From a virus, in the IMG/VR virus record IMGVR_UViG_3300005096_000005, positions 106,139-170,138 of that record: a stretch of DNA of 64,000 nt; one strand, written 5' to 3'. Numbering within the stretch: the first letter of the stretch is position 1; the number at the start of each line of letters is the position of its first letter. Made by a program: the position numbers and the translations under genes. Positions 1-64,000 of this stretch are shown piece by piece. The notes below the pieces were generated by a model. That model was given only the letters and a program-made list of their open reading frames with translations, did not search any database and was not told where the DNA came from.

Positions 1-3000
1 GAGCGAACTTTTCCCACATCCAACCAAGAGTTCTCTCTACCGCAGAAGCGTCCTTTGGATCGGGTTTACCAACATAGCGATACTCTGTCTTGCGATACTT
101 CTGAATCCTTCGCTTATGGTTCTCCAGAGTCCGCTCAACCTCACTCCACCTGCCCTGTTGCATAATCGCTTCCTTGTCCCGAAACATCCTTCGCCTCATA
201 GCCCAGAAAGACTGGGAGTAAGGAGCCACATCTGCAAGAATCTTGAACTTGTCTACATCACTATAGAACTCAGGTCTGTTCAGGATACCCTTCCTGTCCC
301 AGTCGGACACAATCTGCCGCGCATGTTCTACAGTTTCCAGGTCACGTTGCAGCCTCTCCGGGTCGTAATGAACTTTGAATACTTTGGTCACATCCGGCTT
401 GTCTCTTGCTGTGTAGTATATGAACCCGAACGGAAGCCCCTGTGAATACAGGTAGAAATTGACCTGGGACATGTGCTCTTGCTGCGGCGCCTCAAGCTCC
501 TTGATGGCCTTCGCCGACTTTGTTTTGATCTCCACTACGGTGTTATAACCGTTCTCCATTCTCACTACTGCATCAATGTGCCCACTCACCTTGGTTCTGG
601 GATCGAACACGAAGCGCTCAGCCTCAATCAGAGAGCCCTCTTTAGCCCACTGCGCCTGCAGCCTCCGGTGGGCCTTGGTGCCTTCATACGTGGGCGAACC
701 TGGCCCTTCATACGGCAACCTGCCTAAACCTTTTCCGTTGGGGTCATAGTCGTGTGCTTCACGGCCCAGGTTTAGGAAGGACGCCACAGTAGTCTTCAAG
801 TCTCGACCAAGAGATGATGCGCGGAACTGTTCAATGCCATAGTTTCCATGATACGCCCGAAGGGTTGGGTGTAACTTCTCGTATCCAGGTCCCGGCAGTC
901 TGGCCTCGCCAAAAGCCACCTTTGTAAACGGATCTCCTTTGTGAAAATCTATATAATAGTTCTGCTCAACCCCGGTGGTTCCCGGCATCCACGACGGCAT
1001 CTTGTTCAAGATGGGGTTGTACTCAAGAATCTGACGGCGTCTGTGTGGCAGAAAACGACGCCCTATCTCAGACACACCTCCGCCAAGTCCACCGATACCC
1101 TGGTCCCAAAACCACCTCTCAGCCCCATAGGCCCTATCGGCTCTCTGAGCCACCGGCTTCTGCGCTCCCAGGTCCCCGTAGCCATACTTGTCCTGCGTAA
1201 AGAAGGTAGACGCAAACCCGAAAATACCCGCTGTCTCCGTTATGTTATAGTGAATCTGTCCAAGCCTGTAGTACGGATCGTTGGGATGAATGACCTCTTC
1301 CGGATTGATCTTACGGTGGAAGTAGCTGAGGCGCCGCGACATTCTCCGCCTCATCTTTCGTCTGTCATCGGTATTGATGGCGGTAATTTGGTTCTCTGCC
1401 GAATGATCTTCCGACATTACCGGGATAGCCTGACCTGTCGGAGTTGCTCCTGCAAGAAGCCCAACGTATGTAGGGGTGACAGCTCCCGTTCCTCCTCCCC
1501 CTGGACCTATCAGACGGACTCCCTGTGTCGTTCCCTGACCAAGCTGTTCCGGTCCTGGGGTGGTCCCAAGCTCGATGAGCGCTGCCTCCAGTGCCGGGTG
1601 CCTGTTTCTCTGACCTCCAAGGAATGCGGCTCTGGCGTTTAGTTCTTCACGATGCATAACCTTGTACGGTTTAATGATACGCCCTACCGTTGCGTTGAGT
1701 ATTCCACCGAACGGCATAGTCTCCTCGAACGCTCCTCCGGTTAGCGGGTAGGGCCTGTCGGCATAATGCTTCTTCTCCCACCAATACGGGTCGGTCAGCC
1801 TTTTAAGGGGAGACAGAGGATAGCGCGGAGTTGGTAGCCAATAGTGTTGCCAGAACTCGTCGCTACCTCCCCACAAAGTATCCTCGCGGTATCCGCTGGT
1901 TCCTCGACGGTACCAATTCGGCACCTGAGCGGTAATACGACCGCCTCCCCATGGACTGTTACCGAGAAGCCACCAACGACCGCGACGTACGTCTTCGGTA
2001 CCTTCTCTGTACCACTCCTTAAGTTCCTCCTCGTTTTGCGGGACGTTAAACCCAAGTGCACCCGCGATCATCCCGGGTGGAGACTCCATGGCAATATCCA
2101 TACCCGGGTACGCCTCATGAATTCTCTTGAATTCGTCTGTTAAACCCACCGTGTCGAACACCTTGGCGATGTCCAGGCGCAACCCTACATAAATATTGGC
2201 GAGTCTTCGGGAAAGCCTGACCCTTGGTGTGTCGGGAAGACTGAATGCGTCGTCTGCTTTCTCGGACTCCCAATCGATGTATGCCAACAGCCCTGCGCCT
2301 GCAACAACCGGAGCTACACGATACTTGAACAGGTTATAATAAGTTCTGGAAGCTGTTCCCAGCTTATCAGGAGACAGAGAAAAACCAAGACCGTACTCAC
2401 CGAGACCACGGCTGAGGCGCTGTGTCAAATAGGTGGGCCAGAACATCGTGGTTGAAAGGTGGTCCAGATCTGTGGTAAGTTTGCCACCCTCCCACTTGTC
2501 CGGCGAAAATTGCTTCCACATCTTTCTGATCACAGTAGCAAGACCGTGCTCATCCTGTCCTGAATAAAGACGACTCAGGTTCTTCCACGTTTCTTTGATA
2601 CTACCCGTCACATCGAATGGGTCAAAACGGAAAAGGCTCTTCTGGAGCATCAGGTTCTCGCCAAGCCCTCGACGGTACACATCCGCAAACTCATCGTACG
2701 GAGGGAACTTCTGGTACCACTTTCCGAAATGTTTATTCGCTGATGCCTGCAACCTGTTCACAAAACCCTCGCTAACATCTACAGGATCACGAGTGCTTGT
2801 GGAGACCACTTCGTACACGCCCTCTTCGACCGGCCGCATACTAACCCTGCCTTTTTGAAATGCCTCGCTCAGGTTTATTCCACGCTCTTTAGCCTTTTGC
2901 TCCAGGACATCCATCAACTGTTCGAAAGTCGGATCGCCTGCCACACCAACCTTCATTAGCGAATCTGTCCGCACCGTCTGTGACGTTCTGGGTGCAAACA

Positions 3001-6000
3001 ATTTGAGGGCCTCCTCATAAGTGTCAACAAAAGCTTTCTGTCTGACAGCAGGCCCGTGCCCTGCTACCTTCCGCAAATTGAACAGGTCGAAGGTGCGATG
3101 CATATTCTCAACTTCCACGTCCGTAAGAACAGTACCAAGCTGATCGATAAACCGCCTTGCATTATCGATCTCACTGAGGGCGCTGCCAACGTAATACTCG
3201 TTTAAAGCCTCCCTCGCGGCTCGCCCTACCGTCTTGACAATCTCTTCATCTGTTTCAAGAAAAGGAATAAACGGTGAAGGAAGTCCTGGTCGTACATCAA
3301 TACGCGCTGGACGTGTCGGGTCGATCTGGGAGCGGAGCATCTTCATGGTCTTTGATAACGGTGCGTATTCAAGTTGTTCCTTCCTGCGTTCCAACTCAAG
3401 TATCTGCTCGCTCAGGTCCTGAATTCTCCTGCCTCTCATAACCGCCAGGTTCTGGGCTATCTGTTTTGCATCACTGACATAATCGAGAGGAGATTCCGGA
3501 CCACCAATCGCCGCCGCCTTGGTTTCTTGTTCCGTGAGCCGGTCGACAAGCTTCCTGGCATCCTTCATGGCCATGTGCTCTCCGCCGACTTCCTTCTCTG
3601 CAAAGTCGATGAAGTCTTCGATCATATCCTTCATCTCTGGCCTGTTTTTATAAGTGTCGGCGAACTCTCTCATAATCTGGCGCTTGTCAAACGACTTCGG
3701 CCCGTTCATGATTCTGTGAGAGATAGACTCAAACAAAATCTGACGCTCTTCAGGCATTGCCCATTCCACATACTTATCCCCAGAATATGGGCGAACCTTC
3801 TCAACAGGAGCCAGCGGCCCCCACGTCTCCGGCTTACCCGCCTTAATCTTAGTTTCGTATGTTCTTGCCCATCTGCTGGCGAGCGCATGTGCATCCAGCT
3901 CCGAACTACTATAAAGACTCATGCGGTCAAACTGAGCGATACGTTCCAACACTTCGTCAACCTGTCCCGTGAGGCGTTCCCGCGCCGCAAGGAACTCCGC
4001 CTGGCTGATCTTTCCAGCCCCCAGCATATTGATAAGCTCTTCCTGTCTGCCGATAAGGGCCTGACCTTCTTTGGTGGCCTCCATCCAATTCTTAGACAGC
4101 GGCGCCAAACCGGAGTCTGCCATAAGGCGCTGTTCAACCCTGCCCTGAAAACTCATCAACTCCTCTACCGCTTGTTCCTTCATCTGCTTGCGCAGTGCCA
4201 TAGAATCGGCTACTCCACCAGGATCTATCGCCCCTTCCTGAAAGAACCTTTCAAATGTACTCGTTCGCCACTTCTCAGACCGGGTGGGAACAACACCACC
4301 GCCCGCTGCCAGGTCCGCACCACGCTGAGCGAGAATCTCCTCGGCAGTCTTGACCTGCATCTCCCGGGTCGCTTCTTTATATCCTGCTTTGAATGGCTTG
4401 ATGTCATAGCCTACCTGGTCCATTGTTTCACGATACAAACGCCATAGATCACTCCGCTGCTCTCTCTGGAGTTTCACCTTCCTGGCCGGGACCTTGACGA
4501 CAGCACCGTCTCTTGTCGTCGTGAATCCTACCCCGGCTTTTTCCAATGCATCCTCTAACTGAGACTTCAGTTTGGACGGCATTTGTATCTCACGGGACTT
4601 GACCGCCTCATGGATCTGCAATAATCGATCCTGGACTGGCGTTCCTTTCTGGAACTTGAAGTGTTGCTTGAACAGGTACTGCTGCTTCTTATCAAAGTGG
4701 GGGATACCGCCCCGCTGAGCCGCCTCGATGTATCTGAGAAGGAACCTGTTCTGCTGACGTTCGAGTTTGTATATGTCTCGTTCGATATCGGCCGCATCAC
4801 CATGCCTAACGATATTAAACAGGTGTTCCAGGGCGTCGGCGTCAGTTCTGAGATACGTAGAGAAGGGCTTCTCCATGCCATCGATCCTGTGGGTTACTTC
4901 AAGCATCTTGGATAGAGCATCGACGGACTCCGCGGAACCGAGCACCTGCGCTCTCTCGGTGGCCTGTTTCACAGGCATCCCCTTGACCTGGTGCAGGTAG
5001 GTAGCGAGATCGTTGTCGCCCTTCTTTGCCCATTCCAACAGCTCGGAGAGCTTGTCCCTGGTCGCGCCCGTCATCGAGGTGGCGTCCTTCTCGAGAATCC
5101 TCTCCACTACTCCGAACACGTCCTTTGCCCCCATGGGCTCTCCTGTTGTTCGGCGCAGATCCTTGACTATGTTTAAAACTTCAATCTCACGTCCGGCCTC
5201 AGTAGCCGCTTTCGCTTCCTCGGCCAGTCGCTTTGCTATGTAATTCGGATTAGAGGCTTTGTACGGATCTTTCCAATGTCCTATAAGGCGCTGAAAGAAC
5301 CCTGTTGGTTCCCGATTCTGGTTGAAGTCGAGCATCTTGAATACTTTGCCGATCGCCGGATTCTCATTCAGCTTGCCGCCCCGCATCATCGCCATATCTT
5401 CCGTTATCTCTTTACCAAAGAAGATATTATCAAAGATCCAGCGCATAGGCCCAAAGCGATTGGTCACCGGATTCAACCCAACTCCGAAGGGCATCTCCTC
5501 CGGTTTCATAAAAGCACCCGTCTCCAGATTAAACAACCGGGCGCCCCCTTTAGAGTGCCCCTGGCCGAGTACCAGCATCTGCTGTTTGATGTTCCCGGCC
5601 TTATCGATAGCATGTTCCCATCCAGATACCTTTTTGACCCATCCGAGTTCAGGATGTTCAGTTCCAAAGTGAAGAAGCTGATACGGCGCCATCCGTCTGT
5701 TCTCTCTTAAGGCAGAGTGAAAGAACAATTTGGCGGGATTGAATCCCACAATAGGAATCTGGAAGTTCCGCTCAAAGGCCCCGGCTATATCGTCCAGTCC
5801 AAAGCCGACCTTTCTCAAATCGATAACCTTGCCTGTCGGGTCCTTAAATATGAACGGGTCCACGACCACATTGCCAAGCCGTTTTACATACTGCTGTTCT
5901 GCGTTGGCGAGAATACGTGACTTCTGAAGTTCGAACTTTGCGAGCTTCATCGCCTGTTCTTCCGTGAGGTTGCCGAACATTCTCTCGGCGGCCGGTGTAC

Positions 6001-7102
6001 GCAAATAATCCTTCACCGCCGCTTCACCAATGTCGTCAGCCAGAGCTCCGGGGATAGGAACATACTCGGCTCTCTTCCCAAAGAAACCAACAAGGTCGGG
6101 GATATTAAATGCTTTGAGTCCAGGTCCCTCTGCTACATCCTGAATTGTGGCAAGCTTCCAACCCGCCATTCCCTGGACCATACGAGAGAAAGGATGAGCT
6201 GCCTGATAAACGTCCTGTCCCATAGTCGCGGATACTGCATCAATAAGCTTGTTTACTATATCGCCCCGACCGGCCTGTTCTCTTACCTGTCTAGTGGTCG
6301 TGAGCATTATGTTTTGCCAGGCATGAGCTGCTATGTTCGCGTCAGCTGCCGATAACTCCCCTCCCCCAAGGGCTGCAGCTATGTCTCTCAGTTTCGCTGG
6401 CTGGTCCGTCATCAGGGATTCCCAGGACGCAAGCTCTTTAACACCCTGTACGCCACCACCCTGACCACGATAGCGTTTGCCCATAGTTACCATACGTTGC
6501 ATCTCGTCCAAAACGCCCATAGCCGGTTCGCTGACGGAATCAATGGGATAACCTATATTAGAGAGGATTGTTGGTATCTTCTGTCTACTTAGAAAAGAAC
6601 GAAGCTGCCCCTGCATCTCTGGGGAAAGGTGTTGTGGGGAGCGAATCTCCGTCGCCACGTCTCCCACATCACGGACAACGCCCCGCATCCCGCGGAGCAT
6701 ATCACCGAGAGCTGTGGCATTGGCCACATTATCTGTAAGGGTTGATCTTGTGGTTGCTGCCGCTTCCGCAAAGACGCGGCGGGCTGCCTTGAGGTTTTCT
6801 CCCGTGAATGCAGAGAACTTCGGCAGTGCGCCAACCGAAGTTCTCCACAAGAGGTTCTGGTCGGCCAGAAGTCTGAAGTATTGCTCATGGCCTTCCAGAA
6901 GAAAACGATGTGCCTGCGAAACCTTTGGGATCTGTCCCGCAAGATGCTCTACAATATCTCCCACAAGCGGTCGGACGTACTCAGAGCGAAGAACCTGGCG
7001 CCCCAGGAGGGCGGCACCGGCGTATATACCTGCACGGACCAGGAGCGGCGTCTTCTTCCGCTCGTTTGTGTATGGGGCATCATTGCTGAACTTCGAGATC
7101 AT
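1..7102 (-). CDS. Giant tail protein, probable tape measure, with RecB-like nuclease domain (C-terminus off the window)
   Basis: One uninterrupted minus-strand frame of at least 2367 codons starts at ATG 7102 and runs off the left edge. The ATG overlaps the TGA of the tail assembly chaperone extension (ATGA), which is the usual place of a tape measure gene. The N-terminus begins MISKFSNDAPYTNERKK and is followed by a hydrophobic stretch near residues 20-35; most of the protein is charged and helical, with another Ala/Gly/Val hydrophobic segment near residue 1597. Around residues 2140-2220 it carries the motif set of a RecB/Cas4-like PD-(D/E)XK nuclease. If all of it spans the tube, the usual 0.15 nm per residue rule implies a tail of more than 350 nm. 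The tape measure role is inferred from position and length; it could instead be an ejected virion protein. I translated most of the frame and saw no stop, and both ends read as coherent protein. Confidence 0.85.
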   Translation of the reverse strand, partial: MISKFSNDAPYTNERKKTPLLVRAGIYAGAALLGRQVLRSEYVRPLVGDIVEHLAGQIPKVSQAHRFLLEGHEQYFRLLADQNLLWRTSVGALPKFSAFTGENLKAARRVFAEAAATTRSTLTDNVANATALGDMLRGMRGVVRDVGDVATEIRSPQHLSPEMQGQLRSFLSRQKIPTILSNIGYPIDSVSEPAMGVLDEMQRMVTMGKRYRGQGGGVQGVKELASWESLMTDQPAKLRDIAAALGGGELSAADANIAAHAWQNIMLTTTRQVREQAGRGDIVNKLIDAVSATMGQDVYQAAHPFSRMVQGMAGWKLATIQDVAEGPGLKAFNIPDLVGFFGKRAEYVPIPGALADDIGEAAVKDYLRTPAAERMFGNLTEEQAMKLAKFELQKSRILANAEQQYVKRLGNVVVDPFIFKDPTGKVIDLRKVGFGLDDIAGAFERNFQIPIVGFNPAKLFFHSALRENRRMAPYQLLHFGTEHPELGWVKKVSGWEHAIDKAGNIKQQMLVLGQGHSKGGARLFNLETGAFMKPEEMPFGVGLNPVTNRFGPMRWIFDNIFFGKEITEDMAMMRGGKLNENPAIGKVFKMLDFNQNREPTGFFQRLIGHWKDPYKASNPNYIAKRLAEEAKAATEAGREIEVLNIVKDLRRTTGEPMGAKDVFGVVERILEKDATSMTGATRDKLSELLEWAKKGDNDLATYLHQVKGMPVKQATERAQVLGSAESVDALSKMLEVTHRIDGMEKPFSTYLRTDADALEHLFNIVRHGDAADIERDIYKLERQQNRFLLRYIEAAQRGGIPHFDKKQQYLFKQHFKFQKGTPVQDRLLQIHEAVKSREIQMPSKLKSQLEDALEKAGVGFTTTRDGAVVKVPARKVKLQREQRSDLWRLYRETMDQVGYDIKPFKAGYKEATREMQVKTAEEILAQRGADLAAGGGVVPTRSEKWRTSTFERFFQEGAIDPGGVADSMALRKQMKEQAVEELMSFQGRVEQRLMADSGLAPLSKNWMEATKEGQALIGRQEELINMLGAGKISQAEFLAARERLTGQVDEVLERIAQFDRMSLYSSSELDAHALASRWARTYETKIKAGKPETWGPLAPVEKVRPYSGDKYVEWAMPEERQILFESISHRIMNGPKSFDKRQIMREFADTYKNRPEMKDMIEDFIDFAEKEVGGEHMAMKDARKLVDRLTEQETKAAAIGGPESPLDYVSDAKQIAQNLAVMRGRRIQDLSEQILELERRKEQLEYAPLSKTMKMLRSQIDPTRPARIDVRPGLPSPFIPFLETDEEIVKTVGRAAREALNEYYVGSALSEIDNARRFIDQLGTVLTDVEVENMHRTFDLFNLRKVAGHGPAVRQKAFVDTYEEALKLFAPRTSQTVRTDSLMKVGVAGDPTFEQLMDVLEQKAKERGINLSEAFQKGRVSMRPVEEGVYEVVSTSTRDPVDVSEGFVNRLQASANKHFGKWYQKFPPYDEFADVYRRGLGENLMLQKSLFRFDPFDVTGSIKETWKNLSRLYSGQDEHGLATVIRKMWKQFSPDKWEGGKLTTDLDHLSTTMFWPTYLTQRLSRGLGEYGLGFSLSPDKLGTASRTYYNLFKYRVAPVVAGAGLLAYIDWESEKADDAFSLPDTPRVRLSRRLANIYVGLRLDIAKVFDTVGLTDEFKRIHEAYPGMDIAMESPPGMIAGALGFNVPQNEEELKEWYREGTEDVRRGRWWLLGNSPWGGGRITAQVPNWYRRGTSGYREDTLWGGSDEFWQHYWLPTPRYPLSPLKRLTDPYWWEKKHYADRPYPLTGGAFEETMPFGGILNATVGRIIKPYKVMHREELNARAAFLGGQRNRHPALEAALIELGTTPGPEQLGQGTTQGVRLIGPGGGGTGAVTPTYVGLLAGATPTGQAIPVMSEDHSAENQITAINTDDRRKMRRRMSRRLSYFHRKINPEEVIHPNDPYYRLGQIHYNITETAGIFGFASTFFTQDKYGYGDLGAQKPVAQRADRAYGAERWFWDQGIGGLGGGVSEIGRRFLPHRRRQILEYNPILNKMPSWMPGTTGVEQNYYIDFHKGDPFTKVAFGEARLPGPGYEKLHPTLRAYHGNYGIEQFRASSLGRDLKTTVASFLNLGREAHDYDPNGKGLGRLPYEGPGSPTYEGTKAHRRLQAQWAKEGSLIEAERFVFDPRTKVSGHIDAVVRMENGYNTVVEIKTKSAKAIKELEAPQQEHMSQVNFYLYSQGLPFGFIYYTARDKPDVTKVFKVHYDPERLQRDLETVEHARQIVSDWDRKGILNRPEFYSDVDKFKILADVAPYSQSFWAMRRRMFRDKEAIMQQGRWSEVERTLENHKRRIQKYRKTEYRYVGKPDPKDASAVERTLGWMWEKFA
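372..735 (-). other. RecB/Cas4-like PD-(D/E)XK nuclease domain inside the giant tail protein
   Basis: Translated directly, this part of the giant minus-strand frame shows the ordered RecB-family motifs: 'EGTKAHRRLQ' (motif I, H2145), 'GHIDAVVR' (D2177), 'VVEIKTKS' (E2191 and K2193, the E-x-K pair) and 'QVNFY' (Q2213 to Y2217, the QxxxY motif). In the RecB and Cas4 families these residues bind the metal and DNA. Their order and spacing make chance unlikely. The domain sits near the visible C-terminal end of the protein; about 120 more residues lie in the window. Possible roles are cutting host or competitor DNA after ejection, or processing phage DNA. The motif assignment is solid; the role is inference. 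Confidence 0.8.
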
Positions 7103-7563
7103 CGTTGCTCTCCCTCAGGACCCGGATCTTGCGGCCCGTACACTGCGTCTGTAAAGTCCTTCGGAAAAGAGAAGTCAACCTCGTTTATCATGCCCTGAGG
7201 GATTCCCATCATATCTTGAGCAAGAGCTTCCATCTTGGTTCTTCCGTGCTCGTGAAGGAACATCTCTTGCTGTTTCTTATCAATGGGACCCTTCTCACCT
7301 GGTTTGCGGTGGCGCTCTCCATATCTCCTGAGGCGCTCTACTCTCCGCGCTTCCTCAATTGCCTGTTTGCGTTCCGCCTCCACAATCTCTGGCGGCACGC
7401 CCAGCAGGATATCTACGGACACTTCCGTCATGCCCCTAAAGTTCATCAGTACATACTCTGCCTGTGCTGCTCGTTGAAGCCAGGTATCCCAGTCCATGGC
7501 CTCAATTTGGTCTATAGATAGGGTGGGGAACGCCTCCGCAATAAGGAGATCGATCAGTCCCAT
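7099..7563 (-). CDS. Tail assembly chaperone, downstream (T-type) part reached by -1 frameshift
   Basis: The frame encodes 154 residues from its first ATG (MGLIDLLIAEAFPTL), but it is open without a stop back to the A7 run at 7605-7599, where the preceding gene ends. A -1 slip there gives a fusion of about 380 residues, the arrangement of lambda gpG-gpGT and of many tailed phages. The sequence is helical and rich in Glu, Arg and Lys, with no catalytic motif. It ends in TGA that overlaps the ATG of the giant tail protein. In known phages the G and GT forms coat the tape measure protein and recruit tube subunits during tail assembly. Independent start at 7563 is possible but I see no strong ribosome binding site there. 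Confidence 0.8.
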   Translation of the reverse strand: MGLIDLLIAEAFPTLSIDQIEAMDWDTWLQRAAQAEYVLMNFRGMTEVSVDILLGVPPEIVEAERKQAIEEARRVERLRRYGERHRKPGEKGPIDKKQQEMFLHEHGRTKMEALAQDMMGIPQGMINEVDFSFPKDFTDAVYGPQDPGPEGEQR

Positions 7564-7592
7564 CCCACTTAAGACGACACGCCTGTGAGAGT

Positions 7593-8240
7593 CTACACTT
7601 TTTTTACTTCAAGGGCGGGGAGGAACCCCGACTGGTCCATAATATACTCGACAATCATGGACGGTAGTCCGTACATCTCCCTGAGAAACGCCTGGTTGAA
7701 GTCAATTCCTTCCGGCCATAAGACGCAGCGATTGCACATCTCGTTCTCGCGCTCTTCGATGGTGAACGGTCCGTAGATAATAGCCTTGTACTCTGCCCGA
7801 GTCAAGATCCGATACGTGAAGCGCATTCCATTGGGGAACAGCACCTCTCTGATCTTGTCGTCTCCAAACCCGTGTCGTGCAGGATCAAACTGCTCTCCTG
7901 GATTCGGAGGAGGCCGCTTCCATAGGGCCAGTTTTTCGGGAGGCGGCGGACTCCAATCGATTCCCTCGAGGCTGGTTCTGACCCCTCCCACTGCGTCCGG
8001 CGTCCATTCATCATCGACCGGGGGTTGCTGCGGTTGTTGCGGCACACCCTTCGGTTGCTGCGGAACCTGACCTGCTGATTGCTGTGCTTGTGGAATTCCT
8101 TGTGCCGGATAATCCGGCTGTCCCGTACCCACTTCCTCCACGGACGTATCCTGTACCTGTATTGGATCCGCCTTCTTCATAGGGCGTGCTCCTGGAGGAG
8201 GTGCGCCAGGTCCTTGTCCTTGGTTGCCATTCTGATCCAT
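7593..8240 (-). CDS. Tail assembly chaperone (G-type)
   Basis: A 215-residue protein with a Pro/Gln-rich, probably disordered first third (residues 1-80) and a compact C-terminal half containing 'YRILTRAEYKAIIYG' and 'MCNRCVLWPEG'. I chose ATG 8240 rather than ATG 8261 because AAGGAG lies 9 nt before 8240 and nothing comparable precedes 8261. The gene ends GTA AAA AAA GTG TAG, so the slippery heptamer lies one codon before the stop and the -1 frame continues into the next gene. It follows the tube genes and precedes the tape measure candidate, as chaperone genes do. The Pro/Gln-rich leader is unusual for this family. Function rests on position plus the frameshift signal. Confidence 0.8.
   Translation of the reverse strand: MDQNGNQGQGPGAPPPGARPMKKADPIQVQDTSVEEVGTGQPDYPAQGIPQAQQSAGQVPQQPKGVPQQPQQPPVDDEWTPDAVGGVRTSLEGIDWSPPPPEKLALWKRPPPNPGEQFDPARHGFGDDKIREVLFPNGMRFTYRILTRAEYKAIIYGPFTIEERENEMCNRCVLWPEGIDFNQAFLREMYGLPSMIVEYIMDQSGFLPALEVKKV
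7599..7605 (-). other. Programmed -1 frameshift slippery site (A AAA AAA)
   Basis: On the minus strand the chaperone gene reads GTA AAA AAA GTG TAG. The heptamer A AAA AAA fits the X XXY YYZ rule. After a -1 shift the frame reads SVDSHRRVVLSG and then enters the 154-residue downstream ORF with no stop. The zero-frame stop is only one codon beyond the slip. Confidence 0.85.
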
Positions 8241-8273
8241 GTCAGTTGGCTCCTTTCTCATCTTATAAACTTA

Positions 8274-9092
8274 TCAATCAAAGTCCCATGCTACGAAACT
8301 ATACTGTTCAAGTACCGGTGAACCTTTCGGACGAATCACCTGTGTTGCGGAATGCAGGTGTACTCTGTGCAACGCCAGTACTCTATCCCTCGCTTCGTCT
8401 ATGGTCTCGGCTGCTCGGTTCTTTATGGCCTCAAAAGCGTTGATGGCTCTGGGATCGGCACCACTATAATGCACAATGATCTCCAGGCCGTCACTTCCAA
8501 CCCCAAACCTGTCTCTGACTCCCCAGCGCCTGGACCCCAGTGTTGACGTGACATCCCTGGCTAAGTCAAAGCCTATCGGGGTTAGCATATCGGCAAGATT
8601 GCCTGACAGGTCACCCTCCTTAATGACCTGTATCTTCTCGTCCAATGTCAGTCCCTCCCAATTCTTCTTGAGTCTCTCTGCGTTCTGGGCGAGACTACCA
8701 TTCAGCATATCGGAATGAAAATTGGACCTCCTGCCGTCCGCGGCCGCCTGCTGCAGGGCCTCAAACACCTTAAACTTCTTGGTGAACGGTATCGCAAATT
8801 GACCCTGTATGATGAGCTGGCCGAGAATCAGCCGGTGCCACCTGTACGAAGCGTAACTGTAGAGTGGCCGCTTCGGTTGCATGGCACTGAATTGAAAGTC
8901 CATTATATCATCTTCAAGATACCCGGACAAGTCAACCACTCCTGTAGGATTAGAGTCCACGGTATCCCGGCGAGCTATTACGAACTTAACGTCACAACCA
9001 GTAAAGAACTCCGGAGGGTACCAATTACGGTCCATCATCGGAAGTGTCTGTGGAGCGAAGTACTCCAAAGGGTTGATGTCGTACGGTGCCAT
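8274..9092 (-). CDS. Tail tube-like protein, third paralogue
   Basis: A 272-residue protein starting MAPYDINPLEYFAPQ. Its middle, 'SYRWHRLILGQLIIQGQFAI' (near residues 104-123), aligns in position and pattern with the barrel strand of the true tube protein ('GIAGSVVFVQF'), preceded in each case by a Tyr-rich strand. The C-terminal 'VHLHSATQVI' parallels the C-terminal strand of the tube protein that ends in a conserved 'sequence of alternating hydrophobics'. Between the two lies a helical insert (residues 130-190). The start codon overlaps the preceding stop as TAATG. It could be a tube-initiator, a tail-tip or a baseplate hub-like tube homologue. The relationship is my reading of pattern similarity and needs a structure comparison. 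Confidence 0.6.
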   Translation of the reverse strand: MAPYDINPLEYFAPQTLPMMDRNWYPPEFFTGCDVKFVIARRDTVDSNPTGVVDLSGYLEDDIMDFQFSAMQPKRPLYSYASYRWHRLILGQLIIQGQFAIPFTKKFKVFEALQQAAADGRRSNFHSDMLNGSLAQNAERLKKNWEGLTLDEKIQVIKEGDLSGNLADMLTPIGFDLARDVTSTLGSRRWGVRDRFGVGSDGLEIIVHYSGADPRAINAFEAIKNRAAETIDEARDRVLALHRVHLHSATQVIRPKGSPVLEQYSFVAWDFD

Positions 9093-10723
9093 TAGCCTGC
9101 CTTTAATATCTGTATTGTACTGTGTGTATTACTGAATCCCTCAACCAGCGTTTCCTCGCCGGGTACAGAGTCCGCAGTTACCGCCTTCACCTTGAAACCA
9201 GTTTGTACTCTATACGCTGGTCTGTCCGGGTCCGTTACATCCTCACTCTCCCGGACCAGGTTGTCCAGAGTTTCAAATGACAAGTTGAGATTCGCGTTGG
9301 CAGTAGGGTCGTATACACCGTTCGAGTCTCCTTCAAGGGCCTGGTCAGGTTCTATCTTAATTACCAGAGCCTTCACCTTCTTACCTTCTGTATTATTCAC
9401 AAATCCAGTACGAACGGCTATATTGTCATCATCGGGTTCTACAATCTGAACTACGTTGTCGTAGTCAATGTGTTGTGCCCCAGGTGTAATCATCAGCCAA
9501 TACCATACGACCCCTACATCCGGGAATAAGTCCCGATCAAGAATAGATGAGTTGGATGGTGTCTGGGCCGCAAACTTAATCGCCACATGAGCGTTGGGAG
9601 TTCCTTCGTCTACAACAAGTACATCGAAGTCACGACCGTCAAACTTGATTGCTGAATCCGGGTTCGCTCTTATCTCTGGCGATAACCCCGCCCTGCCCTG
9701 CGTCAGGTCAATATATTGCGCTATCGTTTCAGAACTTCTGGCAAACGAATGGAGTCGTTTGTTGACATCTGCAGGACTTAAAGCTTGCTGAATCTCCTTC
9801 ACAGTATGCCGCGCCATAGAGCCAATAGCGGGATCAATAGGATCGACAGCGAGAGCCATGTACTGACATACACCTTCAGTTACCAGATCTTCTACCGACA
9901 TGGTCGCACCGTCGGTTTGAATGTGAATATTATAGATGCCCGCCCTTACTGCTATACCGGCCTCGTTTGCCCCGAACAAGAGAACATTGAAAGGAGGAAG
10001 AGCATCCGGACTCATCATGCGGCTAAAGCGTTTCCATCTATCATAATCCAACCCGGCCTGCGATCCCTGAGTTATCTCAGCAGCCCTTTTGATCTCTATC
10101 AGAGTTTCGTCTATCTCTTGCTGAATGGCGCTCTGTTCAAGTGGGGGTGCAGCTTCTGTTGTGGCTTGGGTTCCCGCCCCGAGCGCCCGAAACACATCAC
10201 TCATTCCTGTACCTATTGGACCGGGCAGAGAAAGCAGCCCATCTGCCTCGCTCGCTCCATGCACATTAGATATCATATTCGCGGTACGTTTTTCCATTGC
10301 CTTGAGCTTCCCACCCAAATCTCCCGCAAGAGCGGCAAGCATGGCCAGGCGCTGATCCAGCACGTGCATGTCCGGAATGTTTGACGACGTACCTCTTGCA
10401 TTGGCACTCGTTTTGTGATAGTCGAGGATGTCCAGTATGGCATGCTTATCAAAGTAGATAAATACGATAGACCCGGCCACCCATCGCGGACCTTTAGCAA
10501 TACCACGGATGTTCACATGCCCGCAAGTCGGTACCGGTGCGAGCTCTCTGTATGTCTGATATGATATTGTTGCGAGTTCTGCAAATACCCGAAGTCCGAA
10601 CCCGGGCAAAAACATAGCCGCGACGAGATTAGGGCCGGAGATGGATGTCGAAAGATCCTGCAGCGTTACCGGCGCCGTGTTGTCGCTTTGTTGTCCTCTT
10701 TTGTAATCGAAGTTCTGTACCAT
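9092..10723 (-). CDS. Tail tube-like protein, second and enlarged paralogue
   Basis: A 543-residue protein. Residues 81-96, 'WVAGSIVFIYFDKHAI', match the tube protein's 'GIAGSVVFVQFDRHAL' at nearly every position, and 'FNVLLFGANEAGIAVR' matches the tube's later strand 'FHITLTMANEQGQAAS'. It is therefore a tube-fold protein with added material: a helical insert around residues 120-230 and an extra beta-rich C-terminal domain from about residue 345. It starts 49 nt downstream of the true tube gene, across a UUCG-capped hairpin, and its own stop overlaps the next ATG. It may cap the tube or form a specialised ring such as a tail-tip or neck-side adaptor. The fold assignment is fairly firm; the role is inferred. 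Confidence 0.7.
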   Translation of the reverse strand: MVQNFDYKRGQQSDNTAPVTLQDLSTSISGPNLVAAMFLPGFGLRVFAELATISYQTYRELAPVPTCGHVNIRGIAKGPRWVAGSIVFIYFDKHAILDILDYHKTSANARGTSSNIPDMHVLDQRLAMLAALAGDLGGKLKAMEKRTANMISNVHGASEADGLLSLPGPIGTGMSDVFRALGAGTQATTEAAPPLEQSAIQQEIDETLIEIKRAAEITQGSQAGLDYDRWKRFSRMMSPDALPPFNVLLFGANEAGIAVRAGIYNIHIQTDGATMSVEDLVTEGVCQYMALAVDPIDPAIGSMARHTVKEIQQALSPADVNKRLHSFARSSETIAQYIDLTQGRAGLSPEIRANPDSAIKFDGRDFDVLVVDEGTPNAHVAIKFAAQTPSNSSILDRDLFPDVGVVWYWLMITPGAQHIDYDNVVQIVEPDDDNIAVRTGFVNNTEGKKVKALVIKIEPDQALEGDSNGVYDPTANANLNLSFETLDNLVRESEDVTDPDRPAYRVQTGFKVKAVTADSVPGEETLVEGFSNTHSTIQILKAG

Positions 10724-10735
10724 AGTTGAGAGAAA

Positions 10736-10759
10736 GGAGAGGACCCGAAGGCCCTCTCC
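10736..10759 (-). terminator. UUCG-tetraloop hairpin after the tail tube gene
   Basis: On the minus strand GGAGAGGGCC, loop TTCG, GGTCCTCTCC forms a 10-bp stem (one G-U pair) closed by a C(UUCG)G tetraloop, followed by CTTTCTCTC. It lies 13 nt after the tube stop and 13 nt before the next start. The poor T-run suggests partial termination or mRNA 3'-end protection rather than a full stop. Confidence 0.6.
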
Positions 10760-10771
10760 CGTAACCTCTTA

Positions 10772-11503
10772 TCATGCTATCGGAATGTTCTGGGCTCCGA
10801 AATCGAACGAGGCGTCCGTTGCCGATTTGATAGGAATGATACGTCGGGCGACAAACGTCATCGCCTGTTCGATCACCGTATCGTCTACAGACATTCCAAC
10901 ACCTTCGTTGAGAATCTCTGCGTACAGAATTCTCATGGATGCGGCCTGTCCCTGTTCGTTCGCCATCGTCAGAGTGATATGGAACGCCGGAAGCTGATCC
11001 GAATACCACGGTGTTCTGCGCACGTATGCGGCCTGCAGAAGGTCCGTGAAGTTGTCATAAGCGCCCGCACCTGCCTGGCTCAACATGGAGGTCATCGAGT
11101 GACCCCATGTGTCCACTCCGAGAACCGAGTTCTCGTAATTAGAAGCGGGCAGTACGACACCCTGATTGGAATAGTCGTCCACAAACTGGCCATTGGTCCC
11201 CGGGATGTCCCGAGTGACCGCCGGACCCTGACCGGTCCTAACATTCTGCAGCTCTTCTATAAGAGCGTGGCGGTCGAACTGCACAAACACCACCGAGCCT
11301 GCGATACCGCGTTTGCCTCGTGCATAAGAGCGCGGATCCGCCGAACCGAAGGTGTAAACTGGCGCCTTCTCTCTGCGAATACTGTAGGTGATGGCCTGAC
11401 ACTCCCCGATTACGCGGTTATTGAAGATGGGAACAATGTCCGGACCACCGAAGGACGTGAACGTCCGTTCGTAGAGTGCTGATTGAGTTGCTGCTCCTGC
11501 CAT
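10772..11503 (-). CDS. Tail tube protein
   Basis: A 243-residue protein (MAGAATQSALYERTF) encoded directly after the sheath gene, the standard place for the tube protein of contractile tails. Residues 66-81 form the strand 'GIAGSVVFVQFDRHAL'; later strands include 'FHITLTMANEQGQAAS' and the C-terminal 'IEQAMTFVARRIIPI', consistent with the tube barrel that stacks as hexamer rings inside the sheath. It has one of the strongest ribosome binding sites in the window (AAGGAGGTG, 8 nt before the ATG), as expected for an abundant virion protein. It is followed by a stable hairpin and two paralogues. Assignment rests on context, size and the two related genes downstream. Confidence 0.85.
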   Translation of the reverse strand: MAGAATQSALYERTFTSFGGPDIVPIFNNRVIGECQAITYSIRREKAPVYTFGSADPRSYARGKRGIAGSVVFVQFDRHALIEELQNVRTGQGPAVTRDIPGTNGQFVDDYSNQGVVLPASNYENSVLGVDTWGHSMTSMLSQAGAGAYDNFTDLLQAAYVRRTPWYSDQLPAFHITLTMANEQGQAASMRILYAEILNEGVGMSVDDTVIEQAMTFVARRIIPIKSATDASFDFGAQNIPIA

Positions 11504-11516
11504 GTTCTACACCTCC

Positions 11517-14500
11517 TTATCCTTGCGGTAGTGACAGGGACACCACTGTCGTGATCTTTCGGAGTTCGAGCCATACCACGAGCTCGAGCTCGATCCTCAG
11601 TGCGCCGATTATCTGCATGTCCCTGGTTGACAGAATGGTGAAGTTATAATCGCTGAGGACCCCCGCATCGACCATTGAGCGAAGGAATTCATCCACTTCC
11701 GTGTTGAGCGCCATTCGCTGCGGGATTGAGTTAGGCTGTCCGAGGAACGGGTTAGAAACCCTGCGCACGCCTGCCATAGCAGAGTGTACGACACGAACTG
11801 TGGACAGCCTGGTGTAGTCGGACAACCGTCCCGGCTTATTGGGCAGATCTCCGGCCGCGGTAATGCCGTCCGTAACATAGGCCACGTTATTGAACTGATA
11901 CAGCGTAACGTAACGGAAGCCCGTGAGGGCGTCAAGCTGCGCATTGCTGTAGTTATATCCAAGCGTGCCAATGTTAAGGATCGGTTTATGAGTCGTAGCA
12001 GCCTCTGCAGGCAGGGTGGAGGTAAGGGCAGCGTACACGACCTCAAGGGTCGAAGGCTGGCCTGTCGTTGCCGACAGAATCTCCGGACCTGCACAAACCG
12101 AGAGGTAACGTCCGATATCTTCCACTCTTCCATCGATTGGATTCGTGGTTCTGAAGCCGTTGTACATCGGAGTTACGAAATCGCCCACAGTCTTTGTAAG
12201 ACGGGTCACGCGAGACTGCACTCCACGCATGGAGGTGTCCGTCGCGGGGGACATAGAGATGACTCCAATACGCTCCTGCCCGTTCAATGATGTCTGGTAA
12301 CAATGTTCGGCCAGTATCTGACCAAAGTTAGTTACCGTGTCATTGCCGTTCGGATCGTTCGGATCAGCCCTCAGAGGCTTTCCGTTCGAGTCAACTATGA
12401 CTATACCGCGAGCCCCATTGTACCAGAATTTGCGGTCACGGCCAAAGTACTTCTTGCGTGACTCCGCATCCAGGTACATGTCTACAAGAACTATGATGTC
12501 GATAGGTTGGTTTTCCAGCAGTTGAAGCAGTCCGGTATCATACTGTGTGCCGAGCAGCTTCTGCGCATAGTAGCCTGGGTCCTTGCCCACACCATCATCG
12601 CCCCCAATCAGATAAGCGGGGGCAACATCTGTGTTGTCGAGCAGGTTGTGCGGCTTCTCATACTGCGGGAAGTTCGCGACAGGGTGGTCGGAGTCCGCAA
12701 CAAAGCGAGCCTCTACAACCACATTATCACGATGAGAGTTGATACCCACGGTCACGTCCTGATAGGACAGTGGCGTTGGGCTGGCGCTGAGGGCGACATC
12801 GAACTCAGAGGGGAATCCCTTGCCTGCGGGTTTCGATACACGCATCGTCATCTGGTCCGTCACCAAACTCCCCGCCAGGTCGATGGTTACACCAACGCCT
12901 GTAGTTGAGGAGGCTCCGTCCCATACGCCATTGCCGTATACGCTTCCAGGGTAGATAGCCCGCAGATAGAGGGCGACATCGGTGTAATACCAGTACTCAC
13001 CCGCCTGAAGGGAATTGCCGGAGTTGAGTGTAAAGACAGCGTCTTCATGGTCACTCTTCATGACAGTCCCCACAACAGGTGCCTGGCCGCCAGCCCCGCG
13101 TTTCATGAGAATGGCTTCACCATTGTCGTCCGCCTTAATGTAAGGAATTCGCAGCGACTCACCCGATGCCAGTGCTTCGTCCACAATGATAGAACGTCCG
13201 AATATTCCAACAGGTGATCCTTGCAGATAAGGATAGCGATATCCTCCCTCTACAATGTCGGGATTTTCGATGTCCTTGACGCGCACCTGCGCAAGCGCCG
13301 TTCCTGCTGTGCCCTGTATTACTTCTATGCTGACGGTCTCACCCGTGGGCAGTCCTTCCGGGTCCATAAGCTCAATCTCTGTAGTGCTATCCTGAATGTA
13401 AGGAAGCGTCCAGAGATTCTCGAGCTGACCGTACATAGTTGTCTGCTCTTGAAGAGCTGTGTTGATCGTGTTTGCTCCTGCAGCTCCGCCAGTGGAATCC
13501 TGGTACATTGTACCATACAGACGGAACTCCATGTCTGCTGCAAACATCACTTCCGCCGTGGGAATCCTGATCTTGCCACCGCTGGGCAACGCTCCTGTCC
13601 CATCGGGAACAGCATCGTATACAAAGCCGTCGGCTCCTGCATACACGTCGATAGAGGACACGAACGCCTTGACGTCATCGTAGAACGTAGCCGCAACCTG
13701 AATGTTCAGGCCCGGATCGTTCGAGATGTCAAAGTAGCCTGCCGCGATGTAGATGGCAGATTCTTGGGCGTCATAGTAGAACAGGTCATCCTGAGTCTCG
13801 GTCGGTACCAGCGTGGAACGCTGCAGCTGTACAGTAGCGGCCGTTGTCGTCAGGTCTACCTTGAGGTTTCCATATTGTGTCGTTCCCACCGCCGGTCCGC
13901 CGATATCCTTGTTGCCAAGGGCGGCGTTGTCGTTGGTAAACGGCACGTGATCCGGGTCGCCCACATTGACATCGTCCGGATCGAACAGTGTCATTAGCGG
14001 GTTGTAGTCCGGATCCCCCGAATCCATACTTCCGATAAACTGAATCTTGACCGGAACAAGCTCTCCGAGCTGGATCAGATCGGCCGGGTTCGGGACATTT
14101 GACGTATCTGCGTCCGTCGGATTCCACGCCTTAACGCCTGTCGTATCGTCGGTGTTCTCCGAAAGACTCATGGAGTTACCGAGGTTACTTCCGCTCATTC
14201 CCGAGGCTTTGGCTTCTACAATGACATACTCCTGGATGTTCCCCAGCCCGTCGTCTACACCTTCGCGATGAGCTTCGACATACGGGTTGATACCTGCGTC
14301 ATTGTTGATCGCGCTTGCCAGGTTCACGGCTGTGGCTGTAAGGTCGCCAGAAACAATGTTCCAGTTAAACCCTCCACCGCCGATCTCTCCGATGAAGCTG
14401 GCTGCGTAATCTGTTCCGCCATCTTCGATAGCCACCGTCAAGAGCGGCTGATTGTCAAGACCATCATCAAGGAACTGTTGGCCTGTGACGTCAAACGCGG

Positions 14501-17378
14501 TCGATGCGGCAGGTCCGCCACTGATTGTGAGCGTACTGTTGTTTCCCGCTGACCCCGTTGAATTGTCTTGAATTCTTACCGTAGTCCCGCCAGGATTGCT
14601 GACGGAATGTGATGCTGTAGGTCCGAACGTGTTGAACCAACTGATGAAGTTGTTCATTGCGTCGGCCTCTGTCGCTCCGATCTCGAAGTTGTTAGGATCA
14701 TTGAAAGTCGAAGCCGCCACAGTGACTGCGGTCCCACCGGCGGGGGTGATGGTAATGCTGTCGCCTACCATGTCCGCAACGCTGTCGAAAAATATCTCAA
14801 ACGCCGCCGCCTGTGGATTCATCCCCTGAGAAATGATGTCGCCATCACTTTCCGATACGGGAACGCCGTTGCCGTCGTCAGTTGTGAGTTGTGGCCCTGC
14901 CACAGAAGCCGCACCCGATGTCCAACCTGGAGTTGCGCCGTCGTCCTGGGTTGTCATGAATGTCAGGCCATTCCCTGCCGCTCCCTGGAGGGGACCACCG
15001 GGTGTCGCTGAGAAGCGAACAATCTCACTGCTCGCGCCTTCAATACTCACATCCCATTGTCCGGCACTCGGGCTGGCTGCATCATTGAAAAGCGTACTGA
15101 TAGCGCCCGCATGTTGCGGTCCGTTATTCGGATCAGCCACTGACACCGATCCTGTCCACGCACAATCCCAGGTGGCGGTTCCACTGTTCCATGTAACGTC
15201 AGCCGAACTGCCTCCACTCAACGGAATGATAACCTTACAACCTGTGTCAGGTGAGTACGTTCCTATGGAGAAGTCGAACGTTACATAAGCATCTCCCTGG
15301 TCCATTCCGCCGGTAAAGAAACGCGGAGGATCCATAAGAGTTTGCTTAATACCCTGAGGGTTCGCAGTCCAATAAGAAATGCTGGAACCTGCTGTATCGA
15401 TGGTAATCTGAGCTTCCCATGTCCCGCCACCAAGATCGACAACGGTTTGGGAGTACATACCACCGAGACCCACACGGCTGAACGCCTGGGTCATGGCACT
15501 GGCAAAGTTCTGCGCAGTAGCCTGCATGTCGCCCGCACTGACTTGCCAGTGAATGCCTTCACGAAGCTGGAAGGTAATGCCCCCTCCAAAGAACGTGATG
15601 CCGTCATCTGCCATGTCTGCTTCATTCGCGGGATCAAACCTTGCGTCCAACCGGTATTGGCCGCCTCCCTGGTCGACAAAGTCGTAATTGGCTCCACTCA
15701 TCGTCAGGTCACTGTTGAAGATGATTCCTTTAGGATAAGAAGAACCGGGAAGGTCAATGTACCAATTGTTGTTGGGCGCCGTACCTGTGGCTGTCGCCTT
15801 GACAAAAACATCCTGACCACCAGATGATGCGGAGAAGTTTGCTACCGCATCGATGGCTGCAGCAATATTGGCAGCGGTTTGCCCGTTATCGGGTCCAATT
15901 GTGAACTCATTGGCCCCTGGAGCGCCCGCGACTGCTGTAAGCTGCGTGGTTGTGGTTCCGTCGAACAGGGTGATCTGGTCACCGGGTGTGAGTTGGTTGT
16001 AATCTTCAACTCTGAATCCGACACTGGCCTGCACTCCGGCTCCTGATACAGCAATGTCGTTCGCTGAACCTTCCAGACGGAATGCTCCGACTGCCAGCTT
16101 CTTGCCGCCAGTGATCTCGAACAGATTCGTGTTCCCTACGTACTGAACTTCTTTCCGCTCTACCCGTGGCAGTGTGAAGTCAGTCCCTGCTGTAACTCCG
16201 GGAGTGAATCCGGCGCCACTGTCGTAAGAGAGGAAATCAGGGTGGGTCGCCGCCAGAGCTTCAGCTTCAACTCTGTTGTTGGCGGCTATACGACATAGCA
16301 TCTCTGGAGGAAGCGAACCCGGGAAGTTCTCGTTCAGGTCGATCCCTACGATGACCTCGGCCCCGTCCGGCAGTCCTACATCGCCAAAGCCGATAACACG
16401 AACCTTATCTTCCTCGGTCGTGTCGTCATGTGCGGGTAACGCACCCGCTCCGGCAAGGTAGTAATGCTTGGCCGCAAGGCCCTCCCATCCGTATTCCAGA
16501 TCTGCCATTGCTGCTGCACGGCCAGCCCCCGCTGTCATAGCGCGGTTGACCGCTGTTCCTACCGCACTCGTGCGGTAGCTTGTATAACTGAGAAACATTG
16601 TGAGATTGCCGTAATTGCTTCCTACGTCGATGTTTCCGTAGGTAGTGTCCGGGGTGTTGGCCCAGAGACCCTGTCCTACGGCCGGGTTGGCTGCGATAGT
16701 GGGATTCGTCATGTTCCCGACATCCCACCTTACGAACTGGCCGGACAGTCCATCCGGCGATTGGTCCGTATAAGCTGACCCTACCCACGCAACCGGAAGA
16801 CCCTCCGCCTCTGCGTCGACCTCAATGTCGGACGAAGGCAGCGGATTCGGCAGCGTATAAGCGAACTCGTAGTTGTTGCCCGCCAGAGTGAAACGCATTA
16901 TCATATTGCCTCCGGCCATGTTTTCACTGAAGCCGGAGATAGCAAACAGATAATTGTCTACAACATCTGGAGCAAGCGGATCGCCTGTAATGCTGCCCGC
17001 CTGGTAAGTGGGTTCCGGAATGTCAAAACTGACTTCCGGGTCGATCTCGACGTAGGCGTAAGATGCTGGGTTTGCCTCCTTTAAGGCAAGCGCGGCGTAT
17101 TCGCCTCCGATACGCATGCCCTGGACAGCTCGTGCCCCGGCATTATTCGCATCGTTGATTGCACGGGCCAGAGTGGCCTTCGGGCTATCATAAGGATCCC
17201 CGAAGAACTCTATGGCCGCCTGCGGTAGTGTTACCACCACAGGGGCGCTGTTCGGCCCGTCCGGAGAGGTTCCCACCAGGAGAACCGTCTCAGTAGTTGC
17301 CAGAGGAGGAGGCGCTGCAAGCCCGCCATCTTTGTAGTTTGTGACAAAGCCTGCTAAGTTTGGATAAACTCTCGCCAT
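11517..17378 (-). CDS. Giant tail sheath protein with inserted repeat modules
   Basis: A 1953-residue sheath protein, several times the usual 400-700 residues. The C-terminal 400 residues are typical sheath: 'PIDIIVLVDMYLD', 'VRVVHSAMAGVRRVSNPFLG', and the final handshake strand 'ELELVVWLELRKITTVV'. Residues 1-100 also look like a normal sheath N-terminus (MARVYPNLAGFVTNYKDG). Between them, residues 450-1075 hold about five related beta modules, most with the phage signature of T-A-x-N-x-A-x-A-I/M followed by G-x-x-G-N; a further beta-rich segment fills 1100-1550. AGGAGGTG precedes the ATG. The sheath would polymerise round the tube and contract on infection; the insert should project outward. 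No frameshift or stop breaks the 5.9 kb frame. Confidence 0.93.
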   Translation of the reverse strand: MARVYPNLAGFVTNYKDGGLAAPPPLATTETVLLVGTSPDGPNSAPVVVTLPQAAIEFFGDPYDSPKATLARAINDANNAGARAVQGMRIGGEYAALALKEANPASYAYVEIDPEVSFDIPEPTYQAGSITGDPLAPDVVDNYLFAISGFSENMAGGNMIMRFTLAGNNYEFAYTLPNPLPSSDIEVDAEAEGLPVAWVGSAYTDQSPDGLSGQFVRWDVGNMTNPTIAANPAVGQGLWANTPDTTYGNIDVGSNYGNLTMFLSYTSYRTSAVGTAVNRAMTAGAGRAAAMADLEYGWEGLAAKHYYLAGAGALPAHDDTTEEDKVRVIGFGDVGLPDGAEVIVGIDLNENFPGSLPPEMLCRIAANNRVEAEALAATHPDFLSYDSGAGFTPGVTAGTDFTLPRVERKEVQYVGNTNLFEITGGKKLAVGAFRLEGSANDIAVSGAGVQASVGFRVEDYNQLTPGDQITLFDGTTTTQLTAVAGAPGANEFTIGPDNGQTAANIAAAIDAVANFSASSGGQDVFVKATATGTAPNNNWYIDLPGSSYPKGIIFNSDLTMSGANYDFVDQGGGQYRLDARFDPANEADMADDGITFFGGGITFQLREGIHWQVSAGDMQATAQNFASAMTQAFSRVGLGGMYSQTVVDLGGGTWEAQITIDTAGSSISYWTANPQGIKQTLMDPPRFFTGGMDQGDAYVTFDFSIGTYSPDTGCKVIIPLSGGSSADVTWNSGTATWDCAWTGSVSVADPNNGPQHAGAISTLFNDAASPSAGQWDVSIEGASSEIVRFSATPGGPLQGAAGNGLTFMTTQDDGATPGWTSGAASVAGPQLTTDDGNGVPVSESDGDIISQGMNPQAAAFEIFFDSVADMVGDSITITPAGGTAVTVAASTFNDPNNFEIGATEADAMNNFISWFNTFGPTASHSVSNPGGTTVRIQDNSTGSAGNNSTLTISGGPAASTAFDVTGQQFLDDGLDNQPLLTVAIEDGGTDYAASFIGEIGGGGFNWNIVSGDLTATAVNLASAINNDAGINPYVEAHREGVDDGLGNIQEYVIVEAKASGMSGSNLGNSMSLSENTDDTTGVKAWNPTDADTSNVPNPADLIQLGELVPVKIQFIGSMDSGDPDYNPLMTLFDPDDVNVGDPDHVPFTNDNAALGNKDIGGPAVGTTQYGNLKVDLTTTAATVQLQRSTLVPTETQDDLFYYDAQESAIYIAAGYFDISNDPGLNIQVAATFYDDVKAFVSSIDVYAGADGFVYDAVPDGTGALPSGGKIRIPTAEVMFAADMEFRLYGTMYQDSTGGAAGANTINTALQEQTTMYGQLENLWTLPYIQDSTTEIELMDPEGLPTGETVSIEVIQGTAGTALAQVRVKDIENPDIVEGGYRYPYLQGSPVGIFGRSIIVDEALASGESLRIPYIKADDNGEAILMKRGAGGQAPVVGTVMKSDHEDAVFTLNSGNSLQAGEYWYYTDVALYLRAIYPGSVYGNGVWDGASSTTGVGVTIDLAGSLVTDQMTMRVSKPAGKGFPSEFDVALSASPTPLSYQDVTVGINSHRDNVVVEARFVADSDHPVANFPQYEKPHNLLDNTDVAPAYLIGGDDGVGKDPGYYAQKLLGTQYDTGLLQLLENQPIDIIVLVDMYLDAESRKKYFGRDRKFWYNGARGIVIVDSNGKPLRADPNDPNGNDTVTNFGQILAEHCYQTSLNGQERIGVISMSPATDTSMRGVQSRVTRLTKTVGDFVTPMYNGFRTTNPIDGRVEDIGRYLSVCAGPEILSATTGQPSTLEVVYAALTSTLPAEAATTHKPILNIGTLGYNYSNAQLDALTGFRYVTLYQFNNVAYVTDGITAAGDLPNKPGRLSDYTRLSTVRVVHSAMAGVRRVSNPFLGQPNSIPQRMALNTEVDEFLRSMVDAGVLSDYNFTILSTRDMQIIGALRIELELVVWLELRKITTVVSLSLPQG

Positions 17379-17396
17379 TAGCGGTTACACCTCCTG

Positions 17397-18167
17397 TCAA
17401 ATTATGGTGATGCGTCCACTGAAGAAGCTTACACCATCCTCAACAATCGGCCTCATACTTTCTGAGAGCTCGACTGCAATGCGCCTGATGACCTCATATT
17501 CTTGTACATACAAGTCCTCGAAGACCATCCTGTAGCGCAAAGAGCGGGCAAAGATATCGTCCCGCCACTTTGTGACAGTGCGATCTCGCAACCGCTCGGA
17601 ATAGAGGATGTCGCTAACCCCCTTCAGTCTGAACACGCCGGTATATGTGAACATAAACCTCTTAAATCTGGCTGCCAACCTGCCTGCCTCTGGTGGAGTC
17701 ATACCCCAGCAGTTGAACTGCACCAGCGTATCCAGGCGTTGTCCCCAGACAACTACTGACTCGCCCTCAGGACTGAACTCACTTGCGCTTGGCGGATAAA
17801 ACTTCTGCCCGCAAGTCTTCTCCCACTGAGGGTAATTGGTACACACTTCCCGACGACACACCAGGCTCATGTCCTGATGCTGGCACTTGTATGTCGGGAA
17901 CGTATCCCTTATCCTTGGCTTGACCTCTCCGGGTACAGGCGTCTCGTGGACCACTTCGACCGTCACCACCGGCGTCTCGGTTTTAGGGTCGGGGTCCTCC
18001 TCTGTTATGATGACTCCTGGAAGCGCTTTCTTCCCCAGCTCTACAAGCATCTCCAAGAAGTCCTCAAACGACGCACTACCCTCAGCCTGAACCCTTTGCT
18101 TTGGAGTAAGCTTTGGGTAAAGGCTTGTATGTATTCTATCTCCTTGCGGAGTGAATATCGTATTCAT
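17397..18167 (-). CDS. Putative tail completion/terminator protein
   Basis: A 256-residue protein (MNTIFTPQGDRIHTS) placed just before the sheath gene, with its ATG overlapping the previous stop as TAATG. The central part carries five cysteines ('YKCQHQDMSLVCRREVC' and 'KTCGQKF', residues about 93-120), which suggests a metal site. The second half, 'SVVVWGQRLDTLVQFNCWG' followed by 'FKRFMFTYTGVFRLKGV', has the alternating strand-helix look of tail terminator or neck proteins, which cap the tube and sheath and join them to the head. The call comes from position and this pattern only, so tail-completion is a hypothesis. Confidence 0.5.
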   Translation of the reverse strand: MNTIFTPQGDRIHTSLYPKLTPKQRVQAEGSASFEDFLEMLVELGKKALPGVIITEEDPDPKTETPVVTVEVVHETPVPGEVKPRIRDTFPTYKCQHQDMSLVCRREVCTNYPQWEKTCGQKFYPPSASEFSPEGESVVVWGQRLDTLVQFNCWGMTPPEAGRLAARFKRFMFTYTGVFRLKGVSDILYSERLRDRTVTKWRDDIFARSLRYRMVFEDLYVQEYEVIRRIAVELSESMRPIVEDGVSFFSGRITII

Positions 18168-19948
18168 TATACTCCCACATTAACTGCAAATTGCAATTCC
18201 TCCAGAGTACCGATCACAACAAGCACGAGATCAATCTGCGCTTCATAAATGTCAATCTGAATTGCCGCAAGCGAGAAGTCATGTATCGACACCCCTACAT
18301 ACGGACGACACGCAGCCTTCGCAACAGCCTCAACTTGCTTCATTGGCACCCGTTGCCGGCCCAGAAACTTACCTTCCACAGCATACTTAATGCTGCGAAT
18401 AATCTGGTTCGCCACCCTGAGGTTCTTAATACTGCTCCAGCCCTGCTTGTTTCCGTTGTTGTCCTCTACCGGCACCATCGTCACATTAGTACCAAGAGTG
18501 TTTCCTTTTGCTATTGTATGCCTCACTGCGTTTACGCCTGAAGCTTTCAGGGTGGCAATGAAGGCTTCAAACAGAACGGGTGACCGTGAGTCGAGACCTT
18601 TGATTGGCTTGTTGAGAGGGTCTACCTCCTCTGGAAGACTTGACAGGACAGCGCCCGCCGCCGAGGATATATTGAAGTCCTCCTCTACGCGAGCCCCTGT
18701 TATAGGATCATTATACACGACCCGGGTATATCCGTAAACCGAATAGAGAAACTTAGCTCCAGGATGGATTGGGTAATACGACACTCTCATGTCCGAAAAC
18801 ACAGTTGAGGCCGGCAGAGAGGTCACAAGAACGGAAAGGGTGTTCCCCTTACTGCCAAAAAGAGAATACGTACCTCCCGGGGCTACCACTTGAGGTGTCC
18901 CCTGCCCTCCACCCGGCTCAGTCCATGTCAATTCGTAAGTAAGGTGGTTATATTCCACCACCCCAAAACCGCCCACAGTTCCGAAGGATGCCGAGATCAG
19001 GCCAACGCCTGGCATTCCCGTCCCTTCCCACTGAACGACAGAACCCCCTCTGAGCTGCATCAGACTAACAGGTACAGAACCCTCCGGTACCGTCTCCTTG
19101 TTTAGTTCAGCGTTTACTTCCTTGCAACGCCTGACTGTGGTCGCCGGAAGGACCGCGGCGATAGGGTGTACATACTTTGAGTGTTCGTAACAAAAGTCAG
19201 CAAGCTGTACCGCCAATAAGTTATCCATCCCAACATCATACAGATCGGCTATTGCGTCTGGAGCACACAGCGTTCCGAACCGGACTCTTGAAAGAGTCTG
19301 GTACGCAATGCTGTAAGCGTTATACACGTACTGATATGACCTCGGGGAACCGTCTCCCAAATTAAGATACTCATGGTAATCACCGGCCCTCATGAGATAG
19401 ATATCCCGAACACCATTCTGAAGCCGGGCCAGACGCCATGCCTTGTTTACCGTCGTGTGTGGAGGAAACAGCCTGTCCACCTGATACTGCTCGGTCGCCC
19501 GGAAAAGATGTCCATTAGGGACAAGGTTGCTATCTCCAAGCCCTACAATAACCATAGAGGAATCTGAAGTACTCTGTTCCGCAATCGAGGCTGGAAAGAC
19601 AGCCTTAATAAAACCATCGGGCCACGGAGTAACTACAAAGTCGTCAGATATCTCCTCATATATCTCGTCAGTTGCTACCTCCGTCTCAAACATCTGAACC
19701 ATAACTTTTGCATTAACTGTTGGGACACCGGCCGGGGCAAGGAAAGATGTTTGATTGACAGATACTTCAATCCTGGACTGACCGGGGGCAATACGGGACG
19801 TCGTGTCATTCCATGTCGCACCTCCGTCCCTACTGTACAGAATACGAACCCACCCTGTAGAGTAGTTGACGTCCCACTCTACATTAACCTGATCTATCCC
19901 CGGGCGGAACTCTGCAACATCAGTTCCTGTGCGATACACTCTTATCAC
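18167..19948 (-). CDS. Sheath-like structural protein with N-terminal Ig/FN3-type domain
   Basis: A 593-residue protein beginning with a GTG codon that overlaps the previous TGA (GTGA). Residues 1-110 look like an Ig/FN3-type domain ('GWVRILYSRDGGATWND'). From about residue 115 it resembles a sheath: 'FIKAVFPASIAEQSTSDSSM', 'VDRLFPPHTTVNKAWRLARL' and 'YLMRAGDYHEYL'. The last strand, 'IDLVLVVIGTLEELQFAV', recalls the C-terminal handshake strand of sheaths. It precedes the tail-completion candidate and the main sheath. It could be a collar or sheath-terminating ring, or a divergent second sheath. The relationship is my inference; no catalytic motif is visible. Confidence 0.5.
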   Translation of the reverse strand: MIRVYRTGTDVAEFRPGIDQVNVEWDVNYSTGWVRILYSRDGGATWNDTTSRIAPGQSRIEVSVNQTSFLAPAGVPTVNAKVMVQMFETEVATDEIYEEISDDFVVTPWPDGFIKAVFPASIAEQSTSDSSMVIVGLGDSNLVPNGHLFRATEQYQVDRLFPPHTTVNKAWRLARLQNGVRDIYLMRAGDYHEYLNLGDGSPRSYQYVYNAYSIAYQTLSRVRFGTLCAPDAIADLYDVGMDNLLAVQLADFCYEHSKYVHPIAAVLPATTVRRCKEVNAELNKETVPEGSVPVSLMQLRGGSVVQWEGTGMPGVGLISASFGTVGGFGVVEYNHLTYELTWTEPGGGQGTPQVVAPGGTYSLFGSKGNTLSVLVTSLPASTVFSDMRVSYYPIHPGAKFLYSVYGYTRVVYNDPITGARVEEDFNISSAAGAVLSSLPEEVDPLNKPIKGLDSRSPVLFEAFIATLKASGVNAVRHTIAKGNTLGTNVTMVPVEDNNGNKQGWSSIKNLRVANQIIRSIKYAVEGKFLGRQRVPMKQVEAVAKAACRPYVGVSIHDFSLAAIQIDIYEAQIDLVLVVIGTLEELQFAVNVGV

Positions 19949-20730
19949 GTGACTTCTATCTCCGTCCCGACTATTGTAAACTCATGCACATACACTTGCC
20001 CGACCACGCCGCTCCACACCGGAGCCACTTTGAAGTACCAGGTTCCGTCAAACTGGGGCCTGCCCGCAGTGTTCACGAATCTACTTGTTGTCTTTTGTGT
20101 GAGAAAAGCGTCTGCTTTGTTCTTTGTTATCGTCCAGGCGAAGTAATCGACAGCCTGGTCGAACTCCCATTCGAAAAAAGGTTCACTACCATTACAGACG
20201 CCACCATTGGGTACAATCACGTCTTTGCGGAGCTGCCCGTTCTCGTCCAGAAAAGCATCTTCCCACACCCTGACATTGGAAACTGTGGCATCCCAGACAA
20301 TCAACACAGGCTGAAACTTAAACCACTTCCATGCAGTCCACCACCGGAGAGCCGAGGGAGATTGTTCTCCCTCTGGATCCACCGTCGCTCTGACCGTAGC
20401 CCAATAGTCCTGGTTGGGTGTGAGGTTCATGGTCGTCGCAAGGAGAACCTCTGCATTCGGATCTATTGACTGGGTTATTCCCGGCGTAGGCACAAACAAT
20501 GCCGGGCTTGTTTGTTGGTGAAAGTGCGCTCCTGGAACAGGCTGCCGGAATTTGTCATACAGGATTACCTCAAACCAAAGCCGTTCATTGATGTCCCTGG
20601 AGTGGTCTGCTGCAAGATGAAACGACGCCCCTATTGCCTGGACGTCGTTCAGATTCTTGATGTCGTCCAGAGTGGGCGCACTGGCGCCGATCTGTCCGGC
20701 GCCTATGCCCATCTGCCCTATACTTCCCAT
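19945..20730 (-). CDS. FN3/Ig-like structural protein
   Basis: A 261-residue protein (MGSIGQMGIGAGQIG) with a Gly-rich start, then beta-rich sequence with two probable FN3-type domains: about residues 50-120 ('RLWFEVILYDKFRQPVPG') and 180-261 ('WEFDQAVDYFAWTITKNK', 'WYFKVAPVWSGVVGQVYVHE'). Proteins of this type decorate tails or form fibres and bind carbohydrate. Its start follows a small open frame by one base (TGATATG), and its TGA overlaps the next gene's GTG. I recognise no specific family, so the product is a structural protein of unknown exact place in the virion. Confidence 0.55.
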   Translation of the reverse strand: MGSIGQMGIGAGQIGASAPTLDDIKNLNDVQAIGASFHLAADHSRDINERLWFEVILYDKFRQPVPGAHFHQQTSPALFVPTPGITQSIDPNAEVLLATTMNLTPNQDYWATVRATVDPEGEQSPSALRWWTAWKWFKFQPVLIVWDATVSNVRVWEDAFLDENGQLRKDVIVPNGGVCNGSEPFFEWEFDQAVDYFAWTITKNKADAFLTQKTTSRFVNTAGRPQFDGTWYFKVAPVWSGVVGQVYVHEFTIVGTEIEVT

Positions 20731-20731
20731 A

Positions 20732-20857
20732 TCACCACTTCTTCACGAAGCCGATAACTGCCGTCGGAGCCTTTCCTATGGTCTTTTCGACACCAAACGA
20801 GAGACGTGAATTCTTTTTAGCCTTAACAAGACCTACGAAAGCTTTCTTGTTCCGCAG
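20732..20857 (-). CDS. Small basic peptide ORF with no ATG/GTG/TTG start (possible CTG start or frameshift extension)
   Basis: Between the LLH holin and the next gene, a coherent frame ends in TGA one base before the next ATG, the tight spacing seen at real gene ends here. It encodes 41 residues from CTG 20857, starting LRNKKAFVGLVKAKK and ending VIGFVKKW, with 9 Lys and 2 Arg. No ATG, GTG or TTG occurs in it. A GGGGGAG sequence lies 11 nt before the CTG. It could start at CTG, or be a frameshifted extension of the holin, or be a gene remnant. The peptide looks like a membrane-active cationic tail, which would fit the lysis neighbourhood. Confidence 0.4.
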   Translation of the reverse strand: MRNKKAFVGLVKAKKNSRLSFGVEKTIGKAPTAVIGFVKKW

Positions 20858-20859
20858 AT

Positions 20860-21276
20860 CTAATCGGACTCCCCCAGGCTCTTGCCCTCCTCGAGTCCGC
20901 GTGTTGCATTAACGATGTCATGGATGCGGTCTTTCAGTTCCTCGTCATCCGGCACATTCACGCCAAGATTCGTTAACCCCTTCTTAACTACATCCATGGC
21001 CATATTGAGTTTGGCATCGCCAGTCATCTTTTCAGACTTCTCCTTGAGCAATCTACGAGCCGCCTCTTCGGTAGCATTTACGCCACGGATGCACAGGGCC
21101 GTGATCTTTGCTTCCAGGTCGTCGCTGATATCAATGTTTGTTGCGGTTTCAAACCTCACAATAACAGCGTGAACCAGTTTTGGCGCCTTGGCAACCAGAA
21201 TACCTACCAGGGCTGTGAGCCCCGCGGGGATAACCACCCCGTACAGCAATTGCTGTGCGTAAGATGTCCATTCCAT
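20860..21276 (-). CDS. Phage holin, LLH family
   Basis: A 138-residue protein from ATG 21276 (MEWTSYAQQLLYGVV); the upstream GTG at 21285 is less likely because AGGTG lies 6 nt before the ATG. One membrane segment spans roughly residues 8-30 ('VIPAGLTALVGILVAKA'). The rest is a charged helical domain with 'TEEAARRLLKEKSEKMTGDA' and 'KDRIHDIVN', the layout of the LLH holins found in phages of Gram-positive hosts. Holins form membrane lesions that let the endolysin reach the cell wall. It overlaps the 3' end of the preceding three-helix membrane gene and is part of a cassette of four small genes. Confidence 0.75.
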   Translation of the reverse strand: MEWTSYAQQLLYGVVIPAGLTALVGILVAKAPKLVHAVIVRFETATNIDISDDLEAKITALCIRGVNATEEAARRLLKEKSEKMTGDAKLNMAMDVVKKGLTNLGVNVPDDEELKDRIHDIVNATRGLEEGKSLGESD

Positions 21277-21277
21277 G

Positions 21278-21640
21278 TTACTCACCTCTCCTTCGTTTCT
21301 TTATTAGAACCATAATCGCGACACTCATCACGAACATCACGACAAGTAACACTTCTTGTAATATGTGTGCGAGCAATGAAACAGAAACCTCCTCGACAGA
21401 AGGTGTCCAACCATAGTACCGGGTAACATTCAGAAGCCTCGTTACCAGCGTACCGGCTGCGAGCAACAGATAACCAACTACCATCAGAAACACCACCGGA
21501 AAGAATCCCTTTCTGGATCCTTTCTGGTGATCCTTCCAGAACTGATATACGACAGCGCCCCATGTCCCCAGGTTGAGAATCCCCAGAATACACAGAGCAA
21601 TGCTGTGCCCAATAACGGCTTTCGGATCCATCTCCCACAT
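21278..21640 (-). CDS. Small membrane protein with three helices, probable holin or antiholin
   Basis: A 120-residue protein (MWEMDPKAVIGHS) with three predicted membrane helices: about residues 9-33 ('IALCILGILNLGTWGAVV'), 46-70 ('VVFLMVVGYLLLAAGTLV') and 89-113 ('VLLVVMFVMSVAIMVLI'), then a basic tail KKRRRGE. Three helices and a charged tail are the features of class I holins, and it lies directly next to the LLH holin. GAGG lies 7 nt before the ATG. One of the two membrane proteins probably acts as the holin and the other as its antiholin or pinholin partner; the sequence does not say which. Confidence 0.65.
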   Translation of the reverse strand: MWEMDPKAVIGHSIALCILGILNLGTWGAVVYQFWKDHQKGSRKGFFPVVFLMVVGYLLLAAGTLVTRLLNVTRYYGWTPSVEEVSVSLLAHILQEVLLVVMFVMSVAIMVLIKKRRRGE

Positions 21641-21649
21641 ACTGGCGCC

Positions 21650-21874
21650 TCATCCTTTGTTTGTAAACCACTTGTCCTGACCATTCAAGATCGACCTGTG
21701 ACTATCCTCTACAGCCTTTTTAATGGTCACAACACCCCCGTTTTGAACTACGACGTCTACGCTCTTTCCACATGCCTCCGCCGCATGAAGGAACTTTTCT
21801 ACTGTGTCTTCAAGCTTACTAACAGTTTTCCTGGCCGACTCTGGTATAAGAGCCGCTGCCTGCTCTGCATTCAT
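21650..21874 (-). CDS. Small helical protein in the lysis cassette
   Basis: A 74-residue protein (MNAEQAAALIPESAR) whose ATG overlaps the previous TGA (ATGA). It is mostly helical in residues 1-40 with one Cys, followed by a short beta-like 'VDVVVQNGGVVTIKK'. No membrane helix or signal peptide is visible. I do not recognise a family. Translational coupling with its neighbours makes it very likely real, and its place between two membrane proteins suggests an accessory role in lysis. Confidence 0.6.
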   Translation of the reverse strand: MNAEQAAALIPESARKTVSKLEDTVEKFLHAAEACGKSVDVVVQNGGVVTIKKAVEDSHRSILNGQDKWFTNKG

Positions 21875-22266
21875 TGGTATCTCCCTATTCCGTTCAACTT
21901 GCCCGAAAGTTCGCTGATACGATTTACGAGAGGGGCCAGGCCATCGGCAAGCCGGTTAAGGGTCTGCTCTGTCCGATCCCATAACCTGCGATTCTCTTCA
22001 CGCATGGTATTGTAATACTCTCCCATGTTCTGGTCGTGTCGAGTCTCGCTCTCCTCTTTACACAGGCGACACTTCTCAGCCTGACTTCGGGTCTCAAGAA
22101 CCAGCCGTTCTGTTTGTTCTTGTTGAGACTTTACCAGCACCTCGTACTTGTCGCACTGGACCTCATACTTGCGCCACACAACATAAAGTGCTATCCCTAA
22201 TCCAATTATAAGCAGTCCGGGGACTCCTACCTTGTCAAGGACGAATTGAATGATCGGTTCCCACAT
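21871..22266 (-). CDS. Membrane-anchored coiled-coil protein in the lysis cassette
   Basis: A 131-residue protein from ATG 22266 (MWEPIIQFVLDKVGV), which overlaps the previous stop as TAATG; a longer frame upstream is out of place because it would overlap the phosphoesterase by 48 nt. Residues 14-32 ('VPGLLIIGLGIALYVVW') form one membrane helix. The remainder is a long charged helix with heptad pattern, a CRLC pair, and 'NRRLWDRTEQTLNRL'. The shape, one helix plus a long coiled coil, is that of inner-membrane spanins and of holin accessory proteins. In a Gram-positive host a spanin would be unexpected, so the accessory role is left open. Confidence 0.65.
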   Translation of the reverse strand: MWEPIIQFVLDKVGVPGLLIIGLGIALYVVWRKYEVQCDKYEVLVKSQQEQTERLVLETRSQAEKCRLCKEESETRHDQNMGEYYNTMREENRRLWDRTEQTLNRLADGLAPLVNRISELSGKLNGIGRYQ

Positions 22267-22928
22267 TACACAAAAGCCTCCGCAGTAAACTCCCCGTCCT
22301 GGTACTTTATCCACGTCAGTCCGCCTTCAGCCGTCCCGGGGTTCACGAACTTGCACGGACCAACGTCCTGAACCGACTGGATGTGAGTATGCCCTGCCAC
22401 TGCCACATGACATCCGCTCTTTAGAGCCTTGTTTACCACCTCTGAGATAAACTGTTTATCACTACTATTGCGTCCTGATAACTTCAGGCAATTCCTCTTT
22501 ACTATGTAACGGGTTACTTTTCTGAAGACGCGAGTATTATCAATCCAGTCCGTAACCATAAAAATTGCTTTGTACCTTCCGAAGAGGTGCCCATGCGTGA
22601 TAAACCACCAGCGGCCATCTATCTCAATCTTGTGCCATGGGTACACCATCGGCCACGGAACCCACATCTCATGTCTCATGTCTCCATCATGGTTTCCCGG
22701 CACATAAAGCAGTACCCGTTCCCGAATTCGGGCCATCCGACTATAATAATGCTCATGACAGTATTCTGGACTACGCATCCACGCATCAAAGATGTCGCCA
22801 GCCAGAACGATCCAGGCATTTTCATCTTCTATCCGGTCCACTGTAGCATCAAACTGTCCGACGTCTACCTTTGGATGTTCCCAGTGAAGGTCGCTGAAGA
22901 TGTATATGGGACGACCCTTCGTCTTCAT
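22266..22928 (-). CDS. Calcineurin-like metallophosphoesterase
   Basis: A 220-residue enzyme from ATG 22928 (MKTKGRPIYIFSDLHW), which overlaps the previous TGA. All metal-binding motifs of the calcineurin-like family are present in order: 'FSDLHWEH' (D-x-H), 'LAGDIFDAW' (GD), 'VPGNHDGD' (GNHD), 'ITHGHLFG' (H), and 'VAGHTHIQ' (GHxH). The family hydrolyses phosphate mono- or diesters with two metal ions; the general look is close to the LpxH/YfcE type, but substrate cannot be told. It sits between virion genes and the lysis cassette and is transcribed with them. It might act on nucleotides, cell-surface phosphates or teichoic acid-like polymers; these are guesses. Confidence 0.85.
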   Translation of the reverse strand: MKTKGRPIYIFSDLHWEHPKVDVGQFDATVDRIEDENAWIVLAGDIFDAWMRSPEYCHEHYYSRMARIRERVLLYVPGNHDGDMRHEMWVPWPMVYPWHKIEIDGRWWFITHGHLFGRYKAIFMVTDWIDNTRVFRKVTRYIVKRNCLKLSGRNSSDKQFISEVVNKALKSGCHVAVAGHTHIQSVQDVGPCKFVNPGTAEGGLTWIKYQDGEFTAEAFV

Positions 22929-23077
22929 GCCACCGCTTCCTCCCACTTCTTGCACGTCAAAGTATTCCCTGACACAAGTTGTTTAAGGAAATCTGTACAC
23001 CCTGCCTTGCACTTCGGTTCTTCAACATTGTCTTTGTTCAGGTTACTACAGTTTAAACATGTTTGTCCTGCTGACAT
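22925..23077 (-). CDS. Small cysteine-rich protein
   Basis: A 50-residue protein from ATG 23077 (MSAGQTCLNCSNLNK). GGAGGGC lies 5 nt before this ATG, inside the end of the previous gene, so I prefer it to the longer frame starting at 23203. Five cysteines (C-x2-C ... C-x3-C ... C) point to a small zinc-binding fold. Its TGA overlaps the ATG of the phosphoesterase, so the two are likely translated together. No family recognised. Confidence 0.65.
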   Translation of the reverse strand: MSAGQTCLNCSNLNKDNVEEPKCKAGCTDFLKQLVSGNTLTCKKWEEAVA

Positions 23078-23078
23078 A

Positions 23079-24005
23079 TTACGCCCTCCACGTTTCCAAT
23101 TTGAACACAGCATACTTTTCAGTGGGAGTGGTTTCTCCCGAACTGAATCTGATACGAACAATATAGTCCGGGCTGAGAGCTGTAGCTGATTCTCTGGAGT
23201 CATTCGGCATTGGCTTTATGGTTTTACACATAGGCATTCTATCGCAGAAAGCCCCTCCATTCACCGTTGAACCCTGCGCCTGGAATGTCTTAGAGGCGTA
23301 GGGAACGCGTACTTCCGCATGAATCTGATCTCCATTAGCCCATCCATAATCCTCGTCGATCATACTGAGCCCTGCCTGGAAATCTGCCCCCGCAAGATCT
23401 GTCACTTCGTTCTGTCCGGTAACCCAGTAGTCGATGATGGTATCATCACCGTCTTTGTAAACTTCAACCTGGTCGGCGTCGACTGTAACCCCGATATCGT
23501 AGGTGTTGCTTAGATTCGCGGCCAGGGTAATGACATTGTTCGCCACATCAATAGAAGCAATGTAGCCGGTCTCCGCAACGCCTCCCCTATCTATCGTTAC
23601 CTGTTGGAAAAGGGAAAACCCCTTAACACTTGACACCGCCAGGTCTGCCTGAGCACTCACCGCCTGTGCAGTAAGTGTTACCGAGTTGTTACGTGGAGTA
23701 TAATCGGTAACCCTTTCGGGCGCTGTGCTCATGTTCAACCGAACCCCCGCGCCTTCGCATTTGAACGTCTGTCCATTCCTGTGGAACTGGAGCTTGACCT
23801 TCATTGCGCGATCGCGCTCCTCGTCCACCTTTGGATGTTCCTCGGTATCAATAGTAAGAACAATGGTAACAGAATCCGCATCGATAACATGACTGGCGTC
23901 GTTCTTGCATTGTGTCGGCGCGTCCTCAGTATCGTCGCGCCACTCATACACCAGGGCGGCCTCCGTCTCGCAATAATATCTGTACTTATACAATATCTCT
24001 GACAT
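23079..24005 (-). CDS. Beta-rich structural protein
   Basis: A 308-residue protein (MSEILYKYRYYCETE) with a strong AAGGAGGGC ribosome binding site. The N-terminal part resembles a small strand-rich domain with paired cysteines; the central part (residues 100-200) contains 'YIASIDVANNVITLAANLSN', a pattern frequent in virion adhesins and tail proteins. The last 60 residues repeat strand-turn patterns and Cys ('AFCDRMPMCK'). It lies at the distal end of the adhesin block, followed by a small Cys-rich gene. No catalytic residues are seen. Likely a virion surface or fibre-associated protein. Confidence 0.5.
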   Translation of the reverse strand: MSEILYKYRYYCETEAALVYEWRDDTEDAPTQCKNDASHVIDADSVTIVLTIDTEEHPKVDEERDRAMKVKLQFHRNGQTFKCEGAGVRLNMSTAPERVTDYTPRNNSVTLTAQAVSAQADLAVSSVKGFSLFQQVTIDRGGVAETGYIASIDVANNVITLAANLSNTYDIGVTVDADQVEVYKDGDDTIIDYWVTGQNEVTDLAGADFQAGLSMIDEDYGWANGDQIHAEVRVPYASKTFQAQGSTVNGGAFCDRMPMCKTIKPMPNDSRESATALSPDYIVRIRFSSGETTPTEKYAVFKLETWRA

Positions 24006-24014
24006 AAGCCCTCC

Positions 24015-24662
24015 TTAGAATATCGACACTCCCTTGGTTCTTGCTCTGACGAAATCTCCAGCCGCCCTCCTGATTTGCAACTCCATAACCGCTTTACCTG
24101 CAGGGAGATTTGTCAATGCGTTATCTGTCTCAAGGTTATCGTCGTTAATCGAATTGGACTCTGCGTATGCGATCTGGTTGTTGTTCGTTACATCATACAA
24201 TCTGCACTGAGCATAATTGCTGCCGGAGTCCGTATAGATAATAAACTCCGCGCACTCCGGCAGTCGATGCATATTGTCCGTTCCAGGAAATGTGAACGAC
24301 CGAACAGACTTCCACACAGTTCTCCTTGTGCTGACAAAGTCTTTGCCAGTATCACCACACGAGATAGTCCCTATCCACCCCTTCTCCCCCGCCGCCTCCA
24401 TTATCTCGAACTTGGAGGCCGGATCCATCCACTGACCCGCCTGTTCAGGCGTCTGCTCTACACCGTCAACAACCAACACAAGACTTCCGGCTGTGATGTA
24501 CGCCTGTATCTCGTCAGAATACGAGTGACACATCTCAGACTCACTAACGAGATCCGGGACAACGACGAGCGTACCATTATTTTGCGGAACCGACTTGCCC
24601 CCAAGCGTCTTTAGAATAATGGGTGACGCCGTCGTGTTTTTAAGTGTTATAGCTGTTGCCAT
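24015..24662 (-). CDS. Structural protein of unknown function
   Basis: A 215-residue protein (MATAITLKNTTASPI) with TAAGGAG before the ATG. The first 85 residues look like a small beta domain followed by a helix ('ESEMCHSYSDEIQAYITA'), a pattern that phages often place next to fibre genes; the rest is beta-rich ('FTFPGTDNMHRLPECAEF', 'YAQCRLYDVTNN'). It directly follows the gene for the recognisable fibre protein. It could be a fibre-associated adhesin or chaperone; I do not recognise a family. Confidence 0.5.
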   Translation of the reverse strand: MATAITLKNTTASPIILKTLGGKSVPQNNGTLVVVPDLVSESEMCHSYSDEIQAYITAGSLVLVVDGVEQTPEQAGQWMDPASKFEIMEAAGEKGWIGTISCGDTGKDFVSTRRTVWKSVRSFTFPGTDNMHRLPECAEFIIYTDSGSNYAQCRLYDVTNNNQIAYAESNSINDDNLETDNALTNLPAGKAVMELQIRRAAGDFVRARTKGVSIF

Positions 24663-24672
24663 GAACTACTCC

Positions 24673-26421
24673 TTAAGCTGTGAGCTCAATCTCTACCAGC
24701 GCGACAACGTCGCTCGGCGAAGAACCCACAAGGTTTGTCACGTAAACTGAGAGAAGATCTCCTGCCGCAAACGTATTGTTAGCGAAGGAGGCGCCATCGT
24801 CTTCTCCACCCGCCGCACCGCCAGTGAGGTTCACATCCACAGTCGCATCCAGCACAGCTCCGTTTTTATGAACCTCAAAATCTACCGAGGTTCCCGGCGC
24901 CGTTCCACACTGAACTGACATCCCCGTTACCTTGCCAGCCCTTATCGCTCGATAAGTTGACACAGAGCCGAAGATCCCGTTCACGCTTTTGAGATACGTG
25001 TCACCCGGCACAGTACTGCGACGGCCAAATGTCAAGATCAGTTTCTGGCCATTGCTTGGGGCACGATCGCAACGCAAAACACCTGCCGTATGCTTGATCG
25101 TGTCATCGTCAGTGTCCACTCCAGTGCCGTCGGTTGTTACAGTTACCGGAGCAACTGAAGTGTCAGTTCCAGAATACGCTTTGACCTTAAGATTCTCAGA
25201 ACCGTCATCCTCAAGACCGTCCCCGGCCACGTCGGAGGCATCAAAATTCAAGTTTCCTGACGCATCCTGCTGAAGACCGTCACCTGCTACGGCGGGCGCA
25301 AGCTTCGCTCCTGTAACTCCGTCATCTTTAAGCTGTATCTGGTTACTTGCATTGACCTCGAGAGTGCTGTCGTCCGTTACGGCTTCCAGTTCTCCAGAAG
25401 TCCCATTAACACGCAGGCCGCCATACTGATCTGCAGCTGTCGAATTAGTCTTCGGTGTCACCGCTATGTCGTCTGCCTGGAAATCAATTCCACCACGTTT
25501 TTCTATGACTCCAGAACCAACGTGCAGGATATTCCCGTTCTTGGTCATACCTACGCCAGCTGTAATTTGTCCTGCCCCACTGAACTGGACGAAGGAGAGT
25601 GCTGTGGTTCCTATGATGATGTCGTCATTGGATGTAAGTACCCACCCGGAATCTGCATTCTCTGCGCCTTCCGCGACAAACAAAAAGGCTCCTGCCGTGA
25701 CATCCGCGTCTTCATCGAAGTCTGCGGTCCGTGTCATCTGAACCCCGGACCCCTGGAAGGTATAGATACCATTCTCTTCGGGGGACGATGCCTGATTCTT
25801 CACGAGAACCCTGTCGCCAATATTGAGCGTGATTCCGTCAATGACCGACGTTCCCGGGTTGTTCAGATCCATGTCGGCTTCTGTGTTGGTCGTGGCGACG
25901 CGGACAGATTCCTTCGGATCAAGCCCCTGAGCCACAGAATCCACATAACCGCGATTGACCAGATCAGTGGTGCTAAACGATGTTGCAGATGAAGATATCT
26001 TCCCCGCACCCATCGCCAGATTGCCGCTGGCGTCCGTCTTAAGGACCTGTTCCGTTCCTGCGGGTGCGGCAGAGATGTTGGTTAAAGCGGCCAGAGCATC
26101 AAGCTTCCCGCCTCCGTCGACCCCCTCATGATTGTGTTCGGAATTGGTCTGATCTGTAATCTGCTGCTGTGTGTAAGTACCGAATGCTGCGACCGAAGTA
26201 ATATCCTTCGTCCCGCTCGGCGTCTCGACCACCAGCACGTTATCCGTAGACAGTACCAGATCGCCCCTTTGAAGAGCATCCCCTATCTCGGCATCTGTGA
26301 AGCTGAGGGTCAATTCGAGCTCTCCGCCTCCCGCAGCAATGGGAGCGGCGAACCCTAACTTTGAAACATCCCACGTATTCGACGCGTGGTCGTTTCGCAA
26401 CTTCCTGAGTCTTGCTGACAT
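24673..26421 (-). CDS. Tail fibre protein
   Basis: A 582-residue protein (MSARLRKLRNDHASN) with GGAGGTG before the ATG. It contains a widely distributed tail-fibre segment: 'QGLDPKESVRVATT', 'LNIGDRVLVKNQA', 'ENGIYTF', 'MTRTADFDEDADVTAGAF' and 'GTTALSFVQFSGAG' (residues about 165-295). An HNHEGV motif near residue 96 is of the HxH type that binds metal in some trimeric fibres. After it come repetitive Asp/Gly/Ser-rich stretches ('AGDGLQQDASGNL', 'VAGDGLEDDGSENL') and a C-terminal domain that may be the receptor-binding tip. It most likely forms a trimeric fibre for host attachment. Confidence 0.8.
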   Translation of the reverse strand: MSARLRKLRNDHASNTWDVSKLGFAAPIAAGGGELELTLSFTDAEIGDALQRGDLVLSTDNVLVVETPSGTKDITSVAAFGTYTQQQITDQTNSEHNHEGVDGGGKLDALAALTNISAAPAGTEQVLKTDASGNLAMGAGKISSSATSFSTTDLVNRGYVDSVAQGLDPKESVRVATTNTEADMDLNNPGTSVIDGITLNIGDRVLVKNQASSPEENGIYTFQGSGVQMTRTADFDEDADVTAGAFLFVAEGAENADSGWVLTSNDDIIIGTTALSFVQFSGAGQITAGVGMTKNGNILHVGSGVIEKRGGIDFQADDIAVTPKTNSTAADQYGGLRVNGTSGELEAVTDDSTLEVNASNQIQLKDDGVTGAKLAPAVAGDGLQQDASGNLNFDASDVAGDGLEDDGSENLKVKAYSGTDTSVAPVTVTTDGTGVDTDDDTIKHTAGVLRCDRAPSNGQKLILTFGRRSTVPGDTYLKSVNGIFGSVSTYRAIRAGKVTGMSVQCGTAPGTSVDFEVHKNGAVLDATVDVNLTGGAAGGEDDGASFANNTFAAGDLLSVYVTNLVGSSPSDVVALVEIELTA

Positions 26422-26466
26422 TGGTATGTCACCTCCGTTAAGATTGTTATAACAAACCGCCCCGCA

Positions 26467-26988
26467 TCACTGTCTCCATCGCAGTTCCACGAGTACGGAA
26501 GGCTTCTCAGCCTGACCACTCACAACACGGCAAGAGAGCTGTTCTCCAGCCTCAAACGTCTTGGTTGTAAGGTTTGCTACATAGCCCACTTTCTGACCTG
26601 CGGCTATGGTCACATCAATAGAAAGCGTATTGGCGGTAACTCTGAGAGTAACAGGAGCCACAACATTCTGTGTAACAGCAACCGCCACAGATAAAACTTC
26701 TCCCTTAACCGCCAGCGGAATACCCACCACATTGCTGGGGATCCCGTTGGCCCACAGATACTGCCCGGGAACAACAAGAGCATTCCTTCCCATCTGTACA
26801 GCAAGAGCTCCGAATCCGCTATGCCAGTGCATGCTGTCTGCGTTCTTACCTTCTGTGAGGGCTTCCTTCTGCGCCGCAGACAGGAACTTGTTTTCCTGGC
26901 CGTAATCGGTCAGCTTGTCGGTTTGAATGCCATTATACCCCGCACTCTTAGGGGCAACATCCTTGTCTCTTGTCAGCGTTTTAGCCAT
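26467..26988 (-). CDS. Fibre-associated protein with HWH motif
   Basis: A 173-residue protein (MAKTLTRDKDVAPKS). The first 45 residues are polar; 'MHWHSGFGALAV' follows (residues about 53-64), an HxH-G motif like those in the nearby fibre proteins; the last 100 residues form an all-beta domain ('LRVTANTLSIDVTIAAG'). The arrangement suggests a short fibre or fibre-tip subunit made next to the long fibre gene. No enzymatic motif seen. Confidence 0.5.
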   Translation of the reverse strand: MAKTLTRDKDVAPKSAGYNGIQTDKLTDYGQENKFLSAAQKEALTEGKNADSMHWHSGFGALAVQMGRNALVVPGQYLWANGIPSNVVGIPLAVKGEVLSVAVAVTQNVVAPVTLRVTANTLSIDVTIAAGQKVGYVANLTTKTFEAGEQLSCRVVSGQAEKPSVLVELRWRQ

Positions 26989-27031
26989 AGCTCACTCTTT
27001 CCCAATTATAGCACTGAGCTGTCACATAATG

Positions 27032-27412
27032 CTACCGTCTCAGATCATCTTGTGTACGCAGTTCTCCTATTACCAATTCACCAATGGGTTCAAACTGTAT
27101 CCAATTCGATGGCATATTCACCCCATCGTAGTCTGCCACGTAGTACACATCGGTAGATAAATCTCCTTCTGCCAGGAATAACGGATGTTCCACCTGTCCC
27201 TGGACTACCGGTGGGTCCTTGAACACCAACTCGTTACCAGTCAATGCCCCAGACGTATTCCAGGTCCCGTCGTCCTGGAGGATGCCATATTGTCCGGTTG
27301 TCGAACGATACCTTCGAAGCAACACCAGTTCCCCCGCCTGAGACGTCCACCACAGCATCCGCCTGTCGGGCGCTGTCAGAAAGTGTGCGAATGTCGGTTT
27401 AACTGGTGACAT
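27032..27412 (-). CDS. Small structural protein, paralogue of the preceding gene's C-terminal half
   Basis: A 126-residue protein (MSPVKPTFAHFLTAP) whose ATG overlaps the preceding stop (TAATG). 'LVLLRRYRSTTGQYG', 'DDGTWNT' and the ending 'PIGELVIGEL' match 'YVLRRIRGGTTEYL', 'SDLSWNT' and 'PIGRLTIQRG' of the 207-residue product just upstream, so the two appear to be tandem paralogues of one beta-rich module. Role unknown; context suggests a fibre or tail-surface subunit. Confidence 0.55.
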   Translation of the reverse strand: MSPVKPTFAHFLTAPDRRMLWWTSQAGELVLLRRYRSTTGQYGILQDDGTWNTSGALTGNELVFKDPPVVQGQVEHPLFLAEGDLSTDVYYVADYDGVNMPSNWIQFEPIGELVIGELRTQDDLRR

Positions 27413-28035
27413 TACCTTACCAAACCTCTCTGTATCGTCAGTCTTCCGATTGGGGAAACAGAATCCAGCGTTTCGATATTACACGCCCGCCAGTCTGAGC
27501 GCCCTCTCTCCACAGGGGTGGTTCCCGCCTGCGGGTCTAACGGACTTATAGACTCAGCTGCCACTTCGTAAATATCCCCAGACTGATAGTCGTCGTATGT
27601 AAAGAATCTGGACGGCACTATACCACTTCCTCCAAGCAATTGTCCTGTAACTAAAGCACTCTCAGGAATAAAAGACATGAGCTGTGTTACATCGTCGACT
27701 GTATTCCAGGACAGGTCGCTGTATAAATACTCCGTCGTGCCTCCCCTGATTCTCCTTAACACATATCTTTTAACATACTCTCCTTCTTCCCATGATATTA
27801 CCCCGCTGGACGTTTCAGGAAGGGCCGCCTGACTCCCTGCTATTGGTGCGGAAGCTGGAAGAATAAACGCCACAAGAAAGTCGCCGGCGTTCCCTGTCTC
27901 TACAGGCTCATACACGTAGCTCACAAAGAACTCCATCTGTATCTGTTCTTCGTTTCCCCACGACCCTACCGGATAGTAGAGCGCTATTGAGTCCACAAAG
28001 AATCCAAGCGATAGTTCAGACTGTTCTTCTGACAT
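27412..28035 (-). CDS. Structural protein with module shared with its downstream neighbour
   Basis: A 207-residue protein (MSEEQSELSLGFFVD), its ATG overlapping the stop of the 1187-residue gene. The first half contains Tyr/Phe-rich beta strands ('EEQIQMEFFVSYVYE'); the second half shares a module with the next gene. No catalytic motif. Likely part of the same fibre or adhesin complex as the large LamG-type protein, with which it is translationally coupled. Confidence 0.5.
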   Translation of the reverse strand: MSEEQSELSLGFFVDSIALYYPVGSWGNEEQIQMEFFVSYVYEPVETGNAGDFLVAFILPASAPIAGSQAALPETSSGVISWEEGEYVKRYVLRRIRGGTTEYLYSDLSWNTVDDVTQLMSFIPESALVTGQLLGGSGIVPSRFFTYDDYQSGDIYEVAAESISPLDPQAGTTPVERGRSDWRACNIETLDSVSPIGRLTIQRGLVR

Positions 28036-31000
28036 TATGTATCTCCACTAATCGAAACTAGCTTTCCGCTGGCCCGGACTCTGGTTTGCAATAACCCTGC
28101 CTGCGGGTCACCATCTGCCACAATGGTGCGCACCCAAAAAGGAACCGAGCCTTTTGCCGTTGACTCTTCCCATCCTCCGTTTATCGCCTGGCCCCTCATA
28201 CTCAATCCACTCAGTACTGGACAGTTCATCCTTACATTATTGATATACATTGTTGCAGTTACGTAGGGTACAGGGTAAGGGTCGCCTACAACAGTCCTGA
28301 ATGTCATGCTGACCGACCCCCATACAAACGCTTGCTGGAACTGGTGTATGATGTTCCAACCCTCCGTGAACAATGTAACTTCTACGACATCCTGTGGCGT
28401 ATGGTCCGGATTCTCAAGACGCTGTACGCGCAACCTGTACTTCTTTGCTGGATCTATCGCAACTCCTGTGTCATCGTGCTGACTTGCTGCGCCATCCCAA
28501 TACGAGAAGACCAGGTTTCCCGCCGCATTCACGCTGGCCCCTACTATCAGGCTGTCTGCCGTATCAAAAGTGGATAGCGGGCTATCAAAATCCCATGTGT
28601 ACGTTGGAACCATACTGAATATCCACCCCTCTGGATCGGTTACAATTAGGTCCAACTCAAAACACCACACCAAATCTTTTGGCAGCTCGTCCGAATACCA
28701 CCATGCCAGACCGGCATTCGCCTGTGCGTTCGACTTGTGCAATCCGCACATATCGGAATATATGTCACCTTCCGCATCTATCGTTACAGCGCCATCGCTC
28801 TCAATAGACAGCGTCCACGCTCCCCTTACGTCTCCATTGTCGAGATCTGTCGGGCTTGTCTGGTCTTTTGCTGTCTCAAATCTCAGCGGAGTTCCAAGAC
28901 CTGCAAAACCAATCCAATTGAACTCGCGGGTCAAGTCCGGCATGACACTGCTTCGGTCCTGATCTATTGGCGAATACGTGAGACCTGTCTCGTAATCTGT
29001 AACAGGATAGGATACCTCGTCCGAAGCGTCAAACCTGTAGATTCTCAAATTGTCTATTCCACCAGCATCTGCAATAATGGCGGGCGCTGTGTCGTCATCC
29101 AGTGAAGCTCCAACCCTTAGCCTTGTAGTGTCGGAATCGAATACGAGATTAGCAAGATCGGCCGCCGACGTGTTGCCTGCCCCCATCTGAATCAAAGCTC
29201 CGCCAGCCCCGTCATCTCTATAAAACTTCAGATCTGTGCCATCAAAGGCTATCCCGATAAATGCTGTGCTGAGCGTAAAGTCCTGGTCCGTAGATTCTGT
29301 GGGCTCGTAATTGACTGTAGTCGCCAGACTCTCGTCGTGAGCAGTTACTCTCAGGTGACGCTCCGACCCATCGTAGTATAAAGAAACCCGAATCCAATCC
29401 AGACTTACAGAATCCATAATCTCGAACAGCAGGTATTCGGTTGATCCGACATCCATTCCTGTTCTATGTAATTGGAACGTCGTTGTCCATTCTGCCTCAT
29501 TAAAGAATATCCCATCGAATGTAACCCATGAAGCACCATCGAAATTCATCCACTTGTAGAACAGCGAATCTGTACCGCCCCCTACATAATCCAATGCCGT
29601 CAGGTCCACACCACGGTATAGACCATGCGGTCCAATTACAGAACGCACCTTGCCCAGTATATTGTTGGGAACGTCAGCGAACCGATCGTCCACAAAGTCG
29701 GGAGTCCACTGAATAGTCATGTCACCGGTGTTCATCCAATAGTGGGCCGATATCTGAATCAGTTTCTCTGTATTACCGTCGGTGTCTTCTATAGTTATAG
29801 CAACATCTTCCTGGCTACTGAGAGGATGTCCATTGTATACGTAACTTCTATAAGGGTCCGAATCTACCCCTCTGGCTGTTACTACCCCTTCTGCGTTGAG
29901 ATCCACAGAAGTTTGTGGTTTGTCCAGATCACGGTCACTGAAGCCAATGGACCAGTCGGAGATAGACACTAGGAGGTCGTCGATAGTGACCGACCCTCCC
30001 TCGTCGGGAGATATCTCAATCTCTACGTACTGGAAGTCACAGGTCAACTGTGTAAAGGCCGTCTCGAATGAGCCGACATAGAACTTTGGATTCTTGAACA
30101 CCTTGACGTTATCAACAAAACATGTCCCATCGGGTGCGTCGGTTGCCCAAAAGGCCGCATCACCTATTGCAAGCGCCACCGGATCAGTAAAGGCAAAGTT
30201 GCTCGTTCCAAAAGCCTGTATCCATTCCCATTGTGGAGTCACAATATTAACCATTACTCTGGCACGATTATCTTCCAAGATCCCCGAACGCTTATCGTGC
30301 TCGCTCCACGAGAGATCCAGAGTATCCGAAACCCATGAGATACATACGTGGTAGAAATTGTCTCTCGGAAGTATTGGTGTTGCTGGTTCGCCAAAATCCC
30401 AGAAGCCGTTTACACTACCAGATCCGGTTGGCATGCCCGACACAGCCTCACTCACAACCGGCACGTGCCAATCGTCTGACGTCGCTGGAGGGTCAGTTGT
30501 CTCATACTTCTTTGCATATATGTCGTCATAAGTGTAGAACCCACGCGGAGGGTAATAAGCATTCTTCCTGAGATATATATGAGAATAAAGGGTTAGCGAA
30601 GCTCCGGTCAAAACGTGAGACGGGACTATAGGTCCCTGAGTGCCCGGCGACCAATTGTAGTTCATCCACGATAGCAAATTTTGCTCACCATCGTTGATCG
30701 CATTGGTGTGCGTAGCACATGGACCCACCATTGGGTGATACGAATGCCATGGGGCATTAGAAATACCTGAAGACGACCATCCTTTTAAGGCTCCGAACAA
30801 TCCTGGGTTTGTCCATGAATAACTGATACTCGTATTGCCGTAAGCTGACGCGAAAGGAACACCGGGCCTCCATGTAACTCCTTCATAATCCCCTACACAC
30901 GATATGTCGAACGAGACAGCCCCACCGATGTCCTGGAAAAGCGATGGGGGAAGAGAAAACGCACGATATACATTGTTTTGTGCCGCGGTACTATATGGCC

Positions 31001-31598
31001 CTCCTACGAAATCCAACCCTCCGGCATCCCCATAAAGACCGCCACCAAAAGAAGTTGCCAGCATAGGCTTGTGAGTGTATGCTATTGGGTCAGTGGTTAC
31101 TGGCAACTCTCCAAACCTATGCAAATCCGGAGTGATATACGCTGCATCGAAGTCGTTCATTGTTGCGGCGAATATACAGGAAGACGCATCTTGCAGGTTT
31201 TCAAACCGCCACTCATCGGGTTCCCAACCCCCATCACCATTAACGGACAGAACACTTTCGTGTCGCATTGGCGCAAAGTCCACCGAACTGTCTCCGCCTC
31301 CATACACGGCAGGGTGGCCATCTCGCGGGTAACGGGTGCCTCCAGCTACAGGTAGATATGTCGAGTCGTCACGAGACAACCTCACTCTCGGAGGCTCAGT
31401 GACCGGGTTTCCTGTGTTGCTTTTGATTTTGATAGCACGTATCGACATCGTCGTTGGCATGATGATCTTAATACGGTCTCCGGGATTGAACGTCCCTGAC
31501 CCTCCTGCCGCCAACAGGTCAAGTTGCGCTTGAGCCGCGGGCTGGAATCGCCCCGGCCGAAGTTTTATGAATTGTGTTACATCAATCGGTTCTGACAT
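28035..31598 (-). CDS. Large adhesin with several LamG/concanavalin-like domains
   Basis: A 1187-residue protein (MSEPIDVTQFIKLRP) with CAGGAG before the ATG. Beta-rich throughout and aromatic-rich, with at least two regions that look like LamG/concanavalin-type jelly rolls: residues about 740-890 ('RVSLYYDGSERHLRVTAHD', 'LKFYRDDGAGG', 'GIDNLRIYRFD') and 970-1130 ('LVWCFELDLIVTD', 'VNAAGNLVFSYWDG', 'ATMYINNVRMNCP'). Such domains bind carbohydrates in phage tail proteins. The N-terminal 100 residues may attach it to the virion. It is the largest adhesin in the block and a leading candidate for receptor binding. Function is inferred from domain type. Confidence 0.65.
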   Translation of the reverse strand: MSEPIDVTQFIKLRPGRFQPAAQAQLDLLAAGGSGTFNPGDRIKIIMPTTMSIRAIKIKSNTGNPVTEPPRVRLSRDDSTYLPVAGGTRYPRDGHPAVYGGGDSSVDFAPMRHESVLSVNGDGGWEPDEWRFENLQDASSCIFAATMNDFDAAYITPDLHRFGELPVTTDPIAYTHKPMLATSFGGGLYGDAGGLDFVGGPYSTAAQNNVYRAFSLPPSLFQDIGGAVSFDISCVGDYEGVTWRPGVPFASAYGNTSISYSWTNPGLFGALKGWSSSGISNAPWHSYHPMVGPCATHTNAINDGEQNLLSWMNYNWSPGTQGPIVPSHVLTGASLTLYSHIYLRKNAYYPPRGFYTYDDIYAKKYETTDPPATSDDWHVPVVSEAVSGMPTGSGSVNGFWDFGEPATPILPRDNFYHVCISWVSDTLDLSWSEHDKRSGILEDNRARVMVNIVTPQWEWIQAFGTSNFAFTDPVALAIGDAAFWATDAPDGTCFVDNVKVFKNPKFYVGSFETAFTQLTCDFQYVEIEISPDEGGSVTIDDLLVSISDWSIGFSDRDLDKPQTSVDLNAEGVVTARGVDSDPYRSYVYNGHPLSSQEDVAITIEDTDGNTEKLIQISAHYWMNTGDMTIQWTPDFVDDRFADVPNNILGKVRSVIGPHGLYRGVDLTALDYVGGGTDSLFYKWMNFDGASWVTFDGIFFNEAEWTTTFQLHRTGMDVGSTEYLLFEIMDSVSLDWIRVSLYYDGSERHLRVTAHDESLATTVNYEPTESTDQDFTLSTAFIGIAFDGTDLKFYRDDGAGGALIQMGAGNTSAADLANLVFDSDTTRLRVGASLDDDTAPAIIADAGGIDNLRIYRFDASDEVSYPVTDYETGLTYSPIDQDRSSVMPDLTREFNWIGFAGLGTPLRFETAKDQTSPTDLDNGDVRGAWTLSIESDGAVTIDAEGDIYSDMCGLHKSNAQANAGLAWWYSDELPKDLVWCFELDLIVTDPEGWIFSMVPTYTWDFDSPLSTFDTADSLIVGASVNAAGNLVFSYWDGAASQHDDTGVAIDPAKKYRLRVQRLENPDHTPQDVVEVTLFTEGWNIIHQFQQAFVWGSVSMTFRTVVGDPYPVPYVTATMYINNVRMNCPVLSGLSMRGQAINGGWEESTAKGSVPFWVRTIVADGDPQAGLLQTRVRASGKLVSISGDT

Positions 31599-31601
31599 AT
31601 C

Positions 31602-32195
31602 TTAACTCCTGTCTGCCTTGGAGTATTGAATTCTCATATCAAATTCGAACGAACCATCAACCGGAGGGTTCGCTATGTCCACCCCGTCCCAGGCTTTAAT
31701 CTTATATTGCACATGCCGTGAGACCGCCTTCAGCGGGTCCGGGAAGTGGGGCTGTTGCCAATTGCTTGCGTCGATGTCGAAGTAAGTAACCTCCGTCAAA
31801 ACCTCAGCCGCATCCAACACGTGCAACGTAACACGAACGACATCGGTTCCAGGATCGGTTTTGAGCTGGAAGACACCGGCATCCACTCGAAACACCTCGT
31901 CTGACGCACCAAGGCCCGTATCGAATGCAACGTGAACGTCACTTCCCAATACAGGGATAGTAACGGCTACCGGATCTTGAGATATAAATACCCCTTTCAT
32001 AAGCTGCATCAACCTCCATTCCGTATCCGTTCCGCCATAAAACTCCTTTGTACTGGTCAGGTAAAGTACGCGGCCCTGGTCTCTGCTCACATCGAACGAT
32101 GGGAGTGAACTGACCTGCTCAACCCACAGGTTCAGGAAGTGCCCTGGTACTACAGTGTCCCTTTCCGGGACGTTAAGATGTCCTCTTATATTCAT
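31602..32195 (-). CDS. Structural protein of unknown function
   Basis: A 197-residue protein (MNIRGHLNVPERDTV) whose ATG overlaps the preceding TGA (ATGA). It is beta-rich with 'FLNLWVEQVSSLPSFD', 'VLYLTSTKEFYGGTDTEWRL' and 'VRVTLHVLDAAEVLTEV'. The short motif describing a displayed value ('YLTSTKEFYGGTDTEW') is common in phage fibre proteins. Likely a partner of the spike-like protein encoded just upstream. Confidence 0.5.
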   Translation of the reverse strand: MNIRGHLNVPERDTVVPGHFLNLWVEQVSSLPSFDVSRDQGRVLYLTSTKEFYGGTDTEWRLMQLMKGVFISQDPVAVTIPVLGSDVHVAFDTGLGASDEVFRVDAGVFQLKTDPGTDVVRVTLHVLDAAEVLTEVTYFDIDASNWQQPHFPDPLKAVSRHVQYKIKAWDGVDIANPPVDGSFEFDMRIQYSKADRS

Positions 32196-33427
32196 GGTAG
32201 CATCCCCACTATACTTATCTTTGCGGTCACGTCGCCAACCCAGGTAACCTTAACAGTATTGCCGTCTTCGATGGATACTTTATCGGGAATAAACTGCTCA
32301 AACTTCCCTCCACCAACAGCCTCGAAACACTGGACCACAATATTCGTGGTCCCCAAATTATGCGCGATAGTGATCTCTCCGCTTTCTGGCGCGGCAGAAT
32401 CGTATGTTGTCCCAACTGTCATCTGCCCTTTGGACAGAACATTCTTGAGCGCCTGCAATTGAGCGTCGTTCAGGTGATTGTACTCCGGTCCATCTCCGGA
32501 CGGGCCGGTAGAATCGTGATTCGGAACGGCCGCGGATATCTTTATCCACCTGCCGTCTCCCGTGTTCCCGTCCGGGTTGATTACCTTCTCGCCGTCCGGC
32601 GTAGCCGTAGACTCAGCATCGTACCTGTAGATGGCTCCGTTCTCCTCACAAAGACGTGCCATCTTGTCCGCCACCAGGTCCGGATTTGTATAGTCAAGAG
32701 CGGCAAGTTCTGCCTTTGTGTCAACAGGCTCGCCCCACATATTGCCCATGTTGCTGACTTCTGCAACCAGTTCGTCGAGAGCCTGCTCAACCGTCTTCGT
32801 CTTGTACCATACTACCCTGGAGTGGTCTCTGACCTGAACCGACGTGGCCGGGTCTACGTTGTTGAGCACATCCCTGCTTGCCGCCTGCAGGCCGCCCACG
32901 TCTATAAGCTGTACCAGAGACGATGTGTCTATGTCATCTGCTATCACATCTTCTATCCATACCGTGGAGATCGTCCCTGTCAGCTCCAACTTCCCGTCGA
33001 CCTGACCATCCTTGATGCGCACCACGTTACCGACCTGAGAGCCGCCATCGATGGAAAGCCCGACTGTGGCACCACCCTCTGGAAATAGTTTCACACCAGA
33101 CATGGATACAGCTATCGGCTCCGTATCAGCAAAAGCCACAATAGGTGTAACACCATCGCCATGGATCTCCACACCACCGCACTCCCCGAAAATGTGAACC
33201 TTCTTGTCCGTAAAGTTCACCGACGACGTGACAGTATAAGTGCTATCTTTCAGAACCAGAACATAGACGTCCGAGTCTGTCATAGCAGCCACGGCTGCAT
33301 CCAGGGTTTTGAATGGTCTGTACACACTTCCATCTTCGTCCAGGTTTTTGCCCATGGCCGACACAAATATAATGCGTGACCACAACGCAGATTCAACGTC
33401 TATATAATCCTTCATTCGGCTTCCCAT
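32192..33427 (-). CDS. Tail spike/fibre protein with beta-helix-like N-terminus
   Basis: A 411-residue protein from ATG 33427 (MGSRMKDYIDVESAL); a GTG at 33436 would add three residues. 'GKNLDEDGSVYRPFKTLDAA' (residues about 27-46) is a typical entry into a pectate-lyase-type beta-helix, and regularly spaced hydrophobic strands follow to residue 190. 'VDTKAELAALDYTNPD' and 'GRWIKISAAVP' are common fibre linkers. The C-terminus 'ITIAHNLGTTNIVVQCFEA' is a small beta domain frequent at phage fibre ends. It probably forms a trimeric spike for surface polysaccharide; no active-site residues were identified. Confidence 0.65.
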   Translation of the reverse strand: MGSRMKDYIDVESALWSRIIFVSAMGKNLDEDGSVYRPFKTLDAAVAAMTDSDVYVLVLKDSTYTVTSSVNFTDKKVHIFGECGGVEIHGDGVTPIVAFADTEPIAVSMSGVKLFPEGGATVGLSIDGGSQVGNVVRIKDGQVDGKLELTGTISTVWIEDVIADDIDTSSLVQLIDVGGLQAASRDVLNNVDPATSVQVRDHSRVVWYKTKTVEQALDELVAEVSNMGNMWGEPVDTKAELAALDYTNPDLVADKMARLCEENGAIYRYDAESTATPDGEKVINPDGNTGDGRWIKISAAVPNHDSTGPSGDGPEYNHLNDAQLQALKNVLSKGQMTVGTTYDSAAPESGEITIAHNLGTTNIVVQCFEAVGGGKFEQFIPDKVSIEDGNTVKVTWVGDVTAKISIVGMLP

Positions 33428-33428
33428 G

Positions 33429-33971
33429 TTATACACTCACCGTTGTAGCGTAATGTATTCTTACAAGGTCCTGGTACTCCATCAGGTTTTGTAGCTTGAT
33501 GGTAATTCCCACAACCTCGGATCCTACGACCTTCTCTTCCCACTCTGTAGACGACAGCTCCCTGCCTCTCACAGTGACGAAGAAGGATCCCGCTATAGCG
33601 TTTGGCCGGTCACTAACCGGAATAGCTATGTCGAAGTCTGCCGGATTCGGATTGATCTGATCCGGATATTCAAACTCGTATATTTTGGTTTCTCTGAGGT
33701 AACCTAAGGACAGAGACGTCTTGATAACCTTCTGTACGGCAATAATAGCGCAGTACAGGTTGTGGATGTACTTGGCAAACCACTTCTCATCAACGCCGTC
33801 GTCGTGCACCGGCCACTGGTCGATGCCGTCGTTATCCCCGTTGGGGAAGTTGGTCTCCCCCGTATAGTCTACATTGCCCGAACTATTGCCGGGACCATAC
33901 CCGTGCTCCGGTAAGTTGTCCGCGTTGTAATCGGCAACGTCTGAATGTGTTCCCTGCTGTGGAGTTGACAT
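33429..33971 (-). CDS. Structural protein of unknown function
   Basis: A 180-residue protein (MSTPQQGTHSDVADY) with AAGGAG before the ATG. Residues 1-60 are polar and Gly/Asn/Asp-rich, probably flexible; a helix follows ('WFAKYIHNLYCAIIAVQKVI') and then a beta domain of about 90 residues. Its stop lies two bases before the next ATG. Position beside the spike gene suggests an adaptor or attachment protein for that spike. Confidence 0.45.
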   Translation of the reverse strand: MSTPQQGTHSDVADYNADNLPEHGYGPGNSSGNVDYTGETNFPNGDNDGIDQWPVHDDGVDEKWFAKYIHNLYCAIIAVQKVIKTSLSLGYLRETKIYEFEYPDQINPNPADFDIAIPVSDRPNAIAGSFFVTVRGRELSSTEWEEKVVGSEVVGITIKLQNLMEYQDLVRIHYATTVSV

Positions 33972-33984
33972 ATATACAGACTCC

Positions 33985-34587
33985 TTAATCCACTATCCTG
34001 ATGCGTTGTTCCTGTCGTAGAAGGCGTTCGACCTCACGCTCATTAACGCCCGCCCCCTGGCAGTAGACTTTGTAGAAAACCAGGACACCCTGTTCCTGGC
34101 GTTTGTCTTCTACTCTCTCTACTTCGTGTGCTTCTATAAGATTCAAAACCATCTCCGTGGCTTCATTCCATTCGACCTTGAATATAAAGTCCCCAACCTT
34201 GGGCCTTGCATTAGGCTTCATTGCAAAACTGTGAGACGGATTCGGAACACGTCCCGGCTCTGTCTGTGGGTATGACTGCGCCTGTCTACCTGGAGACGCC
34301 TCACCCCAATCGCGTGCCACATGCCTTTCAATCGAGACCGCATACCCGGTACCGTAACATTCGGGACACGCTTTTATACCTCTACTATGCTGACTGGTCG
34401 TCTGCCAGCATTCATGCTTGACGTCCAGATCTCTTCTTAAGTACAAAACCATACTACCGATTCCCTCGTTGTCGTCAAGGAACTGCTCAAACTCATGGAC
34501 CAGCTCGGGCTGCCTTATCCTGCTGGCGTCGGCCCGAAGCCTACTGCGACTCCCAAGCGGTGTATATCCCCTTCTCAAGTTTACCAC
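33985..34587 (-). CDS. Probable neck/connector-type protein with CxxC motif
   Basis: About 200 residues. The start is uncertain: TTG 34596 has AGGAGG only 2 nt away, GTG 34587 has it 11 nt away; both overlap the previous gene. The N-terminus is basic and helical ('RQPELVHEFEQFLDDNEG'), followed by 'CWQTTSQHSRGIKACPECYG' with a C-P-E-C-x-G-T-G-Y zinc-type motif (residues about 63-84), and a beta-rich second half ('VGDFIFKVEWNEATEMVLNL'). This layout recurs in phage head-completion or tail-attachment proteins. The call is tentative because the gene lies among fibre genes. Confidence 0.45.
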   Translation of the reverse strand: MVNLRRGYTPLGSRSRLRADASRIRQPELVHEFEQFLDDNEGIGSMVLYLRRDLDVKHECWQTTSQHSRGIKACPECYGTGYAVSIERHVARDWGEASPGRQAQSYPQTEPGRVPNPSHSFAMKPNARPKVGDFIFKVEWNEATEMVLNLIEAHEVERVEDKRQEQGVLVFYKVYCQGAGVNEREVERLLRQEQRIRIVD

Positions 34588-35228
34588 TTGTCCCAATTCC
34601 TCCTATGACTCATTCCGGGCGGCATATAACTGCGTGCTTTCTTATGTCTTCTAACAGCTTCCGCAGAGGCGCCCCTGACAACAATCCTTGGGGCCGGCTT
34701 AGTCTTCTGCTCTCCTGACAGAGCCCAATAACAAGCATTCATCTCTGGAACGATATGGCTATCCAGAGCGTTCTTTAGATCGGTTACACTCCCTTTGTAA
34801 CTGATCTTGAAGTCGCCCAGAGTCTTTTCCCCTGTACCTCCCGAGGCAAGGAATGGGAAGTAGCTGACCAGAAGTAAGTACTGGGTTCTGTACCGCACGT
34901 AGCAGTCCAGATATCCTACCAGGGCTTCGTCCGTTCCGTTTTGTAGTAACTGATCCAAATCATAGTTTACATCCGGCACAGGCGTCCATATCTTCCCTCG
35001 CTTGATTGCGCGCCAGGCATCAAGAGACGCCTGGTATGCATACATCTGGATCACCTCTGGAGGGATAGTTCCCAGGAGGGCGCGCAGGTCAAGCTCAATC
35101 AGCTCGATAGAACCCCACATCGGTTTGAATGGGGTGAAGAACGAAAACGACTCTGTGGGCGCAGAGGCCCCATCAACGCTTCGTATTCCGCTGATTCTGA
35201 CTGTGTACCTACACGACTGGTTCCACAT
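34581..35228 (-). CDS. Structural protein, possible head-tail connector
   Basis: A 215-residue protein from ATG 35228 (MWNQSCRYTVRISGI); a TTG at 35234 is also in frame, but GAGG is better spaced for the ATG. A short beta-rich start is followed by helices ('IPPEVIQMYAYQASLDAWRA', 'YRTQYLLLVSYFPFLASG') and a basic C-terminus ending RRNWDKW. The helical middle with many conserved aromatics resembles head-tail adaptor proteins in general shape. It overlaps both neighbours, so the three genes are likely translated as a unit. Function remains uncertain. Confidence 0.45.
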   Translation of the reverse strand: MWNQSCRYTVRISGIRSVDGASAPTESFSFFTPFKPMWGSIELIELDLRALLGTIPPEVIQMYAYQASLDAWRAIKRGKIWTPVPDVNYDLDQLLQNGTDEALVGYLDCYVRYRTQYLLLVSYFPFLASGGTGEKTLGDFKISYKGSVTDLKNALDSHIVPEMNACYWALSGEQKTKPAPRIVVRGASAEAVRRHKKARSYMPPGMSHRRNWDKW

Positions 35229-35607
35229 GTGCAAAGACCTCGACCGACGGCTCCATATTGCCGTCAGTAGTGAAAGTAAACTTATGAATCGACCCGTAAT
35301 CCGTATAGATTACTCCGAACGTAGTTCCCGTCTGTGCGCCAACACCCTGGCCCATGAAAGACACTCCATTGTGATGGACAAAAAACCGGTACGCACCCCA
35401 GTGGGGTTTAGTGCGCACTCTTATCTTCCTGCCCTGCCACTCCACGTAGACGTCAACAACGTCTTTAGCGAACAGTGGGTAGACATGTCCGTTAATCTCC
35501 ATTCTTTCCACTGGACAAAACTGCTTCCACTGGTCCGACGGAAGTTCCGACTTGCGCAGAATCTCTCCTCCGGCAAGCACAAATGTAAAGTCCACGATAT
35601 CTGCCAT
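35209..35607 (-). CDS. Small beta-rich structural protein
   Basis: A 132-residue protein (MADIVDFTFVLAGGE) starting right after the preceding stop, with GGAG 5 nt before the ATG. All-beta pattern: 'VDVYVEWQGRKIRVRTKPHW', 'FGVIYTDYGSIHKFTFTT'. Size and fold type fit a tail or neck ring subunit or a small decoration protein. It overlaps the next gene by about 20 nt. No family recognised. Confidence 0.45.
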   Translation of the reverse strand: MADIVDFTFVLAGGEILRKSELPSDQWKQFCPVERMEINGHVYPLFAKDVVDVYVEWQGRKIRVRTKPHWGAYRFFVHHNGVSFMGQGVGAQTGTTFGVIYTDYGSIHKFTFTTDGNMEPSVEVFAHVEPVV

Positions 35608-35608
35608 A

Positions 35609-36502
35609 TTACTCCACCACGAACGTGTATTCGACTGCCATTGCCCACCAGTGTAGTTTTGCTACAGCTGTGGACGGAACGACTAACAACATCTGGATCT
35701 CGGCTGCAGCACCGTCGTTTTCTGCGGGCGGATCGAGAGATGTGTCAAGGCATCCGATGTAACTCTTGGTTTCGGACCCAATATAAAACTGCCCCACACC
35801 TTCGGGAGCCCCTGTCGGAACAGCATCCCAGTCGCTTGGACTCGACGGAGCGAGCAGTGGAGCATTCGCTCCCGCACCACCAGCAAACGTGGAACCTTGC
35901 CCTAACCCATACGGTCCTGGGTAGGTTTTGGCTGCCTGCTGAGTCCACGCTGTCCCTGCAAAACTGTACGTCCAATAAGACAGCTGCCGGACAATTGGCC
36001 AAAACCTGTGCTCACCGCCCGCAACGGTAGAGATCGGGTCTGCTGTCTGGAGATCAGAGAACGGCTCATCGAACATGCGCAGTTTGCAGTTCTCCGCCGT
36101 CGTATAAGACACCCCATCGATGCCACCCTGCTGCAGCTCGCGATTGTTGAACACAATCACATTCAAGGTGCACGACAGATTCCCCTGAAGGATATCGCGT
36201 TCAGAAGTGGCTTCGTTTACGAAACCCGCGCCAGAATCGATACCCGCTGATTGCAGCGCCGCCGGAAGCGGATCGGCCCACAGGTCAGTTTCCCCCTCAA
36301 CCGAGTCAGGATTGCCGGTCGCAATCTTGTTCAGCCAGTTCCCGCTCTGTCCGGGGTATCCACCTGCCGAGCCATCGCCATAGGATATTCGCGCATCGTC
36401 ATAAGTCGCTCCCTGAAGAGCAGGCAGATTAGCAACACTCGTACCCCACGCTTTGCCGACAGCCCCTTTCCAGAACTCTACTTTAGGTTCTAAGTACGCC
36501 AT
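35609..36502 (-). CDS. Virion structural protein
   Basis: A 297-residue protein (MAYLEPKVEFWKGAV) with a strong AAGGAGG ribosome binding site, suggesting high expression. Gly/Ala/Ser-rich with 'FTVVE'-type terminal strand; the closing 'LHWWAMAVEYTFVVE' is a hydrophobic aromatic strand. The middle contains 'CTLNVIVFNNRELQQGGI'. It resembles a capsid- or tail-decorating subunit in composition. No catalytic motif; the exact place in the virion is unknown. Confidence 0.5.
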   Translation of the reverse strand: MAYLEPKVEFWKGAVGKAWGTSVANLPALQGATYDDARISYGDGSAGGYPGQSGNWLNKIATGNPDSVEGETDLWADPLPAALQSAGIDSGAGFVNEATSERDILQGNLSCTLNVIVFNNRELQQGGIDGVSYTTAENCKLRMFDEPFSDLQTADPISTVAGGEHRFWPIVRQLSYWTYSFAGTAWTQQAAKTYPGPYGLGQGSTFAGGAGANAPLLAPSSPSDWDAVPTGAPEGVGQFYIGSETKSYIGCLDTSLDPPAENDGAAAEIQMLLVVPSTAVAKLHWWAMAVEYTFVVE

Positions 36503-36514
36503 CGTAATTCCTCC

Positions 36515-38041
36515 TTAACTGTTCATGTCGCCATGCAGTTGTTGTGCCCACTGACAATTGGCGAGAAGATCTCTTGCTTTTTGGTGGACCAGGTTTGTGA
36601 ATGCCGGAGCCTCTTTTGTCTGAGCAAACAGAAAGGACGACCGCCGGGTTCCGCGTCCCCCTCTGACCCATACCGGCGCAAAACTTGACCCCTTCTGCGC
36701 AGTCCTCGCCCATACCCACGTGTGGACATACGCATGAACGGAAGCCCACAGGACCGCATACTTCTGGCCGAGTTTCGCCACCTGGCTCCACAACCAGGAA
36801 TTCTGCTCCCCGGCTTCTATAACCTTGGTCCAGAGCCATGAGAAGTTTTTGCCCAAGGCCCTTACACCTGTAAACAACCACGCATTGTTTTCATCTCCCA
36901 ATACAGCCTTCGCCCATAAGACCACTCTTTCAGCACCTTCGAGGAATACTCTGACCCAAAGAGGTGCATGTTGTTTCTCATACCCCAAAACCCTTACGAA
37001 CAGAGTCATAAAGTCCGGCTTAGGGATAACAACCAGCATCTCGTTACTGACCCTCTCTCGATTACCGGCCGTATCTACTACCACGATCTTAATGTAGTTT
37101 GTCGAACCCTGAGCCAGTCCTATAGCTGTTATCTGGGTTGTCGTCCATGTAGTCACATCCTGAAACCATGTACTTCCCGGAAGACCCTGGGCGACTGGGG
37201 TGAAGTCGGGCGTAGATGACACGTGAACTTCATAATGGTCAAACGTAGGCTCGCCAAGCGCACCCTTGAATGGTGGGAGAGCCTGTGCTCCGCTATCGTA
37301 TATCTTAACATGGTCCACCCTGACAGTGGTTAAACCCGCCAGGTTCTGCAGTTCCATCTTTACATGCCCATTCGTTGTGGGCGGTGCATCGCACTGTGGG
37401 TTAAGATTGGCCCCACCCCAGAACAACATTGGAACTGCGATACCCCAATCCCCTCCGACCGTGTCGTATACTGCAACATACCCAAAGCAGGTCCTGTCCG
37501 GCTCTATGGTGAACCTGAACTTGCATATCTGATTCAGAATGTCCGGCGACGCCGGCCACGCGGCCTGGTCATATACTTTAATCCAGCCTCCCATTACGTC
37601 CGACCAGATATACATGTTATCCTGTTTGATATACATCTTGAACGTATTGATTGAAGAGGAGTACTCAAAATTGAACTGAGAGTTGCTCCCCATATTCCTC
37701 ATGTCAATGACAAACTCGACAGCCTGCCTGGCGCCCGCTCCGATATCGAAGTATGTGGACTCCATGCTTACATCCTGAAACCCGGAGCAAGCCATCTCTA
37801 ATACGTTATCGTCATGCGTCCAGTCTTCGGCAGTCCCATACGTAAAGATACTGGCGGAACCGCCTCCTGATATCGCCCAACTCGCCGTCAGCAAATCTGT
37901 CAGAAAGTCGTGCTTGTATGCGTTGGCGGGAGGCGTAACGCCTGTAGATATATAAGGAATCCAGCGCAAGTCCACCGTTCCGTTAACGGGGTTCGCATTG
38001 AATCCTCCCAGGAATGTTACACGTTCGTGCCTTATTAACAT
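36515..38041 (-). CDS. LamG/FN3-type adhesin with C-terminal 14-residue Trp repeats
   Basis: A 508-residue protein (MLIRHERVTFLGGFN) whose ATG overlaps the preceding stop. Residues 45-250 look like a concanavalin/LamG-like jelly roll ('HVKMELQNLAGLTTVRVDHV'). Residues 265-340 form an FN3-type domain ('FDHYEVHVSSTPDFTPVA', 'NYIKIVVVDTAGNR'). From residue 348 to 460 comes an unusual array: F348, W362, W376, F390, W404, W418, W432, W444 and W458 are spaced 14 residues apart (one interval of 12), each unit of the form W-x-x-V-x-x-x-G-x5-L. The C-terminus is Arg-rich and polar. Probably a surface adhesin; the repeats are of unknown role. Confidence 0.6.
   Translation of the reverse strand: MLIRHERVTFLGGFNANPVNGTVDLRWIPYISTGVTPPANAYKHDFLTDLLTASWAISGGGSASIFTYGTAEDWTHDDNVLEMACSGFQDVSMESTYFDIGAGARQAVEFVIDMRNMGSNSQFNFEYSSSINTFKMYIKQDNMYIWSDVMGGWIKVYDQAAWPASPDILNQICKFRFTIEPDRTCFGYVAVYDTVGGDWGIAVPMLFWGGANLNPQCDAPPTTNGHVKMELQNLAGLTTVRVDHVKIYDSGAQALPPFKGALGEPTFDHYEVHVSSTPDFTPVAQGLPGSTWFQDVTTWTTTQITAIGLAQGSTNYIKIVVVDTAGNRERVSNEMLVVIPKPDFMTLFVRVLGYEKQHAPLWVRVFLEGAERVVLWAKAVLGDENNAWLFTGVRALGKNFSWLWTKVIEAGEQNSWLWSQVAKLGQKYAVLWASVHAYVHTWVWARTAQKGSSFAPVWVRGGRGTRRSSFLFAQTKEAPAFTNLVHQKARDLLANCQWAQQLHGDMNS
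36652..37000 (-). repeat. 42-nt coding repeats giving 14-residue Trp units
   Basis: Eight to nine successive units of 14 codons in the adhesin gene, each starting with Trp or Phe, for example WVRVFLEGAERVVL, WTKVIEAGEQNSWL and WSQVAKLGQKYAVL. Unit length is conserved at 14 residues except one of 12, while side-chain identity other than W, V, G and L varies. Confidence 0.8.
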
Positions 38042-38508
38042 TAGCTGTCGCGCTCCCTAATTACTCTTGGATTGAAGTATCCGAATAACTGAATTCTGGC
38101 CGCCTCTCCACCGACCGCCGGTGGCGCACCCATCCCTCCACCCCCATTGTCGAACTCGAACTTCATAATCGATTCTTTCACAATATTGGCCCCAATGGCC
38201 AGGGGCATAGACACCGGTACCTTCGTCAGGGCCGAACCATAGATCACTTTGTATCCTGCTCTGAGCGGTGAGCCTGACGCATTCAGGTTAATCTGCAACT
38301 TCCAGTAGAAGTCGAAGTTCGACGTTACCACGATCTGAACCAGTTTAAAAGAATCCTCGAACACCTCCGACGGGTCAGCTGGATTCGGAAATATAATACC
38401 GCTTGACAGCTGACTGTATGTTGCGGGAAGATCAGGCTCCAGGACAACATCCCAATGCCCGTCCCGAATAACTCCCTGCATGTGTGATCTCGGTTTTTGC
38501 CCTCTCAT
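38041..38508 (-). CDS. Small beta-rich structural protein
   Basis: A 155-residue protein (MRGQKPRSHMQGVIR). Beta strands dominate ('SFKLVQIVVTSNFDFYWKLQ', 'YKVIYGSALTKVPVSMPL') with a Gly-rich loop near residue 128. Its stop overlaps the next ATG (TAATG). Neighbours on both sides are adhesins or fibres, so a fibre-attachment subunit is likely, but no family is recognised. Confidence 0.45.
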   Translation of the reverse strand: MRGQKPRSHMQGVIRDGHWDVVLEPDLPATYSQLSSGIIFPNPADPSEVFEDSFKLVQIVVTSNFDFYWKLQINLNASGSPLRAGYKVIYGSALTKVPVSMPLAIGANIVKESIMKFEFDNGGGGMGAPPAVGGEAARIQLFGYFNPRVIRERDS

Positions 38509-38520
38509 AACTGCGCCTCC

Positions 38521-38994
38521 TTACTTTCGCTCTTCATAGAGCACAATAACAATACTCTGGTCGTGAAGAACCTCTGTCGGATCGATAACGTCAATCTCGG
38601 TAGGGTTCGCCACAAAGTTTTGTACGGTATAGTCGTCTGTTGCACCTTTTGCCTTAAGCAGCCCATCGATGAATAGCAGCTCATTCCTGGTCGGATTCGC
38701 ATTGGGCAGAGTAATCTTACCAGACGTTCCAAGAACTGCCAGACCTGTTGTTTTGAATGTTTGCTGTTCTCCCCAATGAATGTGGCGACTCGAATCTTCC
38801 ACATGCTTCTGCAGATTCGGATTAGGATCAACAGCATTGGGCGCTATCGTCACCTGCGCCGCCGTAACAGCATGCGGATTGGTTACGTCATTCATGTGGT
38901 CGTACATGGCGGAATAGCCGAGCCACCACAAATTCTCGTAGTAGTCCCACTTCTTCAGAAACTGATGTCCAGGTACGACTTCTTCAATTATCAT
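38521..38994 (-). CDS. Fibre-type protein with NPHAVT and HIH motifs
   Basis: A 157-residue protein (MIIEEVVPGHQFLKK) whose ATG overlaps the preceding TGA. 'VTNPHAVTAAQV' (residues about 37-48) is a motif repeated in many phage tail fibres, and 'RHIHWGEQQ' supplies an HxH metal-site motif. The C-terminal half is a beta domain ('VIDPTEVLHDQSIVIVLYEE'). Most likely a short fibre or the joint piece of a longer one. Confidence 0.55.
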   Translation of the reverse strand: MIIEEVVPGHQFLKKWDYYENLWWLGYSAMYDHMNDVTNPHAVTAAQVTIAPNAVDPNPNLQKHVEDSSRHIHWGEQQTFKTTGLAVLGTSGKITLPNANPTRNELLFIDGLLKAKGATDDYTVQNFVANPTEIDVIDPTEVLHDQSIVIVLYEERK

Positions 38995-40730
38995 TCTGTG
39001 CTCCCGAGCATCAGGCCGTAAGAATATACACTCTCACTTCCCGTGATTGTCAGTTCTATGATAACTTCCCGACCCTCGTCCGGCACCATATCTATAGCCT
39101 TATCGAAGTCCGTCGAAGTGATCGTTTTCCATGCCACCCCACCGTTTACAGTCACTCTGGCAGATACCGCGGCAGGGTCTGACGCTTCAACGTGCAACAT
39201 CACATACTCGACATCGTACATGGCTGCTGTATAAGAATAGGTGCGGGTAGTATAAACACCCGGTCCCTTGAGCTGGTGGTCCTCGATAACTGCACCAGCC
39301 AGGCTTCCTCCGGCCTGGATCGCTATATCGTCCTTGAACACATCCAGAATGAGCCCACGATACCACATGCTTGAAAAGAACCAGTCACGGTACCATGTCT
39401 CCTCCTGGTGCGACTTCATGTCCCTTCCCGCAAACGCCGAAGTTGCCGGAAACGCCGGAGGGTTCGCTCCATCCAGATTCCACGGATCGCCCAGTACCGT
39501 CTCCATAATATTCCTGATATTACTCAGGTCATTGTTTAGATGGGCTGGAGTTGCATACCAGGAAGAGTCTATCGGACCGGTCGCTACATCAGTCTGTTCA
39601 ATGGACCCTTCAGGCAAAGACACTGTCCCTGTTACGACAAGATCCGTCGCTGTCAGGGCCGTTATAGCCGCGGAGTCCGATACCAGATTAGTAAACAGAG
39701 CGTCCGTAGCCTGTATTGCGTCTGTAATGACCGCTTCGAGCGGTACAGTACCGCCCAGGACCGCTCCTGCGCCACCCCAGGCTGTGATTAACGGAAACAA
39801 CATCGCAGCGTCCAGCTTGGTCGGCATAACGCTTTCCATAATTGCCAGACGCGCCTCGATTCCGGATACATCCGACTGAATGCCGGGGATCAGAGCCTGT
39901 AGGTTACTGATGTCGACGGCAATGACGGCAAGGCTCGCTGCATTATTGTTTATCTTCTCGGACATGAACGGATGTGCTGCTGTGTCCCACACATGTCGAG
40001 CCCACAATTCCTGTGTCGCCATTCCCAGCGAAACCAGTTCCTGGGTTGTGAGGTTATGCGCTACCGTAGCAGTAGCATCGTCATGGACCCTGAAGTCCAC
40101 CTGCATCTGCTCAAGAACCTCCGACAGAACCTCTCCCGCCATCCTGATTACGGAAGCATCCAACTCCCCTACATGGTCTTCCAGCATGTGGAACATTGGA
40201 TGGTGATCGTCTTTGTCTATAAGGTCCAGGTCTATATGCCGTATCTTTCTGGTCTGCACCCCTTCGTGCCTGTGTCCTGCTGTCGGATGCCATTGAATGA
40301 TGAGCTCCTGAAGTGCGCCAACGTGGTCAGGACCGGTAAGCATGTGCAGTCTTTTATGATGGTCATTCTCTCCAACATTCCAGAGCGTCTGGTGGTCAAT
40401 AAGTTTACCGAACGCACCACCTGCATGTGTATGGCCGTCTATCCAATCCATCTGAACGGCAGCCTCCGGGAGAGTGAATCCATCAGGCAGAGCTATCGCC
40501 AGGAACTCCTCCTGGCCGCTCATAATAGCGTCAATACGATCCGTTATGACCGCATCGGAATCCCGAAGTGCGGCAAACTCGTCGGCCAGGCTTTGCTCCA
40601 CGCTGATGTCAACGACCTCCATCAGTCGCATCAAAGACTGGTCAATCTGCTCGTTGCGCTGCTGCTCATCCGCACTGACGACCAGCTCGTATAGAGAACT
40701 CCCTCTGTCTTTAACAACCTTCTGTGACAT
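38991..40730 (-). CDS. Histidine-rich fibre-like protein
   Basis: A 579-residue protein (MSQKVVKDRGSSLYE) with AAGGGGAG before the ATG. Residues 1-75 are helical. Residues 95-200 are extraordinarily His-rich: 'GHTHAGG', 'HHKRLHMLTGPDH', 'GHRHEGV' and 'DDHHPMFHMLEDH', i.e. repeated HxH and HH sites. A helical stretch follows (200-330), then a beta C-terminal domain ('YTTRTYSYTAAMYDVEYVML'). HxH motifs coordinate iron in the trimeric tip of T4 long fibres, so a metal-stabilised trimeric fibre is a reasonable inference. It starts the adhesin block after the small membrane-active protein gene. Confidence 0.6.
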   Translation of the reverse strand: MSQKVVKDRGSSLYELVVSADEQQRNEQIDQSLMRLMEVVDISVEQSLADEFAALRDSDAVITDRIDAIMSGQEEFLAIALPDGFTLPEAAVQMDWIDGHTHAGGAFGKLIDHQTLWNVGENDHHKRLHMLTGPDHVGALQELIIQWHPTAGHRHEGVQTRKIRHIDLDLIDKDDHHPMFHMLEDHVGELDASVIRMAGEVLSEVLEQMQVDFRVHDDATATVAHNLTTQELVSLGMATQELWARHVWDTAAHPFMSEKINNNAASLAVIAVDISNLQALIPGIQSDVSGIEARLAIMESVMPTKLDAAMLFPLITAWGGAGAVLGGTVPLEAVITDAIQATDALFTNLVSDSAAITALTATDLVVTGTVSLPEGSIEQTDVATGPIDSSWYATPAHLNNDLSNIRNIMETVLGDPWNLDGANPPAFPATSAFAGRDMKSHQEETWYRDWFFSSMWYRGLILDVFKDDIAIQAGGSLAGAVIEDHQLKGPGVYTTRTYSYTAAMYDVEYVMLHVEASDPAAVSARVTVNGGVAWKTITSTDFDKAIDMVPDEGREVIIELTITGSESVYSYGLMLGSTE

Positions 40731-40738
40731 GACTCCCC

Positions 40739-41413
40739 TTAATATATAGGTCTGTTTGATTGAAGTGACGAACCTGAACTGCTCGCCGCCATACCGCCAA
40801 GAAGTGCCATCCCAAGCCCGACACTAGTGCCAATAACACCGCCCCACTTGAGTCGTTTTCCAAGCGCTGCAGCCTCCTCACCAAAGTGTTCTGTGATAAC
40901 ATTCTTGACACCAGACACTTGAGCAGCGTATCTGCGCGCCCCAGGGATTCGAGATACAATACTACCGGTTCGGCCTCCTATTGTGGCTTCCAGAACTTCC
41001 TCCGCCGGCATCGCGTATGCGCCACGAACGCCGCGCCGTCCGGTCATCAAGGTTTCAGCAGTACTTACACCTTTCTGGTACGACACACGTACCGCATCTG
41101 CCCCACCTGGAGCTATAACTTTTGCCGCTACAGGAAACAAAGCAGAGCCAGCCCCGAGGGTTGCGCCAGCCATACCTCCTGTTATTGCCGAATGGAACAC
41201 ACGACTTGGTGTGCTGCTGTATGGGTCAGTGGCTGCGTTATATACTCCAGATGCAGCTCCCGAAACACCCGCACCAGTAAACAATGCACCGGCTGCTGTC
41301 GCGGCGTACCTGACAAAAGGGTTGACAGGTCTTTCGATGCTGGGAGCAAAACTTTGAAACATAGCACTACCGCCAGCTAACAAACCTCCTCCATAAAGTA
41401 AAGTATCAATCAT
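40739..41413 (-). CDS. Gly/Ala-rich membrane-active virion protein candidate
   Basis: A 224-residue protein (MIDTLLYGGGLLAGG) with several glycine-zipper-like hydrophobic segments: residues 5-18, 36-56 ('YAATAAGALFTGAGVSGAAS'), 78-97 ('GGMAGATLGAGSALFPVA') and 190-208 ('GGVIGTSVGLGMALLGGMAA'). Polar loops and a small basic helix lie between them. Proteins with such segments can insert in membranes and form pores during DNA ejection. Its ATG overlaps the previous stop. Composition resembles the 180- and 191-residue products near the terminase genes. Role inferred only. Confidence 0.55.
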   Translation of the reverse strand: MIDTLLYGGGLLAGGSAMFQSFAPSIERPVNPFVRYAATAAGALFTGAGVSGAASGVYNAATDPYSSTPSRVFHSAITGGMAGATLGAGSALFPVAAKVIAPGGADAVRVSYQKGVSTAETLMTGRRGVRGAYAMPAEEVLEATIGGRTGSIVSRIPGARRYAAQVSGVKNVITEHFGEEAAALGKRLKWGGVIGTSVGLGMALLGGMAASSSGSSLQSNRPIY

Positions 41414-42969
41414 TACGGGCTCACCTCCACATTAAACAGCACCGTGAACCATTCCATCCGCGGTGTTCTGTCCGAACTCTCGGACATCATCTCAACCTTA
41501 ACCCGAATATGTGCCCCAGGGTTGATGGGGACATCCACTGTCTGAATATCATCTTCGGGATCATACGCAAAATCTGCTGTCATGTACGTAGCGCCACCAT
41601 CTGAAGATAGCCTGATCCGTATCTGGGTATCATCCTCAACCTCAAATCGCGACCTCATCTGAACGTCTTTGATGTTTCCAGGCGCCTCTATCTCAAACGT
41701 AGACCCTATCCACTCGCCTACAGGGTAAGGTTCACGACGCGCCAAACGAAGCTGACTGATGCGAGTGTCTGTGTAGAGATTGTCCTGCCCACTCACACGC
41801 TCCGTGAGGTCCAGGAAGTGTTTTCCAAAACCATAACGTCTCGCACTGAGGTGTTGGATGTCACGGAACAGATTCTCATACCATGCGGCAGTCATAGAAC
41901 CACTACCTCCTATAGATACGGGGGCGCTCCCTCCGTTCGGAATGATGACGAGAATATTGGGCTGTTCTGGGTCTACATAGGCGTCATCAATCCCAACGGC
42001 CCCTGGCGATGTCGTATTCGGGTCAGACTGCTGCACCTTATGCCCTGTTATCTGTATGTTGTTGATGTCGATAGAGTCCGGGTCTATCTGTTTGTTGTAT
42101 ATCGCCTTGATGTATTCCGGCTCCTGGTCCAAATCCATATCAGCAGGTTCCACAGCGATAAGCCTGAACGGCTCATTGCCTGTCAGGAGCTCGTAAGCCC
42201 CCTGGCCCGGTTCGAATTCCCTTTCCGGCAAGTATGGAACTTCCTGTCCCGGCTCAAGAATATAAAACGAGTGCAGCAAGGACCAGGCACTCCATCTCTC
42301 GTCGATGTACGTACGCATCTTCCAGTAGTACTGCTTGCCAGTCTCAAACGGCACGTCCGGTGAGAACTCCGTCTGATCGCCGGGAATGTCCAGAGGAAAC
42401 GTCTGAGACCAACCCGGAGGTAAGTATAGCGGATCCATCAATTCTGAAGTTCCTACCATAATCTCATACTTATCCGCTCCAGCAATAGCCGTCCAGCGAA
42501 AGGTGGGTCTAACTTCAGTTATCGACGAATACTCGACAGGAAGCTCTATAACGGGCGGAAGAGCACTCACCGACCCGGTCGAGAATGCAAACACTTCATT
42601 ATGGCCCATCGCATTCCCTACAACATTCTTAATAACACTGTTCGTACCACCCGTGAACGGGTGCGAGAGACCGACCAGAGTTATCTGGTACTGCGTTTCC
42701 GGTTGTAGGGGTTCTGATGGGGTGAAGATACCTACGAAGTCGCCATCCTGAATACCAAACTTCGGATTCGGAAGCGCCTCATAGCGAACCGAACCCGCTA
42801 TCGGCGTGATAGCGTTTCGAGCCACAATAAACGTACCCGTATGCAGAGTCGCTGCATCGATCGCCTGCGAGAAGAATACTTTAATCTCCGTCGTCAGAGG
42901 GACCTTTGATTGCGAGTCTTCGGGGGACGTTTTGAGGACTTTAATGTCTTCAGTTACCCCAAAAACCAT
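41413..42969 (-). CDS. Structural protein with Ig-like (Big_5/FN3-type) domains
   Basis: A 518-residue protein (MVFGVTEDIKVLKTS). Residues 10-130 match the Big_5 type of Ig-like domain ('PLTTEIKVFFSQAIDAATL', 'LQPETQYQITLVGL'); a second domain of FN3 type spans about 145-245 ('TFRWTAIAGADKYEIMVG', 'YYWKMRTYID'); a third Ig-like unit begins near 265. The C-terminal 110 residues form a galactose-binding-like beta domain ('FEIEAPGNIKDVQMRSRFEV'). It is encoded three genes after the capsid gene, so it may decorate the head or neck. No enzymatic motif. Confidence 0.65.
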   Translation of the reverse strand: MVFGVTEDIKVLKTSPEDSQSKVPLTTEIKVFFSQAIDAATLHTGTFIVARNAITPIAGSVRYEALPNPKFGIQDGDFVGIFTPSEPLQPETQYQITLVGLSHPFTGGTNSVIKNVVGNAMGHNEVFAFSTGSVSALPPVIELPVEYSSITEVRPTFRWTAIAGADKYEIMVGTSELMDPLYLPPGWSQTFPLDIPGDQTEFSPDVPFETGKQYYWKMRTYIDERWSAWSLLHSFYILEPGQEVPYLPEREFEPGQGAYELLTGNEPFRLIAVEPADMDLDQEPEYIKAIYNKQIDPDSIDINNIQITGHKVQQSDPNTTSPGAVGIDDAYVDPEQPNILVIIPNGGSAPVSIGGSGSMTAAWYENLFRDIQHLSARRYGFGKHFLDLTERVSGQDNLYTDTRISQLRLARREPYPVGEWIGSTFEIEAPGNIKDVQMRSRFEVEDDTQIRIRLSSDGGATYMTADFAYDPEDDIQTVDVPINPGAHIRVKVEMMSESSDRTPRMEWFTVLFNVEVSP

Positions 42970-42972
42970 ATG

Positions 42973-43440
42973 TTATCCCTCTTGTGCCAGTTTGTCGTCT
43001 ACCGTCGCGAGCTCCTCATCTGTAGCGTGCTTGACACACACCGACAAGTACTTCAGCGCCTTGTTCTTGCATTGCTTTCCGCTGGCTGTTTCTGCGGTAC
43101 ACTGTTTCTTGGTTGTTGGCCGCTTTACCTTCTTCGGCCTCTCTATAACCTCCGGGACGCCATCTGCATCTTTGTCCTCAGTGGTAAACTTGCCCTCTTC
43201 GTCGCGCCATATCGGAGAGCCTTCCTCAAATGTTTCAGGTGGAATCTCCTGCTCAGCGGACACCTTGTCTTCGTCTATGACGGATATGATACCTGCCTGC
43301 ACACCCCAGCTCAAAGTGTTGCTCCAATCCTTCTCCTCCACCTCGGCATCGGGCGTGTAGCGGTCTACTCTCACTGGCGGAGTGGCGCATTCGAACTGAT
43401 GTTTTCCTTCATTCAGTCTGATCTTTATATTCTTACCCAT
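42973..43440 (-). CDS. Small head-associated protein with Cys/His motif
   Basis: A 155-residue protein (MGKNIKIRLNEGKHQ). Residues 1-65 are beta-like and 65-105 acidic and polar. Near the C-terminus 'KQCTAETASGKQCKNKAL' plus 'SVCVKHA' gives a C-x8-C-x10-C-x2-H pattern that resembles a small zinc-binding domain found in several phage and bacterial proteins. It follows the major capsid gene and a stable hairpin. The N-terminal half resembles short phage head-tail joining proteins only loosely. Confidence 0.5.
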   Translation of the reverse strand: MGKNIKIRLNEGKHQFECATPPVRVDRYTPDAEVEEKDWSNTLSWGVQAGIISVIDEDKVSAEQEIPPETFEEGSPIWRDEEGKFTTEDKDADGVPEVIERPKKVKRPTTKKQCTAETASGKQCKNKALKYLSVCVKHATDEELATVDDKLAQEG

Positions 43441-43464
43441 GCTGCCCTCCGATATAAAGGGAGT

Positions 43465-43488
43465 CCGGGGGAGGCACTGCTCCCCCGG
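43465..43488 (-). terminator. Perfect GC-rich hairpin after the major capsid gene
   Basis: A 9-bp perfect stem, CCGGGGGAG and CTCCCCCGG, with a 6-nt loop, lies 28 nt after the capsid stop. On the minus strand it is followed by ACTCCCTTTATATC, a weak T-run. It could partly terminate transcription or protect the capsid mRNA 3' end. Confidence 0.65.
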
Positions 43489-43515
43489 TCCCAGTTACTT
43501 GTCACACTGCGGCAA

Positions 43516-44727
43516 TTATCCGCTGACATTGTATACGAACTGAACCGTCGGATCGTAAGACACGTCGGCACGGATGTTCTTGGCCACAATAATGGCGCGT
43601 CCTTTGTTAAGGATGCCCCAACCCTTTCGGGCTTTGGTTTTGATGTTGCGGATGTCCTGAGATGGCTCGCGCCACTCGTCGGACATAATATCTTCCTTAA
43701 CGAGTTCCACGCCCACTTCGCTGCGGTCGGTGACATAGAGATCGCCGGCCTTTTTCTGCTTGTTGAAGTGTACGCGAGGGCTGAGGATTGGCTGAATCGC
43801 AAACGGCAAAGCCGCGGCGATAGCCTGTTCACCCAGTGGAACATTGGAAGGATTCCAGCGCTGCGGAACATTGCCCAGACCGCCGAAGAAGATGGTCTTC
43901 GCATAGGAAGGCCAATACAGCGGATGCATCAGGACATTGGTCGGGGTGAATTCGTGAGCCATAAGGGTCGCGATCATCTCGATCCAGTCCATGGTGCTCA
44001 GGGTGTCGTTGAGTGCCAGAGACGGTCCTACCGGACCACCTGCGGGCGCTGAACCTGGCGGGACAGACGGGTCGAACCCGTATCCTGTCGGGTGAGCGTC
44101 ACTGGTTTCCGGCAGTGCGCCGTCGAAGCGGACGTGAGCGTGCATATGGAAGGCGTTGGCGCGTTTCTGCTCCTCCCACCTTGCCATAGCGCGTCCGGCG
44201 CCGCGTGTGAGGATGCCGATAACATCCCACAGTGAATCCTGAATGGCCTCGTCGGTGGCACCGAACATGAGACCATACTTGCCAACCTTGATCTCCAGCG
44301 ACTTGTGGAGGCCGAAGTCAACGATGGCTTTGGGGTAAGGCTGGCCTTCTGCGATATCGTTCGCGGTCATTGCTGACACGCTGGGGAACTCAATCGCGTT
44401 TCCGGCCGTGAGCCGAATAATCTGGAAGAACTGCTTGAAGATCAGCACAGGCTCCGCTGCTTCGCGAAGCGTGCCTTGAATGACCCGTGGCATGAGCACG
44501 GAGGCATCGTCGCTCGTCAGGAACTCCTCCAGGGAGATCCTTTCGTTAGCGCGTGAATCCAGATTGTACTCGGCGAGTGTGGAGAAGACCTTGGAGTTCA
44601 GCGGGATGGCTTTCTCTTGCTTCTCCATCTCGATGAGGAATTCAGACACCTTGGACACATTCTCGATCTTGCGCCCGTCAGGTCGTTTTCCTTCCTCGAT
44701 CATCTCTTTGAGCGAGAGCTTTAACAT
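43516..44727 (-). CDS. Major capsid protein (HK97-like)
   Basis: A 403-residue protein (MLKLSLKEMIEEGKR) with GGGAGGG before the ATG. The helical N-terminal arm (residues 1-75) is followed by an HK97-type body: a spine-helix region 'FGLHKSLEIKVGKYGLMFGA' preceding 'DSLWDVIGILTRGAGRAMAR', a peripheral region 'TPTNVLMHPLYWPSYA', and the C-terminal 'IMSDEWREPSQDIRNIKTKA' with the last strand 'GRAIIVAKNI'. These are the usual landmarks of phage capsids that assemble into T-number shells. Gene order (protease-scaffold, decoration, capsid) agrees. It is the only plausible capsid gene in the window. Confidence 0.88.
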   Translation of the reverse strand: MLKLSLKEMIEEGKRPDGRKIENVSKVSEFLIEMEKQEKAIPLNSKVFSTLAEYNLDSRANERISLEEFLTSDDASVLMPRVIQGTLREAAEPVLIFKQFFQIIRLTAGNAIEFPSVSAMTANDIAEGQPYPKAIVDFGLHKSLEIKVGKYGLMFGATDEAIQDSLWDVIGILTRGAGRAMARWEEQKRANAFHMHAHVRFDGALPETSDAHPTGYGFDPSVPPGSAPAGGPVGPSLALNDTLSTMDWIEMIATLMAHEFTPTNVLMHPLYWPSYAKTIFFGGLGNVPQRWNPSNVPLGEQAIAAALPFAIQPILSPRVHFNKQKKAGDLYVTDRSEVGVELVKEDIMSDEWREPSQDIRNIKTKARKGWGILNKGRAIIVAKNIRADVSYDPTVQFVYNVSG

Positions 44728-44742
44728 TGAAGGTTCCCTCCC

Positions 44743-46137
44743 TTATCTGAGGTAGAGCTGGAAGCGCGCAACACCGATGCACTTCGCAATGTCAATGTTC
44801 ACGGGGACTCCTGCAACCTGGCCTTTGGCCCGGAAGAAGAGTTCGACCGCCCCGTAATCGATTGTGCGCGGGTTAGTGATAGTGAGAGTCAGAATGCCTT
44901 CGCCGTTATCGTCAACGGCCACTGCCTCTGTTCCGCCGCCACCATCCTGTGCCCGCAGCCAGGCTTGGACATCCAGCGTGGTTCCGTAGGTTGTCCCGTC
45001 GGCCAGAATGTCCGTATTGTCCAGAGTGCCCGCCACTCCGTTGCCTTTAAGGGCCGCACCCACTCCGCCGAAAGCGTAGTAGTACAGCTGGAGGACGATT
45101 GCTCCTGCGGAATTCTGAAGAGCCCCGCCGGTGTTGTCCAGGGTAAACCTGTCCTGCTGCCATGTCTGCCAGTTGGCACCATCCGAAAGATTCGGAATGC
45201 CCATAGCGTCGCGGAACCATGGGTCTTGCAGACGCGGATCGTAGGGATACATTCCTTTGCCGGCGTCATTCGGACCATAGCTGAACAGGGTGTTGGAATT
45301 CGGGTCACGCCAGAACCTGCGGTCCTCGCCATCATAGGCGGCATAGCCGTCGTCGGCGGGGTTGCCAGTCCAGAAGCCTTTACCGAACTCGAATTCGAAG
45401 GGGTTGTCAAACTGCACCCACTCAGCGAGACCGTCAAAGACCGGACCGTCATCAAACTCGAAGATCTGAGCGATTACGATATCATCGTACGGGTCCAGTT
45501 TCTGAGCGGAAGCCGCCAGAGTCGTGTGCTGGAGTTTAACATTGGTGAACCATCCGGGAGCGCGAGTTCCGTCCGCATTGGAATTGGTCGGATCGCTTCC
45601 GCAGATACGCAACACGTCACCGGGCAAAATGCCCTGTGGCGCCACGATAGCGCCCCATACGTGTTCGGCTGCGTCTGCATCATCGTAGCTCTCGAATACT
45701 GGAAGTTCAAAGTATCCGCGAACTGCGATGCCGGGCCTGTTCGCCGAAAGCCTGTCGGCCACGGGTTTGAACAGGTTGAGATAAGACAGGCCCGAAACAT
45801 ACCTGGTCTGTCCTACAGTGGCACTTGCTGGATTGGCGTGAATGTCAGCATAATCCAGAAGACCGGAGTTATTAAAGGCAACCATGTTGCCCTTGGGGAG
45901 CACACACTGGCCCTGGGATGCTGTGTTATTATCCCATGTCCACTTGTACTCCATCTGCTTCGCTGCTACCTGGGGCGCCGGATCGACTTCCAGCCCATGC
46001 ATCGGGATGATGTCGACGTGAGGACCGCGGATCAGCCGGTTATTGGTCCGACCCCGCGTCTTGTCGACATAAGGCTGGGGCATCAATCCACTGGCACCGT
46101 AGACAGGAGCTCGGCCCATTGTAGCTGCTTTTGCCAT
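44743..46137 (-). CDS. Probable capsid decoration or vertex protein
   Basis: A 464-residue protein (MAKAATMGRAPVYGA) with GAGGAGG before the ATG, so probably abundant. It lies between the protease-scaffold and capsid genes, where many phages encode decoration proteins. The sequence is beta-rich with aromatic clusters ('WTWDNNTASQGQCVLPKGN', 'FGKGFWTGNPADDGYAAYDG') and ends with a strand pattern 'GAVELFFRAKGQVAGVPVNI'. The N-terminal 40 residues are basic and Gly-rich. Copy number similar to the capsid protein is expected if it stabilises the shell. Function is from context only. Confidence 0.6.
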   Translation of the reverse strand: MAKAATMGRAPVYGASGLMPQPYVDKTRGRTNNRLIRGPHVDIIPMHGLEVDPAPQVAAKQMEYKWTWDNNTASQGQCVLPKGNMVAFNNSGLLDYADIHANPASATVGQTRYVSGLSYLNLFKPVADRLSANRPGIAVRGYFELPVFESYDDADAAEHVWGAIVAPQGILPGDVLRICGSDPTNSNADGTRAPGWFTNVKLQHTTLAASAQKLDPYDDIVIAQIFEFDDGPVFDGLAEWVQFDNPFEFEFGKGFWTGNPADDGYAAYDGEDRRFWRDPNSNTLFSYGPNDAGKGMYPYDPRLQDPWFRDAMGIPNLSDGANWQTWQQDRFTLDNTGGALQNSAGAIVLQLYYYAFGGVGAALKGNGVAGTLDNTDILADGTTYGTTLDVQAWLRAQDGGGGTEAVAVDDNGEGILTLTITNPRTIDYGAVELFFRAKGQVAGVPVNIDIAKCIGVARFQLYLR

Positions 46138-46164
46138 GATACTGCCTCCTCTGTGTCAGAGATA

Positions 46165-48567
46165 TTATGACTGATCCTTCGGAGTCTCTGCCAGGGCACC
46201 GGTCGATACAGCAGCCGCGACGAAACGTCTTACGGCTTTACTGCTTTCGTTCGGTTTATCTCCCTGACCACCGCTGGCGTTATCGACCTTAACACCATTC
46301 CCTGCGGGGGCGTCGCCTGATTCTGTGGCGGGCCTTGCCGCGGGCATCGGATTGTCCGAAGTACCCAGTTCGCTCTGCAGATCTTCAAGCAGATGTTTCA
46401 GCGAGTCGATCGGCAGTTTAGTATACTGCTCACGAAGCTCTTCTTCTGTACGCTTGCTTCCCGCGCCCACACGAGTTTTGACCAGTTTCTCAACGAGGTC
46501 CTTATGGACGTCCGCGCCGAGTTTCGAGTTCTGCTCCTGAAGCTCTGTAACTTCCTTCTGGAGCGAAGCTTCGCTGGCCTGGAGTGTGGAGATCTGTCCG
46601 TTGAGCTGTTCAATCTGGCTATCACGAACGGCAACTGTATCGGTCAAATCTTCGATCTTGGCCTCTGCTGCTGCGAGCTCATCCTTCACTTTCTTGAGCT
46701 CCTCGGCTCCCGCGCCGCAACCGCATCCATCTCCGGTGGCGCCTTCGCCTGTGTTCGTGTTGCCTGTCTGCTTCTCGGAACCGAAGCCTTCCTTCGCTTT
46801 GTGGATCGTGTCCTCCTGCATGTTCGCAATCATCACAAACTCTTCAGGATTGAACCACTTTGGAAGTTTGCCCTCTGCTCCGGGATACAGACCCTTGTCG
46901 TCCAGCCTGGTTTCCTGTTCGGCAACAGCGTTCATTATCCTGCCCCGCTGTTCCACAGTAAGCTTCTCGCGGGTGCTGGGCCATGCCAGCATGGCGCGAG
47001 CCGTCTGTGCTCCGAACGATGTGAAGACCGGGAATGACCTGTTGGGGCCGCAAAACACACCCTCCTCCAGGTCTGCCAGAAAGTCTTCGTGGGCTTTGAG
47101 CTCTTCGCGTTCTCCTTCTTTAACGGAGTCTGTTTCAGATTCCGCCCACTCCGACTGCAGCACAGTATCCCAGTCCTCGTCGGACTTGGCCTTGACCGTT
47201 TTCAGGTCTTCTGTCAGGCCATTGGACTCGCACCAGCTATCGACCCATTCGACAGCCTTGTCGCCCGTGACATCAACCAGCTCGATGGTAACCGTCTGTT
47301 TGTCTTCGGATTCCTTCTTGTTGCTCGTCTTGACGCCAAACTGTTTGGCTTTGCGTCTGAGACAGGCAAGAATCCTGGACCTGACAGCAGACGAATACCT
47401 GCCGCCGTGCTGAGCCAGGCGAGCGAGTCCGTTTCGGACGTGCGACGCGTCGTGGGCCGGATACGATCTATTCGGTCCACAGAACGCGCTGTCGGGTAGC
47501 GCTTTGCGCTTCTTGGTGGAGAGCTTCGCTTCAATCATCTCCTGCTCTGGAATCGCAGGATACACAACTTTCTTTGCTGGCATTGAAGCGTCCTCCTCAT
47601 TCGTTGGTGTGGGAATAGTTCCCATTCCGGCACTTTCTTTCCATCCGTCGGGGATCCAGAAGTGCCGGCGCTCCTTATGGAGCTTGATGACGTAGAAGGC
47701 TTCTTGCGGTTGGGTTTCACACTCGCCCACACCGAGACATTCACCTTCCTCGCCGACGCAACCGTAGCATACCGTCTTGTGGTCTGCCTTCTCGCCAGAG
47801 AACACGATCTCTCCGCTCCTGGAGATACTCTCTTCGAATCGTTCGCGAGTGTCTACCTGCAGAATTGCAGACGAAGACTTCGCGGGTTGGTTTACGAAAG
47901 AATATTCCTGGAACCAGAGATTGCCGAGTTCCCATGCGCACATACGGTCGCCTTTGGGATCCTGCTCCCCGTCCTGGTTATACCTCCGACCTTTTACATG
48001 GTCGCAGAGCTCACGGGTTGCCACGATGTCGTGCCCACATATCGTGCAGAGCGCCGCGTCTGTCTGAGAACCGATGCTGCCAGTCAGATACTCCCCCCTT
48101 ACTACCTTGCCTATCGCCTCGGGCTGAGTCAATGTAGGATACAGAAGTATTCCTGCGTTCCCGTTTCGGCGAGCGTACTTGGCGTCCTCCGGAGCCCGAA
48201 TACGTCCGAGCGGGTCCACGTCAATGTCGTGGTTCGTGAGAATAGGCTTGCCGAACGGAGAAGACCATGACGCGACACCGCTGGGGTAGCCGTCCTCGTC
48301 AGGCTTTCCGCTCAATAACCTCTTGGCCGTGTAGATGTTATGGTTCTTCGTCGACCCGGCCTCGATTGCCCATATCTCGGGACGTATCGATCCTTGCTGG
48401 AGTGCTTCCCAGAATTCGGAACCAGGAGTCATCTCGGCGACAATAGACCTCTCCACCTGTGCAGGGGAGAACCCTCCATGCGCTGGGGTTGCAAAGGAGA
48501 GAAGTGTAGGCTTCTTTGCCCAATTCTCAAAGATCCTTAACCTGTACTGTGCATCACCTCGTGCCAT
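46165..48567 (-). CDS. Prohead protease fused to scaffold
   Basis: An 800-residue fusion (MARGDAQYRLRIFEN). Residues 60-240 are a head maturation protease: 'GKPILTNHDIDVDPLGRI' with H113 and 'GEYLTGSIGSQTD' with S164, the expected catalytic pair, plus Cys/His sites (C174, C177, C188, H190, C210). A second Cys cluster lies at 267-283. Two copies of a domain beginning FCGPNRS(Y/F)P follow (residues 362-415 and 505-555), the DUF6582-like module often met with phage proteases. Residues 622-700 are a long coiled coil typical of scaffolds, and the tail is Gly/Pro/Ser-rich. The protease would cleave the scaffold and capsid during head maturation. GGAGG precedes the ATG. Confidence 0.82.
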   Translation of the reverse strand: MARGDAQYRLRIFENWAKKPTLLSFATPAHGGFSPAQVERSIVAEMTPGSEFWEALQQGSIRPEIWAIEAGSTKNHNIYTAKRLLSGKPDEDGYPSGVASWSSPFGKPILTNHDIDVDPLGRIRAPEDAKYARRNGNAGILLYPTLTQPEAIGKVVRGEYLTGSIGSQTDAALCTICGHDIVATRELCDHVKGRRYNQDGEQDPKGDRMCAWELGNLWFQEYSFVNQPAKSSSAILQVDTRERFEESISRSGEIVFSGEKADHKTVCYGCVGEEGECLGVGECETQPQEAFYVIKLHKERRHFWIPDGWKESAGMGTIPTPTNEEDASMPAKKVVYPAIPEQEMIEAKLSTKKRKALPDSAFCGPNRSYPAHDASHVRNGLARLAQHGGRYSSAVRSRILACLRRKAKQFGVKTSNKKESEDKQTVTIELVDVTGDKAVEWVDSWCESNGLTEDLKTVKAKSDEDWDTVLQSEWAESETDSVKEGEREELKAHEDFLADLEEGVFCGPNRSFPVFTSFGAQTARAMLAWPSTREKLTVEQRGRIMNAVAEQETRLDDKGLYPGAEGKLPKWFNPEEFVMIANMQEDTIHKAKEGFGSEKQTGNTNTGEGATGDGCGCGAGAEELKKVKDELAAAEAKIEDLTDTVAVRDSQIEQLNGQISTLQASEASLQKEVTELQEQNSKLGADVHKDLVEKLVKTRVGAGSKRTEEELREQYTKLPIDSLKHLLEDLQSELGTSDNPMPAARPATESGDAPAGNGVKVDNASGGQGDKPNESSKAVRRFVAAAVSTGALAETPKDQS

Positions 48568-48580
48568 CTGGCGCCTCCTT

Positions 48581-51286
48581 CTATTCTACCTTGGCCTCAC
48601 ACTCGCAATTGTAGTGGAAGGGGGGTAACTTGTGAAGTCCAAAACCATCGAGCTCAATACGATCTATCTTACCGCACTTCTCACAATTTGAGAAGTGTTT
48701 TATGATAACCGCATCTTCACCCTGTAAATATGCCGTGAATCCGTACCCAAAGTTTCTCGAATGATAGAAGTGAGTTTTAGCCTTAGCTTTGTGCAGATAA
48801 TCCAGAGCCTCAAACACTCCCTGTGTAAGAGAAACGGCTTCCTGGCGGTCTGCTGCATCGGCAAGGTTTTTCACCAACCTATCATATACGATCTTTGTAT
48901 ACGTCTTCCATTCTTCTTTATAATCTTCAAGGAGGGCGGCAAAGCGTCCCTCGATCCGCTCCATGTCGACCACAGAGCGTCTGGTGTCTCGCATACATTC
49001 TTTAACACCTCGCAAGAACTGCGGCCATAACCTGGACTCCTCGACCTTTTCCATGGAGTCCTCGAACTCCCTGAACAGGGATTCTGCATGGCCGATATTA
49101 AAGTGTTCCGTATCCTTGTCGAACCTGTTATAAACCAGGCTCACCATGTCCTTGTGAAGGAGCTGATATGGTTTCGATGCCTCACTGTAAAACTCGGCGA
49201 ACGCACTCTTTGAGATGCGCTCAACAATAGTAGGCACCTCACCCAGGCTTTCGAACCCCTCCTCCATATCGACTCCGAAATACATCTCCCGTACGATATG
49301 TGCAATATGTCTGTTTCCAAGAGCGATCTCCCTGGCTATGTCCTCGTCGCTCATCTCCTGAAACACACCCTGACGTTCCCTGAAAGAGGCGCATATTGAA
49401 GCGATAAACCCACTATGTATACGTTCTACAGGAGTTGCCGTTCCTGTATTCTTTCTATATATCTCAAGCAATACTTCGGCAAGTTCCTTGTCACCACGCT
49501 CAAGTGCATCTATTATCTCCTCGTCGGTCATGTCTGCGAACCGACCGCCGCGCATCCTAACGAGGGATCCGATAGTTTGAAGCATATCGCTCTGACTATA
49601 ATATTCTCTTCCAGTGTCCTCCCGGCTGCCGGCCGGCCTTCTGGTTCCCGTGCCGTGCTGATTCTTTGGCCTGGTCTTATTGTCAGGTGTTTTTGTCTTA
49701 GTGTCGGACGACCCTCCACTGGGCTTTGAAGTAGAATTGTCCGGAGGATTCGTAGTGAACGAGCCGATCCCTGTAGACTTCTTGAGCGCATCCTTTGCTT
49801 CCGGCGTAAACGGTTCGTCCACGGCTTGAATGATCGCCAACGGCATTTTGATCAGACCCATGTAGGTATCATGACGATCGGCGTCTTCCAATGGATCGTA
49901 ACCCATATTCCGGCGCCCTTCTGTCCGGGTTATCATATAATTGGTAAACTTCTGAATCTCCTGGTTCTCAATGAGTATCTGACGGTTGACGTCGGGATCG
50001 TGGAACTCTATCCAGGCTGTAACCGTCTCGTCCATCGGGTCAATCCCGGCCTCCATAAGCAGTTCATTGACTATCAGTTCATTAAAGAAAGCCGCAAACT
50101 CCGCATGGTATCCGCGTATCCTGTCCATGAATTCGTCTTCCATGGACCTTGCGGTAGAACGGTTGCTGGTGTCGCCCCGGCCCATCTGGGTTTGTGAAGT
50201 ACCCAGGCCAGTGAAGACCCGCTTCTCAAAGTATTCGAGAAACTTGATGACATCTGTTCCGGCGGAGGCTGCGTGAACCTCGATCTTCTGATCTCCCGGA
50301 ATTACGTAGATTCCGGAAACGGGACCCAGCTCAGCTTCCGACCTGGCGTCTTCAATATCTTCTTTCTCTCCAGGTCGCTCTTCAGTACCAACGCGCCATT
50401 CAACGATTGGGTTTGAGAACAGGTGCACCAGCTCGACAGCATACTGCTCAACCTCGCGGAGCGTTTTGACATCCGGGATACATGGGAGGACAAACGGCGT
50501 GCCATAGATCTCGCCTTCCTCACGGTCCTTGTAAAAGTGGACCATGTTAGCCGGCTTGAAGAGAATCCGGTTAGGTTCCTTGTTGAGCGTCTTCTGAAAC
50601 GATCCCTTCCCAATAGCGGTGAGCTTCGGTACAGGCTCGCCAACAGTCTGCATCCACATCAGGGTCTCATTACCTACCCGTTTGCGAGCAACACTGATTG
50701 TGGGAGGAGCTAATTTAAAGAACGCCGAGATTGGCTGCTTATCCGTAATACCTTTAAGCTTTGGCATCCCGGGGATTCGTGTGTTAGGATCCAGGCGACC
50801 TTTCGCCAGGAACACGTTGTGGTATTTGACAAAGTCCGCAGCCGCTTCACCCAGGAACGTACGGAAAGGCTTCCCTGTCATCATTGCCATTGTCTGGAAG
50901 CGTTTGCGTAAGTACTTGACTGTTTTCGGATTACCCTTAATGGCATAACCCTGCTTCATGAACGCATCGACATGCCTGTTGATTGCGCGACGTACAAACG
51001 AATCGATCTCACACGCCACTCTCACTTCGTTGAGGTCGAAGAGAGGAGCCTCGTATGTTCTGGTGGCACCGCCTATTCCCGTTTGTGGAGGGGCGTAAGA
51101 AAGACCTACCTTCTTAACACGCTTCGGCCGCTTTTTCCTATCCACAGGAACCGGAGGGAGCGGTCTGGTCGCAAGCGCAGTATTGCCATTGTATGCCGGA
51201 GACTGGTTCATCGAGACAAGCACAGATGATGAACCGCCAGGATTCATAAAGCCCCGAAATCTGTCTCTCCAACTTGGTCTACCCAA
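48581..51286 (-). CDS. Portal protein with MuF-like C-terminal region
   Basis: A 901-residue protein. The start is TTG 51286, set directly after the previous TAA, with GGAGGGG 5 nt upstream; ATG 51247 is an alternative. Residues 60-500 are portal-like: 'LFDLNEVRVACEIDSFVRRA', 'FKPANMVHFYKDREEGEIYG', 'VFTGLGTSQTQMGRGDTSNR' and 'MEDEFMDRIRGYHAEFAAFF'. A Ser/Thr/Pro/Lys linker (about 520-575) leads to a helical region and a C-terminal 'CEKCGKIDR' and 'LPPFHYNCECEA' (C868, C871, C894, C896), the zinc-type ending of MuF head-morphogenesis proteins. So portal and MuF seem fused. The portal ring forms the DNA entry channel of the head. Confidence 0.85.
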   Translation of the reverse strand: MGRPSWRDRFRGFMNPGGSSSVLVSMNQSPAYNGNTALATRPLPPVPVDRKKRPKRVKKVGLSYAPPQTGIGGATRTYEAPLFDLNEVRVACEIDSFVRRAINRHVDAFMKQGYAIKGNPKTVKYLRKRFQTMAMMTGKPFRTFLGEAAADFVKYHNVFLAKGRLDPNTRIPGMPKLKGITDKQPISAFFKLAPPTISVARKRVGNETLMWMQTVGEPVPKLTAIGKGSFQKTLNKEPNRILFKPANMVHFYKDREEGEIYGTPFVLPCIPDVKTLREVEQYAVELVHLFSNPIVEWRVGTEERPGEKEDIEDARSEAELGPVSGIYVIPGDQKIEVHAASAGTDVIKFLEYFEKRVFTGLGTSQTQMGRGDTSNRSTARSMEDEFMDRIRGYHAEFAAFFNELIVNELLMEAGIDPMDETVTAWIEFHDPDVNRQILIENQEIQKFTNYMITRTEGRRNMGYDPLEDADRHDTYMGLIKMPLAIIQAVDEPFTPEAKDALKKSTGIGSFTTNPPDNSTSKPSGGSSDTKTKTPDNKTRPKNQHGTGTRRPAGSREDTGREYYSQSDMLQTIGSLVRMRGGRFADMTDEEIIDALERGDKELAEVLLEIYRKNTGTATPVERIHSGFIASICASFRERQGVFQEMSDEDIAREIALGNRHIAHIVREMYFGVDMEEGFESLGEVPTIVERISKSAFAEFYSEASKPYQLLHKDMVSLVYNRFDKDTEHFNIGHAESLFREFEDSMEKVEESRLWPQFLRGVKECMRDTRRSVVDMERIEGRFAALLEDYKEEWKTYTKIVYDRLVKNLADAADRQEAVSLTQGVFEALDYLHKAKAKTHFYHSRNFGYGFTAYLQGEDAVIIKHFSNCEKCGKIDRIELDGFGLHKLPPFHYNCECEAKVE

Positions 51287-52789
51287 TTAGACCCCTCCGG
51301 TAATAAGTCCACCAACGACAATACCGCGAATGTCCGCCATAACGGGATCGTTCGCGACTCTCTTAATGCTGTCCCGAGCCTGTCTTATTAAACCTTTCCT
51401 TCCCCCGGGAGTTTTCAAATCTTCCAGGTCAATCGTACTCGGCAACAACATCTCCTGCAACTGATCGGCCTTTGCCTCCAACTTCCACTTATCTATAAAG
51501 TGCCGGACTTTACGCCCCAACTTGCCGACATCTCCATCCCAATTATGGAAGATGTGGTCACGAGCCGTCTCAATCACTTTTCGTAATGACTCCTGTTCGC
51601 GCTGTCTATCCAGAAGGATGAGCCCAACCTGAGAAAGGTTGACGTCGTAGGATACTGCATGAAAGAACCCCTTCATTGCTGTATCGTTCTGACTGGTCAT
51701 ACCCTCCACAACTGCGTCGGTAAGAGCCTGAAGCAGCGGGTTGTTTACCTTCGCCCTGTCCAACTTCCGCACCACGTCGTCTCCGTCGATATCGTAGCGG
51801 GACGCCATGTGCTGAATGTTGTGCATCAGGCGCACTCCCTGTTTCGTCGCAAGTTTCGCGGCCTGCCACGCGATCAGTCTGCGCGCCGTTCGGCTCCTTC
51901 CCAGGACCTTCGCTATTGTATCCTGCATCCTCCTACTATTCAAGACAGCCTTATCTATTGCTGTAACAAAAGAAGCGAACGCCGTTGCCCTGGCGCTCGC
52001 TGGTATGTCTGCAAATGAACTGATAAGCTGAAAGATATGTTCTTCAGAACCATAACTGAGTACCGAGTCGACATGCGAAAGCGCGAACGCATTCTGCAGA
52101 TTCTCGATCTCGGCTTGAGCTGTATATCCGATAATGCTCCCATAAGCCCCTTCAACATTCCGTCTGAACTCCCGTTCGTACTGGAGTTCCGTAATACTGT
52201 AGTCCAACCGCTGCACTTCCTGAAGGTCGAAGTCACTCGTGTTCAATAAAGCCTCAACCTTCTTTTGAAGGCCAGCCTGCTGGAGCTCTAAGCTCGGGGC
52301 TTTGCTTGGTTCTTTTATCCGGACCTTTTGTGTGGCTATCAGTTGAAACTCCTCTGAAAGCCTTGCGTATCGCTCCAGTACCGTCTGGTCTCCTGTGCGA
52401 TCGAACTCGTCCTTGGCTTCTTTTACTTGGAATGAGAGGTCGCGCAGTTTTTGCTCGACATTCTCATACGCAGATACCGTCTTCTCTGTGTACTCGTCTT
52501 CGTCTACTGTAACGGGTACAATCCGGTCATCTGCTACCGCGTCGACTATCTCACTCCAGGACTGTGCCGGAGAAGTGCCGTAAAAGGCGAGTCGACGATT
52601 CGTTTCATCTTCAAGGTCCAGCTCTTTAAGTCGATTATACACTCGTTCCTGAACGTTTGCAAGCCTTATTAGAGAAGTATAGACTCCATCTCTAATCTCA
52701 GATAAAGTGTTTTCCTTCTCTCCGAAGTTCCCAAAACGCCGTCCTCTTAACGCGACTGGTTGCTCAGAAAAGTTTATTCGTGTTGTCAT
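51287..52789 (-). CDS. Helical protein between TerL and portal
   Basis: A 500-residue protein from ATG 52789 (MTTRINFSEQPVALR), which overlaps the TGA of TerL; a GTG at 52813 is in frame but would overlap more. Residues 30-270 are long coiled-coil-like helices with many charged residues ('VEQKLRDLSFQVKEAKDEF'). The C-terminal half is helical too, and the protein ends 'IRGIVVGGLITGGV', a Gly-rich hydrophobic tail like those of the small membrane-active proteins upstream. I recognise no family. Position suggests a virion protein of the head or an internal protein ejected with DNA. Confidence 0.5.
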   Translation of the reverse strand: MTTRINFSEQPVALRGRRFGNFGEKENTLSEIRDGVYTSLIRLANVQERVYNRLKELDLEDETNRRLAFYGTSPAQSWSEIVDAVADDRIVPVTVDEDEYTEKTVSAYENVEQKLRDLSFQVKEAKDEFDRTGDQTVLERYARLSEEFQLIATQKVRIKEPSKAPSLELQQAGLQKKVEALLNTSDFDLQEVQRLDYSITELQYEREFRRNVEGAYGSIIGYTAQAEIENLQNAFALSHVDSVLSYGSEEHIFQLISSFADIPASARATAFASFVTAIDKAVLNSRRMQDTIAKVLGRSRTARRLIAWQAAKLATKQGVRLMHNIQHMASRYDIDGDDVVRKLDRAKVNNPLLQALTDAVVEGMTSQNDTAMKGFFHAVSYDVNLSQVGLILLDRQREQESLRKVIETARDHIFHNWDGDVGKLGRKVRHFIDKWKLEAKADQLQEMLLPSTIDLEDLKTPGGRKGLIRQARDSIKRVANDPVMADIRGIVVGGLITGGV

Positions 52790-55700
52790 CTCCCGCGGTA
52801 CCCCCTGCCCCACACCGAGCGATTTGAGGCCCCAGGCATTCTACGATTGGTACCAATACGACCCCTCCTCCCTCTTGGCGCTACAGGCTTTCGTCCTGAA
52901 GGCGGAATGTCGTATATTTGGAGAACCCCACCATTCATACGGGGATCCTCTTTTGGTTTCTTTGCGTCAGTATAGGGGTCTATGTAATACTTACCGTGTA
53001 CTCCGGGTCCTTGTCTTCCGTGACGTACAACTGCCCCCTTTGAACCTCTCGGGAAGATCAGCTCGTTGGAGAAGTTGGATATAAGTCCGAACAGGGCAAA
53101 CAACAAAGCGTCCAGTGCGTGTTCGTTCTTCATGGTGTACCTGGGCTGCCCTGTAGTAGCGCTCCGGGCTACAACCTGGTAATTCTCCATCTGCTCCTTA
53201 AGCTTCATATCTTTTTTGGAAGCGACCAGCGCACACTGCTCGGTCAGGCGCACGCCAAGCTGCACGAGATATGGTTTGATTGGTACCTTTGTGAACTCGC
53301 CCCGCTTGTAGGGGTCTGGTATCTCGACATGCTCTCCATAGAAGATTGGAACAACACGTTTCCCGAGACCTGTTTCGGGATGCTCCTTACCGTACTTATG
53401 TAAGTTCTCCACGACCATCTCTCCGTAGCCGCGGTCTACATATATGTATGAGGTCTTCCACTTCCGGTCCAACTCTATGATCTTATCGACAAGGGCGTGA
53501 AGGGTTAGTTCTCCTTTCCGCCCTTTTGGCATTGTCACTCTTTGGAGAATGAACGCTTTGTTGTACTTATCGTTCCACTCCACGATTACGATCTCAGGAC
53601 CGGTAGCGTACTTGTCCACGTCCACGCCCATAACGCGCTTTCTCGTTTTCGGATTAAAACGTGCCGGATAAGTATAGTTGGAGAAGCTCTTGAGCCCGGC
53701 TGCTTCTATAACTTGCTGATCCCCAAACATAATGTCCAGGTACCACTTCTGGAACACGCCAGCAAGTTCTTCGGGGAACTCGGCGAGCACCTCGGTAATA
53801 ATACCGTACTCATCGAACCCTGCCAGAATCTCCTCTCCAAACGTGACCGGATTGCCGTACACGTCGTAGTCCATAATGTTGTCCCAGTATGGAACTACAG
53901 AGGACGGGTAGTGGTGCACCATCCATCTCTTGCGAGGGTCCGTGTTCCACTTGTACCACATCCCGCGAGCGCCAGACGGGGTCGACGATGCGATAATTCT
54001 GATATGAGGGTTACCGATACGGATACCCATAATAGTCCGTAAGTCGTTGTCGTCGAGATAATCGGCCTCGTCAAGGATAATGAAGTCGGAATCTTTACCA
54101 CGAGAGGCACCACCCCCTGCGCCGGACTTTGTGCCTGCGGTCATTCCTGTGATAGTGGAGCCATTATTGAACCGCACTCTGTACGGCGGGGATTTTGTAA
54201 GCCGCCCAACCACCGACGCCTGAAGCGTTTCACTATTCTCGATCATGAAGTTAATGCCGGGACGATCCCAAAATATCTTCTTGACCTGTTCGTCATACGG
54301 AGTGAGGATAAGCACTTTCGAGTTTGGATGGGTAAAGGCGTGATGTAGCGCCTTAATCATAATGCTCGTAGTGTTATGAACCACAACATCGTTTGCAACA
54401 AAGTTGTATGTACCGTCTACATCAGAGAGGTCGTACGTCTGGTGTCTTCCGAGAGATTCAATGGAAACCACGGGATCCCAAATCACTTCAGAATCCGCAA
54501 GACCCTCCAGATAACTGTCTCCGCCAAGGTTCTTCGCATACCTCTTTAGTTTCTTCCTTGAAGGGGAGTCTCCTAAACGCAACCTCTTGTTATCGTATGT
54601 CGAGCCTCCAACTACAGCCCTTTTGGTTAGGCCCTTCATACGCCTTCGAACGTCAACATACGACATTACCCCGGCGGGGATTGCGTCGATCTTCCTGTTG
54701 CCTGTTATAGCCCTGCTGGCAAGCGCCTTTACTACTTCAAGAACGGCCTCCTCTTTTCCAAAGATACCGATCTTCCTGGCGAACATTTTGATATCCGCCG
54801 CCGCAGAGATAATAACCTGGTACGCAATTCGAATCCCACCATTATACTTAACACGTTTGCGCGACAGACTTGCGATGATACCAAACTTCAGCAGGAGCGA
54901 ATGGACATCGTGCGCCAGTTCTCCCGACACAGAACAGAACCCGATCTCCGCTCGTCCCTTATATTCTTCGCTCACACAAGCCCAACCGTCCGTCGCATAA
55001 AGCCGGTTAAGAAACAACGCCACCTGAGCCTCTGTTCCTCGAAAGATGTCCTTTGGAACCTTTTTGGTGTGAGCATTATGCTCTGCGATATCAGCATCCT
55101 TAAGAAACCGGTTAATTTGATGATTGTTCCTGCCGGAGACAATTGACTTGAACCAATAGTCACACTTCGACTTCGAAACCCGTTTCAACTGCGCCCCAAG
55201 CTCTCTGGCAATGACGCGCATCTCCTCGATATGTCGTTCATTGATAGAAGACCACCGGTGGCTTGTTGTACATGTTGTTCCACCGTCTCCAATCATGTAC
55301 CCCAGGAACTTGAGCTCCTGATCGGAATAGGACGAACCTATACCAAACCGTGTTTGTGACGGTACCGCAATCCTGTCGCCCAGCTGCACATCTTTGACAG
55401 GTATCCATTCTGGACGCTCGGTTCTGAATACAAGGACCGGATGCTCAGCGGTAAGGTCGACCTCACGCCCTGTGCGGGTTGTCAGTCGAAACACTTCCTT
55501 AACGCCATTATCGAGAACGTCGTATCCGTCTTTGGTTGTAAACTTGAAGTTGTTCTGAAGAGACGTAATTCCAGGACGGTCCTGCGACTTCATCTTTCGT
55601 AATTCGGCAACCGTTACATAAGCGCCATCATCAGTACTGACACGAACCCATCCCGGCAAACATTTTCCTGTCTGGCGTCCTAGCCTCCATACCTGATAAC

Positions 55701-56049
55701 GAGTAGTATCCTGGAGGAGCAATTCCTGGTACCAGCGCGGGTGGTAGTCAACGACCTGCTTTGACTCCGGATCGATGACTTTGATCTCTGTCTCCGCCCA
55801 CTTGCACGGATCGGCGAGAAGCATGACTTTCTTGCGCTCTTCGTCGGTCGGATAAGCATCGGCGAGCTCTGGATCGTTATCCCAGTCCGGCTCGAAAAAC
55901 GACCTGTCTCTTTCGTCAAACCAGTCCGGCTTTGGCATGTGCCTGATCTGGTCGGGCACCATCTCCGGGGCAAAGATATCCACATCCGAATGTTGCGGTT
56001 TAGTGAATAGATCTACAACCGGTTCCTGTGGAAGTCTCGGTAGAGACAT
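52786..56049 (-). CDS. Terminase large subunit interrupted by an intein
   Basis: A 1087-residue precursor: 657 residues of TerL plus a 430-residue intein (residues 130-559). After splicing the P-loop reads 'LGRQTGKTTSIM'. The ATPase part then shows Walker B 'DFIILDEADYL' and coupling motif 'IASSTPSG'; the C-terminal nuclease shows acidic residues in 'VMGVDVDKYATG', 'YIYVDRGYGEM' and 'NEHALDALLFALF'. TerL packages DNA into the prohead with ATP and cuts it. The ATG overlaps the previous stop (TAATG). Since the intein splits the Walker A loop, the ATPase can work only after splicing. Confidence 0.93.
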   Translation of the reverse strand: MSLPRLPQEPVVDLFTKPQHSDVDIFAPEMVPDQIRHMPKPDWFDERDRSFFEPDWDNDPELADAYPTDEERKKVMLLADPCKWAETEIKVIDPESKQVVDYHPRWYQELLLQDTTRYQVWRLGRQTGKCLPGWVRVSTDDGAYVTVAELRKMKSQDRPGITSLQNNFKFTTKDGYDVLDNGVKEVFRLTTRTGREVDLTAEHPVLVFRTERPEWIPVKDVQLGDRIAVPSQTRFGIGSSYSDQELKFLGYMIGDGGTTCTTSHRWSSINERHIEEMRVIARELGAQLKRVSKSKCDYWFKSIVSGRNNHQINRFLKDADIAEHNAHTKKVPKDIFRGTEAQVALFLNRLYATDGWACVSEEYKGRAEIGFCSVSGELAHDVHSLLLKFGIIASLSRKRVKYNGGIRIAYQVIISAAADIKMFARKIGIFGKEEAVLEVVKALASRAITGNRKIDAIPAGVMSYVDVRRRMKGLTKRAVVGGSTYDNKRLRLGDSPSRKKLKRYAKNLGGDSYLEGLADSEVIWDPVVSIESLGRHQTYDLSDVDGTYNFVANDVVVHNTTSIMIKALHHAFTHPNSKVLILTPYDEQVKKIFWDRPGINFMIENSETLQASVVGRLTKSPPYRVRFNNGSTITGMTAGTKSGAGGGASRGKDSDFIILDEADYLDDNDLRTIMGIRIGNPHIRIIASSTPSGARGMWYKWNTDPRKRWMVHHYPSSVVPYWDNIMDYDVYGNPVTFGEEILAGFDEYGIITEVLAEFPEELAGVFQKWYLDIMFGDQQVIEAAGLKSFSNYTYPARFNPKTRKRVMGVDVDKYATGPEIVIVEWNDKYNKAFILQRVTMPKGRKGELTLHALVDKIIELDRKWKTSYIYVDRGYGEMVVENLHKYGKEHPETGLGKRVVPIFYGEHVEIPDPYKRGEFTKVPIKPYLVQLGVRLTEQCALVASKKDMKLKEQMENYQVVARSATTGQPRYTMKNEHALDALLFALFGLISNFSNELIFPRGSKGAVVRHGRQGPGVHGKYYIDPYTDAKKPKEDPRMNGGVLQIYDIPPSGRKPVAPRGRRGRIGTNRRMPGASNRSVWGRGYRGR
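54373..55662 (-). mobile_element. Intein with LAGLIDADG-type homing endonuclease, in the TerL P-loop
   Basis: 430 codons from Cys130 to Asn559 of the precursor, between Gly-Lys and Thr-Thr of the Walker A motif. Block A starts CLPGWVRVST; block B is 'TAEHPVLV' (T200, H203); the homing-endonuclease motifs are 'LGYMIGDGG' (about 249-257) and 'LYATDGWA' (350-357), both with the needed Asp; the C-terminal blocks end 'YDLSDVDGTYNFVANDVVVH' then Asn, with Thr as the +1 extein residue. All splicing residues look intact. The endonuclease would copy the intein into intein-free terminase genes. Confidence 0.92.
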
Positions 56050-56591
56050 TACCCCTCCAGATATTCGTCAACACCTCTATGCATCATTGCAGCTTCGTTT
56101 CCAATAGAACTTCTTGCGTTCAGCACCGAACCCTGGATGGCCCTCAATGAACGCTGTCTTTGTGTTAACATCATTCGTGAATTTGTGTGGAAGGTGTCAG
56201 AGACCTGGAAGCCCACACGTGTCGCGCTTCGCATTCTTGCCTGGTCGCGTGCGTTGGCTTCTTCCATGGCTCCAAACGTATGTTCGAAGGCGGCGTACGT
56301 AACCATCTCTGCGGCAGCTCCTGCCACAAATCCGACAAAGCCGCCAAGAGGTCCTCCTACCATAGTGCCTACTGCAGTCCCTACCGTGCCGCCTACCGGG
56401 ATGCCAGCTATAGATCCCGTGAAGCCTCCGACTCTGCGTGCTGCAGAACGGCTTCTATCAAAGACCTCCCAGGCAGCAGAAATAACGGAACCGCTGATAT
56501 ATGGGTTATGAAGCAAAATGCTTCCGAACCCCTTTTTGGCTCCCGCCTCCGCGGATTGCTTCGCCGCTTCTGTCGCGGTGTGTGTCGGCAT
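56049..56591 (-). CDS. Gly-rich membrane-active protein candidate (180 aa)
   Basis: A 180-residue protein (MPTHTATEAAKQSAE). A Gly-zipper hydrophobic segment spans about residues 56-100 ('TGSIAGIPVGGTVGTAVGTM', 'GGFVGFVAGAAAEMVTYAA'). The C-terminal 70 residues are polar and helical. Start and stop codons both overlap neighbours as TAATG, so it is certainly part of the translated unit. It may be a virion internal protein that aids membrane passage of DNA or a regulator of packaging; the sequence does not decide. Confidence 0.55.
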   Translation of the reverse strand: MPTHTATEAAKQSAEAGAKKGFGSILLHNPYISGSVISAAWEVFDRSRSAARRVGGFTGSIAGIPVGGTVGTAVGTMVGGPLGGFVGFVAGAAAEMVTYAAFEHTFGAMEEANARDQARMRSATRVGFQVSDTFHTNSRMMLTQRQRSLRAIQGSVLNARSSIGNEAAMMHRGVDEYLEG

Positions 56592-57166
56592 TAGTACCGC
56601 CCTCGCTTTCCTGTCCCGTGTAGATTATGCGCGGCGAATACAAGATCGCCATCAGCCATCATTGTGCGCCCGGCGGTTCTTGTGGTTCCTGGGTAATTGA
56701 TATAAGCATCCCGCTCGGCCTGATGTTGCAAACCAGCAAGTTCTCTGACACGACCGCCACGGTCCCAAACCGTGTCAGCGACAGCAAACACACCCACAGC
56801 CCCTACGCCGCCCCACAAGATTCCCTGACCGACACCGGCACCCACTTTCCGGGCAAACCGGACCCCGGAGCTACCAGTCGCTTCCCTGGCAACGGCCTCG
56901 GAAACGTCCTCTACAACCTCTTTGCCAGGGCGCATCATAGCTTTACGGGCTGCCGCAGCTTCACTCATCCCGGCAAGTATCCTTCTGCCAACCCTGTCTC
57001 CCGCCCCATGCAACGGTGAACGAGCGTTTATCTCAGAGACCACGCTATATGCACGGCCGGCCTGATTGTACATCTTAACAGTTCCTGAAGCAACTTTCTT
57101 TGCGGCGAACCTTCCAAGTCTCGAAAAGCCTACGCCAATCGCTTCGTTGACTTCACTTATTCCCAT
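56591..57166 (-). CDS. Gly/Ala-rich protein with one hydrophobic segment (191 aa)
   Basis: A 191-residue protein (MGISEVNEAIGVGFS) with AGGTGG 8 nt before the ATG. It is helical and basic in the first 110 residues, then has 'VGAGVGQGILWGGVGAVGVF' (about 118-138), a glycine-zipper segment, followed by a polar C-terminus ending GKRGRY. It resembles in composition the 180-residue product encoded next and the 224-residue product at 41 kb. Likely internal or membrane-active virion protein; no known family. Confidence 0.55.
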   Translation of the reverse strand: MGISEVNEAIGVGFSRLGRFAAKKVASGTVKMYNQAGRAYSVVSEINARSPLHGAGDRVGRRILAGMSEAAAARKAMMRPGKEVVEDVSEAVAREATGSSGVRFARKVGAGVGQGILWGGVGAVGVFAVADTVWDRGGRVRELAGLQHQAERDAYINYPGTTRTAGRTMMADGDLVFAAHNLHGTGKRGRY

Positions 57167-57167
57167 G

Positions 57168-57770
57168 TTATGTCCACCTGTTCGCTCCCATTAAGTAATG
57201 GTATTGTGTTTTAGAATGGCGGATCGCTTCCGCCGTAGCGTGTGACGCCATCTGCAGCTGACTCGTCCTCTCCCTCTTCGTAATCCGGTCCATGTCTTGT
57301 ATAACCTGGCGCCGTGCGGAGTACATCACCCTCACCATCGCCCGGGAGTTCACGTTCCCCACCCGGTTTATCTCCCTCTCCACATCCTGTTGGGAAGCAA
57401 TGCGCATACGGGCCAGTCTTCCCGATTGGACGCTCTGGACTGTGGAGCCGTATCGCCGATTCTCCATGTCCATCGCCCGCATCGTTGTTGTCAGGTTCGT
57501 CTTCTGTACCATCTGTGTCGTCATGACTTGCGTTTGCGCGTCCGACAGAAACGCCCGTGACGATAGGCTGGCTTTCCTTGATGTCACGGCCTGTGGTTGC
57601 GGAAACGCTACTGGGCTTCTGCCCGTCATCATTGTGAGGGCCGGCCCCCTGCTCATAAGTTCCCGAGGGTCCGTCCTCATGGCCGACGGCATCGCATGTT
57701 CCAGTGGGGGATTGGACATCGATGACATCCCCCGCGGGCGGTAAACTCTTTCCCCCATCGGTGTGAACAT
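57168..57770 (-). CDS. Basic helical protein overlapping the terminase small subunit tail
   Basis: A 200-residue protein (MFTPMGERVYRPRGM), Met- and Arg-rich, with a helical C-terminal half ('YSARRQVIQDMDRITKRERT'). It is read in a different frame from the C-terminal 186 codons of the 410-residue gene. GGGAG lies 7 nt before its ATG, and its TAA lies one base before the next ATG, the spacing used by the genes around it. I think this frame is the true product in the overlap, while the other frame may be a low-complexity tail or an open shadow. Function unknown. Confidence 0.55.
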   Translation of the reverse strand: MFTPMGERVYRPRGMSSMSNPPLEHAMPSAMRTDPRELMSRGPALTMMTGRSPVAFPQPQAVTSRKASLSSRAFLSDAQTQVMTTQMVQKTNLTTTMRAMDMENRRYGSTVQSVQSGRLARMRIASQQDVEREINRVGNVNSRAMVRVMYSARRQVIQDMDRITKRERTSQLQMASHATAEAIRHSKTQYHYLMGANRWT

Positions 57771-58443
57771 AAGCTACTCCCATCTCTCGTGAAGCCCGTT
57801 CTTTCTGGCGACGTCTCATGATCTCTTCAAACTTGGCGAGAGTTTCAGCCGCATACGTAGACGGATCTTTTGTAACCGTCGCGCCAATCTGTGCCCTGGC
57901 CTTCGGCGTTAAGCCCATCTGTTCCATAAATCTGAGTTTTTCCTTGAGGAGCTTCTGGAAAGCTTCGAGTTTTGCAGTTACTTCCGGACGTTCCACTACT
58001 CTACCGCTGGACTTGTCGACACCGACTGCCACTAGTTCGACGACTGCACCGTTCTCGGCCAGCATGCGCTCTGAACGCATAATCTGCAACTCCAGGGCGG
58101 ACACGTCTTTGATAAGACACATCAACGACCAGTTAGCGCCGTCAGGGCACATCTCACCCTTGTATCCAAGGTACATCTTTTGGAGGTAAACAATCTCAAG
58201 CGGACAATAAGACCCCTGGGGTGGTTGAAGCGGAGAGTTGGGATCGCAGAAGCCGCAGGTGGCTCGATATATACAATCGTCGGGTCCCTGGCAAATCATT
58301 ACCATGTTACCCTGAGCCAGGTTTAGAACATCAACTTCTTCTCCCTGCAGATCTAACAGTACCCGAATATGGTCAATGTTGTTTATTGTCTCGACGCCCG
58401 TAAGGGAGCCGCACGGCGGCTTTTTTACGATTGCCTGTGTCAT
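57211..58443 (-). CDS. Terminase small subunit-like protein with Cys cluster
   Basis: A 410-residue frame (MTQAIVKKPPCGSLT) with GAGGAG 7 nt before the ATG. Residues 150-190 contain 'LKEKLRFMEQMGLTPKARAQ', the helix-turn end typical of P27-family small terminases, next to TerL genes. Residues 51-80 hold C51, C57, C63, C66 and C80, a likely metal site not usual for the family. From residue 225 on the chain is acidic, Gly/Asp/Glu-rich and overlaps another gene. TerS recognises phage DNA and starts packaging. Assignment is from position, size of the N-terminal half and the C-terminal helix motif. Confidence 0.7.
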   Translation of the reverse strand: MTQAIVKKPPCGSLTGVETINNIDHIRVLLDLQGEEVDVLNLAQGNMVMICQGPDDCIYRATCGFCDPNSPLQPPQGSYCPLEIVYLQKMYLGYKGEMCPDGANWSLMCLIKDVSALELQIMRSERMLAENGAVVELVAVGVDKSSGRVVERPEVTAKLEAFQKLLKEKLRFMEQMGLTPKARAQIGATVTKDPSTYAAETLAKFEEIMRRRQKERASREMGVAYVHTDGGKSLPPAGDVIDVQSPTGTCDAVGHEDGPSGTYEQGAGPHNDDGQKPSSVSATTGRDIKESQPIVTGVSVGRANASHDDTDGTEDEPDNNDAGDGHGESAIRLHSPERPIGKTGPYAHCFPTGCGEGDKPGGERELPGDGEGDVLRTAPGYTRHGPDYEEGEDESAADGVTRYGGSDPPF

Positions 58444-58576
58444 CGCCGAACTCCTCGGGGAACAGCATCTTTATATACCTGGCTCGAATCTTCGCGCAGC
58501 AGGCATGATAAGGTAGTCTATCAGGGTATGCAACATGTCGCGCTTGTATCACTTGTGCTTTTTGTGGTCTGCTCAT
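58373..58576 (-). CDS. Possible leaderless small ORF at the start of the late operon
   Basis: A 67-residue frame (MSRPQKAQVIQARHV) whose ATG lies 7 nt after the -10 box of the minus-strand promoter, so the transcript would begin at or next to the start codon. It has no ribosome binding site of its own and overlaps the terminase small subunit by about 70 nt. It may be translated as a leaderless peptide or simply be the 5' untranslated region of the operon. Confidence 0.3.
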   Translation of the reverse strand: MSRPQKAQVIQARHVAYPDRLPYHACCAKIRARYIKMLFPEEFGDDTGNRKKAAVRLPYGRRDNKQH

Positions 58577-58582
58577 ATTCCC

Positions 58583-58612
58583 ATTATACTATTCCTTTAT
58601 ATATTACGTCAA
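58583..58612 (-). promoter_or_regulatory. Sigma70-type promoter of the virion operon
   Basis: On the minus strand TTGACG and TATAAT are separated by 18 nt; predicted start of transcription is near 58576. All genes down to the left edge lie in the same direction with no clear full terminator, so this could drive the whole late block. Confidence 0.7.
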
Positions 58613-58623
58613 CGACGCGGACG

Positions 58624-58652
58624 TTGACCCAACCCTCGTATTGTGCTATTCT
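58624..58652 (+). promoter_or_regulatory. Sigma70-type promoter of the endolysin operon
   Basis: TTGACC at 58624 and TATTCT at 58647, spacing 17 nt, 28 nt before the endolysin ATG. It is back-to-back with the virion-operon promoter; the two -35 boxes are about 12 nt apart, so one regulator bound there could control both. Confidence 0.65.
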
Positions 58653-58680
58653 ACTCACATAACATGCCAACGAGGTGATT

Positions 58681-59595
58681 ATGACCAACGAATCGTACAA
58701 ACACCACGAAGTACAAAAAGGAGAGACGCTCTCCCAGATTCTCAAAAAGTACTACGGAGGTTATTCAAAACCTCTTGCTGAAAGAGTACTCGCAGGTCAC
58801 AACATTGTCAACCCCAACGCCATACCTGCCGGCCTCGTACTGAACCTGCAGGGCTCATGGAGTCATCCCAAACCTGAGATGGAAGTTTACGACCATCCCA
58901 ACAAAGCGATTACCACCCTTACAAACAAAAGCGAGCTCAGCGACACACCCGCCGCAGAACCAAAAAAGCTGGAGAAGGACCTTCCCCGGGGCGAATACTG
59001 GGCGCAACTCTATAAGAAGGACCTTATCGTCCTCCACTTCACTGCGGGCTATACGTGGCGGAGCGCGTACAACACGTTCTTGAGGCCCGGGCGCGTCGCC
59101 ACACCATATATCGTGGATGTGACAGGACCTCTTTTTGTGGTCCAACTGTTCGACCCCAAATTCTGGTCGTACCATCTTGGCATCAAGAAACCCTACTCCA
59201 ACAACTGGAACAACGATAAACGAAGTATCGGTATCGAGATCGTAAACATCGGTCCGGTCTGGAAGAAGGGTATACACTACAAGGATTATACAGGAAAGAT
59301 ATGGCCTGAGGGCGACGTAGTCGTGGCCCCAAATCGGGACGCCGACGGTGGTGTACGTTTCCCCGAAGAACAGATCTATGCCGTATGTGACCTGATAAAC
59401 TGGCTATGCCAGGAATTCGATATCCCCCGGCAGGTACCGGCGGATAAGATGTCCATGCAGCTCCCTGAGGTTGGGGAGTTTAAAGGGATCGCCACCCATC
59501 AACACTTTCGCAAAGACAAGTATGATATGGGAAGCGCCTTCCCCTGGGACATCGTAACCGATCGGTGCGGTCTGGAGGAAGTCGACCTAACATAA
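58681..59595 (+). CDS. Endolysin: LysM domain plus N-acetylmuramoyl-L-alanine amidase (Amidase_2)
   Basis: A 304-residue enzyme from ATG 58681 (MTNESYKHHEVQKGE); GTG 58675 is in frame but GAGG sits 5 nt before the ATG. Residues 7-57 are a LysM wall-binding domain ('HEVQKGETLSQILKKYYGG', 'NPNAIPAGLVLNLQ'). Residues 110-295 are Amidase_2 with zinc ligands H119 ('LIVLHFTAGY'), H273 or H275 ('ATHQHF') and D282 ('KYDMGSAFPWD'). It cuts the bond between muramic acid and the peptide stem. There is no signal peptide, so export depends on a holin encoded at 21 kb on the other strand. LysM first, amidase second is a less common order. Confidence 0.92.
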   Translation: MTNESYKHHEVQKGETLSQILKKYYGGYSKPLAERVLAGHNIVNPNAIPAGLVLNLQGSWSHPKPEMEVYDHPNKAITTLTNKSELSDTPAAEPKKLEKDLPRGEYWAQLYKKDLIVLHFTAGYTWRSAYNTFLRPGRVATPYIVDVTGPLFVVQLFDPKFWSYHLGIKKPYSNNWNNDKRSIGIEIVNIGPVWKKGIHYKDYTGKIWPEGDVVVAPNRDADGGVRFPEEQIYAVCDLINWLCQEFDIPRQVPADKMSMQLPEVGEFKGIATHQHFRKDKYDMGSAFPWDIVTDRCGLEEVDLT

Positions 59596-59605
59596 GGAGG
59601 AAGAC

Positions 59606-60673
59606 ATGGCAAATCCAACACTCGACTTTTCATCCCTGCCTAACTGGCCGACCGGCCGCGTCGGAGAACCCTATTCGGTCACAGTGCCGCTCGACCTGGA
59701 TGGTGAGGTGTTCCAATCCATCGAGACCGTATTCCCCACACCGAACTGGATCAACACCCAGCTCGCCGGGAGCGACATACAGCTCTCGGGGGTACCAAAC
59801 CTGATCGGGACATTTACTATCGGTCTCAGGTTGTACACAGACGTACACCCCAACGGTTACGTTCTAAATGTACCAGCCGGAGGACCCGACCTCACTGTCA
59901 TGTCCGCCAACGTCGACGCCATCGACGAGGAGCAACAGTACTTCGGCTACAAGGACATGGTTCTCATGCCCGGCGAAGAACTGTCAGTTTCCAAGAACGG
60001 CGTCCCGGACCCGGACATGACTTTCACCAACGCCGACCCGGTGGAATCTGTCAGGTTCATAGTCAACGCCGCAGGCACCAAGGTCGGAGAGCCACCGAGC
60101 ATCAACACTACACCACCCGCGGCACAGCTCGGATTCGGCATCGACACTTTCAGCTACAATGCTGACGCCGACGGCGCAACACCACTGTCATGGTTCGTAG
60201 TCTCCGGACCTCCGGGGTTCAGCATCAACACCGTGTCCGGTCTATGCAGCTGGGTTCCCACGGGAGAGGGCCTGTTTAACGCCCGCATCCGCGCAGAGAA
60301 CCTGGCAGGCCACGACGAACAGGATATTCCGCTGGACGTTATCATCGTTGCTCCAACCTGGCTTACTGATCCATACGCCGACGCTCTTGTGCTTCCGGGA
60401 ATGACGACCCCGGTCGATCCGGCCCCGCTGGCACCCGGCGAATCCTACCGCTACGATATGGAAGTCTCAGGGTCACCAACCATCACCATGACCATCACTG
60501 ACTACGGTACTGTCGACCCTGGCGACGTGAACCTCGTACCACTATCGCCAACCCGCTGGAGACTCGAAGTTGTGAACAACATGGCGGACGGAAACGTCCA
60601 TACACTGATTCTGCGCGCCGAGAATACCGGAGGTTCCGCAGACCAGAGTATCAATATAGAACTGCAAATGTAA
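59606..60673 (+). CDS. Ig-like (He_PIG-type) protein
   Basis: A 355-residue protein (MANPTLDFSSLPNWP) with AAGGAGGAAGAC before the ATG, a strong signal. Beta-rich with at least three Ig-like units; the clearest is the putative-Ig type at about residues 190-250 ('PLSWFVVSGPPGFSINTVSG', 'CSWVPTGEGLFNARI'). It follows the endolysin gene by 10 nt and is co-transcribed. It could be a virion decoration or a secreted-looking adhesin, but there is no signal peptide. Its link with the endolysin is unexplained. Confidence 0.65.
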   Translation: MANPTLDFSSLPNWPTGRVGEPYSVTVPLDLDGEVFQSIETVFPTPNWINTQLAGSDIQLSGVPNLIGTFTIGLRLYTDVHPNGYVLNVPAGGPDLTVMSANVDAIDEEQQYFGYKDMVLMPGEELSVSKNGVPDPDMTFTNADPVESVRFIVNAAGTKVGEPPSINTTPPAAQLGFGIDTFSYNADADGATPLSWFVVSGPPGFSINTVSGLCSWVPTGEGLFNARIRAENLAGHDEQDIPLDVIIVAPTWLTDPYADALVLPGMTTPVDPAPLAPGESYRYDMEVSGSPTITMTITDYGTVDPGDVNLVPLSPTRWRLEVVNNMADGNVHTLILRAENTGGSADQSINIELQM

Positions 60674-60702
60674 TTGACACACCCCCTGTGTGCCGTTATA
60701 AT
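60674..60702 (+). promoter_or_regulatory. Perfect-consensus sigma70 promoter with dyad in spacer
   Basis: TTGACA at 60674 starts immediately after the TAA of the Ig-like gene, and TATAAT at 60697 follows after 17 nt. The spacer contains the dyad CACAC-CCCCT-GTGTG (60678-60692), a possible operator. Confidence 0.85.
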
Positions 60703-60708
60703 CCGGGT

Positions 60709-60807
60709 GTCTTGTTTCACTGCGTGTCCACCGGACACAGAGTGACATACCAATCAAGGGCAATAAAGACGCCCGCCCACAGGCCGTCCTTATGGCGGCC
60801 TCTTTTT
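60709..60807 (+). ncRNA. Structured small RNA candidate, about 100 nt
   Basis: Promoter, RNA and terminator form one compact unit. Hairpin 1: CACT, 2-nt bulges, GTGTCC, loop ACC, GGACAC, AGTG (60718-60744). Hairpin 2: GGGC, 9-nt loop, GCCC (60758-60774). Hairpin 3 is the terminator. No ORF with a ribosome binding site occurs inside. The RNA could be a phage regulatory RNA or decoy; nothing in the window tells its target. It converges on the terminator of the zinc-ribbon operon. Confidence 0.65.
60781..60807 (+). terminator. Rho-independent terminator
   Basis: AGGCCG, a 9-nt loop, CGGCCT, then TCTTTTT. It ends the small RNA and probably also the endolysin operon. Confidence 0.8.
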
Positions 60808-60814
60808 ATGGCAC

Positions 60815-60847
60815 AAAAAAGCTCCCCCGCCCCTGCGAGCGGAGGAG
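60815..60847 (-). terminator. Rho-independent terminator of the right-hand minus operon
   Basis: On the minus strand CTCCTCCGC pairs with GCGGGGGAG (9 bp, one G-U) over an 8-nt loop, followed by C and six T. It lies 36 nt after the stop of the zinc-ribbon gene. Confidence 0.8.
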
Positions 60848-60882
60848 ATAAACCGGATAATTGGTTGGTGGCTTAGTGTACG

Positions 60883-61800
60883 TTATCCTACTTGTGTCAG
60901 GAAGCACATAAGGTTGTATCCACAAGCGTGGCAATGCTTCTGATTAGTGGCGCACTTCGTGCCACACTCAGGACAGAACACCTTATCCCTGGTCGTTACT
61001 ACATTCTTCGCCGCGTGGAGCCTGATACGAATCTGGGCGGCCCTGTTGTCTTCCACTCTCATGCAAGACACCCGGAAACCGGTGCGACTTATGTCCCCCT
61101 GGGTCGTAGCTCCGGTCGGCCGCGTCCTGTTAACGTGCTGGCCGGTCGAGCGTTTCTTACTGAAGGTTCCAACAAGGCCCATCGCATCGTCCGAGAACAC
61201 AGTACCATCCATCTTTTCGCCTTTGAGAGATTCTCCGGCCGTGGTCGCTCCCGAAGGTGCGCATGACTCTTCGCACGCAGCCTCAGCCTCAGCCACAGGC
61301 GCCGCCGAAAAGTCGCCCATTGACCAATCTATCGTCGGAGGTCCGCCAATCTCGCCGGGAGCGCCAAACTTGCCAGACCTCATACTGTCGAGGATAGCGT
61401 CGCGAGTAATCACTTTCGATTCTTCTCTTTCGAAGTGGAAGTTGACAATGATAAGTCCATTGTCTCTGGAGTCGGGGTCCGGTGTAGCGTTCTGGCCTTC
61501 TCTGGAATTGAGAGCTACGAACTTCAGGGCTCTGCCCTTTGTCAGATCTCCGTCCAGCATGAACCGGTCAAGGGTGGTTGTGCCATGGGCTGGAATTACC
61601 AGTCCGCCCTGCAGTGCGTCCATACCGTCGATAGTGATGTACGCGGCGGCCCTTCTGTCGTGTTTGTTTTTGAGGAAGATTGTGTACTCTGTGTCGTGGG
61701 GGAGATAGACGACGCGCTCGCCGTTCTCCACGAACTCTCTGACTGTCTTACCGTCTTTTGTCTGAATAGATGCTACGAATCCTTCTGCATGTGCCATCAT
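60883..61800 (-). CDS. Beta-domain virion-type protein with C-terminal zinc ribbon
   Basis: A 305-residue protein (MMAHAEGFVASIQTK) with AAGGAG 8 nt before the first ATG. Residues 1-120 form a beta domain with 'RVVYLPHDTEYTIFLKNKHD', 'YITIDGMDALQGGLVIPAHG' and 'TTLDRFMLDGD', a pattern found in several phage surface or decoration proteins. A flexible Ala/Glu/Ser-rich middle with many Gly follows. The C-terminus is a zinc ribbon: 'VFCPECGTKCATNQKHCHAC' with paired C-x2-C. It is last in its operon and is followed by a terminator. It may attach to the virion or be an intracellular effector; the domain mix is uncommon. Confidence 0.6.
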   Translation of the reverse strand: MMAHAEGFVASIQTKDGKTVREFVENGERVVYLPHDTEYTIFLKNKHDRRAAAYITIDGMDALQGGLVIPAHGTTTLDRFMLDGDLTKGRALKFVALNSREGQNATPDPDSRDNGLIIVNFHFEREESKVITRDAILDSMRSGKFGAPGEIGGPPTIDWSMGDFSAAPVAEAEAACEESCAPSGATTAGESLKGEKMDGTVFSDDAMGLVGTFSKKRSTGQHVNRTRPTGATTQGDISRTGFRVSCMRVEDNRAAQIRIRLHAAKNVVTTRDKVFCPECGTKCATNQKHCHACGYNLMCFLTQVG

Positions 61801-61872
61801 GATGATGTCTCCTTTTCCCGCCGCCTGAGTACCGGCGCTTCGTTTTAACTCAGGTAGGTTATTGTCATGGGC

Positions 61873-62058
61873 TTAATCGATCGAAAGCGCTTCTTCCTTT
61901 TTACCTCCCTTCTCTCTCATTAGTTTGTGGTACTTCTCGCGTTCGGTCGTGTTACCCGGTGACGCTTCTGCAAACTCGAACCTTTCGTTGCCGAAGTCCT
62001 GGTCGGCCCCGGAAAGCATATTCTTCATCTGGTTAGCCACGTTGCTCAACGGATCCAT
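61873..62058 (-). CDS. Small polar protein
   Basis: A 61-residue protein (MDPLSNVANQMKNML) with GCAGGAG 5 nt before the ATG. Charged and helical with C-terminal 'REKGGKKEEALSID'. Nothing recognisable; the strong ribosome binding site and its place in a run of small genes make it likely real. Confidence 0.6.
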   Translation of the reverse strand: MDPLSNVANQMKNMLSGADQDFGNERFEFAEASPGNTTEREKYHKLMREKGGKKEEALSID

Positions 62059-62089
62059 GTTTACTCCTGCCTTTCAACCGCGTTCGGAT

Positions 62090-62389
62090 TTACTTCTCTA
62101 CCGCGACATCTTTCCATATCTCTTTTTCCGTATCATACTGCTGCAGGGATACGACCGCGGATATTCTGTCTTCGTTGCCGTCTTCCCACAGGATGTCGGT
62201 ATGGTTAGCAAAAAGCAATTCCCAGGCTTTCTCCAGTTCTCCGGTATACGGCTCCCCTATCCTGGCGCGTCCCCTGCCTTTTTTCTCGTGATACTCTGCC
62301 GCGAGCTTCAAAGCATCCAGAGCATCGCCGTCGAAGTCGTCCGGCAGTGCGAATGCTGCTATTATCATCGCGACTTTATTTGACTTCAT
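62090..62389 (-). CDS. Small acidic helical protein
   Basis: A 99-residue protein (MKSNKVAMIIAAFAL) with GAGGG 5 nt before the ATG. 'GDALDALKLAAEYHEKKGRG' suggests helices, and the C-terminus is acidic. The first 15 residues are hydrophobic enough for a weak membrane-associated helix. No family recognised. Confidence 0.6.
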   Translation of the reverse strand: MKSNKVAMIIAAFALPDDFDGDALDALKLAAEYHEKKGRGRARIGEPYTGELEKAWELLFANHTDILWEDGNEDRISAVVSLQQYDTEKEIWKDVAVEK

Positions 62390-62398
62390 AGTGCCCTC

Positions 62399-62563
62399 TC
62401 AGTCGTAGATTACCGGACTTTTCTTCTCACCGGCGGGTTGCTCTTTCAGTTCCTCCACAAACCTTTTTTCCATCGCGCTGTGGCCTCCGCCGCCTTTCTC
62501 ATTCGTCGAGCTCGAAGCCCTGTCCAGGTCCTGCGGTTTTCCCTTTTCATTTAGGTCCTGCAT
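62399..62563 (-). CDS. Small polar protein, 54 residues
   Basis: Too short for most gene finders. ATG 62563 follows GGAGGAATT, a very strong ribosome binding site, and encodes MQDLNEKGKPQDLDR, a Gly-rich centre, then 'MEKRFVEELKEQPAGEKK', ending VIYD. The TGA lies 10 nt before the next ATG. Its start overlaps the end of the preceding frame. Confidence 0.6.
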   Translation of the reverse strand: MQDLNEKGKPQDLDRASSSTNEKGGGGHSAMEKRFVEELKEQPAGEKKSPVIYD

Positions 62564-62712
62564 AATTCCTCCTCATTCCTCCTCAGGTATCTTTCTCCGG
62601 TATCACTGTTCGCCCTAATGGGATCGATTCCGGTTTTTTTCGTCAGCTCCAAAAGCGCGAGGCGTATATTGCAGCAACCGATAATGTGTCGAGCTTCCTC
62701 CGGGGCGATCAG
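62551..62712 (-). CDS. Small helical protein, probable CTG start
   Basis: The frame 'LIAPEEARHIIGCCNIRLAL' to 'RYLRRNEEELCRT' (53 residues) begins where the thermonuclease-like gene ends. Its only close start is CTG 62712, which overlaps that gene's TGA as CTGA, with AGAGGAG 8 nt upstream, mirroring the ATGA and GTGA junctions elsewhere. A longer frame from ATG 62913 exists but is a shadow of the nuclease gene. Two Cys and a charged helix; function unknown. Confidence 0.45.
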   Translation of the reverse strand: MIAPEEARHIIGCCNIRLALLELTKKTGIDPIRANSDTGERYLRRNEEELCRT

Positions 62713-63104
62713 CCCCTGTACTCCTCTGCAAGTCCAGCGGCCAGCAGGTCTGCGTTCAGGACCCTCGTCTCGTGCCCACCCGGCAGCCCCGGCACATCGT
62801 TCCGCCAATCGATGGCGGCTATCTGTCCCAGGTAGCGTCCGTACTTGCCCTGCTTGTCCTTGAAAGTGGTTACGATTATGCTCAGGCCGTCGGTCTTTGC
62901 TTTTTCGAACCATGTTTTCACGAACTCCTTTGCCTCGACAGCTTTCGCTCTGGACTCGGCGGTGCCACCGCGAAGCTCCGGCGTGTTGATGTTTGAAAGA
63001 CGTATTCTCTGGAGGGTGTAGGTTCTAAATCCGAGGTCTACCATCAGGTCGACAGTGTCGCCGTCAACAACTTTTACCACGTCGCTTACGCTGTACTGAT
63101 ACAT
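62709..63104 (-). CDS. Thermonuclease (staphylococcal nuclease-like)
   Basis: A 131-residue enzyme (MYQYSVSDVVKVVDG) with GGAGAG before the ATG. It holds the active-site set of the SNase family: D14 and D16 in 'VVDGDTVDL' (calcium site), R35 and E43 in 'IRLSNINTPELRG', and R90 in 'KYGRYLG'. The family cuts single- and double-stranded DNA and RNA near A/T positions with calcium. Length is that of a minimal domain, without a signal peptide, so it would act in the cell. It sits in a small-gene operon with a CheY-like receiver. It may degrade host nucleic acid or process phage DNA. Confidence 0.85.
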   Translation of the reverse strand: MYQYSVSDVVKVVDGDTVDLMVDLGFRTYTLQRIRLSNINTPELRGGTAESRAKAVEAKEFVKTWFEKAKTDGLSIIVTTFKDKQGKYGRYLGQIAAIDWRNDVPGLPGGHETRVLNADLLAAGLAEEYRG

Positions 63105-63255
63105 CTTTTACTCTCCATTCCTCGTAGCCGCTCATCAGCCATTCCCAGAATCCCGGAGGCGCTTCTCTATCGGCCGATGCTTTCAGGTCTTTCAGTGTGA
63201 CTGCGTCACGTTCGGGCTGTTTGCTCACTTGTCTTTGAAGCCTCCGTGTGCACAC
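63064..63255 (-). CDS. Small basic protein
   Basis: Up to 63 residues from GTG 63255, or 54 residues from GTG 63228; both starts have imperfect ribosome binding sites (GGAGG lies 12 nt before the second). Contains 'APPGFWEWLMSGYEEWRVKD', rich in Trp, and a basic C-terminus RKRRGKSC. It overlaps the thermonuclease start by 41 nt. Likely real from its packing; function unknown. Confidence 0.45.
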   Translation of the reverse strand: MCTRRLQRQVSKQPERDAVTLKDLKASADREAPPGFWEWLMSGYEEWRVKDVSVQRKRRGKSC

Positions 63256-63266
63256 ATCATACTCCG

Positions 63267-63653
63267 CTACCGGAGTGCTGTCAAGACTGTTTGCATAATC
63301 TTTCCAACGTCATACGGTTTTTTGAAGAAAGCGTGTCCCAATTGCTCCGCGGTATCGGCCCACTCGTCCCTGCCGGACACGAAGATTATGATCGGATCCA
63401 AACCCAGGGCGTGGATCTTGGTAGCGCACAGGAAGCCGTTCATCACCGGCATGTCCACATCCAGAATCACAACGTCAGGCTGGCTGGCATAGACCACCTC
63501 AGCGCCCTCACGCCCATCACAGGCCGTACCCACAACCCTGAATTCCTCCGTCAGGTTCAGCGTCTCAAGAAGAGACGTAATGAGCTCTGGCGTGTCATCG
63601 ACGATGACAACCCTTATCTCATCCTCTTTCTCCCGATCTCCTGAAAAGTTCAT
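63267..63653 (-). CDS. CheY-like response regulator receiver, single domain
   Basis: A 128-residue protein (MNFSGDREKEDEIRV) with AAGGGG 6 nt before the ATG. All receiver residues are present: acidic pocket D19-D20 ('VIVDD'), phosphoacceptor D65 ('VILDVDMPVMNG'), S93 in 'VSGRDEW', and K112 in 'FFKKPYD'. There is no output domain. In bacteria such proteins take phosphate from histidine kinases and act by protein contact. A phage-borne copy could short-circuit host signalling or tune phage regulation. It is the first gene of the right-hand operon, downstream of the twin repeats. Confidence 0.85.
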   Translation of the reverse strand: MNFSGDREKEDEIRVVIVDDTPELITSLLETLNLTEEFRVVGTACDGREGAEVVYASQPDVVILDVDMPVMNGFLCATKIHALGLDPIIIFVSGRDEWADTAEQLGHAFFKKPYDVGKIMQTVLTALR

Positions 63654-63720
63654 GTCTATCCCCTTTAGCTATGCGTTATACACATACACGTCCATTGTAC
63701 CTTACGGCAGGATGCCTGGG

Positions 63721-63756
63721 AAGCCTTATAGGGAAAAACTCGTGTGTAATATTATT
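63721..63756. repeat. Direct repeat copy 1 (36 bp) with two dyads
   Basis: Contains CCTTATAGGG, then AAAAAC, GTG and TAATATTATT. Part of a pair 60 bp apart, upstream of the receiver gene. Confidence 0.8.
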
Positions 63757-63780
63757 CGGCCCCGGGCTCCGGCGCCCGCG

Positions 63781-63817
63781 AGGCCCTATAGGGAAAACAG
63801 GCGTGAATAATATTATT
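63781..63817. repeat. Direct repeat copy 2 (37 bp) with two perfect dyads
   Basis: Contains the perfect palindromes CCCTATAGGG and AATAATATTATT, joined by AAAACAGGCGTG. Shares about three quarters of its bases with copy 1, with the same order of elements. Confidence 0.8.
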
Positions 63818-63927
63818 GCAGTAAAGCGGGCTCAAGGCATACCGGCTGGGTGGGGGTGGGTACCCCACCTTATCCCCGTTATATGTTCGAAGTCGAGTTC
63901 GGTGCCCACCGGGTCATTCCGCACTGG

Positions 63928-64000
63928 TTACTGGATGTATCGCTTCATAACAACATCAGCTCCATCACAATCACATTGTGGTTGTAGGTATGGGGCAAAA
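63928..64000 (-). CDS. Possible 3' end of a gene running off the right edge
   Basis: The minus-strand frame ends at TAA 63928 and is open to the window edge: 24 codons ending 'CDCDGADVVMKRYIQ'. It looks like protein, with a C-x-C, but the frame is short and could be chance. Confidence 0.3.
   Translation of the reverse strand, partial: FAPYLQPQCDCDGADVVMKRYIQ

What the first reader, a model, noticed from the sequence alone, without database searches (positions are those of the whole stretch)
60674..60807. Self-contained small RNA gene: perfect promoter, three hairpins, terminator
TTGACA-17-TATAAT is a perfect consensus, rare in phage structural regions, and starts right after a stop codon. 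It reads only about 100 nt of non-coding sequence that folds into two hairpins and a terminator hairpin. A dyad inside the promoter spacer suggests control by a repressor. A constitutive strong phage RNA could sponge a host regulator, act on host or phage mRNA, or mimic a host RNA.
Basis: partly seen in the sequence, partly recalled or inferred. Interest (0 to 1): 0.72.

Follow-up and report, generated by a model that had tools for sequence, protein, structure and literature searches.

The report
Phage small RNA gene candidate
Just past the cell-wall-lysis genes of a large uncultured phage lies a short unit with a perfect bacterial promoter, about 100 bases of strongly folded non-coding RNA and a terminator, very probably a real small RNA gene of a familiar kind whose target is unknown.

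Summary
TTGACA-17-TATAAT at 60674-60702 abuts the TAA of a + strand gene; an intrinsic terminator ends at about 60807, and no gene with a ribosome site lies between. A 170-kb dinucleotide shuffle gives 0.017 perfect promoters; the record has two, the other leading into the tRNA cluster. The RNA folds far better than shuffles (z -3.7 from 60709, -4.8 from 60705). The unit is the 3' UTR of the amidase gene pair and shares that operon's only terminator, so it is best read as a 3'-UTR small RNA with its own host-sigma promoter. No target stands out: the best phage lead (11 bp over the start codon of the gene at record 29719) is marginal. The repressor idea has no support. Real small RNA: likely. 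Function: inferred only.

The parts
58675..59595 (+). Amidase_2 endolysin, first gene of the + strand pair upstream
   Evidence: Pfam PF01510 E 4.4e-10; PHROG endolysin 2.7e-6; probable true start ATG 58681 after GAGGTG
59606..60673 (+). 355-aa protein that looks Ig-like by eye, no family match; its TAA stop (60671-60673) abuts the -35 box
60674..60679 (+). -35 hexamer TTGACA
60678..60692 (+). spacer dyad CACAC-CCCCT-GTGTG, of unknown meaning
   Evidence: only CACAC-N5-GTGTG in the 170-kb record
60697..60702 (+). -10 hexamer TATAAT
60705..60709 (+). probable transcription start; 60709 G by the usual spacing, 60705-60707 if the closing helix is used
   Evidence: inference from spacing; fold changes with start site
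60704..60713 (+). 5' strand of closing helix P1 (CGGGUGUCUU)
   Evidence: 10 bp with 60766-60775, one G-U; 9 or more bp expected in 0.8% of shuffles
60717..60745 (+). hairpin H1: UCACU-GC-GUGUCC-ACC-GGACAC-AG-AGUGA
60746..60765 (+). A-rich stretch CAUACCAAUCAAGGGCAAUA, mostly unpaired when P1 forms; candidate pairing region
   Evidence: fold; role inferred
60758..60774 (+). weak hairpin H2 (GGGC/GCCC), alternative to P1
   Evidence: pair probability 0.45-0.61 with starts 60707/60709, near 0 with 60705
60766..60775 (+). 3' strand of closing helix P1 (AAGACGCCCG)
60781..60807 (+). intrinsic terminator, shared by the small RNA and the amidase/Ig-like mRNA
   Evidence: 8-bp stem plus TTTTT; first + strand terminator found after the TAA at 60673
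60822..60847 (-). terminator of the convergent gene 60883-61800
60883..61800 (-). convergent gene, 305 aa, with a zinc-ribbon-like end (by eye)
   Evidence: 27% identity to a Xanthomonas phage XacN1 protein

Best explanation
The region encodes a non-coding RNA of about 99-103 nt made by the host's housekeeping-sigma RNA polymerase from a very strong promoter. It lies in the 3' UTR of the lysis gene pair and ends at that operon's terminator, so the same sequence is also the tail of the amidase/Ig-like mRNA. The 5' end, closed by a helix around hairpin H1, and the 3' terminator hairpin would make the RNA stable. The A-rich stretch at 60746-60765, extended by melting the foot of H1, is the most likely place to base-pair with a host or phage mRNA. 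Promoter, terminator, fold and lack of a gene are shown from sequence; transcription, stability and antisense action in trans are inferred.
For: Perfect promoter against 0.017 expected. Terminator about 100 nt downstream. Fold z -3.7 to -4.8 and 3rd of 2049 GC-matched pieces. No ORF with a ribosome site starts inside the transcript. The single G-U pair of P1 holds only in + strand RNA (on the other strand it is A-C), favouring an RNA over a DNA dyad. The record's only other perfect promoter leads into the tRNA cluster. Several other well-matched promoters in the record stand before genes with ribosome sites, so this phage seems to use the host sigma.
Against: No relative found, so no covariation. 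No target above background. No expression data. Host unknown, so host targets could not be searched.
Confidence: 0.55

Rival explanations
1. Only a 3' UTR: the folded segment protects and terminates the amidase/Ig-like mRNA, and the short promoter transcript has little function of its own.
For: It holds the first + strand terminator after the operon, and the closing helix lies wholly inside the mRNA tail.
Against: A perfect 12/12 promoter is not needed for this and is very unlikely by chance.
Confidence: 0.17
2. Transcriptional device: the strong + promoter and terminator insulate the convergent genes, or fire antisense into 60883-61800 on read-through; the RNA itself is a by-product.
For: Convergent layout with back-to-back terminators.
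Against: The transcript ends before the convergent gene; insulation does not need a folded 75-nt body.
Confidence: 0.1
3. Protein-binding decoy or mimic RNA, for example titrating a host RNA-binding protein or acting like an RNA anti-CRISPR.
For: Strong promoter with a compact fold; viral solitary CRISPR repeats also often sit right after a promoter (PMC10651486). A 5' stretch TTCACTG-CGTGT matches the type I-F repeat recalled from memory (shuffle p 0.0015 for that one repeat, chosen after the fact).
Against: The second arm of the type I-F hairpin is missing, the RNA folds differently, and no Rfam CRISPR repeat family matched even at E 10.
Confidence: 0.1
4. A leaderless mini-gene (GTG 60707-60745, 12 codons) or other tiny ORF.
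For: The GTG falls within the possible start sites.
Against: No ribosome site; peptide only 12 aa; no relatives.
Confidence: 0.03

Closest known systems
MicX-type 3'-UTR small RNAs transcribed from their own promoter (reviewed in PMC9438474)
   Same: Sits at the 3' end of an mRNA, has its own promoter, uses the mRNA's intrinsic terminator
   Different: The promoter lies just after the stop codon, not inside the ORF; carried by a phage; no chaperone, processing or target known
Phage-encoded small RNAs such as lambda OOP and PreS, and VpdS of VP882 (PMC12197685)
   Same: Short non-coding RNA made from a phage genome
   Different: No overlap with a gene on the other strand (unlike OOP); no sequence relation found; phage large and uncultured
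PAK_P4as15, antisense to a phage endolysin gene (PMC12197685)
   Same: Linked to the endolysin region of a phage
   Different: Here the RNA is on the same strand as, and downstream of, the endolysin, so not antisense to it
RNA anti-CRISPRs, RacrIF1 (PMC10651486)
   Same: Strong promoter followed by a short folded RNA
   Different: No CRISPR-repeat hairpin and no Rfam repeat match

Membership tests
Autonomous bacterial or phage small RNA gene | own promoter | tested here: met
   12/12 sigma-70-type promoter, expected 0.017 per record; activity not tested
Autonomous bacterial or phage small RNA gene | Rho-independent terminator | tested here: met
   60781-60807
Autonomous bacterial or phage small RNA gene | no translated ORF | tested here: met
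   no ORF with ribosome site inside the transcript; a 12-codon leaderless GTG frame cannot be excluded
Autonomous bacterial or phage small RNA gene | stable secondary structure | tested here: met
   z -3.7 to -4.8
Autonomous bacterial or phage small RNA gene | conservation or covariation | tested here: inconclusive
   no relatives found in any collection
Autonomous bacterial or phage small RNA gene | detected transcript | not testable with these tools
   needs RNA-seq of infected cells
3'-UTR small RNA with own promoter (MicX type) | lies between stop codon and shared terminator of an upstream gene | tested here: met
   TAA 60671-60673; the terminator at 60781 is the first to follow on the + strand
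3'-UTR small RNA with own promoter (MicX type) | regulates mRNAs by base pairing in trans | tested here: inconclusive
   sequence-only lead at record 29719 (3.7% of shuffles) is not above background with accessibility; host mRNAs not searchable
RNA anti-CRISPR (Racr) | CRISPR repeat sequence and hairpin | tested here: not met
   no Rfam CRISPR repeat match at E up to 10; second arm of the type I-F hairpin absent
Any Rfam 15 RNA family | match above gathering score | tested here: not met
   none
cis-antisense RNA such as lambda OOP | overlaps a gene on the other strand | tested here: not met
   RNA ends at about 60807; convergent gene ends at 60883 and its terminator at 60822

The most novel reading that the evidence does not exclude
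A strongly transcribed phage RNA with a closed 5' domain, unlike any described family, that binds a host protein or silences host or phage mRNAs during infection while also serving as the tail of the lysis mRNA, linking early host-driven transcription to lysis timing.
Probability: 0.12. Interest if true: 0.65.

Novelty: new member of a known kind. Interest (0 to 1): 0.36.

Why it matters
Few small RNAs of large phages have known functions. This one can be recognised from DNA alone with good statistics, and its place in the lysis operon's 3' UTR gives a clear experiment. It would be a new example rather than a new principle.

Tried and rejected
Rfam at gathering and permissive thresholds: nothing. 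Exact and structural pattern scans for the RNA in IMG/VR and GTDB, and blastn in phage and plasmid records: nothing. Neighbour proteins and capsid as hooks for relatives in IMG/VR: none; terminase alignment: 44 distant loci, at most 43% identical, none carrying the unit; none in GTDB. A second copy within the record: none. A similar-looking promoter plus terminator at record 51723 lies antisense to the end of a coding gene, folds no better than shuffles (z -1.2) and is taken as chance. Phage target scans: duplex energy no better than shuffles; accessibility-aware energies no better than random coding windows. RNA anti-CRISPR: rejected on structure. Repressor operator: dyad unique in the record.

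Full report
What was checked. The window is bases 106139-170138 of a 170,138-base virus record of IMG/VR. The claimed promoter, RNA and terminator are present at the stated coordinates. The -35 box begins at the base after the TAA of the + strand gene 59606-60673.

Is it more than chance. Sixty dinucleotide-preserving shuffles of the whole record gave 0.017 perfect promoters (16-18 nt spacing) per record on both strands; the record has two. The other, at record 14578, stands before a small gene with a ribosome site and the tRNA cluster, so both perfect promoters lead into stable-RNA or candidate stable-RNA regions. Other 11/12 promoters, such as record 22529 and 29637, stand before genes with classical ribosome sites, so the phage seems to rely on the host's housekeeping sigma. 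A scan for promoter plus nearby terminator in the record found this unit, one weaker case inside coding sequence in the window, and one at record 51723 that overlaps a coding gene on the other strand. In 719 kb of distant relatives a promoter of at least 11/12 followed closely by a terminator occurred once, inside a coding sequence.

Anatomy. Folded from 60709 the RNA shows the strong hairpin H1 (60717-60745), a weak hairpin H2 and the terminator (z -3.72), and still z -3.21 without the terminator. If transcription begins a few bases earlier, a 10-bp helix P1 (60704-60713 with 60766-60775, one G-U pair) closes the 5' domain and replaces H2 (z -4.81). A helix of nine or more pairs at the 5' end arises in 0.8% of shuffles. 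The energy ranks 3rd among 2049 GC-matched pieces of the window. The usual spacing from the -10 box gives 60709 as the start (in staphylococcal Herelleviridae the start is typically a G 6 bp downstream of the -10 box, PMC10383478). That start leaves P1 with only 5 bp, so which fold prevails is open. P1 is complete in the longer lysis-operon mRNA whichever start the small RNA uses.

Surroundings. Upstream on the same strand are an Amidase_2 endolysin (58675-59595) and a 355-aa protein with no family match. Downstream is a convergent gene (60883-61800) with its own terminator at 60847-60822. The first + strand terminator found after the lysis pair is the one that ends the small RNA. The unit is therefore the 3' UTR of that operon, with an internal promoter: the layout of own-promoter 3'-UTR small RNAs such as MicX (PMC9438474).

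Relatives. Neighbour and capsid proteins gave no close relatives in IMG/VR. A terminase alignment with Bacillus phage KLEB27-3 and Moorella phage MTATph1 gave 44 distant loci, none of which carries recognisable versions of the flanking lysis genes or the RNA. GTDB gave none. DNA patterns and blastn gave none.

Targets. Duplex energies against 144 phage translation starts were no better than for shuffled RNAs. One exact 11-nt complement (60741-60751) covers the start codon of the gene at record 29719, upstream of ribonucleotide reductase; such a run appears in 3.7% of shuffles. With accessibility counted it does not exceed random coding windows. It is a lead for a reporter test, not a result.

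Mechanism. Shown from sequence: promoter, terminator, fold, absence of a gene, shared 3' UTR. Inferred: transcription by host polymerase from early in infection, stability from the closed 5' end and terminator hairpin, and base pairing through the A-rich stretch 60746-60765 with a host or phage mRNA. My estimate that a discrete RNA is made is about 0.85; that it acts in trans by pairing, about 0.55. The spacer dyad as an operator has no support beyond its existence: it is the only such site in the record.

Verdict. A likely real, ordinary-kind phage small RNA, new as a sequence, with unknown targets.

Noticed in passing
L002:784-859 and L002:14980 to L003:2983: About 20 tRNA genes, including one with a CTA (amber) anticodon; yet 17 of 136 predicted genes, the portal among them, still end in TAG, so no wholesale recoding.
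   Followed up: partly
L002:15662-15813: Rfam tRNA match 152 nt long, with an apparent insertion of roughly 75 nt around the anticodon loop; a possible small intron or broken tRNA.
   Followed up: no
window 52786-56049: Large terminase with a probable intein at residues ~130-559: Moorella phage MTATph1 lacks it, KLEB27-3 seems to carry one, and the region matches 'DNA helicase' genes of Listeria and Enterococcus phages.
   Followed up: partly
window 63267-63653: A 128-aa stand-alone response-regulator receiver domain protein (PF00072, E 3.3e-18), unusual in a phage.
   Followed up: no
L004:11723-11860 (record 51723-51860): Promoter-like site with terminator 89 nt downstream, antisense to the 3' end of a 385-aa gene that looks actin-like by eye; fold no better than shuffles; probably chance.
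   Followed up: yes
L003:9709-9726 (record 29709-29726): 11-nt exact complement to the small RNA over the start codon of a 226-aa Cys-motif protein upstream of ribonucleotide reductase.
   Followed up: yes

What the first reader, a model, noticed from the sequence alone, without database searches (positions are those of the whole stretch)
63267..63653. Phage-encoded stand-alone CheY-like receiver
All phosphorylation residues are intact and there is no output domain. Phages seldom carry receivers. It leads an operon with a thermonuclease and several unknown small proteins, a typical early host-takeover set. It might drain phosphate from host kinases (for sporulation, competence or stress), or answer them.
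Basis: partly seen in the sequence, partly recalled or inferred. Interest (0 to 1): 0.6.

Follow-up and report, generated by a model that had tools for sequence, protein, structure and literature searches.

The report
Phage-borne stand-alone receiver protein
A large bacterial virus carries a small, complete-looking signal-receiving switch of the kind bacteria use to respond to their surroundings, with no partner kinase of its own; other phages are already known to carry such switches, so this is a new, untested example of something rare rather than a new kind of thing.

Summary
Window 63267-63653 (-) encodes a 128-aa receiver: one full-length PF00072 match (66 bits), every phosphorylation residue present (D19, D20, D65, S93, K112), a confident canonical fold (pLDDT 91.8) and no output domain. 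The record is a real phage (terminase, portal, capsid), distantly akin to Moorella phage MTATph1 and Bacillus phage KLEB27-3. The profiles tried find no histidine kinase, Hpt or sigma factor in it, so a phosphoryl donor would have to come from the host.

Two parts of the interpretation weaken. The gene is first in its cluster, but a near-consensus sigma-70/sigma-A promoter (63284-63256, 11/12) overlaps its 3' end, so the nuclease genes need not be co-transcribed with it; early timing is unshown. A Spo0A-derived receiver is not supported: an unrelated NarL-type receiver scores as high on the Spo0A profile, and a tree places it outside a well-supported Spo0A clade. Spo0F was not tested directly.

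Stand-alone phage receivers are already in print (Alteromonas phages V22 gp30, A5 gp11; function untested), and a 407-kb viral contig carries two. Most likely it is a host-coupled single-domain response regulator that perturbs a host two-component pathway. New member of a known kind; moderate-low interest.

The parts
63267..63653 (-). Stand-alone receiver (CheY-like) gene, 128 aa; D19 D20 D65 S93 K112
   Evidence: PF00072 66 bits; residues; AF2 pLDDT 91.8
63256..63284 (-). Near-consensus sigma-70/sigma-A promoter TTGACA-17-TATGAT (11/12) overlapping the receiver's 3' end; inverted repeat ACTCCG-gtag-CGGAGT spans most of the spacer
   Evidence: (8 such sites in 170 kb, about 1.4 expected on both strands), sequence
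63064..63228 (-). Small ORF, 54 aa from GTG at 63228 (the listed start 63255 falls at the promoter's -10)
   Evidence: no Pfam or PHROGs match for the 63-aa form
62709..63104 (-). Staphylococcal-nuclease-like (thermonuclease) gene, 131 aa; TPE at 41 and YGR at 88 present
   Evidence: PF00565 27.5 bits over cut-off 21; phrog_452 endonuclease 8e-31
62399..62563 (-). Small ORF, 54 aa, strong ribosome-binding site, no known family
62090..62389 (-). Small ORF, 99 aa, no known family over cut-off
61873..62058 (-). Small ORF, 61 aa, no known family
60883..61800 (-). 305-aa protein with weak C-terminal zinc-ribbon match; homologues in Xanthomonas phage XacN1 and Stenotrophomonas phages
60822..60847 (-). 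Intrinsic-terminator-like hairpin closing the minus-strand cluster
63694..63722 (-). Weak promoter-like site upstream of the receiver gene (TTCCCA-17-TACAAT, 9/12)
   Evidence: consensus match only
63714..63822 (.). Two copies, about 60 bp apart, of a roughly 45-bp segment holding palindromes CCCTATAGGG and AATAATATTATT; possible operator or control region upstream of the receiver
   Evidence: the full element occurs only at these two places in the genome

Best explanation
A phosphorylation-competent single-domain response regulator made by a large tailed phage. Shown: receiver sequence and fold, complete set of acidic-pocket residues, no output domain, no kinase, Hpt or sigma-70 match found in the phage contig. 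Inferred: since no phosphoryl donor was found in the phage, the protein would be phosphorylated by a host histidine kinase (or small phosphodonors) or bind one; without a DNA-binding or enzymatic domain, its effect is most likely to perturb a host two-component pathway by competing with the cognate regulator for the kinase and acting as a phosphoryl sink.
For: PF00072 over nearly the whole profile; catalytic residues invariant or nearly so across 18 receivers and present here; canonical fold, pLDDT 91.8, Z about 20 to solved receivers; no HATPase_c, HisKA or Hpt match in the contig, with controls positive; phage origin: TerL, portal and major capsid; codon usage like the other phage genes, so not visibly a foreign fragment. 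Phages are known to target two-component systems by other means (PIT4 binds histidine kinases, PMC10714779).
Against: No biochemical or expression data; the host is unknown, so no partner kinase can be named; no close homologue was found with which to show purifying selection or a conserved partner gene; the receiver is on a long branch. Adaptor use (CheY/DivK mode) fits the same facts. The contig may be incomplete, so a missing kinase gene is not excluded.
Confidence: 0.42

Rival explanations
1. Phospho-switchable adaptor: when phosphorylated by the host it binds one particular host or phage protein through its alpha4-beta5-alpha5 face, as CheY, DivK or EpsW do, so that the phage reads host state rather than drains it.
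For: Single-domain response regulators with other partners or targets are well known (for example EpsW, PMC4671073; a regulator that activates a phosphoglycosyl transferase, PMC12802240; abstracts only). Thr/Ser (S93) and aromatic (F109) switch positions are filled. The gene lies beside a control-like region with duplicated palindromes.
Against: No target identified; no conserved neighbour gene across phages, and the region has no DNA match in the phage collection.
Confidence: 0.33
2. Accessory passenger gene: a captured bacterial receiver carried in a variable region, with marginal or no signalling role.
For: Absent from both isolate relatives and from 21 of 22 related viral records, several of them fragments; long branch in the tree.
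Against: All catalytic residues kept despite divergence; plausible start and ribosome-binding site.
Confidence: 0.18
3. Spo0A- or Spo0F-derived decoy that blocks host sporulation.
For: Best NCBIfam model is Spo0A (63.2 bits) and Spo0A ranks second among solved chains by sequence; isolate relatives infect Moorella and Bacillus, genera that include spore formers (general knowledge); phages with spo0A homologues are described (PMC10294663).
Against: A NarL-type receiver scores 65.2 on the same Spo0A model and others 53-57; Spo0A receivers form a clade of 99/97 support without it; in the Clostridium genome searched the true Spo0A is not its best match.
Confidence: 0.04
4. cRec-type enzyme that processes cyclic phosphates rather than a signalling receiver.
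For: cRec domains are reported in up to 18% of jumbo phages (PMC9503650).
Against: Only PF00072 is matched, no other Pfam family up to E 0.1; none of the neighbours scanned shows an NAD or ADP-ribose enzyme match.
Confidence: 0.02

Closest known systems
Alteromonas phage V22 gp30 and phage A5 gp11 (CheY-like, IPR001789, 149 and 147 aa; PMC7289586, PMC10579305)
   Same: Stand-alone receiver in a tailed phage; V22 gp30 scores 79 bits on PF00072 and keeps the DD, D, S and K residues; it is also found by fold search
   Different: Lies in the tail-fibre/host-recognition module; 29% identity; different phage lineage; no evidence of common origin of the two genes
Two receiver genes of viral contig G001, 407 kb (IMGVR_UViG_3300036853_000446)
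   Same: Receiver-only genes on a contig with a terminase large subunit match
   Different: About 28-29% identity; neighbours of one are RNase HII-like and DNA methyltransferase-like genes (my reading of the sequences)
Bacterial single-domain response regulators (CheY, Spo0F, DivK, EpsW)
   Same: Domain, fold and catalytic residues
   Different: No family-level assignment: matches to all are weak and tied
Receivers of LytTR- and YesN-like regulators of Bacillota
   Same: Best identity found (35-37%, Clostridia regulators with a LytTR-like tail by my reading) and nearest by tree path
   Different: Those carry output domains; the tree position is weakly supported; the genome scan was restricted to patterns taken from this protein
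PIT4 of Pseudomonas phage LSL4 (PMC10714779)
   Same: Phage protein acting on host two-component systems
   Different: Binds histidine kinases; in the passages I read not described as a receiver

Membership tests
Receiver domain (PF00072) / single-domain response regulator | Sequence profile over the full domain | tested here: met
   66.3 bits, positions 1-110 of 111
Receiver domain (PF00072) / single-domain response regulator | Acidic pair, phospho-Asp, Thr/Ser, Lys | tested here: met
   D19 D20 D65 S93 K112
Receiver domain (PF00072) / single-domain response regulator | (beta-alpha)5 fold | tested here: met
   pLDDT 91.8, five alternating strands and helices; Z about 20-21 with solved receivers
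Receiver domain (PF00072) / single-domain response regulator | No output domain | tested here: met
   128 aa, receiver spans 13-127; other part is a 12-residue tail
Receiver domain (PF00072) / single-domain response regulator | Accepts phosphate from a histidine kinase | not testable with these tools
   needs biochemistry
Spo0A receiver | Scores on the Spo0A model well above non-Spo0A receivers | tested here: not met
   63.2 bits versus 53-65 for unrelated receivers; cut-off 200 for the whole protein
Spo0A receiver | Groups inside the Spo0A clade | tested here: not met
   outside a 99/97 clade of Spo0A receivers
Spo0F | Closest relative is Spo0F | tested here: inconclusive
   Spo0F chains are matched, but lower than many others; no Spo0F model was tested
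cRec (cyclic-phosphate Receiver of phages, PMC7824862) | Matches a cRec profile, not classical PF00072 | tested here: not met
   only PF00072 at E up to 0.1 in a full Pfam scan
cRec (cyclic-phosphate Receiver of phages, PMC7824862) | Linked to NAD/ADP-ribose or RNA-repair enzymes | tested here: not met
   scanned neighbours: nuclease, small unknowns, zinc-ribbon-like protein
Early host-takeover operon gene | Transcribed early from a strong host-type promoter | tested here: inconclusive
   strong promoter serves the genes after the receiver; only weak candidates precede it

The most novel reading that the evidence does not exclude
The phage reads a host two-component signal through this receiver and uses it to time its own programme, with the palindrome-rich region upstream of the gene and the operator-like promoter inside its 3' end as the regulated sites.
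Probability: 0.06. Interest if true: 0.75.

Novelty: new member of a known kind. Interest (0 to 1): 0.3.

Why it matters
Stand-alone phage receivers are rare and, in the papers found, uncharacterised; if one is shown to take phosphate from host kinases it would be a direct viral plug-in to bacterial two-component signalling. This example keeps every catalytic residue, so a single D65A mutant makes the question testable. By itself it adds one more case to a kind already reported.

Tried and rejected
Spo0A origin: attractive first hit, rejected by control receivers and by a tree (a first tree, used some wrongly oriented loci and is discarded). Phage-collection matches: those inspected lie in bacterial DNA labelled phage. 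A mixed receiver alignment was too divergent to scan with. Single-protein scans for the capsid, terminase and 305-aa protein found no viral relatives; the capsid alignment did. No kinase, Hpt or sigma-70 match in the contig. The duplicated palindromic element was not found in other viral contigs and has no unusual folding. No Rfam family in the window or the receiver region. PDB matches do not single out one receiver family: the top rows are tied in Z.

Full report
OBSERVATION. The ORF at 63267-63653 (-) is real: ATG start preceded by AAGGGG, TAG stop, 128 aa. It matches PF00072 with 66.3 bits over positions 1-110 of 111 and no other Pfam family up to E 0.1. D19/D20, D65, S93 and K112 fill the acidic pair, phospho-acceptor, Thr/Ser and Lys positions; F109 is at the aromatic switch. 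The AlphaFold2 model, from 18 receivers, has mean pLDDT 91.8 and the alternating strand-helix order of receivers, with only a loose 12-residue N-terminal tail. Solved CheY, Spo0A, VicR, YycF and ArlR receivers match at Z about 20-21, tied.

IS IT PHAGE? The window is the last 64 kb of a 170,138-base IMG/VR record. It holds a terminase large subunit, a portal and a major head protein, with best isolate relatives Moorella phage MTATph1 (capsid 44%) and Bacillus phage KLEB27-3 (capsid 37.5%, terminase 32%). The left arm carries DNA polymerase III alpha, DnaB, primase-like, ribonucleotide reductase, RecA-like and ligase genes and 18 tRNAs. The receiver's codon usage resembles other phage genes. 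The contig does not close on itself, so genes may be missing beyond its ends; the receiver gene lies under 500 bases from the right end.

SURROUNDINGS. The minus-strand cluster runs from the receiver through a small ORF, a staphylococcal-nuclease-like gene (PF00565; TPE and YGR motifs present), several small unknowns and a 305-aa protein with a weak zinc-ribbon match, to a terminator-like hairpin at 60847-60822. However, TTGACA-17-TATGAT (11/12) lies at 63284-63256 (-), inside the receiver's last codons and just past its stop. A genome-wide scan finds only eight sites this good, against about 1.4 expected by chance (0.7 per strand), and others lie upstream of the tRNA array and of the minus-strand terminase/structural block. 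The next gene then starts most plausibly at GTG 63228, after a GGAGG. So the nuclease genes can be transcribed without the receiver. This is a consensus match, not a mapped start. Upstream of the receiver are only weak promoter-like sites and a duplicated palindromic segment. Early timing therefore stays open.

PARTNERS. No HATPase_c, HisKA, Hpt or sigma-70 region 2 match was found in the contig at E up to 1, with control genomes positive. Kinases of unknown kind or genes off the contig are not excluded.

RELATIVES. In the phage collection at the default threshold, the hits I inspected lie in bacterial DNA labelled as phage, for example a Spo0A-like gene followed by a glycogen-synthase-like gene and a ypdA/ypdB operon between argH and hemC. 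Of 22 viral records related by capsid, several of them fragments, one has PF00072, and there it is a full OmpR-type regulator; MTATph1 and KLEB27-3 have none. A 407-kb viral contig with a terminase match carries two receiver-only genes. Fold search of viral proteins brings V22 gp30, another CheY-like protein of an uncultured tailed phage, and full regulators. The literature describes V22 gp30 and A5 gp11 as CheY-like proteins in a host-recognition module, suggested as auxiliary genes, without functional test that I found (PMC7289586, PMC10579305). V22 gp30 keeps the catalytic residues. The kind is thus known and rare.

WHICH RECEIVER FAMILY? Spo0A is the best NCBIfam model (63.2 bits), and this would have suited a sporulation story. 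As a control, receivers of other families score 53-65 bits on the same model, while their own families score higher. In a tree of 47 receivers the Spo0A rows form a clade with 99/97 support that excludes the phage protein, which sits on a long branch near LytTR- and YesN-like rows with weak support (those two family names are my reading of the sequences). The best cellular matches found were Clostridia LytTR-type regulators at 35-37%, from a scan limited to peptide patterns of this protein. I conclude a divergent receiver of no assignable family; Spo0F was not tested directly.

MECHANISM. Shown: an apparently functional receiver with no output domain and no phage donor detected. Inferred: phosphorylation or binding by host kinases. 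I rate competition/sink at 0.42, adaptor with a specific protein target at 0.33, passenger at 0.18; the remainder covers the Spo0 and cRec readings. Sequence cannot separate the first two.

NOVELTY. New member of a known, rare and uncharacterised kind. cRec, the divergent receiver of jumbo phages (PMC7824862, PMC9503650), is a different family and was not matched. Interest 0.3.

Noticed in passing
window 60674-60808 (+): Perfect TTGACA-17-TATAAT promoter followed about 80 nt later by an intrinsic-terminator-like hairpin, with no clear gene between: candidate small RNA of about 100 nt, folding z -4.2, no Rfam match.
   Followed up: partly
window 54376-55662 (-), inside TerL 52786-56049: Intein-like insertion at Walker A of the terminase large subunit, shared at the same site with Bacillus phage KLEB27-3 and absent in Moorella phage MTATph1.
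   Followed up: partly
window 63714-63822: Two imperfect copies of a roughly 45-bp segment with palindromes CCCTATAGGG and AATAATATTATT, only here in the genome; possible operators.
   Followed up: partly
window 63256-63284 (-): Inverted repeat ACTCCG-gtag-CGGAGT spans most of the spacer of the strong promoter and the palindrome GTGTGCACAC follows it: promoter looks repressor-controlled.
   Followed up: no
L002:784-859: tRNA with CTA anticodon (ARAGORN 'Pyl'), a possible amber suppressor; TAG ends 6 of 69 sampled genes, the receiver among them.
   Followed up: partly
L100:1159-1866 (-): Related 245-kb phage record G007 encodes a full OmpR/PhoB-type response regulator.
   Followed up: partly
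L016, L018, L019: Records labelled phage that hold ordinary bacterial chromosome: Spo0A-like genes, a ypdA/ypdB operon between argH and hemC.
   Followed up: partly
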